DNA of 64,000 nucleotides from Beroe forskalii (lineage: Eukaryota > Ctenophora > Nuda > Beroida > Beroidae), in NCBI GenBank assembly GCA_011033025.1, contig WFMF01000260.1:124001-188000 (forward strand), given 5' to 3'. Positions 1-64,000 of this stretch are shown here, one piece after another (positions within the stretch are counted from its first letter, which is position 1; the number at the start of each line of letters is the position of its first letter). The notes below the pieces were generated by a model, which saw only the letters and a program-made list of their open reading frames with translations, did not search any database and had not been told where the DNA came from. The translations under genes were made by a program, and so were the position numbers.

Positions 1-72
1 ATCATCTTCAGGTCGTCTAATCATACTTTCCAGGGCACCGGCTGGCACTTGAGAATCGATAAGATCGTAAAC
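1..72 (-). CDS. AK9: AK9-like exon 5 (partial, truncated by window edge)
   Basis: Acceptor tctacttttcag at 73-75 is followed by an open frame encoding VYDLIDSQVPAGALES and MIRRPEDD. The end matches LVQRPEDY of human AK9, which follows its acidic linker. It enters in phase 0 and continues beyond base 1. Confidence 0.8.
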
Positions 73-1714
73 CTGAAAAGTAGATTATAATGTATCAAAA
101 GATGAGTAGATGTAATTAAATTTGAAAACAATGTTTAAATTATTCATACCAGTAAATTGTAAAATAGCCTCCTGCAATAATTTTGACAGAAAAGTTTGAA
201 GAACAGCAACAATCTCATTTGAACCCTCCCATTGTTCAACAAACTCATTGAAGTATAATCAAAACCAGGCACCTGGTCAGGAATAGCATCAGGGTCAATA
301 TTCTCCTCTTCTCCCTCCTCTTCTTCCTCATCTTCTTCATCTCCTTCTTCTTCTCCCTCTTCGTCTTGGGCGGAGGTTGCAGGAGCTATGTTGTCAGGAG
401 AGTGCAGCGTATTGGTGGGAGGAAATAGAAGCTGCTTTGACCTTCTGTCTATCAAATCCTCATCACTGATCTTGATGTTGATGATAAACTCAGGTGTCAA
501 GTCAAAATTCTTGATCACACTAAGTTGTTCCTCAGTGGATAGGAATTCAGAATCAAGGACTGGTACACCATCTAACACATACCCTGGAACAAGCATGCCA
601 ATTATTTATTCAAACAGTGGCCTTATTTAGATATCATGCAAAACATCTTAAGTGATGTCATGCAAAACATAATTTCAAAGAATTTCATGCCCACTAATCG
701 AGTATAATTTGAACCAGATTAATGTTACCTACGTCCTACAACATATTATTATTATTATTATCGTTCCAACAATGCAATACAGGTTGCAATTCTGAAAATT
801 TCATGAGACATGATATTACTAACCATGATGTTTGATATCAAGAGCTGATATCCGCTGGTTAATAATTTTCAGGGTTAGAGTTTCAGGAATAGCTTGTCCA
901 TGACTAAGTCTGTCTATAACTTCAGTCCCAAGATCTGAATCCTGCTTCAAAGCCCACTCTATGGCTGTTTCAGCTGCAAATAATCACAGCAAAGTCACTA
1001 AAAATGTGCAGTATAATAGGTGCTTAGGAATGTATAGCTCTGTACAATATAGGTAACTAACCATGTGATACATAAACTATGAGGAAAAGAGGCACCCACA
1101 AAAAGAAAGGTTTTCCCAGTTTTATCAGGGATAGCAAGAAGAAGGGATTTTAATTTATGGATAATGAGTCACAAGTTCTCTCAACATGATTCACCCAAAG
1201 CTGAGCCATCACAAAAAGTAGGAACTGTCCATACTGCTAAGCCTATATTATCCTTTCCAAAACGTTATCTTGCATAGTATGTAAGTAAAAGTAGTTAATA
1301 AAGCATTGAGATATTAGTTGTTACAACTTGCTAACTTACGTGTGACTAGTTTACATTTCCAATAATGGGCAAGATTCTTTGCTAGCGATGACTTTCCAGA
1401 TCCCTGAAATAAATGAGTGATCATAATATATGCAAAATTAAAAGGCAATACCTTGGCAAAAAAGCATGCGGCAATATAATTCAAAAGCAAGAAACAAGCC
1501 TGGACTGACATTAATGTTACAAAGCTTTGTAATTTGAATATGTCCTGAGATAATGATATTAATAACATAATAATTTGATCCCTTTAATCTTAATGATAGA
1601 TATTGCAAATTAATAACATACTGGTTTCCCAATGATGATAAAACATGATGGTGTTTCATGTAGCTTTTGAAACTCAGCTTCATCCTCATCAAAGTTTGCA
1701 GAAGGGAGTGACAT
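1..1714 (-). CDS. AK9: AK9-like multidomain adenylate/nucleoside kinase, 5' part (5 exons, runs off left edge)
   Basis: Exons 1714-1622, 1403-1340, 973-824, 583-273 and 72-1 join in phase to 230 codons from an ATG at 1714. Seen: start MSLPSANFDEDEAEF, then CFIIIGKP joined to GSGKSSLAKN, a complete Walker A P-loop, then WALKQDSD, GQAIPETLTLKII, GYVLDGVP, DLTPEFIINIKISDEDLIDR, a long Asp/Glu run, and LESMIRRPEDD. Known: human AK9 has the same order (FDEDE, CFVVFGKPGVGKTT, GQSIPDELV, an IINIK segment, a Glu run, LVQRPEDY). The family carries several adenylate-kinase-like domains, phosphorylates nucleoside mono- and diphosphates, and is associated with cilia. Only the first domain is in the window. 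The start is the first ATG, directly ahead of the FDEDE motif. Inference: a normal functional gene, apart from uncertainty at the 3' end of exon 4. Confidence 0.85.
273..583 (-). CDS. AK9: AK9-like exon 4 (CORE domain and acidic linker)
   Basis: Acceptor gcttgttccag at 584; proposed donor CCTGACCAG|gtgcct at 272, phase 0. It encodes GYVLDGVPVLDSEFLSTEEQ, then DLTPEFIINIKISDEDLIDR, then an acidic linker of roughly 25 Asp/Glu. GYVLDGVP corresponds to the GYIITEIP segment of human AK9. The donor is the uncertain part: the frame stays open without splicing to 144, and a neighbouring frame from about 250 to 150 looks more protein-like (FVEQWEGSNEIVAVLQ). The proposed donor is preferred because it joins the next exon in phase and puts RRPEDD at about the right distance from the acidic run. 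Confidence 0.75.
824..973 (-). CDS. AK9: AK9-like exon 3 (NMP-binding region)
   Basis: This exon is 150 bp with acceptor atttgcag and donor CATG|gttagt. It encodes PETAIEWALKQDSDLG, TEVIDRLSHGQAIPETLTL and KIINQRISALDIKHH. GQAIPETL matches the conserved G-x-x-(I/V)-P-(D/E)-x-L helix start of adenylate kinases. It enters in phase 1 and leaves in phase 1. Confidence 0.85.
1340..1403 (-). CDS. AK9: AK9-like exon 2 (P-loop GSGKSS)
   Basis: This exon is 64 bp. Acceptor tttatttcag precedes GGATCTGGAAAG, and the donor is ACAC|gtaagt in phase 1. It encodes GSGKSSLAKNLAHYWKCKLVT, containing the nucleotide-binding Lys and Ser. The WKC corresponds to the AWKC of human AK9. Confidence 0.88.
1622..1714 (-). 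CDS. AK9: AK9-like exon 1 (start codon, beta strand into P-loop)
   Basis: This exon is 93 bp, 31 codons. It encodes MSLPSANFDEDEAEF followed by QKLHETPSCFIIIGKP and ends at donor CCA|gtatgt in phase 0. CFIIIGKP is the beta strand and first half of the P-loop. The intron splits the P-loop between GKP and GSGKS. Confidence 0.85.
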
Positions 1715-1763
1715 TGCTTTACATCCCTATCTACCTCAAATTTAGATATTAGCGAGCTATCAT

Positions 1764-1851
1764 ATATTACGTCATCACCCGTCACATATTACGTCATCAA
1801 CCGTCACATATTACGTCATCACCTGTCACATATTACGTCATCACCCGTCAT
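1764..1851 (-). promoter_or_regulatory. Four-unit 22-bp array with ATF/CREB-like half sites upstream of AK9 ATG
   Basis: Four copies of a 22-bp unit have acgtcatc starting at 1769, 1791, 1813 and 1835. On the AK9 strand each reads TGATGACGTAAT, a bZIP half site of the TGACGTAA type. The array starts 50 bp upstream of the AK9 start codon, within the expected 5' UTR or promoter. A regulatory role is inferred from position and motif only. Confidence 0.55.
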
Positions 1852-4543
1852 ATCAACTATCTAGTATCCCAACAACAGTACCATTTTGTCTTTTTCTTAG
1901 CAATGTCGAAACATGAAATCATATTATAGACTTTTATACTTTTAAAATAGATATTTTCTACTCACTCTGGAGCCTAGCATTATTTTAATGATGCAAATCG
2001 GTTCCTCCAGATGATGGATTCAGAAAATGGGAGCCTCCATCGAGATCATGAACCATTTTCAATATTAATGAGGTGGATAAATGCTCAGCACCTTGCTCTG
2101 CTCGATAGCAAGGAAAGACATACAAAGACAATGGGAATGCACGATGTTGATTTAAATCTCAAATCTTCAAATTAGGGATTTGAATTAAATCACATTTGGA
2201 TGAAAGCAATTCAAGGAACCATCTAGTTAATATTCAGCTGTTTATTAATGATCAAGATAAAGGATTCCACACACTCTACTTGTGTTCAAATGATGGAGGC
2301 TTTGGAGTCGGAATAATAATTAGGCATAGCATTAGCATTTTGTTGAAATAGATATTAGCTGATTTAAAGTACCACAATTTAACTGGTTTCCCTATTTTGA
2401 TTCACTAATGCTTATAGGTAGGACCATTTTAGAGGTGACATTGCATTCAGTCTTGTCTATTAAACATTTCTATTAATTTCATTTCAAACTGTTAACTGTT
2501 AAGGGGCCATCCATTAAGGATGTCCGCAAATTTTTCTGCTATTTAAGACCCCTCCCTCCCCCCTTGTCCACAAACCTCTGTAACCTGAAATACCCCCTCC
2601 AGATGTCCGCATTTTCATCTAAAATATTTTGTGTCATCATCTTTATGCCCGCTTTCTCAAATATGGTGACAAGATCAACTTTATTATCTTACTCAATGTT
2701 GAGAATCTAAGTCAAAATTCTAGTCAAATTGACCAAAATTTTCATAAATCCAGATGTCTGCATTTTGCCAAACACACCCTCCCCCTCCGTCCACATTGGC
2801 CACAATCAAATTGGCATCTTTGTCATTTTGCTAAATAAGTCAATTAGGCATCAGTAAAAATTTGATATAAAATAGTTGTAAGAAACATATTTTGACTTCT
2901 CCTTGTACCACCTGGGTCAGAATCTATGTATCCAAGGACCAGGGATACCTGGGTACCATATAATCTACCCTTGGTGAATCTACCTTAGTGAATTGAATTT
3001 AATTGAATTGAATAATTTCTAACAGTAAGTACCTATCTATTTTTTCATGAAATATAAATGTAACTGCTGTCCATCTATTTTTTCATGAAATATAAATCTA
3101 CAGTCAAATTGTTGTCTATCTGTTGTCTGAGTATCCACTGTTTATCTGTTTTCTATTTATTTGTATTTGAATTTGAATATCAACAGGTAGACAGTAGATA
3201 AATGATATTAATACTTTCTAGTTTCTATATAGTCTATCTCAAACCTGCATCACAAGAACTTATCTGGCATGACTATTATCTGATCTTGAGTATTCTTGAG
3301 TGATAATTCTTGAATATTCCTCAATGTTAATGATTTTATAACATTCTTAAGTGGTCATTCCTGAGCATTCTTGAGTATTACCTAACCTTAGAGAGTATTC
3401 TTAAGTAGTAATATATGAGGATTCTCGAGTAGTTATCCTTTAGCATTAATTCTTGAGCTCTTGAGCATAGTTGTCTTGAGTTAGGTACTTAAATTTTCGC
3501 AGATAGTTAACGCAGATACTATTTTTAGAAAGTTCATAAAGCATAGCTACAGGGATTTCTGCAGCTGAAGGTATGGTGTAGCTCATTTCAGGAGTTTAGG
3601 CACCTTTGGTACAAACAACTTTGGTGAGAAAGTAATCTTTCATCCACAGTTAAACTTAAAATACTAAAATATGATTATGCACCAACATAACATGTTTTTG
3701 AGGCATATTTTTAAACTCTATGCACTCTAGTGCCATGAACATAACAATTTCGTCATAACCTAATTAATCATAATAATTTAATATGGTGCAGTGGAACAGT
3801 GCATAGAGGGCTTATTAAGCATGCATTAGTGCCAGTAATGGATTTATATTACAATCAAACATATTTCACTGTGTGATGTCATCAGCTCAGAACAAAAGCT
3901 ACACAAGAGAGCAGCCTGCAGTCAGGGTTTACCAAGTTACAAGAGCTGTTTCCTTGACCCTGGGCTGGCCCACTAGGTTAAGATTATCTCACTTGCACTC
4001 TTTGGCTTTCAGCCTTATCATCCATATAATAAATGGTGCATTGTGATCATTAGGAACTGAGCATGAAATGCCATGACTTTTAATTTAAGCTAACTTGTAA
4101 TTGTTGAATTATCCTTCAGGTGGTTACAGAGCTTAGTTGTTTTCTCAACTCAACCTGAGTCTACTGACATCATGACTTGACCACCTTATCCTAAAATCAC
4201 AGTCTTCTAAGTAGGTTTTTAATTGCTGCAATCTGTACCAATTATTGTTATTTATTTCTAGTTATTTTCTTGTTTATTTTCATACTCTGTCACTAATTTG
4301 TGAAATATCTTTGAGCCTCATTATGATTCTCATCTGCCTCATCTAAAGTAAAGTATCTTTTACTTAGATAATACTGACTTCTCTTTTAAAAAGTGATATC
4401 ACTTCAGAATGTCTGCTAATTATCATCGAAAGCCTTTACTGCCATCTGATCTACATCTCATTCTCCTGACAAGCTTAAGAGAACTATTTGAATCATAACT
4501 TTGGAATATAACTATAAACTCATTTAGAAACTTTATATTCATT
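1852..4543. other. Intergenic: no gene seen; degenerate repeats
   Basis: AT-rich DNA with no convincing exon. Bases 2500-2860 contain pyrimidine-rich, imperfectly repeated text (atgtccgca and dispersed CCCTCC runs) that resembles decayed repeat. Bases 3270-3480 repeat variants of attcttgag. The only open frame (2629-2838, plus) has no recognisable motif. Confidence 0.5.
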
Positions 4544-4778
4544 GTCAGGCGTTGCCTGACCCCCTCGCGCGCGCGAAGCGCGCGCGCCACGACTTATTTT
4601 AAATAAATTTAAAATTTTAAATAATGGGTCTGACGACGTCAGACAATATATTCAAGTGTTTGGAGCTTCCTGTGATGACACCTTATTAACCCAAAAAAGA
4701 AAGCATTTATCGGTATCTCTCCCATATAAACGGCTCTGAGTGACGTCACAGATCTAAACGTCAATTTTTCTGTATCCT

Positions 4779-4876
4779 AAACCTAACCATAACCCTAACC
4801 AAAACCCTAACCTTAATCCTGACCCTAACCCTAACAAATATTGACCCTAATCCTGACCCTAACCCTAGTCCTTAAA
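4779..4876 (+). repeat. Degenerate telomere-like repeats (CCCTAA) in left foldback arm
   Basis: About a dozen variants of CCCTAA, CCATAA and CCTTAA run between ctgtatcc and agtcctta. They lie inside the left foldback arm and are mirrored by TTAGGG variants at 5972-6046, so they belong to the element rather than marking a chromosome end. Confidence 0.7.
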
Positions 4877-5971
4877 GCGCTAGGTGCGCTTAATTATATT
4901 TTTCTGAGTGACGTCATTGTCATAGATAATGAAGGCTCCCGTTTATATGGGAGACCTACCCATTTATCAATAGTTTCCTGATTGCTGTATTGAGTTTTAT
5001 ATTGATTCATGTTTATTTCTCCATTAATATCAAGTTTACCACATGTTACGTGTCCCTGTTTGTTCGCGCTTGCGCGCGCTTTTCGTAGAAAAGTCACAAA
5101 CTTGCCTCTTCTCTGAAGAGGCGCGCTTGCGCGCGCAAAATAAGGCTCCGTAACATGGAGTAAATATCAAGTCTTGTTGCTTATATCTCTTATATTGATT
5201 CAAACTGGGCAGAGGACTCACTCATAGTCTGTTTGGCAACTTTTATTCTATGCTAAGAAAATTGGCACAAAACCCTTACTGATGCATGCTCATAAGTCGA
5301 TAGCAACAGGTCGAAAAGTAGATCAATATGGCTCAATAAAGATCCTTCGACCCTTCGTGGCTTGGCAATTGCATATCATGGCTTCAATCTTCATGAAGAG
5401 AGATGAGGAAATAAAATGTAATGAAAACCATCCTAACCGAGGCTACAAAAAATTTTACATGTCCTTTCTGCCTTTCGAGACAAAGTCTGACAAGCGTTGC
5501 CTTGTCTGACGTCGTCAGACCCATTATTTCAATTCTGCGAGTCATGGCGTGCGCGCTTCGCGCGCGCGAGGGGGTCAGGCAACGCCTGACAAGCGTTGCC
5601 TGAGTGTTACTCTAACCAAAGCCCTCTTTTGCGCGCGGCGCGCGCCGTCGTTTCACTCCGATCGGCGCGGCGCGCCTTGCTCTAATAGTAGAATACGTTA
5701 TAGTATAATACGTTGTCAGACCCCTTCGCCTTCGGCAGGGACGCGCGCGTCCGCCGAAATAATCGTCAGACAAAGAATACGTTGCCTGGCAGTTGGTAAC
5801 ATGACGAGTTGCCTGGCAGTTGGTAACATGACGTCACAATAATACATTTGAATTTGCAATTCAAAAATATCGGTCGGTCTTCCATATAAACGGGAGCCTT
5901 CATTATCTATGACAATGACGTCACTCGGAAAAATATAATTAAGCTGTAAGCGCACCTAGCGCTTTAAGGAC

Positions 5972-6046
5972 TAGTGTTAGGATCAGCATTAGGATCACAA
6001 TTTGTTAGGGTTAAGGTTAGGGCTATGGTTAGGTTTAGGATACAGA
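5972..6046 (-). repeat. Degenerate telomere-like repeats (TTAGGG) in right foldback arm
   Basis: Variants of GTTAGG and GGTTAG are the inverted counterpart of the array at 4779-4876, with the same flanking AGCGCTTTAAGGACTAG segment. Confidence 0.7.
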
Positions 6047-6103
6047 AAAATTGACGTTTAGATCGGTGACGTCACTCAGAGCCGTTTATATGGGAGACAT
6101 ACC

Positions 6104-7265
6104 AAAATATCTGAGCCTTACTGCTTACGTTCAGTGTTCACTTTCGGTGCTGATGGTTTGTAATTGTATTTTTAAAGTTTAATTTCGAATTGCCTTCAGT
6201 TTCATTGTTTCAATATCACAGCTTCACATAAAATTTTTAAACATTAGGAAAACAACAGGATTCATTTCACTTAATGAAAATTCGTTTAAATGCGATTATA
6301 ATAATCAAAAGCTAATCTAACAATTTCATTTTAACTAAACCAAAGACATCAGCTGAACACAGCAACTTATAAATATGTTATGACCAAATACCAACCGTGG
6401 CTGAAAATTGGCCAATAAAAGTAAATTAAAATGCCAACATCCCCTTTGAAATTTATGACAAGCAGCAGTATGACTCATTTACAACCTGAACCCGGACTCG
6501 AAGTCTTATCAATACCACAGTGTGAGTGACAGACTACCGCTTCCGCAAAAATGAAGAGGATCAAATATGAATGGTTGGTTATGGTATTCAAACTCGTCCC
6601 TTTATTGATATCGTCTCTCATTTGTAATTGTAGGCATTTCAATCAAGTACTTTCAGTGAAAGTGACTTACAAATAAATAAAGTGTACAAACTGTTGGAAG
6701 GTTGTTAATGTTTTGAGTCTCCAGGGTAGTTTTATCAATATCATAATGTCATTATCAAATCATATAGCGAATAAGAATGGCACAAATTTCTGAATGGTAG
6801 CACAAAAAGTTTTCGCCTGAATATTTCGGACGACAGAAGGTTTTGGAGTAGGAAGCATCAGTAGACTGATTCAGGAACGGTGCTGACTGCTGAGTGACTG
6901 TATGATACAACTTGAACATTGAACCAAAAGTGATGCAAAATTTTTGTAAAAATTCTCGAAATAGCGAATCTCACATTCCATTTGAATTGGAATACAATTC
7001 TTCCTCCATAAAGAAGATGATAGTGTCCCCTCATTAATTCCTGGCGATGATGAAAATAATGATGGCAGTCTCTGCTGGACTCATTTAAACCAATCAGTAT
7101 AAATAGGTCACCTAGGCGACGTGTAATGGTGAGATGAAGCTTCCATTTGTCAGTTAGATGGCTTCATATCTTTATTAGCGATGGCTCTACGATATAAGCA
7201 GTCCCAGGGGAGATATGGGCCCTCTTCCACCACAACTTAATCTGAAAACGCCACGCTCACAGTCC
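6104..7265. other. Intergenic/3' flank of the RERE-like gene
   Basis: No coding potential was recognised and no tandem repeat stands out. Transcription of the downstream gene presumably ends here, beyond the poly(A) signal at 7271-7266. Confidence 0.4.
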
Positions 7266-7271
7266 TTTATT
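7266..7271 (-). terminator. AATAAA poly(A) signal of RERE-like gene
   Basis: The plus strand reads cctttattgg, so the minus strand has AATAAA about 75 nt after the stop codon at 7348-7346. It is the first canonical signal downstream of the stop. Confidence 0.6.
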
Positions 7272-7345
7272 GGTAACAAACTCTCTCGCCCTGAGTCGCT
7301 TCTTTGAACAAGTTCACACACAATGAATTAGGTCAAGGTAGGGTG

Positions 7346-7687
7346 TTATAACTGGTTCCTCAGCAAGCTCTGGTTCTGGAATACTTTGAGGAGGTTGGCG
7401 TAGTGCGCGGACCCGGGCCCGGGCGGGAAGAGTCCGGCTGGTAGTTGCTGCTGGTGCTGCTGGGAACTGGGCGGGATGGAGCTGGTGGGCGGCGGCAAGC
7501 GGTGGGAGGCGGCGCTCTGCAGGGGCGAGAAGGAGGGTTTCACTCCAATCTGAGAGAGGTGGGCCGGCAGGTGGGACGGGAGAGAGCGGGGCGCGGGGGT
7601 GGGCGCCCCGTTAGAGCCCATGAAGATGATGTCGTCATCGTCCCGCTTTAATTTACACTCGTGTTTCTTGCTCGATTTGTGGCGTCT
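7346..7687 (-). CDS. RERE: RERE-like last coding exon
   Basis: This exon is 342 bp, 113 codons plus TAA. Acceptor cccaatctctcag. It encodes RRHKSSKKHECKLKRDDDDI, IFMGSNGAPTPAPRSLPSHL and a Pro/Ser/Gln tail, ending LLKVFQNQSLLRNQL. The basic start is a likely nuclear signal; DDDDIIFM (acidic run then hydrophobic) fits a SUMO-interacting motif. The vertebrate C-terminus (EDYYSRLKKE) is not conserved. Confidence 0.88.
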   Translation of the reverse strand, partial: RRHKSSKKHECKLKRDDDDIIFMGSNGAPTPAPRSLPSHLPAHLSQIGVKPSFSPLQSAASHRLPPPTSSIPPSSQQHQQQLPAGLFPPGPGSAHYANLLKVFQNQSLLRNQL

Positions 7688-10600
7688 CTGAGAGATTGGG
7701 TGTCAGAATTGGGAGGCTTCTACCAGAACTTCCCAGAGCCTTATATACAGGAGTAATTACACGTCAAGAGGGACATTCGATTAGTCAACAGATTCAAAGG
7801 GGGACATTCAATCGATTACATTCCTCTAGAATTGCCAATGGCTCCTGTCACTAGAATTGAATTATTAAATTCACACCGTTGAATCAAAATCAGAATTTTA
7901 ATAGAAATCATAAATGCTCCGGGTAGAAATCTAATTCGATTTGGATCAAAGAAGTCACATTTGAAGGCACTCTATTACAATGTTTTGAAGAATACAGAAC
8001 AAACTGACTAATAAGACTTACAGCCATGATAGGGAATAGTTGGTGGTAGGGGTATGGTGCTTCCCGCTTCTTCTTCTCCTGTTGTTGCTGAATGTGAGAG
8101 ATCTGGGGGCGTTGTTGTTGTTGCTGCTGTTGTTGTTGCTGTTGTTGTTGCTGCTGTTGTTGCAAGTGTTGTTGCTGTTGCTGGTGGTGTTGCTGTAGGG
8201 CACTTGCCATGTGACTCGGCAGCTCGAAGGGCCGGTGAGGGGCGCTGTGTGGGTGTCCGGGACCAGAGTTGGAATGTTGCTGAGCAACCGCCGCAGCAGC
8301 GTTGTGTTGCTGTTGCTGAGCAGCAGCTAGTGCTTGTTGCTCTATGAAGCGGGCCCACTGGGAGGCTTGCTGTGAGTTTTCAGGGGTTTGGGGAAGGAGG
8401 TGGGCAGCAGCTGCCTGTTGCTGCCTGGCTAAGGCGTCACGACTAGCTGCCTCTATCAGCTGCTCTTGCAGGTACTTTTGCTGAAACAGTTAATCGAATT
8501 AGATCGACACATTGAATTTGAAATCGTCATTGATTAACATTCACTGGAGAAAATTTGTACGGATTGCTAAATAATAGCAGGGGAATACCGGTCATTGATA
8601 ATCGACAGCAGGCAAATTCACACCAAGTTACCTCAGGAACAGTTCGAGCATTCTTCAGCAGCTCCTGGATTCGTTCAGCATTGAAATGCTGCTGTTGCTG
8701 CTGCAGATGTTGCTGTGCAGCAACTGCCTGCTGATGTTGCTGCTGTTGTTGTTGAGCCTGTTGTTGCTGAGCTTGTTGCTGTTGCTGTTGTTGCTGGGCT
8801 TGCTGTTGCTGCTGCTGGGCTTGCTGAGCTTGTTGCTGCGCCTGTTGCTGTTGCCGAGATAAGGCCTCCAGATGCTCAGCAATCTGCTCTTGCTGTAGTT
8901 GAGGATGGAGCCCTTGAAGCAACTTCTGAAGGATTGAATTGTAAGTATCATAAAATATCAAAGCAGTTATTGGACTGCAAAGATCAATTGCTTACATATG
9001 TGAGCAACATTCAACAAGAGGCTGAAATTTGACATTTTTTGGCAGTAAAAATAAGAGCTGAGGAGAAGATAATAGCAGTTTTGAAAACGTTAACAATTTT
9101 ACTGACGTTTTCCAGGGCAGATGGTTGTCTGATTCCTGGGAAGTTAGGGATTATCCCTGGGGGTGCCATGGGAGGGGGCCTCAATCCATGGGGCATGTTG
9201 TACAGACCATCTGCCTGCATCTTGAGGAGATTGGGGTTTAGTATTTGTCTAATTTCCAATCTATTTGTTCAATCATCTGAAACATTGGCAACTAGTTGAA
9301 CAAAATTTGTTTCTTTGTTTCGCAAGAAAAATTAAAACCAAATTACCTTGAATTTAGCTGCTGCCTCTTGTTGCTGTAGCAGTTCCATAATCTTTGCTTG
9401 TGCCAGAGCAGCGCTAGGTTCTATCTTAGCGATTGTTTCCTGTTTGACAGCAGCTGAGGTAGGTAGTTGGGAGCCTCTGAAGATGCCATTAGCTCCCAGC
9501 ACTGCCGCGGCACTGGGCAGAATGCCAGCACCTGGCAGGATGCCAGCTGCCGCGGCAGGCAGCATGGGGTTACCCCCCGCGGCAGGGATGAGGGGGGAGA
9601 AACCAGGGTGTCCGCTGTAGATGGAGGACTGGGGTTCCTGCTTGATGGGGGTGCGCGCTGCTTTAGCCACAGGAGTCTCCTTCTTGACAGTGTCCTTTCC
9701 CAGGAACACCAGGTCAGTTCTGCAGCACCTCTCCAGAGGACGGCACGAGGGACGGCTGAAGGACACCTGTCCGAACTTTACAGTCAGGGCCTTGTTGGGC
9801 TCCTCCTTGGCTTCCTCGTCTACAAAGTCCTCGTCCTCTTCCTCCTCCTCCGCATTCTCCTCCTCTACATTGACTGCTGTCATGTCCTCGTCATCGTCTA
9901 TCAGCAGCTCACCTGAGGGGGCGGAGGGTTAATTATTATATTACTCAGCAGAATGGGTGATCGGGATTAGACTTTTGGAGCTGAAAACTCAAGTTCGATG
10001 ATTTGCTTATATCAGTAGTACATTGTTTGAAATTCACCCAGGTAATCACTTTGTTTTAGGAATTATTGCTAGTTGCTTAGCTCACACGATTTTTAAACTT
10101 CTTTGTTTGTTATAATAGTGCACGTGGAAACACTATGAATTACAGATAGCAATACAAAACATGCATTATCATGAGTTATTGAACAAGTGCAAGAATTTTT
10201 ACGCGAGCTGAGATTAGCGACAGTGTCATGCTGCACTCTACAGATCGTGATAAATTGAATTATATTCCTGGAGCGGCCAATTCAAACACGTAACAAGGAC
10301 GATTGTGTAGCTGGGAAGTTTAACTCTTTAAACCTGTGCATGTTATCAAGATTATAGACGGTGACCGGGATGGTTTTAAAGCTCCAGGCCAAAACAAAGC
10401 AGAGAGATTTTGAAAATTCGGTAACATGATCACGTTTACATACTAGAAAATTTCGACACTAGATAAGAAAACACGAGGAAAATGCAGTGACTTGATAAGA
10501 TTATAATGGTACCGACATGGCCTCATATTTATGACTTGATGCCAAATCAGGCGTTATTTAAACCGCATAATTTCTCACCTCTACCACAGCCACATATTTG

Positions 10601-13600
10601 AGTGAAATCACCAAATTATGACACTCAATAATCCCACCCCCACACCTAACCTGAGTGATCCTTCTCGTCCTCCTCCTCCTCGGGAACTGTCTCTGTCTGG
10701 GAATCCTTCTCTGGCTCCGGTGAAGTGTGTTCCAGGTTGTTCTCCCCCGACTTGACTGTCTCCGTTTCACTACCCCCGTTCTTCACGGACCCCGCCAGAC
10801 TTGACTCCGAGAGACTGGACTCTGAGAGGGGCGGCAGTTCCCCAAACCGCTTGAAGTGGAGGCGGCAGGGCGAGCAGAGGATCATCTTGTTGCTGCCGCC
10901 GTAGCGCCACCTCTCGCTCTCCTTGGTCTTGCAGTGGTCGCAGGTCAGGTCCTCCCGTCCTACCAGCTCACCATCCTCAGCGTTACTTTCCTCACTCTCC
11001 GAGCCCTGACTATCAGACCCAGAGGTGCCTTCCCCAGCCTCAGAGCTAGCGTTATCATGCGATAACTTGCACTTCTTGGAGAAGGGCAGGCCGTTGTTCT
11101 TAGAGCCTTTCTTCTTAGCGAACCTAATGTTCAGCGCGGAGGGTGTCATCTTCCACAGGTAGTAGTACTCCACGATTTCCTTAGTGTTCTTCTTCGGGAG
11201 GTACTCTCGACGGATCTTGTCGAAATGCTTCCCGAACTGCTTGATGCCCTGCTCGAAGAGCCGCTTTTCTTCTTCAGCCCATTTGGTGATCGCCCTGCGA
11301 AGATAATATGAAGTGAATTGCTGAATGATGGTTTGTTAAGTCACGTAAAATCGTATTTCTATTAATTCACCATAAAATTGAATCAAAGCGAAGTCTTTTA
11401 AAATAACGGAATCAGCGGAGCGTTGCAAAGAAAATTTTAATCTGCGTAACTGCAATTCAAAGAAAATGGGTTAAAATAAAACAAATCAACGAAATAAGAA
11501 CGAAAAATATTTCACTGAGCTGAATCCGAAATATGCCACTGAGTCAAATTTATCAGTCTACAAACCACTGACCTAGCAACGGCGTAATAACCTATATATT
11601 AACCATATTAGCAACACAAAAGCAAACAAAGGGTTGCTATAGCAACACTAACGTTTTGTGGGAGGGTAGAGCGATCATGCCGGCCAGGGCCTCGGAAGAG
11701 TTGTATTCGTTCTCGTGAAGGAGTTTGAGGGCGTCGAAGGAAGCGGCGTCGTTACACGACATGTCGATACCCTTCTTCATGGTGCCGCCGTTACAAATAC
11801 CCGCCAAGGCAGCCACACTTCTGAGGGGATGGGAGTTACAGATACCCGCCAAGGCAACCACACTTCTGAGGGGAGAGGGAGTTACAAATACCCGCCAAGG
11901 CAGCCACACTTCTGAGTGGGTTACAAATACCCGCCAAGGCAGCCACACTTCTGAGGGGAGAGGGAGTTAAAAATACCCGCCAAGGCAGCCACACTTCTGA
12001 GGGAGGGGGAATTACAAATACCCGCCAAGGCAGCCACACTTCTGAGGGGGGGGAGTTAGAAATACCCGCCAAGGCAGCCACACTTCTGAGGGGGGGGGAG
12101 TTACGAATACCCGCAAAGGCAGCCACACTTCTGAGGGAGGGGAGTTACGAATACCCGCCAAGGCAGCCACACTTCTGAGGGGTTAATGAAGTAATGAGGG
12201 CAGGTATTGTGAAGGTAGGGGTAGGAAAGGGGGTTGTATAGGGGGTAGGAAAGGGGGACACGCATAAATGGGATCCCGAGAGGGATTGTGAATCAGATAA
12301 AAGATGAGATATGAATGCAACATGATGTGCAACGAGAAATTGGATGGAGATAAGAAGTGTAGTGTTAAGCTATCAAATGTGACAATAAGTGACAATAACC
12401 TGATAAACACGTCTGTATAGCAACTAGTCATCATGTGAATATTACAGAGAGAGCGAGCTGGTCAATGAAAGAAGGCCTTATACGGCAGGCGAATATTACG
12501 AGTACGTGGTCTGGTTATTAACTAGTTAGCTCGTCAAACAAAAGTTCGTTAAATGACACACAAGCAAATTTGATGAGAATTGTTCTCATCCAGGCATCAC
12601 ACACACGAAATGGAGCGGCTATTGTGAAGTCAGTTTGCCGCCTGTGTATATCACCGAATGCAGGTGATAAGCAGATCAGGTTTTAGGGGGCAACATGGTA
12701 GAATTACAGGGAACATAATACAGGCCAAGTTAAGCCAACCCTTATCAGGGAAGGCGCTAAATTAAATTATCATGGTGAAAATACATACAAAAAACACTGG
12801 ATATTATATTGCATATGTAGGCTGTACCTTGCTACTCTGATGTACTGCTTGAGATCTTTATCGTTCAGTTTTCCGGGAATCCAACACTGCAAAAAAGAGA
12901 GGTAAGTCATAGATTCAAGTTTGCATTGGGTTAAGTTTAAACAGGATTGCATCTCTGAATGCTCGAAATCTTTGAATCAAAAATGTCAAAGAATTCGGCG
13001 TTTTGGGATCCAGAATTTCATAACCAATCCCCAAATCCCAGGTCTCGAAGACCCTGTACTCTCAAAGACCTTCCCAGTCATTTTCCTGCAGATTAACCCC
13101 AGGCACTCAGTGTACACATGGAACGGTTAATAAGCTCCTGTTCAGTGCCGTGTTCAGTGCGGAGTGAGCCAAGAGGGTGCTATTGTCTTTTATTATCTGG
13201 CAATTATTGTCTGTTTATTGTCAGGCAATTCTGACACCTCACAACCTCGTGCAACAAACGTGAACTCAAGAAGGAGTCCTTATCACATCTGTCACAATGG
13301 GGTGGTCTGAACCTTTCAGCTCACATGCAGTACCGGGTTAGGTACAATAACTAACCTCAGAACAGAAGGCACTAACTGAGTCGCAGTTTATATTGTAACA
13401 GTTGGACCATTGGACCAATTCTCAGCTCATTGAATACACCTGTTTTTTGCAAACTCAGTCACCACCCCCGGAACAGAAGGTGAATAAACTAAAAGTCACA
13501 GCTATGGTTATTGGTTACAGTAGAACCAATTCTCAGTGAAATTTCACCTGTTTATGCAAACAAAGTTTCTAGGAAGTGCACTATCGGAACCAATTGAGCT

Positions 13601-16600
13601 ATGAAATGCTCTTAATACTAAACCACACCCCACACCACAGTAGTGTCTATACCAGGGCTAGCACGTGTCATTGGTCAGTTGGTGTACATGGTCTTACTTT
13701 AGATTTCAATAAACGTATGGATTGTTTCGAATGAGGATCACATACGATTGCTACTTCACCCTGGATTTCAACAAGTGAATATTTACCATTCGAATTGTTA
13801 GACCTTCATCAGAAATATTACAAAGCAATGCATTTGCATTACGCATAGAACTATAGTATTATCTTCAAAAGATTTAGCTAACCTTTGACACCCGTTGGTA
13901 GGAAATAAGGAATGTTTCAGCGACATGACGAACTACATATTAATACAGGCGGAATATTTACGGTCTAAGCAAGATATATCAGCATTAATCAAGACGTGGA
14001 GTAAATTAACATAAAATAATACGGAGAGAAGTGGTCAAAACAGGTGGAAATATACCGCCTCATGGAAAACCGGGCCTCATGGATGATTTGAAGTGTGGGG
14101 TGGATCTCAGCTCGATAGATAATTGCATTTTATTATGTTCTGGCGGTGAACCAACACACTGAGAGTGAACCGAGCAGGCACGTGGGATCGTATAATACGC
14201 TCTGAGCACGGTTAATTGGCAGTTAAAGTGACGTCATAATCATGGTTTAGAATGGGGAACTGATGACCAAAAACGTCCAATTTTCGTTAGTATTGCTCGG
14301 GAATGGTAATGTAAGGCTCATGGCTAAAAGGAAGGAAGCAGGAGGGACTCTTTTAAGGGTGTTTAGGGTTGAAAAAGTGATCTGACGTCACCGACTCATG
14401 ACTTTTAACCCGAACATTTCGTCATAATTCATATCTCAACATATTCATGATCTGTGAAGTGGTGAATGGGTGACAGGAGGCTTTGTCAAAAGACAATGGG
14501 TCAATATCAGCTGATCATTGTTTCTACGCAGCATTGTGTGAAAACGCTTAACGCTTTAGAACCAAGAATTTTATAAACAATGAACATTCTACTTTAGTTA
14601 TTATCTTCCGATCAAAGCACACTGAACTGGAATTTAAAACAACGCATCTGATATATCGTATTCAATTAATCAAAGAATTAAATCATTCATTGAACGTGTG
14701 CAACACGCGCATGATACTCAGATTCAGATGAAATCACTCCAAACAAAGTGACAAACAGGACAAATAGGGGCAGGCAATAATCTGAAAACTCTCATTGCTC
14801 ACGTCACGACACTTCTCAGAAAACCGCTTCAGATTGGTAAAACGCTAATTAGAGGTGGGGGGAATGAACACATGTCGCATACACTTTGGGAAAGGCTAGC
14901 GTGATGACTACCGACTAGCGTGATGGGCAAGACTAGCCTTATGGGGCGAGGATATCGTTATGGGGCGAGGCTATCGTTATGGGGCGAGGCTAGCGTGATG
15001 ACTGCCGACTTCTGACTAGCGTCATGGGATAAGAAAAGCGAAGCTATCGGTGGGACTGAGGCTATCGTTATGGGGAGAGGTTTTCGTTTTGAACCGAACA
15101 TGAATCAGTGTTGGGATATGAAAGCGTGGTGACCATGGGTACTGGTGGAAACTTTTTAACGAACGCTAATTATGGGAAAACCGTCAACGATGATGCGTTG
15201 TTACGACACACTTCACACGGACAAAAAGTTGCACAGTATACACACGCTATACAAGTTGTAGTTGTATGAACTGATTTATTATATTGCGGAGAAGCAGGTC
15301 CCACTGTGTTTTGATTTGTATAAAACATATATTGATGTCGACACAGACCACAAGCATACGATGAGGAAAAGAAGAGTGGTCGATGAGATGTATAACACAA
15401 GATAAATCTCTCTTCTTCATGATGTCTTTAAAAACTTTCTATAAACATTGTGTTGGAAAGTGGGTGGAAGCAACAAGTAAAGCATGACAAGCTTTTTTAA
15501 TGTCAAAACCACTTCCTGTGATATTCCATCAGCTTATTAATAATCTCATGTTGTAAACAGACAAGCACACACACACACGCTGCTCGTAGACCGTGTTAAA
15601 ACGGACTGCAGCTCGCTGGAGAGATAGGCGATGTCACGACATCAACACACCATTCTAATACCTGATAATGACGTCATCTTTGCCAGCCCACTTGATTATA
15701 CCGGAAGAATACCTAGCTCTGCATCCAAGGTGTGAAGTCAAATCTTTCATGAGTAAGTGATAATTCTCGATTGTGTGATGAAACGGCTATGGTTTTTGTT
15801 AATGATGAAATTCATGCAGTGTTTAAATATTTCCATTGATGTTTAAAAGCTGAGCTTGCTAGATTGGGTTTTATAAGTTGTGAATGGAAGGAAAACAAGG
15901 CATACTTCAATTAAAATAATGGAAGTATTATGAGTCATTGATTCATGTTAAGGATGAGGGCAGAAGAGATTGGATGGGTTGAAACACATGAATGCTCAAT
16001 GCAAGAACCTAATGCTCATTGACGCAAGAACAGAAATAATTTTATGGTTGGGAGAAAGCTGAATATTTCTTAACAAAGTTGCGTAGGAAATAATAGAAAT
16101 CAGTTGACCTGTTCCGCACATAGTTTCGTGTCACGGTGTTTCCATGAGGCAAAGACAGGGAACTGGGGCTACACACTAATAATAACCACCACGGACTGAA
16201 GTGGAATAGTGGAAATGGTGATTATTTAATGAGGGCAGGACTGAAATGTTTCATTTCCATCAAACTGCAATGATTGGTTTTCAAGCGCTGACCATCTCTC
16301 TGTCCTCCAGGAATGTTTTAGTGATGTAAAAATCTGGGTGTGCAACTGAGTGAATTTACTTTTTATCATCTGGTGCCATGGCACCAGTTGTATACAATTT
16401 GTAGATTTACGGATGAGTCTGAACCACATTGACACACCTGCTTTAAAATGGTTTCTCTTCTGTCAACGATTACCCAATTTAATGAATACTGCTGGCATTG
16501 AGGTGCTTCTGTACAGCGACACATGAGCCCTGTGCAGCACCGTAATACGGATTCTCTATTAGGAGTGAGCCACAGAGTCCAGCCTGGTAATCAATGACCA

Positions 16601-19600
16601 GAAACAGTCAAATTCTATTAGCAATAGCTCATCCACACACCATACACAGCTTAGTGTGACGTCATTATCAGAGGGTAATGTAGTAAGTTGATGACGATCT
16701 ACCGCCTATTTTTTCTTCCTCCGACACCTATAATTCCACTTGCTCGAAGTCATACAAACAGTTCTCATGTTTTAATGACGGGTGAAGCAGTGCAGTGAAG
16801 GACAGTCAAGTCGCAGTGATATTTCCTGGCTGTGTCTGTGTCAATACGCTGGTAATTTGATTAGTATCGATTAGCACCGCGTAACAGTGCGTAACAACAC
16901 TAACAACCCTCGTTTTCCTGACATTATGTAATGATAATGAGTCTCGTCACCTCTATAACCGGCTCAGGCATTGTTGTTTTTAAACGATACTGATGCAACA
17001 CCTCATGACATCAGACGGCAGCAAGTGTTCTGCCACATATTTCATGAAATTCTGTCTGTCACTTAACCAACCAATGCGATAGAGGAAGCAATTCATATAG
17101 TTGAGGAGTGAAATTAAATGCAACTGTCGAGTATAAACATTCGAATATAAAGTAGCCAATAGGAATATCGAATATAAAGTTATAACCAATCGGAATTCCG
17201 CATTATGTAGCCACCTGGGATTCAAAGTACCTGTGATTCGGGTGATGCACAGTAGTTTTGTCGTTTCTCAACTTCCACATCCAAATATTCTGGTAGTTCA
17301 GCCTGAAATGGATCAACGTTACGAGGTATGTTTAAAAAAACAGTAAAGGATGATATAACAGAGCACGTGATATGCAAGTCATTATACGGACGATAAACAT
17401 CTGAATTCTGAAATAAAACTGATTTCTTGAACAGAACAGAGAATTTCGCGAGCACACAGGTGCACTAAGACGATCTGCTAAGTACACTAGACGAACACAA
17501 TATGGTACTGAATGAAGATTGACTCATTTTGTCTACAGACAAAAGTCACAAGTACTGGACGAACAAAGGACACGTACATTTCTCAAAAGTTAAGAAAACA
17601 CAAAACACAGCTTACGGTTTATTCAAAAGTGGAACTAACACATATGACACAATTATTAAGAACTATAAAAGTTGTAAAACAGACGTGTCACGACATCTGA
17701 GAATGATTCTGAAATTTCCATTTTTCACCCGGATATTTTAACTTTTACCGTGCGGACGACTCAGGAAATTTCAGAAAGATGCTCGTTAGTGCCGTGACAG
17801 CTGACAAACACGGAGAGGGAAGGGTGAACTTACACAGGACTCAAGGGGAACCGGTCGACCCTGCTCATCCATAACCTTGCCTATGACAACCATCGCATAT
17901 TCTTACCTCAAATAAACCCGGGGATGTTTTATAATGGTCGGAGAGAAAAGAAATGACGAGAATTGAGATTTATAAGAATAGGCGGGATTACGATTCGAGT
18001 AAAATTTAACGCAATTTGAATGATGAAATGCGCTAAATTACTATTTAAAATTAGTCATAAATCTGCTAAATAGAAACCCCGTTCCGTTTTAGGGAGAGCT
18101 ATGAGACATGCAGAATCGAACGCCTAATCTTTTATCATGCACCAAAACGGCGGTGAAATCCGGCCTTATATTGGCCCTGTTATCACATAAAATGTAACAA
18201 AAATGTTAAAAGCGGAGAAAAGGCAAACTGAGGATTCGAATTAGCTAAATTCTACTAAAATTATCTTACTCCATTTAAATTATAAACGGAAGTCAAAGCC
18301 CAGACAGGTGTTACAATAAATGGTGGTAACCCTTTAACCTGGCAGCAACATAATTAACCCCCATACGGTTGGAGGGTTCTATTGTGTAAACGTTAAACTG
18401 CGTAAACGTTAAAATTGGTAAATGTTAAACCAGGCAAACGTTAAACCGGGCAAGCGTTAAGCCGTAAACCGGTTAAATCATCCTGTAGTTATTTCTGGTG
18501 ATTTTCAAGCCGGCGTATCATCGCCTCAACCGTTTATATTCGGTGAGCGCACGGAGCATTTGAAAAGTAAAATTAACAACAAATCCAACAGAAATACATT
18601 AACACGGAGCCAAACTGGAGATATTAATAAATTGAGATCATATATAAATGAAATATGGAATTAATAATGCGCATAATATGCAGCGGCCGAGAGTGCCACA
18701 TTGCGATCTGGCCGACATGTTTCTATTTAAAGCCCGGTAAGCTGTGCTAGCTGAAAGACAGGCGAAAGAGCCCGAGTTCATGAGTCAAAGAGAGAAATCT
18801 AGCAGTACGGTGTAAAATAACACGAGAATATATATCGAGTACTGTCGACAAATTTGTGCGTGTGTATGTGTGTGGGGAGGTGAGAAAATAACACGTATAT
18901 GCGTAGTCGGTTCACGGGTCTGTGCAAATTATTGTATATAAATGACAGCACGCCTTAAATTAGTCACTATGTCACACATCCCTCCTCCCTCTCGACAAGT
19001 AAACCTCATTCTATCACGACAATAACCACAACTACCCTCTCCTCCTACCAACTCCTCCAATAAAGAACTCCCTTCCTCCTCCCTCCCTTCCTAGAATGCA
19101 GGGATGCTTCAACCGTCGTACAGACCTCGTTTTATACGTTTCCGCGTATCACAGAGCCGACCACTGGCAGAGCGGAGTCAAAGACATAAAAAGGTGGAAA
19201 TGAGGGTGAAGAGGGTAGCCTATCCTCCGGTACTACGTCCTTAGTGCAAAATATCGAATTATCATCGGGGTAGATCCAATGAAATTACACCAAAATACGG
19301 CTATTATGTATTGATATTTTGATCGAATATATATATACGCCTAGTAGTCGTGAGCTCCCATTATAGTAGCTCTTTTCACGTATTTATAGGGAGAGAAACT
19401 CCCTCCAGCACGTTACGTCATGAGCAGGAATTAGAAACAGGAGAGACGTGAAGCTGCCCTGCACTCCGTGACAGATAGACAGGAGAAATAGCAGTAAACA
19501 GACAAGTGGCGGCTGCACGAAAGAGAGTGTGGCCCGAGATGGAAATTACCTTAAATTAGGTTACATACTGGTAGCCATTAATCAAATTAGGAGGAGCCTC

Positions 19601-22600
19601 ACACACTGCGAGAGTGGAGAAAGGATATAAAAAGAAGCAGGAATACGTAATGTGTCCTGGACACGTGGAAAAAGGTAGGCAGGGCAACGTCATCAACTGC
19701 CCCACTTTCAGCTGTGACAATGACGTCATCTCAACCCCGCCAATATGTCACACACGCCGCCTATAAGTGAAATACAAGAGATTCATCATAATAAACCACT
19801 CTGCACAGATCAAATTAGGCAATTATATACGGGTAAACGAGCTAGGCAGGACACGGTGATTATTGAGCTGAAACTGGGCAGAAGTAGGAACTAGGAATGA
19901 ATATATGTATATGAGCGGCAATATACATGATTAATGTACGAGTACAAAAAGTAATTATCTCAGGGAGGGGAGGACTGTAGGAGGAATGACATGTGCTTTC
20001 TACAGAGAATGGTAGAGCGGTGGGCCCGTGACTGACACAGATCATGCGTTATGATAACAGTGATATTATATCGAAATTAACAACAATCACAAGGATCTGG
20101 CAGTAGAAACGGTAGAAACAACAACAAAAGAACAAAGTGTGTACTGAGACTACAGGCTACCACCCAGATGTGATAATGCGATCATCAAATTATGAAATAA
20201 TCAGGGGTTTATAGCAATCGGCCCAAACTACAAGCACACAACCTCTAATTATATCATGACATGCAATGTATACGCCTCTTGATTATATGATACTGATAAT
20301 GGGGACCATATATTGATAACATATCATGATAAGAAAAGATAGCGATGCGGCCTTATCTTTGATAAGTAGTAGCGATTAGCGTTGATGGAATATCAAGCAG
20401 GGTAATTTAGTTGAGTACAACAACATGAAGCTTGCAAAGAACTTCGTATTCTTGGAAACTTGAAAGAATGTAGACAACTGACAATGGTAAGATATCCACG
20501 TGCTATGATCTAACGAGAACTTCAGCTTTTGTGGCCAGTACACAATAAAAGAAGATAATTAGGAAAGTCGTGGTGGTAAAAGGATACAAACATCATTAAT
20601 CAGACGACTAATTACTTGAATCATGACTAATTTTAGTGTTTATCTAGGCCCCCCGTGACTAACATGGAATATCATTAACACGTACCAGTAGATCAAACTA
20701 GAAACTGAAATACTTCGGTCGCAATACATCTGAACTTGACAGGATAATCAACTGCTACTCGTCAATTAGAGAACACAGGCGGGTCTAATTGTATAATGGG
20801 AGTCTTGACGAAAGCCAGCAACGAGTCTTGAGGAATGTGGAGGAGATATGTACATTGTACCATGCACATTGTACATTATTCAGCAAGTCAGGGAGGGACA
20901 TGACTCAAGAGATAGTCAAGAGATGAGTGAAGATAAGCAGAAGCTAAGGCTGCTGAGTGCATGACCAGTACAGAAAAAACGCTGCTGGGTGCATGACCTA
21001 GTCAGATTCATCCTGCTGAGCGCATGACCCAAGTCAGTGATGAGCATGAATACTCCAATCAAATATCCTACGGAGATGAGTGTCACTGGCTCGCATGGGA
21101 TTATAGACGGCAATGCGTCACCAAACACCTAAAAACACACGGCAGCAGTGTCAACATTTCAATCGTCTGAAATATCCACACCTCTAATCCCTAACATTGA
21201 GTGTCGCGAATCACTGATAAACCACAGCGTACGATACGGGACTGTACTCGCACAGTGGTGGAGTATAAATCACTTTGTGTACACAAGTCACAACACGTCA
21301 TAGGTAGCACACAACAATTCCGAGTATTATATGTGAGCTGCTGCCCCCGCCACAAAATGAGCTCAAACTTCAGATCTGAGCCACTCAGCTCAGCGTATAT
21401 AATTCAGCTCTAGAATTTAGTACTCCAACGGTCTATTAAAGAGTTCGTTAGCCGCCCTGTGATTTAGTGGAAATATAGCTCCGATATATTCTGATAAGAC
21501 AGCAAACGACACAGTCGTTAAAAAGCAAACGACACAGTCGTTTTAAAGTAACGTGGGAAGTGTGCAGTCAAATCGAAACACATCGGATTGGGATAACGCA
21601 CACAACATACAACATACTCCAATGCTTGAAACACGAAGAAGTGAAATTTCACGGAAGCCACTTCCGTGACCACTAGATCGTCTTGTGTGGTATTAGGTTA
21701 ACTTGTGTGGTATTCGGTTGACTTCCTTTCATCAGTTGCTGATCTAATATAAACATGATCGGAACAGACTGTCGTGACAGATTTCCTCTGAGATATTACA
21801 GGATATTCAGCAACATTATAATACCGCGGTGATTGACGAAAGATTGAGTACTAAATGATGCTAAATGCGAGTTGAGACTCGGCATCGGAGGGAGGGAAGG
21901 AACTTTCTAGGTTCTATTTAGCAAACGCCAGTCACCCACTTAACAAAAGCCTAAATTTCATCCGAAAATGCGTGACCTATATCATTTTACCCCAGATCAT
22001 CACTATTACAGGATAGGAATGATTGGGGATTATGTGCCACGAAGAATTAGGATACTGTGTAGCCTGCTAAGTGCTGCAAAATGCTCCTTGGTAAATTGTC
22101 GGGTATTTTGCTGTGTCTGTATTCCACACATTTTAAGATGACCGTTTATAGGTAAACTACCAAACTAGGTTAATAGTTAGGGGGTAGAAAGATGGGGGGA
22201 AGGGGAGCTCATATTCGACAAGAAATAGTGACAGGGTAACAATCAAATTTCATAAGATCCAATTGGCAATTTATTTAAATGAACCATCAGAGATGACAGT
22301 ACAGATTCTTTAATCAGTTTACAGGGCACCGGTGTCCTAAATATGTAATGAGTTAGCTGTTCAAAGAGTTTTGATTTGCATAAAATAGGTGTGTTAAGGT
22401 AATGGGGTATTGAGTTGTAACCGCTTTATCAACCAGTACTTTAAGAAAGTACTTTCCTCAGACACTAAAAGCCTTGATTAGATGGGTAAATGGTTTAATT
22501 AATGGCTTAAAAGGTGCCTTATAATCGTGATAGTGACCTCACGCATATCAGTCTTATTATTCACTATTATATCGAACACAGTAGCAAAGTAAAATTCATG

Positions 22601-25600
22601 CATTTTCTACGAATCACACTTGTGTGCAGATCAAACTATCGCACTTTTGAGAAAATGAGGCGTCCAACTCACAGCATTATTCGTTGGACATAACATTTCA
22701 AGTTAGGAAAACAACTGTTGAAAGGGTGGAAGCTCACTCAGCTCCATGGTAAATAAAAATTATCAAAATGCGTGTCGGTTAATGATCATGATAACAAAAA
22801 CTCTAAAGTAATCTATCGAGCCCTTAATAAGCACATTTTAATAAAGTTAACCGGCGGACAAATAGCAAGAAATACGTAATTATAGCGGAAATTTGCAGAA
22901 GATGCTCATTATCGAATATAATTGAGTGCAATGACCGGACTTAATAATTGCACAACATGGCGCATGACAGGAACATATTAACTAACAAATTCTGCGAGGG
23001 CGGCCAATATATAATACAGTTCTAAATCATAGGTCGTTGTCGTTAAAGTGCTGACTGTCGAGAGTACCACAGCTAGAAAAGCAAATGACAAACGATGCTT
23101 TCATACATGCTATTTACGTCCACTCTGTCTTGAGTTGTTGTTGAGAGAAAGCAGCGCTTTGTTGTAATAATATACACCGCACTCTTCTAATTATTGTCGT
23201 CACGGACAGTATATAAAATAAATTATATGAGCTCTCCTCCGGCAGCCAGATACGGATTTTATATATTGAAAGGTTTTAAAAAGCGGGATAATGATAATAT
23301 AGTTAATGAGAAAAGTGCTCTCGAAAATGATTTATTTCCGGGTCAATAATGCTGCACTTCAATAGCAATTCAATTTCGAATGAGCGACAAGTCTAGAGAA
23401 ACAATGTTTCTATATTTACGCATATTTTGCTTCTTCAGAATAGGGCCGAGCACGCTGCTTTTTCGAGGAGACAATGAGAACAAAATGTACACTAAATTCT
23501 AAACATACCTATAATATAAACGCTATAGAGAGAAAGAGAAAGGCTACACTCGCAGAGCCAACAAGGACAGTCGAAAAGGAATATGATAAATGACATGCTG
23601 CCCAGCTTGTGGAGCGACCACATGGAGTTTATCGATTTGCTAATTTACCGAGAGCATCTTGCCACAGATGGGTTTATGTGGAGTACTAAAGTTCCGAGTA
23701 ATTAGCGACAAAGTTGGGCCGGTACAACTCGTGAAGGAATGTGCCAAAATGTCTGTGAAGTATGGGAAGTATTTACCGAAACGCCCGAAAAAGCACGAAA
23801 GCAAATAGCGGACAAATTGTTAAATCAGCAGTAAGAGTATGTCAAACGGTAGTAAATATGCGGCGGATCACTAATTGCGGTGTAAAATACCGGAAATTGG
23901 CAGGAATGACAAACCAGGGGAAGCGTTTAAGATCTCTATCTAAGTGAGTTACTGATGGTAATGAAGGTATTTCTACGCTGGTAGTTGGTACGCGCAACCA
24001 AACATCACGTGAGATTCGAGAAATGAAAATCACGTGCACTCTGTTGCGCCGCGCGCTTACAGATGCAGGCGCCCACGTGCTACGACATTGCGCCGCGCGC
24101 AGGAACAGATTAGTTAAAGTGAAATATCACGCAAGCCTCAACTTTTTGAGCTGCATCAAGCACATTATCATGAACATATATTATAAAACGTGACACGAGA
24201 TAATAAATAAAGCTCATATTTTACAATCCGGTAACAGAGAAAGTAGAGAAAGAAAGCGAGAGAGAGGAAAAGTAGAATAATAGGAAACTGATGACAGGCC
24301 GAAGCCTAGGCACAACTCCAAACAAAACAAGTGGGCAGCGTGAGAGAGAGAAGAGAGGAGAAGAAGGAGCTGCGACGAATGATAAAGTGTGACAACTCTC
24401 TTCGTGTGACACACATATTCTACCGTTCCACGGTACTGTACGGAAACAGGAAAATCACACGAGCGTGTGCGAGACAGCGAGGAATATTATGGCAAATGTG
24501 TCGTGAATTCCGTGAAAATACTGAGGACATATCGAGCTGCTCTCCCCAGCTCACATACCGGTTTAAGAGTATCAATAAACAAATCTAATTAGCGGTTCCT
24601 CGGACAATTGAATTTCAACGTATATATGTGTTGATAATGATAGGGGTAGAATTTAATTAAAATTCATTTAGGCAATTGATGCGGATAGCGGATGACTAAA
24701 TATGCTATGTGTGGCCATTATCGCAATCACATTACCATACATAGAGCCGGCCAGTAATATAAGGAGGAGTGAAAACTAATTAATGATGTAAGTTGTCATG
24801 GTATTAGGAGTTTGTGACTTCCAGATCTCTGGAGGTCATCATTCTCCGCAACTGCCAGAGTAACGGTAAACGGATTACAGAATGAAGGAAACTGCAACTG
24901 ATAACAGGCGTGTTTTTAGTAACTCATAAAGTAGACGGACAAACCAACAAACACCTACATGACTTACTCTCATTTATCTCTGTAGGAATTAAGAATGTCA
25001 CGCAGTCATATTCACACGAAGTAGGTATCGTGATTATCTTATCTCTTTATCTACTTGAAATTATAACAAGGTCCGTTTGTGTGTTTGTACGTTCGTGTTT
25101 GCGTGTGATACGTGTTTGTCCGTATGTACCATCTACGTGCGTGTAAGTATGTACGTATGCGTGTATGTATGTATTAGGTATGTGTCGTATTCGTGTATGA
25201 GTTTTGTGATTTGTCTGTACGTGTGATTATGATATCAAGGATGAAGCAGGGAAGTATAAAATGGAAGTATACATTCCGAGCAAAATTCCAGCTTTCCAGG
25301 CAGCTCATAAAGTTTACAAACAATAATTACTCCATGGACACTGTTTTTAGAAAGGAAGGTTAAACAATGGTTTTGAGAAAATTCATTATGAGCACACTTC
25401 ATAACGGTTATACCTATATTTCCGAACTGTTAATAAAAATTCCATCAAAGGCAGTACTACAAGATGGACGGTGGAGTTCGTTGAAAATATTCATTCATCG
25501 CGCGAGGTGCAAATGAATGTGTAACTTATTATGGTGCTATATGATACAAAACATTAAACCACTTTAATCAAAATATGTACAACGACAAAGAGAAAGGTTC

Positions 25601-28600
25601 ATTAAGTCGCAGACGTTACATAAATTTGAGACATCAACATCATTCCATACCAAATTAGAGGCTTTTAAGGCATTAAATTTCAATAAATAACGTTGGAAAT
25701 GACCGAAACGAAAGTCACAGATGCATGAAAATATTTAGAGTAACATAAGAAATATAATTCTCATCTGAATTATTCTTTACCACCTGCGGTAGAGGGTATA
25801 AGTGTAATTAGAAATTATCTAATTTAGGGTACTATAACACATGTTCACTGTTCAGGTCTAAAGGGTCTGATATTGTGCGAAAAAATGGGTTATGATCGCA
25901 GGTCGCAGTACTGTCGTGTCGATTCAGGGAAAAGTAGAATTAGGCTTTCAGTTAATTCTCATCAGGAGGAGGAGGAGGAGGAGGAGGAGGAAGATGAGGA
26001 GGAGGAGGAAGATGAGGAGGAGGATGAGGAGGAGGAGGAGGAGGAGGAAGAGGAGGAAGAGGAGGAAGAGGAGGAAGAGGAAGAGGAGGAGTGACAGCTG
26101 CTGGATGATGTGGATGAGAGAGGAGGAGGAGAGACGAGTAGAGTATTACGAAGCTCTAACGATACAGATCTAATAATGAAATTAGCATGAAACAGCTGAT
26201 ATACAACACACCGCATCCTCAACATGTACGAACTTCAGGGTCACTGGATATATAATCTGTATTAAATATAGGTGGAAGATGGTGTGTGGACTGTGGAAAT
26301 AAGTCCACTGTGGAAATAAGTATGAGGTGGTAGACCCTCAACGATCAGAGAGCTCCATCCCACGACCACAGCAGTTTAATCAGATTGCCAATATATATCA
26401 AACGAGAGAAGTGTGATGTATGATCTAGCATGTCCAGCTTGAAGTAGCAGTCACGTGACCTGTCACGTGTTCTTGTGAACTGTCATGGTAGGTGTGTGGC
26501 AGTGAAACATGGATAACAGAAAAACTTGATACTATCAGATGATGACATAGATAGATCGATAGTTTAATAAATTGATTAATAACTCCTGATACACCTGATT
26601 CATACATTTTTCTTTGCCTTGGTTCTTAAATTCACCTGTAACCCCCTCTTACAGACACGTCTACACTTTTAAGATAAGTAGACCAGTAGACCCTTGCCCG
26701 ATCGAGTGATATGGCCCTTGCCTAAGCGGATGTAGACTGTAAATCCCTCGGGCTGCACCCTAGGGAAGCTTCGCAAAATGGACCCGATAGGCGCAAGTCT
26801 ATGCAGTATGTATTTAAGAAATTGTGCTACTGAACTAACTTTAAAACTACAATACGTACGATAAGCAGAAGAAAGTGAGGCATATTAAAGCGGTGTTAGC
26901 TTTGTAATTCGGTATATTGAGGGGGATCAGAAAACGAGACGAAAAATGAGCAGAGGCACTAATTTGTAACAAACGAATAAGAGAGAGATTCGCACAAAAA
27001 GGTGATGGTACAACACCGGTTATAAATATTAAATATCTCAATTCTCATGATCACGTATAACCAAGTAGGGAGGGAGAGGTAAAGGCGGGTACTTATCTAA
27101 TGTTCATGACAAAACATAAATTTAAATTTACAGAGACTAGTCAGCCACGTATCATTATTGTTGCTGTTATTGTGTGTGATAGATGCATGAGAAGTGGCTG
27201 GGGGAGGTAGTCAAGAAGTAGTCGAGAGTAGCAGGGGAGGTAGTCAAGAAGTAGTCGAGAACAGCAGGGGAGGTAGTCAAGAGTAGCAGGAGAGGTAGTC
27301 GAGATTGAGTCGAGAGTAGCAGGGGAAGTAGTCGAGAGTACCAGGGGAAGAAGACGATCTAAGTAGTCGAGAGTAGCACTGTAGCAGGGGAGGAAGTCAA
27401 GAAGTAGTCGAGAGTAGCAGGGGAGGTGTCAAGGCGATGAAAGGGTGACAAAATGGTGGCATTATCTGGCAGGGTCTCAGGTCTCACTTATATTGTCAAG
27501 TTGCAGTAGCACCTTCATATAGCAAAACGTCACAGGATGGCTATCTTTATCTACGGACCACAGTACACAGAAGTGTTGCATAATGGCTGATCTGTCATGC
27601 CTCGGATAGTTGTCACGTGGTACACGTGTCACTGATATATTGAAAGCCGCGCAGCTTGATATCATGATTAATTGACCATTCTAAAGCATGATGATGACGT
27701 CATTGTTAGCAGTCTGTTATCCGTGCATAACGAGATGATTGAGCGTGCGGTTAATATCGTTAAAACGTGGAATGTTTTCATTGTTTGGTAACGTGAGACG
27801 GAAGAAAATTAATTGGATATGAATCAAAAACAGAGCCATGAAATGGGACACACGTGGTCGTCGGACCTTTTCAATATGATAAAACTGTAATTTAAACTGT
27901 TTTAATATGAAACAGCAAACACTAATATCCTTGATACCACTATATCACTGAGAAAAATATAAATTACTCTTCAAAATATCAATACTATTCAAACTGAAAT
28001 GTTATAATATTTAAACTGATAAGTTATAATATTTAAGAAAATGGTTTTGCTTCTTTCGAATCAAAGTAGTTTAAACGTCGCCGTGTTTCAAAATTATCTT
28101 ATGTCTATTTCTCGCAAAGCCTTGCTGATAATTATATACTCCTATCAATAGTGCGATAAATTAAAAGCTGGATGAGTTTAAAATTTTCTGTGTGTCTTGG
28201 TAGGGCTCTGGGACAGATGTTACGTGAGAAATGGAAATGGTGCTACAACCAACTAGCCAATTAGAATGTCCTGTACGTCTCAATCAGCCAATAAGAACGT
28301 CCCATAGAGCAGAATATAGTTTAACAGGGTTCTTATCTACTGATTGACAACGCAAAGAGGGCGACATGTGCCAAAAATTCGCAGATGAATATGATCACAG
28401 AAGTCAGAACCGGAAAAGTTAGGAATTGTTGACACATGCGCGCGCGCAGATACTCAATAAATCAGAAACCACTGTCAGCAGCTGGCTTGAAGGACATGCT
28501 CTAATTGATCCGAATTCTGCACAGAAGAGAGAACAATGCGATGCCTCTATGAAGCATCAGCTCACCGCGATCGTCAAGAATTGTAATTATGCTGCATTAA

Positions 28601-31600
28601 TTTAATCATAACACGTATCTCATGGGAGACAATGGAAAGACACCACATGAACAGCGGAATTTCCACGCTTCACCACAGTACAATCGGCAGGATGCGGAGA
28701 TATTACAGAAATATTTTATGTTCGTGTTTCACATACAGTCATACAATACCACGAGTAATGAAGCAGCACAGAATATGGATTATGGATGAGTTGCAACAAT
28801 ATAAACACTGAAAACATGTGAACTACTCCTTCTACAGCACACAGCTAAAATGCGGTATATTTTCAAACACCGCCGCACAGCGCGCAAGACAAAAGGTCAA
28901 AAGATCTGAGCCGTTACATTATTATAAAACATGAAACGCATTAAAAGCCGCAGGAAAACATCACGAAGATTGATGTCACAAACTGATTGTTCTCAATCGT
29001 CATAATGATGTCATTGTTAGTTGTCTATTGTTCTTGAACATCCCAGCATATATGTGTTGTGCAGACGCGGAGAAAACTTAGTAAGCACTAAAAATGCCTA
29101 CGAGTCACGAAACTATAAAAATGATGATGGACAACACATATTATATCATCTGAAGAACGACAATGAATCACCAGAAGAACACATGGCACAATAATTACAA
29201 TATCAGTTAAAACACCTCCTATATTTGCCAATTAGACGTGTTTTCTGGAGGTCTGCACGCAAGGTGGCGCAGGGTGTGAAGTAAGGAAACAGTGGAATTG
29301 TGACAGTTGACACATGGCATGCTACTTATTTGTCACTCTGAAACAATAGGCGGCAAGACTTTTTCAATTCACTTCTTTCAACCATGATGATGCTGTCATA
29401 ATCACCAGCTGCTCGTTATTCGTAAGCTACTGATAATTTAATCTACTACCACTCTGTCATTTAGAGCAATCAATGAAGTGTGTCCTCAGTCCGAGCTAGA
29501 GAAGAGGAGGGAGTCCCGAGATAGAGGAAAATGACAAAAGAGAGTGATGGGAGAAGAGAATACACGGTTTAAGAGGCTGGAAGCACACAAGCATAGTGCG
29601 AACTGAAATGTCGGGGAATGGCGCATTGGGAGGCGCTTTAACCCTGCCTTATCCTCCGGTTGAGTGTTTTCACTTTTCATGGCCTTTGCTCAACCGCTGT
29701 CCGCTATATGGGTGAGAACTTTAAAAGAAGGAGTGAGTATGAGAAGCCAGAAGGCGTGAGACAGAGAGGGGAGGAGAGTGGTGGGAGAAGACTGACGAGT
29801 GAAGAGAGAGTGACATGTAATGTGTGCATGTTAAACTATTAACTGGTCATCATCATCTCATTATGAGGGGGATGGCAGTCAGGGGCCGGGGAGGGGGAGA
29901 TAAGAGGTGTGAAGGAGGAAGCGGGAGTCAGAAGGAGAAAGACAGAAGAAATAGGAATATCAGCGCGGGGAATTGGAGGAGGAAGTGCAGGAAAAAGTGG
30001 AAATGGAGGCCGAAGGGGTGAAGGGGAATCCGTGAAATGGAGGGGGTTATTATATATAGACTATAGAGGTCAGAGGCAGAGGTACCGCATTATAGAGGCC
30101 AGAGTGCAATAGAACCGTCTTTCAAGAGATTGATTCTGAGTCTGAATGTCTGAGTGTGAATGTTTAAGCAAGCGGTTGAACATTGGTTCACGAGCAAACA
30201 AGTTTCAAGATTGAAAGGTAAGCTCGTGAGGGTCACGAGGATCAGGCCATTTTTAGCACGTTCTTTCTATTCAAAGAAATTCAGAATTTAACGAAATTCC
30301 GAAGTGTGTGAGTTACCGAAAGTTACTGAAAGACTTTGCGTGCAATTGCCAATTTCACAATCGGTCAATGTCACCAACAGACGAAAGTGGAATCTCTCAA
30401 TTCACATTATATACAGTGACCATTAAATGTGATCAAAGAAAATCAAATGATACAAAATACGTCACAAAAAAACCGCACGCACAAATCCCCAAATCCGTAC
30501 CACCACACGCTGAACTATGAGCATATTGAGCAAGCAGTCAAACTAATAATGTTATAGTGAACAGCACAGGATTGAGAGAGAGAGAGATTTAAGTAGTCAC
30601 GGAGCTACTGCTGCTGCCGGCGGCTGGGACCCCCTACCGAGAGTGAACAATGCATGCTAATAACACATACCGAGAGAAAGAGGGGGTCCTAATTAGTAGC
30701 AGACACTTTACCACCTCACTTCACAGCTCCAGCTCCTGGTACACACATTCAAACACACAAACATATTTACTATACTTACAAACAAACAGGTATTACATCC
30801 AACATCATGAACACATATAGAGCAACACAAGCAGTCACGGAGTGATCTTGGTCGCAAAACAATGGAAAAAGAGAGGACGAAGATACGCATAATATCATCT
30901 GATCACGTATTGTAAAATATTTAATAATTACATACTATTTTTATTCAGAAGCCACAATTCAGGATGATCGGTCTTTGGAATAATATACAAGCTCACGATT
31001 CAAATTGCTGCGTGTTTGTTCATATGTGATGAGTCTAGTTCAATCACTCAAGTGTGATTAAATCACAGACATTAAATTAGGGAGTTAAATTGTTTAAATA
31101 AGTACCGATATAAAAAGTGCTTAATTAATGGTTCGCTGATGGATGTTTTTATGTAAGCAACAAGTAGCAACTTCCAGATTCAGTTGATTCATAGTTTTAA
31201 CACCACAACAATTGCTCTCGAGTTAAACGCTCGGATAATCGTTTAATGTTTAAATTAGTGCTGAAATGTTAAAAAGATATGATTCTAGCATGCAAGGAAC
31301 GGTCGAGGAGCATCTTCTGACGAAACAGAGTGCGTAGAGAGATAAGGGCAGAGCTGAAGAAGTCAGGATGTTTTATTTAAAAAAACAAAATAGATACAGA
31401 GCTAGGAATCCCGACGGGCTGTACTTAATTGTGGAGTATTTCGCCACTGCTTCCAGATTCGTTTACTGGGAACACCCGCTCTGCTGCAATCGGGTTCTCA
31501 AAATTCTCATGGTAGAAGAAAACACCATAAAGCATATGGGGTTAGAATTTGGGTGATAATAGCAACTCAAATTGATATCAGCGGCAGTGCAAAAAGAGTC

Positions 31601-34600
31601 GGTGCATGTCAGCAACTCAAAGCATTACTACTGACAACTGAGTACTGACCAGTGGGCAGTGAGCATTGACCAGTGCGCACTGCCTACTGACTACTACTGG
31701 CCAGAACAGATAAAAGACTGACTACTACTGACCAGATCTGAGAATACTGAATAAGTGAATAGGACTGACTACCCGACTACTGACTCGAGCAAGAGAAGAC
31801 TCAAGAGAGAGAAAGGGAGGTAGCCACCAGCCAGCACCACGAAGAGTGAGCACTGAGCAGTAGCTACTGGCGGAGAAGTTAATAAACCCTGAAATTGCGG
31901 GGAAAGTAATGACGTTGGAAAGACAATGGGATTATACTACCAATTAATTGACATAACCCATATATACTGCATACACTAAAAGGGGAGAGAAGCACAGATC
32001 TGGAAGAGAGCTAGGGAGAAGCAAGGGAGGAAGGTCGTATGAACGGAATATTAATTACATGCTAGCCATGGAACGGTAAATCTGGGGGAAGAGCAGGGAG
32101 GGCGGAGAACAATTAGATCTCCGGGCCAATTAGACGCGCAACAACAATGTAACATAAATGCAAATTACTCTTCATAGTATGCACACGATATATATATATA
32201 GTTTGTATACAGCGGAATATAATGATATAAATGTAGCAACAAAGTGAAAACTCCTCAGAAAGCTGATAGGACATTGCCACTACCACCTGGTGGACGGTGG
32301 TCTGCAGTAATTTAATGAGTGGGAGTTATGTGTACTGATGTATGGGAGGAATAGACGCTTTCATTGCGACAATTCACCACTTAAAACAATGATAATGACG
32401 TCATGTTCAGCTGAGTATTACTCCTGTTTGAAGCAGGTACTGATATAGGTTGTGTACTGATAGAATTAAGAGCATGTCACAGAACATCACACAGAAATAG
32501 ATCTACACATGAAACATTTACACAAATATTTACACTCAAAAACCCAGGCCCGCCGGCACAAATACCGCTACATCCTTGGCGCACAAAGCGACACGCAATC
32601 ACTGTGCTGCTGCACACTAGCAAGAAGAACGAATGTGCCAAACAATTTGTATGATAGTGTCAGGTGAAAGGCTAAGTGATTGCTATCACGATATGTTAGG
32701 TCACGTATTAATTTAATTTCCCTGGACAACTTCCAGCAGGAGACGCAGCGCTGGAGGAGGAGAGACGCGAGGTCACGTACGGACAATAGGCGGTGCAGTG
32801 TGATGTAATTATCAGGGTTTAACTTGGGGATTTGAGTGCGTTGAAACGTCTATTCACCGCGCGCGCAGCCCATGGAGCCGAGGTGGAGGGAGGGGGACGC
32901 AAAACAAGCATGAAATCATGCGATGCACAAACAGACAACAGTTTCAACTTTCATGTAGTGCTATTATTGGCTCGCGTCATAATTACGAATATATCGTAGC
33001 GTAAAATAGCATACTGAAGTGGTGTCATTGTGTTAGCATTCAGCAAGTTGCTCGGATAAACTGCTCATTAGACAATTGAAAATGACGTCATTATCGTTAT
33101 TTAAAACGGTGAATTGATGACATTAAAACAGCTATGTTGCGTGCTTACACATATTATAATAGTAGCAGGAGTAGAAGCTGGAGTACGTGTGAGGTAATGC
33201 ATGGTAAGAAGCATGCAAAGTGCCCGCTACTCACTGCCACCGTGCAACACATGTCAACATGACACACACACGCACAGTGGACGGACAAACACACAAACAC
33301 GCGGACATGTGCTATGTTTTCAGGTATGTACGGCTTCAAGTAGCGCTGCAGGGTCGTGTCTCAAGTTGAAGTGAACTATCAAGTATCAGATGGGGTATGG
33401 CTCGCGTATCTGTGTCACAGGCAGCAGTGTTATAAATACCGGCTTGTAGTTAAAACATATAATGGCTTGAGACGGTCAGCCAACAAAAAGGCGAGAGATG
33501 GAGAAGATATACTTTATGAGTGGCCGATGGTCATTTATGTATGGAAGGTGGTGGTGGGACTGGGAGGGATAGGATTGGCAATCAAGGAAAAAAGCAATTA
33601 AAACTGAAAGTAACAGGTAATGAAAAATTCAAAAATTCTCCGTTCTCGCACTGCATAGTGCAGGTTTACCTTAGTGGTAGAAATTAAGATGTGTATTTAT
33701 TAAGGACGTACTTATTAAGAAGTGTACTAATTAAGGCAGTAAATTTTTTACAAAAATCAGGCAAATCTAGGACTAAATTTCACGTCGTTTCACCAATTTT
33801 CAACCAAAAGAACCGATAAGAAAACAAGAAGAGGGCAGATTTTTTCCACTGAATTCAATTTATTTGGGATCTACGAAATATAGACAAAAGTAAAACTAGG
33901 CGTTCTAGAGAAACAGATTAGTAAACGGGTCAATGAGCACCCTTGAGTCAACACCATGTTCTTTGCAACGTTTCACAGCCTCCGTTTGATCAAAAGATTG
34001 GCCGATGATTCCGCTGAAATTTTGAAGGCCTTGTTTCCTGATGAAAACATCGAAGAAGATATCGAAGATGGTTCTATTGGGCTTGAGGTGGAAGATATGG
34101 ATTATGGAAGATATGGATTATGGAAGATGTGCAGGAAGACGAAAAAGCTGAAGAAATGCATATGATTTTTATCGAGTGATAATTGTTTATCATATCAAGT
34201 TTGATCTTGTCTGCACTGATGCTTTCGCTGAAAAATTCTGAACCTGCATTGAGAGAAAATAGAATGCCTTAAGATTGTAGTGAAAGAAAAGATAGGTATA
34301 GATGTACAAATATATACTTAAACAAAATTTTCCAAAATTTTGGTATTGTAAAAATTACGGTAGGTAGAAATTAAGATTTGTAGAATTTAAGGAGTGTACT
34401 ATTTAAGGCAGTAAAATTGCTTACTGCCTTAAATAGTACACTTCTTAATTTCTACCACTAAGGTATTCACAAAAAGCAACATCTCAGCCCTATGCCAGTT
34501 ATTACGACTGGCTGGCGTACAGAAAAAGACAGTGAAGTAAGCGTTGCTATAATTAGAGATTTCAATAAGAAAGGTGATGTCACGGAATTAGTGATCGTAA

Positions 34601-37600
34601 TAGTTATCGTCTGCAGATGAAGTCTGCTGGCGCTTCCTGAAAGAATCGATCATTACGATAACATATTGATTATTGATGGTGATTTAACTTATTAAATCAA
34701 CAAATTACCTCTTGGCTTTGATAGAACCCGCGATAAATCAAGTGCAATCGAGCAAAACAACTGTTGATTTTACTTTTTCATTTGTCAAACAATTTGCTGT
34801 AGATGCTGCTATGTGTGCGAATAATCCAAGAAAACAAACATATTTTGAAAATAATCCCAAGGTCCAAGCTACAAATTGAAAGCTCTAGTGACGTATTGAA
34901 GTGGCTACCGCTGAAAGTGTGATTATGCACATAAATGAAACTTTCGTACGGGGGTGGAGGTCAGGATTCAAGTTTTTAGATGGTGTAATAAGGGTCACGC
35001 TACGTCTCCATGAGTCTCAAAATAGCATAATAATATTACAAGAATTGAGAATTGAGATTTCGGCTCTTGTGAACTGTATTGTTCACAAGAGGGAGTCGTG
35101 GATTGGTAAAATTATGTAACTAGCTCATTCGCCGAGTATGAGATTGGTAAAAAAGAAACGTTGGCGTATCAACACCGCAGCTACTCTATATTAACCGACA
35201 ACAGAAGGTCGTCGTGACACGAACAACAGTACGTGTCAAGTTCGCTATTTAATTCCAAAGAAGGCATCAATTCTAATGTCTGGAGTCTGAGTCACGTTCA
35301 TGAAAAAGTCAAAATGCTCAAGTTTCCATTATTGCTCACTTTTCGAGCGTGCCCTATACTAAAGACTATATACATGGCTTTATAATAGTGTGGAAAAGAG
35401 AACAACACGTGAAATTGTCCGGAGTACGTCCACTTAACCTACTGCAGAATTCTAAAGAATTCAAGTCAATCTCGTAATTTATAGGCAGGGAATGCAGGCA
35501 AACACACACGCATAGCTCTACGAACTTTCAACAACAAATAATATATATAGGGCGAGAAGAAACCCGAGCAATGAATCGCAGTATTTGCCCCGGCAAGCCT
35601 GGGAAAGTTGAGAAACACAACACTAAAGTGGACACGCACTGAACTCACACTACAAGTGTCTAAAGACGCGTTATATGGGACTGTTAATAACATATATATG
35701 GGATGCAGTACAAAATATCAACAGTGCATATCTCCTGAAGTTCAGCATATGAGGGGGATGCCTCTCAAGGTCCCGCACATCTGTTAATATATATTTGATA
35801 TTTATACCAATGAGAGTATACAGACTGTGATGATAGAATAACGTGATATCTGTCACTATAGCAGGGCACACCAGAGAATCAGAGGGGCTGCTAAAGGCCG
35901 GGGCCTCGGTTATTTCTCTCTCCTCTTTTCTCCATGATCGAAGCGCGTAACACTCTGTCGACAGGATTCCGGGGTCAATGAGTTGCAAGGATGAGCGATG
36001 TGCCAGAACCAGCATGAATTTTTTTTTCAATTCCCCAAAAACCATCACAGTGCACGATACAAGTTTCATGAAAATCGGTCAAAGGGAAATGTATAGAACC
36101 GGCGTTTGAAAACCGTTTAAAAGCTGACTCAGCTAAAAGTCATCAAGAGGCCTCTTGGCACACAAGTTGTAATTGTCTTGCAATCATCACTATTCACGAC
36201 CTAGATGGGTTTAAACAATCCATATACATTGGGGAATGACAAGATTGCTAGTTATGTAAACAAGGCTTTCTTTAGGTAGCTATTCAAGGTCAGTAGTCAG
36301 TATATCAATTTGATGACGAAGATTGCTGCAATACCAAAACCAAATGCAGTTTGGGGTTCATTGTGTTAAGTGTTATAACCATTTTCATGATAATAACAAA
36401 TCCTGTCCCTGGACTAGACCCAATCTTTGTCTACAACTCTACTTGGCACGTTATGAGCAGCCCAAACAATAAACATTACAGCTTAATGAAGTGTAAAAAC
36501 AGCACATAAAAGTTGAGAAGAAAACTTCAAAAGAATGAAAATAAGATTTGACAGAGGATGTTTTCCTCATGTTTCACAGCAATCTTGAGAATGGCAAATT
36601 TAAGGACAACTACAGATTCATAAATCACTAACTCACTTCTAGTTGAAACTAATGGTACTATAAACTTTAACACCAGGAAAAGGAGGAGGACGTAGGGCGA
36701 CTGATTCCGACGCATAATGTTAGGTGTTAAAAAACACTGAGAGCTGTTTGGCGCTGAAGCTCAAGCCTTACTACGTGCGTAAATAATAGCGAATCATTTT
36801 CATGCCAAATGAGTGCCTTAAAAGCCATATTATTTAGTGAAGCCAGAAAATACAAAATTGGACATTTAAGACACTGATCAGTTGATTTCATGTCGAGGTC
36901 AAAATGACTCATGTCCAATGAAATCTTAATTTTCACGGTCAGTGCCTCAAGATAGCGAAAATGGCCACCCACCAGCTGGTAGCGTTTACTTACTAGTTAC
37001 GCAAAAACAAAAAAACGCACATAACATCATAACATTCGAAAATTGAACATCTCAAATTAAAACTTGCAGATATAATGTAACTATGTAAATTGTAAAAATA
37101 AACCGTAAACACAGGCAGTACGCGAAGTTTACAAACAGGAACGTACCCCCAACGTATAACAATGTAAACAGTAAACGTAGAGCTCAAGGTGAAAAGTGCG
37201 AGACACGGGTGCATGGCAAGTGACAAAAGAGGGGAGAACAGGGGAGAAGCCTCTCAGGAGAGAAAGGGAAGAAGTGCAGCCACCCAAGTGAGCAGGTCTC
37301 TCTTATCTCGTTGTGAGGGAAGGAAGCCACCCAACCGACACAGTAGAGAGAGAGAGCTCTTCAGAACCATCACAGCGCTCCTCGAAACGTCAAAAATTTA
37401 TGTGTGTGCCGTGAACTAAATATAAAGTGCGGCGCAGTAACGAAATATATATTTTATACTACAGTACACGCCTTGCTAGTTCTAGTGATTCCGTGGGTAT
37501 ATGTTATTACTTGTGAACATTTTGACTTTGATTCAGAATGTTGAACTTTAATAGGGTTTTTCTATAAATAAACTTCAAAGAAGGGTACTTGACAGAGAGA

Positions 37601-40600
37601 ACTGAGAACACATATAAACGACAGGCATCTATTTCATCAAGCCATTTCACCTAGATCTATTGGTATCTATCAAATATGATATTAGCGCAGGTAAAACGCG
37701 CGTCTATTCAACTATTTAGTCTTCCAACGCAGCCGTCTGAATGTCTGAAGCCTGAACTCGGCAGCCACTATTCAACTTGTCATATATAACTACAACTAAT
37801 TACAGATATATACTGCACAGGTCGACCATAATGATGCGAGATGATTAAGAAGTGACGGCACTACCATAGCTTAACATGGCGAACTGATGACGATACGCCG
37901 CCTGCTTTGTCCTCGACAGGTTTATCACGAGTACAGTGGAGTAACCGGGTATAGAATTATTGGCTAAATTATGTGAGTTTTAGAATGCTTTTGTTGAATT
38001 AAACTTTTAACACAAACAAAAAGGGCAATACAAATTTTTTTCGGTTTAAGCACCGTAAGTATTTGATCGAAGGGGTTGGTAAAGCTTATGTAGAAGTTAT
38101 GAGCCCGAGGGCCCGAAGGCCCGAGGGCGAAAAAAATTTTAAAAGCGAATCGAATCAAAGCATGGATCAATCTCAAAGGTCTTGCAATCGAAGGATTATT
38201 GGCTAAAAATGTGGTTAGATGCTGTTGATTAAACTTTAAACACTAGCAATCTTGGAGAAACAAACAAAGGGGAAAATGTCACTTTGTGAAACGCATCAGT
38301 CACAGCAGTACTTGAAAAGAGATACAAAACGATGAAAGAAAAGGGGTTAAAATGAGCGTATTTACATTTGGTGAAACTCTGCAGCACTGTTATAATAGAC
38401 AAATGAGAATGACGTAATTACCATGGTTGAATATGGTGAGTCAATAGAATAAAGTGTCCCTCAAAATTTTTCTCATGAGAAGTTGCACAATGTATCAGAG
38501 TGTCGCGGTAATTAGGCGGCATTTATTTTTACATCGTATCCGCTGTGTGAGAAAAATGATGCACCATTGTTACTAATGATAATGACGTATTGCTCTCACT
38601 CACCTCTTGCTATTTCCGAAGAATGTGTAACCATGACAACATGGCAATGCAATTAATGATCAACACAAATGCAAATTCTAACTTTATTTCATGATATTGT
38701 ATTTCATTCTCTCGTTTTTGATTTTGTATCTTTTTATTTCCCTTTCTCGGAATGATTGCTTTTACAGAATTTTACAGAATTGCTGCTATCACTGCTATCT
38801 CTGCTATCACTGCAGTTCACTGTTTTCTCTGCTATTTGACTCGACTTTTGTCTACTGTTGGCCACATATTTTGCTGAATATTTATTAATTATCGATACGA
38901 TACCTATGTTGTTTTGCTGTCAATTTTATCCAATTCTATTTCGAAGTTGAACTACTTCTCATAATTTCTTGATTCAGTAAGCTGCTGAACAATGATGAAT
39001 ATCAGTTTCAATGTTTTGACTCTTAACTTTCCATCGCCTCGATGTTTTTGTCGATAATCAAATCCACAAAAATCCTTATATTTGCCAGTTTTTTGCCTCA
39101 TGATCGATATTTTGCTGCTAAAATTGTTGTTGTGGACACTTTCAATGATCTCAGCCAGTATAGCACCAAAAAAATTTTCTTCCAAGAGGCGGGCTATATT
39201 GCAACCGGCGTAGAACTGCTCTCGCGGGCCGGGCTATATCCGGTGGGTATATCAAATTTAGCGTGCAGATATTTTACCGGGCCGCGCGCGCCCGCTACCT
39301 AAAATGTCTTCAAAAAGCGCACGCGAGTGGATATAATGATATATCCCTGATGCTGCGCAAGCTGGTGCTCCCCAGCGCTCAATCAATATATATCTGCACA
39401 CCTTACATTCACCACTACTACACCACCTTCTGTGTTTGCAGTGCTATCAAGAGATCGAATAGGGTGTGTTTTAATCGCTTATTTCAAGCAGAAACATCGA
39501 AAATTCTACCGCGTGACAGGTGCAGAGGCGATTATATTTACCTATTTCATGGGTACACTTCGCCACATTAATCCAAGGAGTTCACGCAAAAAACTTAAAA
39601 GGGGGCTGAGAATTGAGATTAACGTACCTATTTGCGTTATAATAAAGGTTTGCAACATGATTTTGTGACGTCACACCGTCTTTGTTAGCCGCCCAAGGCA
39701 CGAAGAAAACGGATGATCGGATGACTGAGAAATAATTCCCGTCATTCTCTACAAACGCTGTTATTTAGCTTTTAGAGGACCATCCGCTGTAAAAGGTAAC
39801 GTGACAATTCGTAAAAGCAATAACTCCAAATAAATAGGGAGAGAGTGCTCTTTATCGATATAATAACGACTAATGGATGAGATGGAATAATAGTATCAGT
39901 CAGCCGCCTTTATCAACACCTTTGCCATATGCAGAGCCCGGAAATAGTTACATTTTCTGATTCAATGGGTTGCAGCTTGAAAATTAATATCACTATTCGC
40001 TGTGAGAGTGAACTGTGGTGTACATTGCTGCATGGAATTTTGCACATGTCGACTGTCGAGTAATGAATAATTCATCGCGACGTGAAGTAGATACAAAGTT
40101 ACATGTTATCCAACTTTCCGCTGTACTGCGCGGCGCGCGCGCGAGAAATAGACAAATTAAAGAGGAGCCACCAATTGACACTTTGAGCAGGCGCATCAAC
40201 ATGAAGTTGGTCAATTATTCTTGCACTACTTATATTTTACGAGTCTACGCATGGCTAGCGGCTCTCAAACACTAAATTTACGAGAAACATCGGTTCTCCC
40301 CCGTCACATATGAGAAATATGAAGTCTGCAAGTCATCTGTCAATAAATCAACTCTTCAGTGGCTATTATAATTCTCAGACGGATATTAGGCGGTTGAGAA
40401 TGATGTCATTATCACGGGTTAGAATGGTACTTTAGATCGGGTAGAATCGACTGATTATCGTGCGTGACAAATAAACCTTTTAATTTCCCCTGGTTGTCAC
40501 CAGGCGCGGGAGTAATATTGCATTGGGAGCAGCACATCACGGAGTTGAAACACAATTAAACGTGTCAATTTGACACTCCCTGCCGCAGAGGGGATTATAA

Positions 40601-43600
40601 ACTGTCACGTGATTATTTAGCAATGTGCAGAATCAGAATAGGGTGGGTATTCGCATGGTTTCTTGAATCATATGGTCTTGTAGAACTATATGCAGTATGC
40701 GCTCGGCATAAGAAATTACCTCAGTCTCACGGTATCTGCTGCGAATGAATGTTGAGGATAAATAATGAATGGAATTGAGAATGAATTGTTTCTGAGCTGT
40801 GAACGAATTGGGGAATGTTGAGAATGAAAAATGAATGGAATTGAGAATAAATGGAACGTAGAATGAATGGAATGCAGAATGAATGGAATGAAGAATAAAT
40901 GGAATAGAGAATGATTGAATGAACGGAATGGAGAATGAATAGGATGGAGAATGAATGGAATATGTCATGAATGAAATAGAGAATTAATAGAATGGAGAAT
41001 GAACGTTAAGGAGCATGAACGGAATGGAGATTGGAGCATGACGGAACGGAGAGTTGATAGAATTCAAAATGGATGGGCGTGCAGGACTCCACGTTAATGG
41101 ACAGACCAACAAACAGAAAACACACGCTACAAAAGTACATAACACAATATGCAAAAGACTGCTCAGAGTACAAAAGCTGCGCTGCTACTGTCAATAGTGA
41201 TCAATGATCTGATTGATATATACGGAATCTCTTCCGCACCGCTGTGTGTGAGTCTCTACTTCCCCACACTTACCACTCTCTTGATGTGTCTCTAAGCCTC
41301 ACAAATCACATACCTTCTGGTAATAATGTTGCGATATACACGCCTCTTGTTGTAATCCACCGCATTACATATCACCAGGATGAGGAGGATGGGTCAATGA
41401 TGAGCGAGCAGCTACAATAGAATTGCATAACATATTCCACTCAAAAAGTATGCGTTTAAGTATAACAAGCTGCATTACAATGATATATGTACGGCTTAGG
41501 TTTCAGGACATTCCAAGTAAGGCACCACTGGGTTTCAGGAAGTCTCAATACTCGTAACTCGCAGTCTTGAGTCGACAACATATGCAGAATTGAGGTTCGC
41601 CGAATTTCTCAGGAATTCATGCTACAGACACCAGCAATCTATAGTTAGACAGGAACGAACAAGCAGTTACACAAGTTCATGGGGTGTTTCATGTGTTCGG
41701 AAGAAATGGTTAAAACACAGCAAAAAGACCTGCAGATGATTCTGAGTCCATATGCTGAGCTCACAACAAGCTGAGAACCTGCTACAATTCCAATTTCACA
41801 GCCCGAAAACAAGAGAACTTCCGTTCAAGAACCCTTTTCCAGGCAAATGACTTGTTGTGTTTCCAGGGCGTTACCAAATAACGTCCGGTCATAACAATTG
41901 GTAACAAGACATACTCGTGGCGACAAAGCCCGATAGTGATTAGGGTTAAGTAGGCTCAACTAGTGACAAGACGAAGCATTAGTGAATTGACTAGCGACAA
42001 AGAGAGAGAGTTGGGTTGAGCACCGACAAAACACCAAGCAGTACGAGCCTCAACACAGCAGTAGGTAGTGAGGCAGCTACCTGCAGGTCATGCTCACCAA
42101 ATAGGCGGGCAGAATGCCAGGTTAACCAGGCGTTTGAAGCGCCTACTTCTCAAGCAAAACTTGCTAACAAGTATACTACACTAAGGAGCAGTCGGGTAGC
42201 CTGGGTACTTATGATGTATCCCTAAACAATGCGGAAAATGTCACACTTATAGTAGGCTGGTGAGGTGACGTCACATCAGCTGCAACCGGACAATGACACT
42301 TTTAAACAACCTGACTCACGAACTGGAATATTTTATTATCTCAGATATATAAAACATGCGTCCTGAGAAACAGGTAGCATATCCTGTTTAAAATTGGCAT
42401 TTTATTGAATATTGGCTGGTATAATATCACGGAATATCTTTTAAATCTTCTAAACGGGAATTAGCCCCCATGTGAAGTTATTCCAGAAATGCTGTACCCA
42501 ATTAATACGAGGGTAAACATATGAATACAAACAAAATTTTGCTATTGGTCGCCAGGCGAAAGTGCCAAAGTGGCTTCACAATGGTATGTTCAAACTTCGA
42601 AGACAATCTATGTTGAAGGAGTAAACTAATAAGCATTTCGCTCATTCCCCGACACATGCCTCAAATCCTCGACAACAGAAAACACAATTCGAGGGAATGG
42701 TTAAGCCTGCTTGGTGCACAACAGAATGTTTGAAACCAAGTTTCTCAGAATTGAGGGGCGACAACACCCTTGCGACAATAAACGTCAATGATCGTCACAC
42801 TTTTAACAGGTTCAACAAAAAACCGTGCCGCGTCTTTTTAGCAGCTTTCCACGTGACGCCAAAAAACAGGGTCAATCCATGAAAAGTATCATTGTTATAT
42901 TCACGCCAAATTATATCCCGTGCTAAAACTCTAACATATGAACAAAGGAGCGGTGCTTTATGCCCTCTTATGCGCATCCCTCAGCATAACAAAAGATCTC
43001 TAATGGAACTGACGTGCTTCAACCAAACAAAATATATGAGGCAATGTTGGATCCTTTTTTGGGGAGAGAAAACCGAGCGATGCGTGACCATTTCAACTGA
43101 AATAGTTAGGAAGAGGGGAAAAGAAACATTTTAAAGAACTAAAAATTTGGTAAGGAGGTGAACTAGGAACCCATTTTCAATGCCCAGTTCATCCGGAAAT
43201 GTAACGAAGAAAACAATTAGTCAAGCTGATCTGGTAATTGGAAATAAAGGACACAGCATACAGACTGAAGCCGGTAGAAATGAGAAAATACTCAGACTGC
43301 ATCATAATTCATTTCAAGAATTCGGCGAAACTCTGATTGAAGCGATGAATAAAGTACGTTTAAATAGCAGACTAGTAGCTCAAAAGCTCACTGCCAATGT
43401 TGTGATACTACCATTAAAATCAGCCAGGGAGATCTAGAGTGTTCAAACGTTTTAAATTCCAGATAGGAAAAGTGAAGAAACAAGGTACAAGGTACATCAT
43501 CACAGTATCACACGTTTATTAGCAGCTCCAGTCTTCTGGGTGGGTGGCGATAATTTGCGATTATTCGCCAAAAGGTTCTCTGAGAGTTCTTACGTGTTTT

Positions 43601-46600
43601 GAGAGGTGATCAGAGACAGCGGCAGCGCGCAATGCGCATTTCGATCGCCTATTTATTGTGAGCGCATATTAACTGGAACAGTATTGGAACAGTATTGGAA
43701 CAGTATTGGATATTGTTCACAAATACCCCTCCCCACAAAGTTGGTACGTGTTCAGTTATAGCTGCAAGAGCGGGCAAGAGCAAGCACGACTACAAAACTT
43801 ACATCAACTCCAAGTGATGAAGTGGAGGTTAATTGCATCTCAACCCCTCGAACCATTCTTCATCTGACCCACGAATAAATAAAGCTAACTAAGTAATTAG
43901 CAACTTGAGTAATGTAAAATTAAAAGATGTTGCGTTTGAGCTGATGAAAAGAGTAAGCACGACAGAAAGGCACTGTCAGTGCCAGGGTGGCGAGTAACAT
44001 GAGAATTAAATATTTCAAATTATCATAATATAACGCACAATTAGCCGCACTTATCGTTATTATCATGCTTTGTTATATTCGTGACGTGGTTCAGGGAAAC
44101 ATTAAAGTATAAAAAAGTATGATTCAAAAGTGGAATAATTTAATTTGCACTGGGCAACAGATAACAGACGGCTAAATTGGAAATACAAATAGGAACGCTT
44201 AGGTCATGATTTCATTAGCATACGAACTTGAATTAAATTAAGATTCTTGGGATGATTTTAACCACGTAATTTAAAAATAATGAGGGCCCATGCTCTGTGA
44301 CAGTGGCGACTAAAATGCATTAAATTCTCATAATTCTATAATTCATTATTTCCTGCATTAAATTCCCAAATTAAGACGAGATTTGTCACGAGTTGTGAAT
44401 TACCTGTCCGCCTTTAAACCAGAATACCAAAAATGAAGTCCAAAATAAACGATTGTTCAAATTTCTATAATATGACTTTATGAAAGTCACCCAGGTAGAA
44501 ATGAGCAAAATTACATACCTACGTCTCTTGATTATAAACATTCACATAGTTAAAGTCTCAATACTCAACTTTTGCTAATCCACAGAACAGAGTACCGACC
44601 TACTTCTAAAAATTACTATTTCTCCTCCTCTTGGCATGTTCCCAAACATACGTACAAAGCACTGAAGCAGGAAAGTACACATAAACGTTTCCCACACTTC
44701 CCAAAAAGATGAACAATAACAATTTGAGTATTCAAATTTTCTAAAATATTTCTAGAATGTCGGATTACCTGAGGAGAGATTGTTTGTTTGCCTCAACCAC
44801 CTATCAATACACAAACGGATTACACTACTTACAAATTATCAAACTGCAAATCAAATTATCGACCACTGGAATGTGATAATATGAATGCGGGGCATTATAA
44901 ATAACCGGTTTGGTTTCGTCCCCCATCACTCTCTTTCTCATTCTCTTTCTCACTCTCTTTCTCACTCTCTTTCCCACTCTCTTTCTCACTTAATTTCACT
45001 GAAAAAAGACAAGAAACTTGAATAATGAATGCACACATGTCTCATGAGTTCATGACATATTGGTAAATTTGATTCCTTATCAGCGGTCATGTTGTTGAAT
45101 AAAAAGACTCTTTTATTAGTTTATTGAATTACCATTTTTGTAGATAAATGAGGTTGTTAAGATATGGCTAATTCGATTTTATGAGTACGTGCAAAATTAA
45201 CGCCATTCATTTAAAGCTGAATTGACAAAGGCTGGTGCTGCAGGTAGGCCTACAGGCCTGTGAATTTCGCTCACACCCAGCGATTAGAATTCTTCTAGAG
45301 GATTCTTCTATTCTTTGAGATCTACATTCTAAAAATACACAGGAAGTTAAAAATAAACTGTGTTAAAACTTTTAAAACTATGGGAATGTTACGATGATTT
45401 TTCTAGAATCTTGAACAAAACTAAAGATCTCTGCTACGACTTACAATTCACGTCAAATGGGTTCGCAAATAACTGATCGAGATCAGATTACCTCAAAAAC
45501 CGATAAAAATCCATTGAAAGACTAATAATTCCATTCACTTCAATACGGAATATAGAAGAGTCCTTTCGTCATCAAAAGGCTTATGAGATTGAGTCATTGG
45601 GTGGACCCTCTTTAGGATTAAAATCAAATTAACTTCAAATTTTAAGCACCAAAATAATTTTAAAATCCATGGCCTCATAGCACTTTGCCAGAACAGGTTT
45701 TTGCAGCTGACAATGTGTTATCATGCACATGTACCACCTAGGTACCAGTCACCAGATGGAAGGAAACTTAATGAGCCTGGAAACAGACGAAGGACAGTAA
45801 TATCGTTTGTAGGTCTTCCCTTTTGAAACTTCCTCACTCACATGATTCTCCTCGAGACAATTTTAATTTTAGCGTAGCAAAGCATTACAAAGATAAGACT
45901 ATCAGGCGTATATATTATATCCACTTATAATTATCATAATAATGATAATAATGCACTTCGTTAATTGCTTCACGGCGTTATATGATATCAGAAAGTACAC
46001 GACGTAGGGTTTCAAACTGGAACGATGTTAATATTTAATTACGAACTTTAATAAAAGCATGCGCCCTAAAATATTGAACTCTTAAATACCACTTACCAGA
46101 AAGCAACATATTGTGTTGTGAAGGATACCGCGCTTGCAACATATAAAAAGCGCAGGAATTGATATAAGCCCAGGCAAGTCACTAGCCAGGAATCACAGAA
46201 AATTAAGCAGCAGTTGCTGAGAAGTAGTGCTATAGCCGGCCAGATTCCAGACTGTGTGCCGTTCGAGCCACAAACGCGGGAGACTCCGAGGGAAGTTACA
46301 GTGCCTACTCGGTTAACATATTTAACCTAGGCTCGGTAGTGAAATGATATTACATTTGAAGATTCGAATGTCTCCCCCACATAATGTAATACCGATCAAA
46401 GGCTGGTGAATTGGAGCAAATATATGCCCGTATTTGGTGGCGTGGTCGAGAAAGAACTCAAAATTTCCTAAATATCAAATTATGCGTTTATTCATGACAG
46501 TTTCAGTTGATTATAATGGAGTGGTGGCACTAAACAGACACTCCATTTGACAATAAGGCCTAAGCAGTCGTCGGGACAGCTTGTCACCCACAAGATGTCG

Positions 46601-49600
46601 CCCACAAAGCCTCAAAGTCAAATTGTCACAACCAGCAATCACCAAGATGATCAGGGCATAAGAAGATGATAATAATAGTGTCACAGACGTACTTGAGTAG
46701 TTTTTACAAAGTGAACGATCATTGACACTATGTTGAATGTTCTGATATTCCAGAACGACCAAACTTTTCCAGACCATTTGCATTATTGGCGCCGAGCCAA
46801 GTTGCTCTTTGATTTATTTCGTGAAGGAATTTCGATGGATCAATTCCGAATGGATAATGAAGCTTTATAATTTCAAATGTCACCTCGAGACCATGTTAAC
46901 ACCACCGAATAACTCAGCAAAATCTGAAGAACCTCATTAACTCGTTCAAAGTCCTCAATCTCACACATTTTTCTGACCACAAACCGTGCATATGTAAGCT
47001 TAATGTCCAAAGCAACTTTCTTTCCTCAGAAATGTTAATGAAAGGTCTTGAAGATGCTCCACATAGGTACAAATGGAATTCAGAAAATGACCAAATGCTT
47101 CACAGCTTCTCTGAACAACAGTGCAAGCAATCAGTAGTTGGCAGGATAGCAGAGCTAACTGAAAGCCCTTGCATCAAAGACCCAACCACCACAGTGTTAA
47201 TAATCATACTCGAGCAAAGGGTAAAACCCTGGTTTGATTCCGACTGCATTCAGGCTAAACAGGAGCTAAGACGCCTCGCTAGAGTATATGGGGCATCACC
47301 TACTAACGAAGAAACTAGAAATTGCTACTACAAATGCAGAAAGGGTATCGAACTCTTGTGAAAGGAAAAAAGAGAGCTTCATCCTAGAACTTAGTGCAGA
47401 AATTGAGGCAAACGATGGCATAAACTGGAACAAGTTCAAGAAACTGGAGCACAGCTAAAGAAAGCAAACTCGATGCTTTTGACTTCATTGGATTTTGTAG
47501 TTTCTTCAAAAAATTGTACAGCAATAAATCCTTCCAGTTCCAAGATAGAGCATCTGAACAACGACAGACCGATTAAAAACATTAAAGAAGATCTTGCAGA
47601 GATTCTTGACTCTGATATTACGATGCAGGAGCTTAATGATCTTATTACTAGCAGCAAACCCGGCAAAGCAGTGGCTGAGGATCTCATCCCAAACGAATTC
47701 CTCAAAGCCTCTTGCCATAGCATGCGACAGCTTTTGTTGTTCTTGTTCAACAGTGCCTTCAGCTGGGGGGTTTATCCTTGGTCAACATCTAAAGTAACCC
47801 ATTGCATAAAAAAGGGGACATATACGACCCTAATAATTACAGGGCTATTGCCGTAGCAAGTAACCTAGGCAAACTGTTCTCAGGAATACTGCTGCAGAGA
47901 CTCTTGGCCTTCAGACGTGAATCCTGCCCAGACACACCCAATCAGCTCGGTTTCTGTAAAATGCTGACATCCGATCACATACTTGTCTTAACTACCATCA
48001 TTAACAAGTATGTCAAAAAACACAAAGGGACGACTCTACATGCTTCGTTGACTATGCCAAAGCTTTCGATTCAGTGTGTCGAGAGGCCCTACTAGTTAAC
48101 GATCATTGACATATGTTGAATGTTCCTTGATATTCCAGAACGACCAAACTTTTCCAGACCATTATTATGCCGAGCCAAGATGCCTTTTGATTCATTTCTA
48201 AGAATTTACGGATCAATTCCGAATGGATAATGAAGCTTTATAATTTCAAATGTCACCTCGAGACCATGTTAACACCACCGAATAACTCATAGAGTACCGG
48301 AAACAGATCAATGTCCACGTGACCCCTCTTTGAAGTCCAAGAAGTGCCATCTAGTCACTGAGAAACGTGCTTTGTGTCAAAAGCCAAAATTCCACAACTT
48401 TCATTGGAAATTATATTATAATATGTTCATATATTTTACAACAACATCATCACAGAGTGCAGCTGTAGGTACAGTTTGTAATGTTGTTCAGGTTCACCCC
48501 TTTCATTTCCCGTAGAATACCGAATATTATGACGAAGATGCTAAAAAGCAGTACGCACGAGACCCTAAGATTGTCAATATAAAGGCAGGAGCAGGAGCGA
48601 ATCTTAAAAGTAAGCTGTTCCGAACACATTACAGGTCTAAAAGCAGCTTATCAATAAAGAAAAAAAAACTATTCATATAGCGAAGAAAAAAAGGTGTTAT
48701 ATAATCTCTCAATAGAAATGGGCTTGCATTAGCAAGAGAGAAAGTGACAAAAAAGAGAGCGAGACGTTGAGAGTACGAGGGAGCTAGGGAGAGAGATAGA
48801 GAAAGAGAGATGACAGAGGCTCGTCCTTAAAAAGTCTTGTCTTTATCCCTAATAAAGGTGAGCGATAATAATAAATTATATGAGAGAGAGGGAGGTAGGA
48901 TCGCAGACTAGAAATATTTGCTGAGCGTTTTAGCAGGGGGAGGAAATTGTTGACGGCAAGTTATTAAATGGTGCAATTTAAGTGCTTTAGTGGTTTGTGG
49001 TGTTTATATTTAATACAGAGGGACAGTTAACGTGATAGGTTCCCAGGTTAATAAAACACTGAAAGATTGCATGAACACAGAACGAATGGACACAATTAAA
49101 TTACCTTCTTCTGAATGACAGGGAAAACACGATCATAGTGTTTTAACTGCAGTAACCGTGTTGCTGCATAACTATCTTAAAATGATGAGAGCTCTTAAAA
49201 AGAATTCACAAGTTAGAGCTCTCATTGAGCTCACATAGAATTCATGAGGCTCAGCAACGAACCCACAAATAAATTCCTGGATGTTGAATTGCTGTGTCAA
49301 AGGTTCGCATTATCACACAATTCGTATAACAGAGAACCCTCCCGGTACGAATGCTCCTGATTGCCGCCAAAAGCTTAGCATAAGCTAGATTTGTAAGGGC
49401 CGGTATTTAATATGAGTGCCTACAAATGGCACAGATAATCGCTTGACTAAGGGTCCAAAGATCCCTGGTATTTTCACACAATACGAGAATTGTGGCGTTA
49501 GGAGAGGGTTCAAAGAGGAAGAATTAGAGATTTGGTGGCTATAAGAAGCAAGGAAACAACTGAACTCCTGAGCTAGAAATTAAGTATCACTCTAAAGATA

Positions 49601-52600
49601 AAGAATGGGTGGTTGAAATAGCCTGCTTTGACCCAGAGATATTACTGTACCGTGGACAGGAGACAGGAATGGAAGATAGCTGGAATGGGGCTGATATTCG
49701 GGGACGATATGACGAAGGCATGTATATTCTTTAGCTGTATTAGGGGACAGAACGCCGCGTTGCCAGGGACTCCCCATTCTCCATTACTACAATGGCTCTC
49801 AGCCTCGCATTGTGTGTCGGAGCAGCGACTTATTAACATTCATGTAATCAGGTGACGGACCCGTGGAGGTAGAATTACTGGGCAACGAACTGGGTCCGCG
49901 TATTGTGCGGGCATTTGCCGGATTAATCAGTCTAAACAATAATCTAGTATCATGCCATAAGCATCAACCCATGCCCCATTCAAGTCTTAACAGCTGGTCT
50001 CTACTCTCTGATCTGTCAAGATAGGAATCCTGAGGGATCTTTTTGTAGTACTACGAGAAAATGTGTAGAGTTGTAATTGTGCAAAAAAATTGAAAATATT
50101 TCTAACATTCATGAAATATATTTCTGGTACTCACAATTATTGAATTTGTTCGCTCTCAGCAGCTGGTATCACAATAGATCACAATGCCTTTTGATGGATG
50201 ATCACAAATAAAGGTGTCATACTACTAATATAATGGGAAGAACAAAAATATAATTATCACATTGTCCAGAAGGGCTATTGTCACATATGCGATGGATGGA
50301 ATTGACGAGGAATAAACTAGGTACGTAAGTTCTAAATACCTTGTGACATATTATTGTCATAATATACTGTACACATCATCTTATTGAGGATGCACGCCCA
50401 ATCAACGTACGCAGTTCAGCACTTTAAAACATGATACTTACGTCACGCTGAATAGCCTGCTTTAGAGCCCTGCTAAACCCCCCACGTGACACATTTAATG
50501 GTAATATATAACAAGTAGGACAGCTGTTGCTGGACAATACACATTAGCAGCAGCAGCTGCTGGGAAAAGGCAGTAGGAGCTGGTGATGTAATGCGATGGT
50601 AATTTGTGTGTGCCCAACTGATGTCACAATGGTAGAGAGCTCGAGTTGCGAGATTCTCAAGAGGTCACATGACTTACTACGACAATATTCGTTTAAAATG
50701 ATACTTAAAATATATAAATGCTTAAATGACATGAAAGAATGAACTGTTAGCTATTATCTTGTATCTCAATTCTCAAGACAGCTATGAACAAGAAAATGCT
50801 GACAATTATTCGAGTATATCACTTAAGCACTTACCAAGTAACAAAATAATGCTATAGGATGTCGAATAAACTAATAAACTAAAGTTGTAACGCCCATCTG
50901 TTGTCTCACGACAGATGGGAAATAAATCATGAATTGGCAATTGAAAATTACTGAATGAAAACTACAGATGAGCATTTGAATATTTAACAAAATTCCAATT
51001 CCGTGGACCAATAGTGGCCTAGGCCATACAACAGATCTGATAGTGAAGAAAACCTTATAACTTCACAGATCAGACTATACTTCATGACACGATGAAAACC
51101 CTTGCAACCCCTCTCCCATCCCTGTAGATCCCACACTCCACTGAAAACCCTTGCTAACCCCCTCCCTATCCCTCTAGTAAGATCCCACACTCCTCTAAAA
51201 ACCCTTGTTAACCCCCTCCCCATCCCTCTATAGATCCCACACTCCACTAAAACCCTTACATCATCCCCTAGATCCCCCCTATCCCTTCTCATCCCATCCC
51301 TCTAGATCCCACACTCCACTAAAAACCCTTGCTATCATCCCATCCCTCTATAGGTCCCACAATCCACTAAAAACCCTTGCTATCATCCCATCCGACGGCA
51401 CACAGATAAAGCATAAAGCCAGGCAGTAGTAATGGTCGTGGCAAGGACACGACAGCGACGAGGAAGACGAAGAAGAAAGAGATTAACTCTCAGTACACAA
51501 AGTTTATAATATATATTATATTCTTTACCCCTCCATTATGCATGTATTACTGTGTGCAATCACCAGTCATTCCTCTACCAGCAGCGGAGAGAGATGATCA
51601 ATTAGCCAGGCACTCTCTCATAACTCCTCCTCCTCCTTCTCCAATATAACCTCTCCTAAAACCTGCAGAGTGCAGGGCTACAGCTGGGCTCCAATACTTC
51701 CACCAAGCCTCCTGGGTGCGTGTTGTAGGTCTCCACTGCTTCCTACAGAGCTCCGTGTTTTTTACCGGCCAGCAGATGGATGCTATGACCTGTGATCTGC
51801 CACTGGATTTGTGTAACTGGGGTACTCAATAATCCCTGCAGATCTGTGATCTGCCACTAGATTTGTGTAACTAGGGTACTCAATAATCCCTGCAGATCTG
51901 TGATCTGCCACTGGATTTGTGTAACTAGGGTACTCAATAATCCCTGCAGATCTGTGATCTGCCACTGGATTTGTGTAACCGGGGTACTCAATAATCCCTG
52001 AAGACCTGTGATCTGCCACTTGACTTGTGTAACCGGGGTACCGGGACATTCCAGATCGGTGATCTGCCAAAAAGCCACTGGATCTGGGATGTTTAGTGGG
52101 ATATGCTGTGCAAGGGGATTGAGAACATGATGGGAAGAGTTAATGCCTACTGGATTCATGGCCTGGGATCACTAATCTTGTTCCTGTTTAGGCCAAGGCT
52201 GTAGTCCACAGACCCTGATCCATCACAATATCAAATACGAACTAATTTCAAATCAAGGCACAAATTGTTAGAAGTGGTAGGTATGAGAGGCACGAAGATA
52301 TTTAAACCCAGGCCCTTGTAACGGAGTCTTGCATTATACGATGCTCAGAAGACAGATTGATCAAGATTATCACCCGGTGACAGCTCACCTGAACGAAATA
52401 TATTTCTATTAGCAAAATGACAGCAACGCACTTAAATAACCACTGAGCTGAGAGACAGCTAATCATGCGTTTCAATACTCTCACAGGAGCCTCAACATGT
52501 CAAACAATCACATAGATTCAAATAGATCTTCAAATAATGTGAGGTGGGCCTTTCTGGGAATATATAACCGAGCTCAAGATTGACAGGAGATCGGTTATAG

Positions 52601-55600
52601 AACTTCAAACGAGTTATAGATTAGCTTTTCGTCAGGGACAGTGAAGTTAAATCGTTTAAAAGCTGATACGAGAGAGATGTTCAGATCAGAAGCAGTTGAA
52701 ATTCACGTGATTATCGTCCTCAAAGCCCTAGGCGTGGGTGGCGGGTGCGTGCACCGAGCCACAAGTTTCAAGCCTGTGCTAATAAGATTCAATATTATAC
52801 TCCATATCAGGACACTGCTCATTTCATTTCTATCTCACTCATAGGCATTCAAGAGAGCATAATTCGAGAGAGCGAATAACCTTCAAAAACTTGCTAAAGC
52901 GGCAATTATCCAATTTAAATGCACGGATGGGGCATTTTTGGGCGAGATTGCATTGAATCAAACAGATTTTCATGGTTTTAGGCATGATTGACACACAATG
53001 AATGATATTTCGGCTTAAATAGATAAAAATTGGCATGTAAGCCCCAAAGTACTTACGATATTTAAAGGCCTGGTATTTCTGACGTAACTCAACAGCCTTG
53101 TCCTCTTGTAAAGTTATATCTATCAGTAATGAAAGAAAATCAGTTTGTTTTATCATTCAACAAAACATACCAACAAAAATTGCCACGTATGCTAGGCTTT
53201 TTAAACAGAACGTGATGAAAAAAGTAATTTCCTTAACTACCCCTACTTTTCCTGTTTTCGAAACTAGTTAGCAGTTTTCGAGCCAACTCGAAACAAACAA
53301 AATGAGGAACAAAACACATATTATATTGATAGAGGAATGAGACAACAGTATACCGAGTGAGTAGGCCCCGTACACGGAAAATGACCAGCCGCTGTCACCA
53401 GTTCACCAGTCTAAACTATGATAATGACGTCACTCCCAACGGTTTATAGTCGTGGGAGAAGTATATGCGATAATATTTATGATGATAAGGTCAATGAGTT
53501 TTGGTGAAATTTGATGGTTAGTAGCTACCGTGTTATTTCTGTTCTATTTCCTAAACGGTCAGCAGAGGAATCATGATGCGAAGGAATGTTCACACCTCAT
53601 TATCAACATTCTACTTAGAACATATTGTACAGTGATTTGTAAACGTAAAATATTCAGGTGAACGACATGAAATATTTACCATTCTTCTGATTAACTCACG
53701 CCGATGATTTCAAAGATAACATTGACAGGTAAGAAATGTGTCAGTGGGTATTCCAGGCGTTTAGAATCTGATAAAATGGAACATGAAAGTAATCGAAAGT
53801 CACATCATTGAGTAGGTGAGGCCATCCACCAGATATGAAATGTGGCGTCATACATTTTCCTACTTCCTGTAAATTGCCCGTTTTTCACCGCAATACAACA
53901 TCAAACTTTGCCATTCTGAAGATTTAGCGTCGTGGCTGGATTTATCATGATCATATTTTATGTAACGATAGCAAAGTCAAATCGAATAGAAAGAATGAGA
54001 GGGTCCGTGACGTCAAGGCCTCTACCCATTCTTTTTGTGTCGCGACCATTATCCCTATGAAAATGCAATAAAAGGCTCATCTGCAGACTTGTTGAGCACT
54101 AGTGGTACTTATTAGCATGCCGAGTGTCTCCATGCTGGGTAGAGTACATTCTGGCATGGTTCGGGTCTACTTCATGTATCACGTAGTCAGATAGTAACAG
54201 ATGGCAACAGAGAACAACACAGCAACGTTCGTATATAAGGTACTGGAAGAACATGTTGGTAACAGTCACAAAGAATGGAACAATGAAATCCACAAAAAAT
54301 AAGAATTTAGATTGGTTTGAGGTATAAATCCCGCCCACCCTCCGATACCGCCAGTCGAGCATGAAGACCCCATGGCCCATATTATGTATCCACTAACCTG
54401 TGTACATGAGTTGACGGGAGTCCAAGAGAGAGAGATAGATGCTATACCTGCAACCGTGATACTAATACCCCACAACACGTATATATAATGGACGAGCTCG
54501 GATATAAAGGAATTCTAAAAACTAAAGACACCTTATTATAGTCCTACAATAAGACCTGCTGCTGAATGGAGGGTGTCCTCTATTGAACATATATCCTCCG
54601 GGGTGAGTAGACAAGGCTCACGTGATCTGAAGATCTGTATTGTAATAAACCTTTGTAAAGAACAATAGGGGGACAGTACCTACCCCGCGCTTTTCAACCA
54701 CCACTGATCCAGAGACTGGACCGGGGCCCTCACAACCTCACATTTTTTCAGAGTGGGGGAGGAGAGTGTGGTGAGAGAGGGGATTGTGTATGTGTGTTTA
54801 TTTGAGCGCGATAAAAGTAAACGAGAGCCCTGCACGCCCGATCCGTGGGAGGGCGTTGCTAAAGTGGGTATTAGACCCTAAAGCATTGAAATATATGTAG
54901 CTGCATAAGGGCTCTTCAGCTAGACAATTTATTCTCTCACTAAACGAAAATCATTGAATTTTGTCCAATAGTGGATACTGCAGACTGTGCCTGGACATCT
55001 TGGACTTTAATTGGAACATCGAATGAAATATCACGATGAGTAGCAGGGAGAAAAGCTTCGTAAAATTAGTAACAATTCTAAGGAATAACTGAATGAATTG
55101 TGCGACAGATAACATCTATCGAGCAGGTATCAACAAGTTGAGATAAAAATCATCGAAAGCTGTTCATAATACTTTGTTTATAAGAATTTCAAAAACTGTT
55201 TACAGACAGATACAGACAGACAATTCAACTTTCACGAAATACACTTTCTGGAAACAGATCATACATCAAATGCTGAAAAAGTCAATATATACGATGATAA
55301 ATAACAATTAATTGAAATTTACGAATTGCGCGAGTGCCATGTAGTGACAGAGCCAGGGTTTCATTATCATGACCTGGCAAAGTCACCTCGCCTTGATTGG
55401 TATACCTATTGTCATTTTCGGCCATTACATCAAAAACTGACATTATCAAATAACATATTCTAAACTCTAGTAATAAATAACGTTTTCGTAAATAATATTT
55501 CAAAACTTTAATTGCAAACTCTAAAAATGTAAAATGAGTAAATATTCACTTCTAGAGAAATGTAACAATCTACTGAGAAAGATGACGTGTCTACTAACTT

Positions 55601-58600
55601 GGTAAGAAGCTCCTATCCTGATTGCGCCTTGAGTACTTGCTAATCGCCTGAGAAGTTAGAAGGTGTCAGGAGACAATTATACACTGCGACACATGTGACA
55701 TATGGTGTGAGGCAAGGATATAAATATTACATGAATAAATAGGTTGGAGACATTGCGAAAATAGAAACTTTCTGAGCAGAGATTTGAATATTAAAAACAT
55801 GATTCGATAAAACGAGATGGTTGGATTTATCATTTTGCTGTTTTCAACCATAAATAATCGAAAATGGATAGCAAGAAAAAGGATTGAAAAAGATGGCAAG
55901 TCGATGACGTAACGTTTGTTCAAGTAGTTGCGAGCAACATTCAATATATAATATACCGATGTCAGCAACAATATAATATTATATCGTGCTAACAGCAGTC
56001 AAATATACATATAGATCTACCAAGGTCACACCCAATTAGGGAGGAAAAGAGACTGCTTCTCTAACAAGAGGCGTTATATATCACAGGACAATACACACGT
56101 CAAGTACATCTATATTAATAATTTCAGAGTGTTCGTGCATCTGTCTGTCTGTCTGTGTAAAATGACTATTTAAGAAGTGCATTTGATATTTTTGATCGTT
56201 TTTTTCGGGAAAATCTTCTCTCAATTAAGGGGCTTATTACTATTTAAGGAAAATTTGAATTGGACCATCCGTTGATTAGTTATTTGCATAATAAATATCA
56301 TGCGTTTACTAATGCTAATATATGCTATGGAAAGGCAATACTATATAGGTGATCTCAAATTACAAAGTACTAAAGTATGTTGTGCAGTGCATTTCTGCGA
56401 ATATCTGTAATCCTCGGTAAGCGGTAATGGTGATCCAATTACTTATCAAATTCCAAGATGAGTTCATGAAGCAAGTAGCTGTTGGCTGCTGGATACAAGA
56501 TAAACCAAAGGTATCAGGTTGATTGTTTCCGCGAATCTTCGCGGGCAAACGCTAGTATGATAATAATATGTACCGGTATATTATAACACGAGTACCGAGG
56601 TGTTGTTATAGGTGGAGGGGAGTGTTAAAAAGGGGTGTACGAGGGGTTTAGAGGGGTTTCAAAGAGGTAAAGGGGTTTTAATTTGCTTCATATATAATGT
56701 CTTCAGATCACAGAACCCTCTGACGTTTAGATCGGTGTCTATGATATAAAGATACTTGGCTGATCGGGTCCGTATAGGTTTATAGACCCTCACCCTTCGG
56801 GCTGCGGATCTAAACCGGATAGGAGATACAACCTTCGGGCTGCACCCTCGGGATGTATCGTAAAATGTACCCGATAAGCGCGTGTTAAAGAACAGGTTAC
56901 AGGGTCCTATATGTCCAGCAAGGGTAAAAGAAGGACTAAAGATGCTACTTATATAAGATGCCTTGATTATATCTTGGTCTGCAAACCACGGGTATTTTGA
57001 GATATTGAATGTGGTCTAAATACCAGAGTAAGGAATATAATAACTTTGTGTTATATTATATGACAGTTTAAGGGAGATCGTGGTTTATTAAATACCGAGA
57101 GTTCCGAGAGAACTACTAACTTTAAGAGGATACTTGCTGCTCGAATCTGCACGGTTTATAATGAAGGGCTGTAAAAGGATATATCAGCTCATTAAATTTC
57201 ATAGTCCAATAAATAATTGTCTAAGGAATTTAAACGTTGAAAGTATCAAGTGCATAATGGTATTATGATAGGTAAGAAGGATAATGTAACTGACAACCTC
57301 TTAAATCATAAATGGCCAATAAGTGCCTACATAGTTACAATAGAACAAATCTTGAATTTTAATGCCCGAGGAGAGATTATATCATGTATAAACACGAGCA
57401 CGCAAGGTAAGAGTTTATACACTATGATATCAAACATAAAGGGTTTATCAGCTGTAAGAGTTTATACACTATGATATCAAACATAAAGGGTTTATCAGCT
57501 GTAACCCCTGCAGGGCGAAGCCCGAAGAAGGTGGTTACAGCACAATGCTTCATTATAAATTCGATAATTTGCAGCATCGCTGGCTCCGCCTCTAACGTGT
57601 GAGTCTTTGCAACGATAGTGGATCATGGGATTGTCATTAAAATAGAAGAAAAAAGGTGTGCACGTGCGCTAAAGTTTGTAGCAGGGGAAGTCGAATTATA
57701 ATGGTGTTTTCAACGAACTGAGATTCTTGACAAATGGTTTCGTGTAATTTTAATAATGGAGCTCGTAGTCGATTTATGTGCTATTTAATTCTATGCAATA
57801 AAAATTTAAAATTCAAAGGTGATCTTTAAGTTTAATAGTAATACTTTAATAGGACTATGTTTCAAATTTAATAATGTGATGTTTAAATTAAATAAGAATC
57901 ACGGACTGTAGACTGTTATTTCGCTTTTTACGCGTTGTTAAGTTTTAATTAAGAAAATATCTGCTTATATTCTGAAACATTCTAACGTCTCGAAGGGTGG
58001 ATGTCACAAAGCAATAATAATAATAGACTCTAAGCTGCTGGACGACAATATGAGACGTTTGGAGGGAAGATTCGAAACAACATGAGCTATAACATATAAT
58101 CGACACCTGAGTGGCAACAGTTCGTCTATTATCGACTGCCGGAAAAACACACGATAATGCGATACCCGGTCAGTACGAAACAATATATAATATACGACTG
58201 TCACAAACCAATAACAATAATAATATAGACCAACATGTGTTGCTCGAATCTATATAGTATGTCAATATATTTAAGTGTATTTATCGTAATAAACCACAAT
58301 AACAAATGTCAGACACAGTGTCAGGGAGAGAAAGAGGAGGTACTGAAAGTGTAGCTAGTAGCTCTATAAAACCCATTATCTCCACCACGGGAGGCGGCCT
58401 CGTGTGAAAATAGCCGGGGTTATGTCATCAGTGCTCCATGCTAAGCTATGATAATGACGTCATGATGAACTGTCCGTTGCCGGTGCGTGAGTATAAAACA
58501 TATGTTCATGACGTACTGCAGTACTGTGAGTCTTAATAACATATGACACCACCGACCGGAAGGTGTAAAAAGCTTTTTATCCTGCGAAATGTGCACCACG

Positions 58601-61600
58601 TGTCCTGTATAGCCCCGGACAATGGATTCACACCACGATTCATCGCACTTAGGGTATCAGGAAAAATTGCAATTTCTGCGATCCAATTCTTCGAGTATTC
58701 GCAGAAAAATCAAATCAGAGCAAGTGGGGATATCGGGGCAGGGTACGTTGTAAATGGAACAGGTTATGACACTGAAGTCACATGGGAGTCATTGTCCTGC
58801 TAATTTTCACACTTACGGGGGCAGTATGATCTAGTAAACACCATCTGGTCAATAGCCAAAAGTCAGGGAAAGTATCGATCCTCGTATACAAAACTATAAA
58901 ACGACAGTAACATGTCAAATAACACGTCCATAAATTTGTCACTAAATTTCTAAACTATTCGCCCTTTATCGGCCGTCCTATAGCTCTCAACTGCCCTCTC
59001 AAACAAAGTCCGTCTATCATATCGGGAGAATGTTAGAGTGGTAGGCCACAGACAGGAAAATAGGAGCAATTGCGCACCATTGAGTGCCCAGCACCCACCA
59101 TCCAGTACTTCCAGCACACCCAGTATGCCCTCTACCAGAACATTACCCAGTTCCCACCACCAGTACCCCGGTACTTGGCACGCAGGGCCTCCCAAGCACT
59201 CCCCAACCACGACAACATGTCACGAGACATGAAAACAAGGTCACGTGACCTGAAAACCAGATCACGTGACATGAAAACAGGGTCACGTGACACAGCAAAG
59301 CTCTACGCTTGAATGGGAGCCGGAGTCTTTAAACGGAGTTTAAATGAGTAATGCGGAATATAATGGGTTGGAAAAGTGAGCTGTATGGAGAGAGATATAT
59401 GCGAGATAGATTTACCATGTACGCAGGGAAGTGGCTGTGATGACGCCATTATCACATCTGGAAGTGGTGGGTTAGTGACGCCTCACTGCCTGTAGCTGGT
59501 GAGCGGCCTATAATATCGGAGTCTTGATATATGTGATGATAAACGTGAGATATGCAGTGCACGACCAACATATTTAATTTCATCACTACTGCTTCTAACT
59601 CAAATCAGGCATGAAGTAGAGGAACTGGTTGTGAGTGACATCAGAGCGATGGTTTAGGACAGTTGGAGTGATGACGAAGTACGTCTATTTTCCGTAATAT
59701 GACCGCCATTACTGCCACGAGAGGAATAAATTTCGGCGTTTTATTTAAAAAAATTATAGAGCAAATATTCTCCGATATTCTTCGTCATTATTTGGATTAT
59801 AGTAACACTAGATGGCCGACTTTTATTGGTTGAAATTTGAATTTCACAGCTGAACGGCAAATCTAAGAGTTGCAGGAACTCTCAAAACACTTCATATTTC
59901 ATATATCCAGTTGCAAAGTTAAGAAATTTTGCCGCCGACAAAATTTCCCAGGAAGATACTATGAATGAAGACATAGGGCAATAACATGACCTTAATAATA
60001 ATACATGAAAATATTATGCCATTCCATCAACAAATCAAGAATAAATCACGGTAATAGAATGAGGATATTTATTATTTAAGTCCTGGAATGTCGATCATTT
60101 TGATCTAGATTTTACACAATCATGAACAGCTTCGTTAGAACCAGGGAAAGGGAACGGCCAAATTTGATTATTGGTGAACAAAACAACGTTCAGTCTGATA
60201 TGGACGTGAAAAATTGGCAAATTAGATCCAAATGACCATATATGGTCTCAAACTGTTGCAATAAACCACGACATGGAAGAGAATGACCATATATGGCACA
60301 ATTACCATGACATTATTGATCCCCTTATTAAATGGAATAAAAGGAGTGAAAACAACTGCCAAAGAGCTAAAAAGGTAGAAAACGTACCTTGAGGAGGAGT
60401 TGTAGGAGAGAAGAAACAAGTTACAAAACGTACCTCGAGGAGGGGTCGTAAGAAAAGAAGAAACAAGTTACAAAACGTACCTTGAGGAATGGTTGTAAGA
60501 AAAGAAGAAACAAGTTACAAAACGTCCCTTGAAGAGGGGTTGTAGGAGAAAGAAACAAGTTACAAAACGTACCTTGAAGAATGGTTGTAAGAAAAGAAGG
60601 GTTACTAAAGTACCTGGAAAGGAGAAAACAAGTTACAAACCGTACCTTGAAGAATGGTTGTAAGAAAAGAAGAAACAAGTTAGAAAACGTACCTGGATGA
60701 GGGGTTGTAGGAGAAAGAAACAAGTTACAAAACGTACCTTGAGGAGGGGTTGTAGGAGAAAGAAACAAGTTACAAAACGAACCTTGAAGAGGGGTTGTAG
60801 GAAAGTACGTAGAGCCAGTTGTCTTTGTGAGATAGGAATTCAGCCAAGACGTTATCTTGCAGGTTGGTTATGTGCTCCACCTTACACTTGCCCCTGCAAT
60901 CAGAGTGTGTAAGTGGGGGCGGGGAGGGGTGGTTATTTCATACGATACTTTAATTGATTCTTACATTAGTTCAATATTTCACAGCACTTGGTTTATCATC
61001 ATGAATAATTTAAATTAGGTGCTGAGATGAATTGCATGGTGTGAGATTAAATGCTTTTCGTTTTCAAGAAAACGTTGGAAGTTTAAAAGACTAAAGATCT
61101 TGGCCTGCACTTTTCCAAAATATAGGTCATGTCAATGAATAATAATCAATTCAACTGAAATTGATTTTACCCCCAATATTCAGATATTGGACACCAATAA
61201 AATGCTCGCAATCACCAGTCGACTTTGAATTCTCCACTTCCTCTTTAGATTGCGTATTCTATGAACATGGCATGACACTGTGAAACAGTGGGAAGCAGCC
61301 TGATAGAAGGAGAAATTCTAATCAGTTAATCGGCCTCCTGTGTCAGTACTCTTTGTGTCGCGATTAAATTCGCGTTATTGTAATCCTGCTACCCACTGAA
61401 CTCAGTGTCACTTGTCACTTGAGCCCTGCGTCACTTGTCAGCAGCAAAGTAGGTGCATGGTTTGATACAGTACATTTGCAATTAAGTATGCCAAGAAAAG
61501 CAGCCCATCATTATATATTTCGGCTTGCCAGAAAGTATTTCATACAGCTGTTAGTGTGACCAATGTCACTAGAAGCGGCGTACATAGTGTGAGCACTGAG

Positions 61601-64000
61601 CAAGGGTATAGGGTAGAACATGGCCAGAAATGCTTGCAAGTGTGATATTATAGTACTCAAAGTAACAAACGTACCGGTTATTATATACAAGGAAACTCCG
61701 TTTCTAGTGTACTATAATTCTATACGGCAAACTACTAAAATACGAGTCGAAAAATATTATATATGAATTAATTTAAAGTGCGATTTTCGAGTAGATAATT
61801 CTTGCCGCTCATGTCTGAATCTAAAACTTCTACGTTGATTATTATAAATCCATTCCGTCTAAAGATGTCTTATTATATAATTCCAGACACAATAACATTA
61901 ATAATAATTATAATATAGTTTTGGCGCCGTCTCAATCTAATGAAGCAGGGGGAAGGATTATCAATTATAGAACCCCGAGGAAAACTATTTGGCAAGTTGG
62001 AATAGTTAATTGAGAAATAATTAGGTGGGAAGCAAATAATTTATTTGGTGGTACAAGAAGCACGTATAGAAGAGTGTTCTTCTTTTTAACAGAAATTTAA
62101 GTTTGCGTAAAGCATTTTAATTGACTAATTGGTGGCTGAGTTTTCATGTAGAGAGACGTAGAGTTCATTATTGTGAACAATCATAAATGCTGAAAAATAC
62201 CCGGCAAAATTTTTGCATTCATTTTGCGATTATTAACTCAGACAACGCTGCATTGTGCGAGTGAGGGAAGATTCTGTGAACGGACGTCCATCAGTTTGTG
62301 AATGCTGGTGAACTCTGACTACTCTAAATACTGACACACGAGTTCCATCTGTTCAGAGAATTATCGACCTGTCGCGAGTTGACGGAGGCAAATATATCAT
62401 TTAACCAATTTTAAACTTTTAAACTATTTCCACGGTCAGGTCAGCCCATTGCCTGATGTCTCTAACAAGTAACCGCAGTGTTACGTCAGAGCATATGTCT
62501 ATCACACCAGAGAAACGTAACATTGCGCAACCCGGGCAACAGTGCTGCATAAGCTTGACACCAGTGTCTCACAAGAACTGTGCAACCTTGACACCAGTGT
62601 AAAATGAGATTGCGTAAACTTGACACCAGTGTAACGTAAGAATGCGTTACCTTGACACCAGTGTTACGTAAAGCTTCATAACCTTGACACCAGTGTAAAA
62701 AGAGATTGCGTAACCTTGACACCAGTGATACGTAAGACTGTTGTATCTTGAAACCAGTGATACGCAAGACTGTGGTATCTTGATACCAGTGTTACGTGAG
62801 ACTGTGTTATCTTGACACCAGTGTTACGTAAGATTATGGAAGTTTGACACCAGATTTACGTTAGCCTGCAAAATCTTGACACCAGTAATACGTAAGACTG
62901 TTGTATCTTGAAACCAGTGATACGCAAGACTGTGGTATCTTGACACCAGTGGTACGTAAGACTGTGTAATCTTGACACCAGTGTTACGTAAGAACTGCGT
63001 AACCTTGACACCAGTGTTACGTAAGACTGTGTAACCTTGACACCAACGCTGCGTCACACAACGTATTGTTGACACCAGTGCAACACCGGACTTCAGATAG
63101 GGTTACAGTCAGGGCAGAGAGTTAAAATGCCGTGCGGTGAATTGTCGTAGGTGGAATGGCGGGAGCCGGGACTCGGGCTCCCTAAAAGGTGACATCGCAG
63201 ACACCAATGCAAAACCAAATTTCTAACACCAATGTTATCCAAAGTGATCATAAGAAGAGGTTCCGGTTCTTTTATTTTGCAATCACATCGGTCTTCAGGA
63301 CATAAATAGCTCAGCTTAAACTTCCTGTAAAACACAAAATTCTGGTCTCAATAAAACTGACAGGGATGAGCATCCTGTCTGATTCCAGTAATGCTTATTG
63401 CTTTGTTGTTGTTACGATTCCTGCCAAATTTTCAATTACTGCGGGACACCTCCACATGCATGTCTCACTTAATTGCGCGCACGACGCGCGCGCGCAAGAT
63501 GACAATCTCAATACGCACTACAGAATCTTTAGTAAAAACTATCGCCTTCGCGCGTTCCATACAGTCGCGCGTTACGTCCATGCCACTGCAGAACTCCGCT
63601 ACCATGCAATAAAAGCATAGAAGTTTCTCAATCAAAGAACACATTAGCAGCCCATGAAATACTGTCGATGTAAGTTATTGTCTTTTAAGAGGTCCATAGA
63701 GCTCTCCGACGAATTATATAGTTGGTGATAGCTCAAATCATTAGTCACGTAACATATTATAACTTGAAGCTGGATATATATTCCTTCCTTCCTAGGCCAG
63801 GTCACATTACTGGGTGTAATACGTGACACACCACACAGCCTGTGTGTGTGTGTGTGCTAGCGTGGTTACAGGTTAAAGAGGTGGAACAATCGGTACCTAA
63901 TTGTTGAACAGGTGGAACAATCGGTACCTAATTGTTGCTCTTCCGTAATTTGTGTGATAGTTACAATACTTCGAAAATATTCTAGTCACTCGCAAGGCGC
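7346..64000 (-). CDS. RERE: RERE/atrophin-type transcriptional corepressor (BAH-ELM2-SANT-GATA), 5' end outside window
   Basis: Eleven exons were recognised: 64000-63928 (partial), 60893-60783, 17302-17231, 12886-12828, 11820-11653, 11294-10651, 9912-9347, 9220-9107, 8925-8632, 8480-8022 and 7687-7346. The last nine total 2718 bp in perfect phase (905 codons plus stop). Domain order is the end of BAH, ELM2, SANT, GATA finger, acidic linker, atrophin RTDL motif, Gln-rich region. Known: animal RERE/Atrophin (Grunge in Drosophila, EGL-27 in worm) are nuclear corepressors that recruit histone deacetylases through ELM2-SANT. MTA proteins share BAH-ELM2-SANT-GATA but lack the atrophin tail; FKRFGELPPL after the finger and the RTDL motif favour RERE. 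The vertebrate Arg-Glu repeats are absent and polyglutamine stands in their place. BAH leaves in phase 2 and ELM2 enters in phase 0, so at least one exon of 1+3n bases is missing between 17.3 and 60.8 kb. Confidence 0.88.
8022..8480 (-). CDS. RERE: RERE-like exon, Gln/His-rich, basic end
   Basis: This exon is 459 bp, 153 codons, phase 0. Acceptor ttaactgtttcag, donor ATGGCT|gtaagt. It encodes QKYLQEQLIEAASRDALAR, NSQQASQWARFIEQQALAAA, HSNSGPGHPHSAPHRPFEL, a 17-residue-plus polyQ run, then EKKKREAPYPYHQLFPIMA. The KKKR may form part of a nuclear localisation signal with the basic start of the last exon. Confidence 0.88.
8110..8175 (-). repeat. CAA/CAG tract encoding uninterrupted polyQ
   Basis: Encodes about 17 consecutive Gln plus an H-interrupted extension. 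Codons are CAA-rich mixed with CAG, which generally stabilises such tracts. Confidence 0.92.
8632..8925 (-). CDS. RERE: RERE-like exon, polyglutamine with Ala interruptions
   Basis: This exon is 294 bp, 98 codons, phase 0. Acceptor attcaatccttcag, donor CCTGAG|gtaact. It encodes KLLQGLHPQLQQEQIAEHLE, a 60-residue Gln/Ala tract, then HFNAERIQELLKNARTVPE. Helix-forming ends flank the tract. Confidence 0.85.
8693..8860 (-). repeat. CAG/CAA trinucleotide tract encoding polyQ (A-interrupted)
   Basis: Glutamine codons are a mixture of CAA and CAG, broken by GCC/GCT (Ala) and CAT (His). No run of pure CAG exceeds about five. Confidence 0.9.
9107..9220 (-). CDS. RERE: RERE-like exon, Pro/Met-rich
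   Basis: This exon is 114 bp, 38 codons, phase 0 both ends. Acceptor caatctcctcaag, donor GGAAAAC|gtcagt. It encodes MQADGLYNMPHGLRPPP then MAPPGIIPNFPGIRQPS. Another acceptor (aaattag at 9249) would break the frame, so the nearer one is preferred. Confidence 0.7.
9347..9912 (-). CDS. RERE: RERE-like exon with acidic linker, atrophin RTDL motif and SUMO-consensus sites
   Basis: This exon is 566 bp. Acceptor cgccccctcag, donor TTCAAG|gtaatt. It encodes GELLIDDDEDM, a Glu/Asp run, then VSFSRPSCRPLERCCRTDLV, matching the conserved SARFYKHL...NSCARTDLYF of RERE/atrophins. Then VKKE, IKQE and VKQE, three psi-K-x-E sumoylation consensus sites, within an Ala/Gly/Pro-rich segment (AGGNPMLPAAAAGILPGAG). 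It ends with an Ala/Gln helix MELLQQQEAAAKFK. Confidence 0.9.
9913..10650. other. RERE-like intron, 738 bp
   Basis: No embedded feature was recognised. AT-rich with ordinary splice borders (gttagg...ccctcag). Confidence 0.6.
10651..11294 (-). CDS. RERE: RERE-like exon with SANT domain and GATA zinc finger
   Basis: This exon is 644 bp. Acceptor tatcttcgcag, donor ACTCAG|gttagg. Start: AITKWAEEEKRLFEQGIKQF and GKHFDKIRREYLPKKN then IVEYYYLWKMTP, a SANT domain. After a Ser/Glu linker: CDHCKTKESERWRYGG, SNKMILCSPCRLHFKRFGEL, a GATA-type finger of C-x2-C-x18-C-x2-C, followed by an acidic/Ser-rich tail. Known: RERE has CRHCFTTT...LLCTDCRIHFKKYGELPP. SANT with ELM2 binds histone deacetylase; the GATA-like finger has no proven target. 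Confidence 0.96.
11653..11820 (-). CDS. RERE: RERE-like ELM2 exon 3
   Basis: This exon is 168 bp, entering with one base after cccctcag and leaving in phase 2 at AAAAC|gttagt. It encodes SVAALAGICNGGTMKKG, IDMSCNDAASFDALKL and LHENEYNSSEALAGMIALP. It parallels SMAAFAGMCDGGST...TLNALNTLHESGYDAGKAL of human RERE. The first 11 codons are the source of the adjacent intronic array. Confidence 0.93.
11791..12179 (-). repeat. Minisatellite made of the ELM2 exon start plus splice acceptor (9 units)
   Basis: Nine copies, first bases at 11791, 11836, 11882, 11921, 11967, 12012, 12055, 12101 and 12145. The copy at 11791 is the genuine start of ELM2 exon 3. On the minus strand each unit reads a C-rich tract, ctcag|, then AAGTGTGGCTGCCTTGGCGG and GTATTTGTAAC, encoding (R)SVAALAGICN. 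Unit spacing is 39-46 bp. Eight extra acceptors therefore precede the real one. The copy at 11836 lies exactly 45 bp upstream and keeps the frame without a stop. Confidence 0.95.
12828..12886 (-). CDS. RERE: RERE-like ELM2 exon 2
   Basis: This exon is 59 bp. Acceptor tctcttttttgcag, donor GCAAG|gtacag, phase 0 in and 2 out. It encodes CWIPGKLNDKDLKQYIRVA plus AG. It matches the ELM2 core WMPGVNDCDLLMYLRAAR of human RERE. Confidence 0.92.
14228..14268 (-). repeat. Dispersed TGACGTCAT repeat, reverse
   Basis: Reads gtgacgtcataatcatgg then tttagaatggggaactgatg and ac. Perfect core and arm. Confidence 0.65.
14893..15085. repeat. Degenerate tandem array (ggggcgaggctatcgttat)
   Basis: About nine units of 19 bp or shorter, of the types ggctatcgttatggggcga and gactagcgtgatg. 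Confidence 0.8.
15625..15677 (+). repeat. Dispersed TGACGTCAT repeat, forward, near full length
   Basis: Reads taggcgatgtcacgac, atcaacacaccattctaata and cctgataatgacgtcat. With 58391 it best shows the family layout. Confidence 0.7.
16656..16708 (-). repeat. Dispersed TGACGTCAT repeat, reverse, with CCGCC end
   Basis: Reads gtgacgtcattatcag, agggtaatgtagtaag and ttgatgacgatctaccgcct. Perfect core and far end. Confidence 0.65.
17231..17302 (-). CDS. RERE: RERE-like ELM2 exon 1
   Basis: This exon is 72 bp, 24 codons, phase 0 in and out. Acceptor gatccatttcag, donor TCACAG|gtactt. It encodes AELPEYLDVEVEKRQ and NYCASPESQ. AELPEYLD matches the QAKLPDLQ start of the ELM2 region of RERE and QADITDL of MTA1, and the spacing to the conserved Trp in the next exon is within one residue of human RERE. 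Confidence 0.8.
18380..18478. repeat. Short tandem array (gtaaacgttaaac)
   Basis: About six 17-18-bp units around gtaaacgttaaactgc with increasing divergence toward the right. Confidence 0.85.
19689..19729 (+). repeat. Dispersed TGACGTCAT repeat, forward
   Basis: Reads gtcatcaactgccccac, tttcagctgtgacaatg and acgtcat. A cacgccgcctat segment lies 30 bp further on. Confidence 0.6.
25965..26093. repeat. (GGA/GAA)n polypurine tract, ~130 bp
   Basis: Uninterrupted purines apart from a few GAT triplets. The long Glu, Arg and Ser open frames across it on three frames are artefacts of the repeat. Confidence 0.95.
26690..26815 (+). repeat. Dispersed repeat copy (ctcgggctgcaccctaggg)
   Basis: Shares CGGGCTGCACCCT, cgcaaaatggacccgata and gcgc with 56755-56890, in the same orientation. 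Unclassified. Confidence 0.6.
27195..27430. repeat. Minisatellite (gtagtcgagagtagcagggg)
   Basis: About nine irregular units of gtagtcgagagtagcagggg with aggtagtcaagaa insertions. Purine-rich on the plus strand. Confidence 0.85.
27671..27703 (+). repeat. Dispersed TGACGTCAT repeat, forward
   Basis: Reads attgaccattctaaagc then atgatgatgacgtcat. Perfect core. Confidence 0.65.
28988..29014 (+). repeat. Dispersed TGACGTCAT repeat, forward, short
   Basis: Reads tgttctcaatcgtcat then aatgatgtcat followed by tgttag, as in the copy at 27671. Confidence 0.45.
29348..29399 (+). repeat. Dispersed TGACGTCAT repeat, forward, with GGCGG end
   Basis: Reads aggcggcaagactttttc, aattcacttctttcaacc and atgatgatgctgtcat. 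Core mutated to TGCTGTCAT. Confidence 0.5.
31590..31795. repeat. Degenerate minisatellite (actgactactactgaccag)
   Basis: Irregular units combining actgactactactg and gaccagtg over about 200 bp. No open frame follows the repeat consistently. Confidence 0.75.
32371..32404 (+). repeat. Dispersed TGACGTCAT repeat, forward
   Basis: Reads aattcaccacttaaaac then aatgataatgacgtcat. Perfect core. Confidence 0.65.
32787..32830 (-). repeat. Dispersed TGACGTCAT repeat, reverse, diverged core
   Basis: Reads taggcggtgcagtgtgatg then taattatcagggtttaac. Core mutated to TGATGTAAT. Confidence 0.5.
33081..33121 (-). repeat. Dispersed TGACGTCAT repeat, reverse
   Basis: Reads aatgacgtcattatcg, then ttatttaaaacggtgaattg and atgac. 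Perfect core. Confidence 0.65.
33667..34465. mobile_element. TA-flanked inverted-repeat DNA transposon (~0.8 kb)
   Basis: Perfect 20-bp terminal inverted repeats CCTTAGTGGTAGAAATTAAG are flanked on both sides by TA, the target duplication typical of Tc1/mariner/pogo elements. Next to the right end is a hairpin with 21-bp perfect arms (34394-34414 and 34421-34441), and a related sequence lies inside the left end. One internal frame (33956-34165, MFFATFHSLRLIKRLADD...) has an acidic stretch reminiscent of the C-terminal part of pogo-type transposases. No intact DDE domain, so it is a non-autonomous or internally deleted copy. Confidence 0.8.
33956..34165 (+). pseudogene. Possible transposase remnant inside the TA-flanked element
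   Basis: 70 codons: MFFATFHSLRLIKRLADDS, AEILKALFPDENIEEDI, EDGSIGLEVEDMDYG. An acidic patch is followed by a short duplicated DYGRYG segment and a basic tail KTKKLKKC. The family assignment rests only on its position within the inverted-repeat element. Confidence 0.35.
37851..37903 (-). repeat. Dispersed TGACGTCAT repeat, reverse, with CCGCC end
   Basis: Reads agtgacggcactaccatag, cttaacatggcgaactgatg and acgatacgccgcct. The last 24 bases are almost the same as in the copy at 16656-16708. Confidence 0.65.
38407..38445 (-). repeat. Dispersed TGACGTCAT repeat, reverse
   Basis: Reads gaatgacgtaattaccatgg then ttgaatatggtgagtcaat. It lies 70 bp from the forward copy at 38513, so the two are close and in opposite orientation. 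Confidence 0.6.
38513..38590 (+). repeat. Dispersed TGACGTCAT repeat, forward, with GGCGG end
   Basis: Begins taggcggcattt and ends gcaccattgttactaatg then ataatgacgtat. Core partly mutated (TGACGTAT). Confidence 0.6.
39180..39320. other. GC-rich island with CGCGCGCG and repeated gggctata
   Basis: Contains two copies of GGGCTATA(T) and the palindrome GCCGCGCGCGCCCGC. This is unusually GC-rich for the intron. A second GCGCGGCGCGCGCGCG stretch lies at 40129-40145. Role unknown. Confidence 0.4.
40386..40440 (-). repeat. Dispersed TGACGTCAT repeat, reverse
   Basis: Reads taggcggttgagaatgatg then tcattatcacgggttagaat and ggtac. AGGCGG sits next to the core here instead of at the far end. Confidence 0.6.
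40742..41062. repeat. Minisatellite (gaatgaatggaatggaga)
   Basis: About fifteen degenerate units of gaatgaatggaatggaga and shorter forms. On the minus strand it reads as a repetitive Ser/Phe/Ile/His frame (40968-40633), which is a repeat artefact. Confidence 0.85.
43180..43437 (+). other. Unassigned open frame, 85 codons, coding-like
   Basis: MPSSSGNVTKKTISQADLV, then EKILRLHHNSFQEFGETLI and EAMNKVRLNSRLVAQKL. The composition is protein-like and the last half could form helices, but no family was recognised. Neighbouring frames at 42697-42882 and 42892-43134 have similar character. Together 42.0-43.45 kb may be a decayed element. No terminal repeats were found. Confidence 0.25.
44925..44998. 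repeat. Pyrimidine tandem repeat (ctctttctcact)
   Basis: About six units of the 12-bp sequence ctctttctcact with single substitutions. The complementary strand is an all-purine tract. Confidence 0.9.
46712..46917 (+). repeat. Left direct repeat flanking the LINE fragment
   Basis: About 200 bp beginning gaacgatcattgacac and ending ccaccgaataactca. It recurs directly at 48100-48287 after the LINE fragment. One frame (FREGISMDQFRMDNEAL) faintly resembles the N-terminus of PIF/Harbinger transposases, but this is weak. Confidence 0.8.
46917..48095 (+). mobile_element. Truncated, frameshifted non-LTR retrotransposon (LINE) fragment
   Basis: Read across three frames: FKVLNLTHFSDHKPCIC (the SDHxP end of an AP endonuclease domain, near 46960), then KPWFDSDCIQAKQELRRLAR (about 47230), ITMQELNDLITSSKPGKA (about 47620), then HKKGDIYDPNNYRAIAV and SNLGKLFSGILLQRLL of the reverse transcriptase N-terminus (about 47805), ending at DYAKAFDS (about 48050) just before the catalytic palm motif. 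Shifts near 47360-47470 and 47800 and the missing FADD and C-terminus show it is dead. Family level: endonuclease-type LINE; clade not determined. Confidence 0.85.
48100..48287 (+). repeat. Right direct repeat flanking the LINE fragment
   Basis: Same orientation as 46712-46917, with several small deletions in the middle (catta ttatgccgagccaag region) and an identical last ~70 bp. Far too long for a target-site duplication. Confidence 0.8.
48670..48830. repeat. Purine-rich simple sequence (GAGA-type)
   Basis: Irregular runs of agaga, aaagagag and gagagaga over about 160 bp. No unit longer than a few bases. Confidence 0.6.
50412..50446 (+). repeat. Dispersed TGACGTCAT repeat, forward, diverged core
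   Basis: Reads cagttcagcactttaaaac then atgatacttacgtcac, matching the arm but with tacttacgtcac in place of taatgacgtcat. Confidence 0.5.
51085..51395. repeat. Minisatellite, ~7 units (ccctctagatcccacactcc)
   Basis: Units of about 40-50 bp built from ccctctagatcccacactcc followed by actaaaaacccttgc, with variable spacers of ccatcc. C-rich on the plus strand. Confidence 0.9.
51783..52075. repeat. Minisatellite, ~5 units of 56-59 bp (gatctgccactggattt)
   Basis: About five units of gatctgtgatctgccactgg plus atttgtgtaactagggtact and caataatccctgca. On the minus strand the array is open in one frame (repeating YPSYTNPVADHRS) and each unit has an acceptor-like atctgcag|GG. No flanking exon was identified. 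Confidence 0.92.
53389..53432 (+). repeat. Dispersed TGACGTCAT repeat, forward
   Basis: Reads gtcaccagttcaccagtc followed by taaactatgataatgacgtcac, close to the family consensus. Confidence 0.65.
56755..56890 (+). repeat. Dispersed repeat copy (cttcgggctgcaccctcggg)
   Basis: Shares CGGGCTGCACCCT, a cgtaaaatg.acccgata segment and a following GCGC with 26690-26815. A second internal ccttcgggctgc at about 56795 suggests an internal duplication. No coding content. Confidence 0.6.
57407..57503. repeat. 47-bp tandem duplication
   Basis: Two near-identical 47-bp copies starting gtaagagtttatacac. Each contains a donor-like GGTAAGAG or TGTAAGAG on the plus strand and an acceptor-like ctcttacag on the minus strand. 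Confidence 0.85.
58391..58463 (+). repeat. Dispersed TGACGTCAT repeat, forward, near full length
   Basis: Starts GAGGCGGCCTC, contains gtcatcagtgctccatg and ends ctatgataatgacgtcat. One of the two most complete forward copies. Confidence 0.7.
58543..58803 (+). other. Unassigned open frame, 86 codons
   Basis: ATG-initiated frame with residues such as GDIGAGYVVNGTGYDTEVTW near its end. No motif recognised and no flanking splice signals stand out. It lies 80 bp after a dispersed TGACGTCAT repeat. It may be chance. Confidence 0.15.
59064..59312 (+). CDS. Unassigned coding-like exon on plus strand inside RERE intron
   Basis: After aggaaaatag, GAG CAA TTG opens an 82-codon frame: EQLRTIECPAPTIQYFQ, HTQYALYQNITQFPPP, VPRYLARRASQALPNHDN, then the repeat-encoded SRDMKTRSRDLKTRS and stop at 59310-59312. 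Seen: strong preference for C at third codon positions, unlike the surrounding AT-rich intron. The family was not recognised. It could be the last exon of a nested plus-strand gene, a captured gene fragment, or part of an element. An upstream TAG in frame means it must be entered by splicing if real. Confidence 0.4.
   Translation, partial: EQLRTIECPAPTIQYFQHTQYALYQNITQFPPPVPRYLARRASQALPNHDNMSRDMKTRSRDLKTRSRDMKTGSRDTAKLYA
59220..59292 (+). repeat. Three-copy 21-bp array with perfect TCACGTGA E-boxes
   Basis: tcacgtga occurs at 59241, 59262 and 59283, separated by (c/a)(c/a)tgaaaac(a/c)(a/g)g. TCACGTGA is the palindromic E-box bound by USF, MITF/TFE and Myc-type factors. The array overlaps the end of the coding-like stretch at 59064-59312 and its units also include AACAAG|gtcacg, a donor-like junction. 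Confidence 0.75.
59438..59483 (-). repeat. Dispersed TGACGTCAT repeat, reverse, diverged
   Basis: Core tgatgacgccattatcacatctgg followed by ggtgggttagtgacgcc, with gagcggcctat about 20 bp further on. It shares core, spacing and GGCGG-like end with the family. Confidence 0.5.
60385..60800 (-). repeat. Intronic minisatellite made of the BAH exon end plus splice donor (~10 units)
   Basis: About ten units of roughly 45 bp, including the genuine exon end. On the minus strand each unit is CTACAACCCCTC(C/T)TCAAG followed by gtacgttttgtaacttg, that is, the codons for YNPSS(R), the donor and the first ~27 intron bases. Most copies keep a perfect AAG|gtacgt donor; one near 60523 is broken (ggacgt). 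A minus-strand frame stays open across 60768-60421. Confidence 0.92.
60783..60893 (-). CDS. RERE: RERE-like exon, C-terminal part of BAH domain
   Basis: This exon is 111 bp with acceptor tctgattgcag and donor CTTCAAG|gttcgt; it enters with one base and leaves in phase 2. It encodes GKCKVEHITNLQDNVLAE and FLSHKDNWLYVLSYNPSS plus AG. Known: RERE has RGKCNISHF...FFYILGYNPETR at the end of BAH; GKC, the YVLSYNP strand and spacing all agree. The donor is weaker (gttcgt) than the duplicated copies in the adjacent intron (gtacgt). Reading through the native donor in frame meets TAA after four codons, so use of a distal donor would normally truncate the protein. Confidence 0.88.
60894..62551. other. 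RERE-like intron, no feature seen
   Basis: Mostly AT-rich sequence between the BAH exon at 60.8 kb and the minisatellite at 62.5 kb. No exon or repeat of note was recognised. A donor-side pyrimidine tract and acceptor attgcag lie at 60894-60905. Confidence 0.4.
62552..63085. repeat. Minisatellite of about 17 units (~32 bp, cttgacaccagtgttacgt)
   Basis: About 17 copies of a unit around ttgacaccagtgttacgtaa. A two-unit block at 62729-62782 recurs almost unchanged at 62889-62942, a higher-order duplication. Each unit carries CAAG|gtta on the minus strand and TTAC|gtaag on the plus strand, both donor-like. It lies in the intron between the two BAH exons. Confidence 0.9.
63879..63937 (-). repeat. 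Two-copy 31-bp tandem duplication spanning a splice donor
   Basis: Copies at 63879-63909 and 63910-63937. Each contains, on the minus strand, CAACAATTAG|gtaccgattg, meaning the last 10 bases of the proposed exon plus the start of the intron. The duplication therefore creates two identical donor sites 31 bp apart. Confidence 0.75.
63928..64000 (-). CDS. RERE: RERE-like BAH-domain exon, partial (window edge)
   Basis: On the minus strand the frame is open from base 64000 to donor ATTAG|gtaccg at 63927, phase 2. It encodes RIFSKYCNYHTNYGRATIR, which joins in phase to GKCKVEH of the next exon. Known: BAH domains of the family read RELFISDY...LRGKC (RERE) or RELFLS...ATHIRGKC (MTA1), so ...IF...RATIR|GKC is plausible. 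The exon either continues past the edge or begins after gactag at 63982. Similarity is modest. Confidence 0.5.

Follow-up and report, generated by a model that had tools for sequence, protein, structure and literature searches.

A nine-copy tandem array of 3' splice-site modules at a predicted ELM2 exon

The acceptor of a predicted ELM2 exon lies in an array of nine tandem 3' splice-site modules, and this nine-copy acceptor array is real. In our reading, a minisatellite has arisen over an intron-exon junction and repeats the 3' splice site, in a host that by its domain matches is an ELM2-SANT-GATA gene of MTA/RERE type. The best explanation, and in our judgement the probable one, is a junction minisatellite that is mostly tolerated and brings some splicing noise, an explanation in which we infer acceptor preference, branch sites, NMD and the origin of the array from the anatomy of the locus.

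The array and its host gene

An exact minus-strand search for CAGAAGTGTGG gave nine copies in the window (the whole stretch of 64,000 nucleotides that was analysed), and together with Tandem Repeats Finder (TRF) it defines nine tandem copies of 39-46 nt each. The exact search is blind to copies without the motif, and the TRF copy number agrees with it, as a single array was reported with period 45, 8.9 copies, 88% matches and a score of 621 (limits in Table 1). The first exon bases of acceptors 1 to 9 lie at 11820, 11865, 11911, 11950, 11996, 12041, 12085, 12130 and 12174, and successive acceptors are spaced by 45, 46, 39, 46, 45, 44, 45 and 44 nt. The sequence-only reading had proposed that the acceptor of an ELM2 exon was expanded into nine copies; both search methods bear this out, and the coordinates it gave (11820, 11865 and 11653) are right. 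It had also placed RSVAALAGICN in each of the eight extra copies, which holds letter for letter for three of them (3, 4 and 6) as well as for the canonical copy, while the remaining five are one or two residues off. With a unit of 10-100 nt and at least three copies, the array is by its TRF period and copy number a minisatellite. A DNA search of the 216-Mb, 1134-contig assembly, in which the window lies on contig C315, found it at one place, very common words being skipped.

Inside the array is a genuine coding-exon splice site, identified by homology rather than from transcripts through a phase-compatible junction and MTA1 homology across it. The canonical joined protein matches MTA1 (4bkx) at 69.4 bits, and the alignment crosses the junction through ...VARSV.... 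All nine acceptors give the same first residues, and only acceptor 1 continues into the remaining exon without an insert. The 3' end of the ELM2 exon at 11653 reads CAAAAC/gttagt with agreeing junction phases, and the SANT exon starts at 11294 after CTTCGCAG, where the phases fit as well.

Table 1. Coordinates of the array, its flanks and the exons of the host gene (window positions).
Feature	Position	Strand	Detail
Nine-copy array of 3' splice-site modules	11776..12181	-	C-rich tract, CAG and first ~31 nt of exon; TRF limits 11790-12182
Copy 2 extension, in frame, stop-free	11821..11865	-	45 nt, +15 residues SVVALAGICNSHPLR
Copies 3-9, acceptors leading to a premature stop	11866..12174	-	Stop 183-359 nt upstream of next junction
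Pyrimidine-rich intron end before outermost copy	12175..12260	-	Ends CATTACTTCATTAACCCCTCAG
Upstream exon, N-terminal part of ELM2 (AELPEYLDVEVEKRQNYCASPESQ)	17231..17302	-	Sequence; Pfam ELM2 when joined with next two exons
Exon before array (CWIPGKLNDKDLKQYIRVA, then first two bases of Arg codon)	12828..12886	-	Donor GCAAG/gtacag
Canonical ELM2 exon, acceptor copy 1	11653..11820	-	Open frame and best MTA1 match; 168 nt
Next exon, SANT and GATA zinc finger	10646..11294	-	3' limit is open-frame stop, not mapped donor

The predicted identity of the host gene rests on three domains. ELM2 (PF01448) is matched at 25.4 bits against a cut-off of 21.7 when three exons, including the one at 17302-17231, are joined; without that upstream exon ELM2 has no Pfam match, and in an exon-by-exon genome search for ELM2 contig C315 was not among the matches at E up to 10. 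SANT/Myb (PF00249) scores 28.8 bits (cut-off 24.4) and the GATA zinc finger (PF00320) 32.5 bits (cut-off 26.8), and the SANT domains matched in the PDB are those of RERE (48.8 bits) and MTA3 (47.6 bits). The assignment goes as far as the MTA/RERE type, because BAH (PF01426) has no match on contig C315 at E up to 1, a search in which an intron-split BAH could be missed, and because four open frames farther downstream, whose exon limits are not mapped, gave no Pfam atrophin match (E up to 0.1). Human RERE-L has BAH, ELM2, SANT and GATA domains and recruits HDACs (PMC10676324).

A protein search for a second copy of the host gene gave six matches, of which three are its own exons. The others are weaker relatives: a 514-residue open frame on contig C191 (32% identity, BAH and ELM2 matches, MTA-like by eye), a 569-residue open frame on contig C691 (29% identity, RCOR-like by eye) and a match on contig C555 with 44% identity over 39 residues; weaker ELM2 matches lie elsewhere in the genome on contigs C1, C198 and C555. 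Downstream of the SANT-GATA exon, long glutamine-rich tracts occur in open frames at 8111-8854 on the minus strand. Several further open frames lie downstream of the host gene on the same strand, at 144-605 of the window and at C315:114001-124000. Some frames of the latter region carry GPPxSGK motifs, which we take to be adenylate-kinase-like, perhaps from an AK9-like gene.

Reading frames from the nine acceptors

Acceptor 1 gives the open, canonical product. That the second acceptor inserts exactly 15 residues without a stop, as had been claimed, was confirmed by the frame check. The resulting product scores 61.5 bits on the same MTA1 chain, against 69.4 for the canonical one. The duplication had further been assigned to the ELM2 domain: the duplicated residues do lie within the part aligned to the MTA1 ELM2-SANT chain, but just beyond the Pfam ELM2 match. 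That match stops at residue 45, whose codon is the first to lie entirely downstream of the junction.

Acceptors 3 to 9 add 91, 130, 176, 221, 265, 310 and 354 nt, respectively, and all seven run into a stop, even the outermost, although its 354 extra nucleotides are a multiple of three. Two of the nine acceptors thus give readable products and seven give stopped ones, and under the 50-55 nt rule the latter are predicted NMD targets. These stops have a simple cause, a TAA present in every unit that comes into register in one of the two wrong frames. The outcome does depend on the acceptor chosen, in line with the sequence-only reading. That reading, which described the more distal copies as out of frame with one another, is incomplete in one respect: the seven distal acceptors do not give a set of alternative proteins, since each of them stops early. 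Nor is the frame rescued by splicing again to copy 1 from a donor-like GTATTT or GTAACT inside a distal copy, as the remainder, counted by eye as 20 or 26 nt, is in neither case a multiple of three.

An exactly in-frame, open second acceptor, whose duplicated residues fall in the MTA1-aligned stretch, might suggest that acceptor 2 has been kept for an ELM2 variant with 15 additional residues that binds HDAC or dimerises differently. However, of the 1680 distinct orders in which the unit lengths can be arranged, 67% contain at least one open extra acceptor, and so do 50% of draws with random phases. As chance already supplies one, the in-frame copy 2 is no sign of selection, and selection keeping the second acceptor in frame is not supported. 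Together with the reduced MTA1 match upon insertion, this makes a selected isoform very improbable.

The frames of the distal copies hinge on runs of up to nine C, which sequencing can miscount. These error-prone runs, and the reliance on a single assembly, are also what could be put forward for an assembly artefact with a wrong copy number or wrong C-run lengths. Yet the copies carry distinct substitutions and include a 39-nt unit, which argues against repeated assembly of one unit. Sequencing error is also less of a threat to the in-frame claim, since no C run between copies 1 and 2 is longer than four. An artefact is therefore hardly credible.

Unit anatomy, origin and acceptor choice

Each unit consists of the exon part AAGTGTGGCTGCCTTGGCGGGTATTTGTAAC (31 nt), followed by a C-rich tract and then CAG. 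The last bases of the exon part, TTGTAAC, are similar to the branch consensus UACUAAC, with five positions out of seven in agreement. The TAA core is kept in all nine copies, as is CAG, which was itself a search criterion. From the last A of this branch-like motif to the end of the AG, the distance is 14-16 nt for seven of the nine acceptors. It is shorter in copy 3 (9 nt) and in copy 9 (8 nt), and farther upstream copy 9 has CATTAC as a second candidate branch motif. The intron of the upstream exon at 17302-17231, an ordinary one of this gene that ends in TCGTAACGTTGATCCATTTCAG (TCGTAAC...CAG), likewise has a branch-like TAAC, with 16 nt to the end of its AG. Based on this anatomy, each extra unit would bring a C-rich tract, its own acceptor AG and a branch motif resembling TTGTAAC that in most cases lies 14-16 nt before the next AG, and the exon codons (TTGTAAC) of one copy may double as the branch site for the next.

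Not all features of the units favour a junction minisatellite with working splice signals as the explanation. The acceptor tracts contain few T (3-6 of 15 at positions -18 to -4), and such C-rich tracts are poor for U2AF. The eight substitutions in the exon parts of the eight extra copies are concentrated in the branch-like end: six fall within the final nine bases of the exon part (72 nt in total) and two in the other 176 nt (Fisher p = 0.008), although two of the six are the same change in the neighbouring copies 8 and 9 and may be one event. This clustering does not suggest strong constraint at the branch-like end beyond the TAA core. Folding revealed no special structure either: over 440 nt the array RNA folds less stably than shuffled sequences (z = +3.2), all 100 of 100 shuffles being as stable or more so, and RNA structure that hides or presents acceptors was rejected on this basis.

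The intron end before the outermost copy (TTAAC/CCCTCAG) and the exon (TGTAAC/GGCGG) have TAAC in common, and this shared TAAC is, from its position in the sequence, the likely seed of the first duplication. A short tandem duplication would have joined the TAAC of the exon codons ...TGTAAC to the TAAC before the CCCTCAG of the intron. Such joining predicts a first unit of ~38 nt, to which the 39-nt unit still present is close. Later expansion would have proceeded by slippage and growth of the C-tracts.

Exon definition should favour the innermost acceptor, as it gives the shortest exon (168 nt, compared with up to 522 nt) and is also nearest to the purine-rich unique exon sequence. Acceptor 2 would then yield a minor form with 15 additional residues, and transcripts using acceptors 3 to 9 would be cleared by NMD. 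The net effect would be a tolerated array with splicing noise and perhaps less productive output. Simple scanning from the upstream pyrimidine-rich stretch, on the other hand, would choose the outermost AG (12174) and lead to a stop; if that acceptor dominated, the allele would be near null.

Alternatively, the array could be inert, removed with the intron while 11820 alone is used and the copies drift as junk. The canonical product is indeed the best MTA1 match, and indels in the C-tracts break the frame freely. The 3' splice-site signals of most copies are, however, about equal to those of the canonical copy by simple features (the spacing in copy 3 is short), and RNA from the comparable donor array in ABCA7 shows that the next unit can be used (PMC5954066). 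A fully inert array is thus rather unlikely.

Another alternative would be a rheostat. Here U2AF would be drawn to the seven distal acceptors and part of the transcripts sent to NMD, with copy number and binders of C-rich RNA setting the dose of the corepressor. The NMD-type stops from seven of nine acceptors would fit, and competition is plausible given the TAA core in every copy and tracts that differ little. Against it, a single TAA repeated in each unit explains the wrong-frame stops without selection, and for the donor array of ABCA7 the length of the array made no difference to how one unit was retained (PMC5954066). We regard such a poison-acceptor rheostat as unlikely, and prefer the mostly tolerated junction minisatellite.

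Minisatellite background and known splice-site arrays

Minisatellites are dense in this genome, at ~20 arrays per 100 kb in the part sampled. With a TRF filter of period 15-150 and at least 2.9 copies, 40 arrays were counted in 200 kb of contig C691 (6.0% of bases) and 17 in the 64-kb window (4.7%), the ELM2-exon array included. At such density, weak selection would be enough for some arrays to be expected across junctions.

Other repeats and features were observed alongside. A second splice-like array, on the minus strand at 60372-60804 and at one place in the genome, has ten AGG[T/G] sites 32-47 nt apart. Its units are mostly TTTGTAACTT, a pyrimidine tract and CAAG/GTACGT, with AG/GT kept in nine of the ten, and it looks like a tandem row of recursive-splice-type sites. 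A 54-nt tandem repeat at 51790-52041 (4.7 copies, 95% matches) is open over 18-residue units in minus-strand frames, and at C315:188001-198000 long repeat tracts extend over several kilobases, reading HLIEDCHY or LPPYRGL in different plus-strand frames. The plus-strand open frame at 47796-48095 has a weak reverse-transcriptase match (PF00078; 20.9 bits, below the cut-off of 29.6) and is perhaps a retroelement remnant. At Rfam gathering scores nothing was found in the 64-kb window. The only match to mitochondrial COX1 is on contig C1134, within a piece of 2844 bases; it is divergent, with TGA as Trp and no CGN in the first 507 codons. AGA or AGG stands at sites of which some are Arg in other COX1, as in code 4. 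As a lead, this would suggest an animal outside the bilaterians, for instance a sponge.

Tandem acceptors such as NAGNAG are closely spaced and competing. The ELM2-exon array resembles them in having competing acceptors close together, but its acceptors are spaced 39-46 nt apart and come as whole modules that include a branch-like motif, nine in a row. A literature search, judged from titles and the starts of abstracts and with subscription papers mostly outside its reach, did not show an acceptor-side counterpart among the papers listed.

Two further systems involve tandem duplication of splice signals. In human segmental duplications, tandem repeats at exon-intron boundaries change splicing, with 162 alignments and, after manual inspection, 27 intron modifications (PMC2812944). 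The position of the repeats is similar, but that system concerns recent primate paralogs and novel introns, whereas the present array is one invertebrate-type locus in which an existing acceptor has gained extra copies towards the intron. Introns can also be created when splice-like sites (AG/GY proto-splice sites) are duplicated in tandem (PMC2891723). There too a duplicated segment carries a splice signal and retained forms have premature stops, but the new intron arises inside an exon, while here the acceptor of an existing intron is multiplied.

The closest likeness is to the VNTR in intron 18 of human ABCA7, whose 25-bp units start with the exon 18 donor and number about 12 to 427 copies in people (PMC5954066). 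In both cases a tandem array includes the splice site of a coding exon and each unit repeats that site. By analogy, the ABCA7 VNTR is the donor-side mirror image of the ELM2-exon array: it lies on the donor side with an intronic unit, while the array here lies on the acceptor side, with units of ~45 nt of which 31 nt are coding and with an in-frame second copy. In ABCA7, transcripts spliced from the next donor were seen to keep one unit, which puts them out of frame and predicts NMD; with VNTR length this retention did not change, and exon 19 skipping rose (PMC5954066). The lack of a length effect on unit retention argues against a simple length dial. It is quite unlikely, in our view, that the exon's own codons have been recruited as branch sites in a self-contained, copy-number-variable array of mostly poison acceptors whose length would tune the dose of an HDAC corepressor gene as a heritable dial that mutates fast.

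What sets the ELM2-exon array apart from the known systems is its acceptor-side position and coding sequence that may serve as a branch site. It offers a natural series of nine near-identical 3' splice sites in one intron, which differ by single bases and small changes in spacing and most of which have their own C-rich tract and candidate branch site. The array thus lends itself to testing what proximity, exon definition and the first-AG rule contribute to acceptor choice, and how a regulator gene tolerates a repeat whose acceptors mostly yield unreadable messages. If its copy number varies, it would be an acceptor-side counterpart of the disease-linked ABCA7 donor array.
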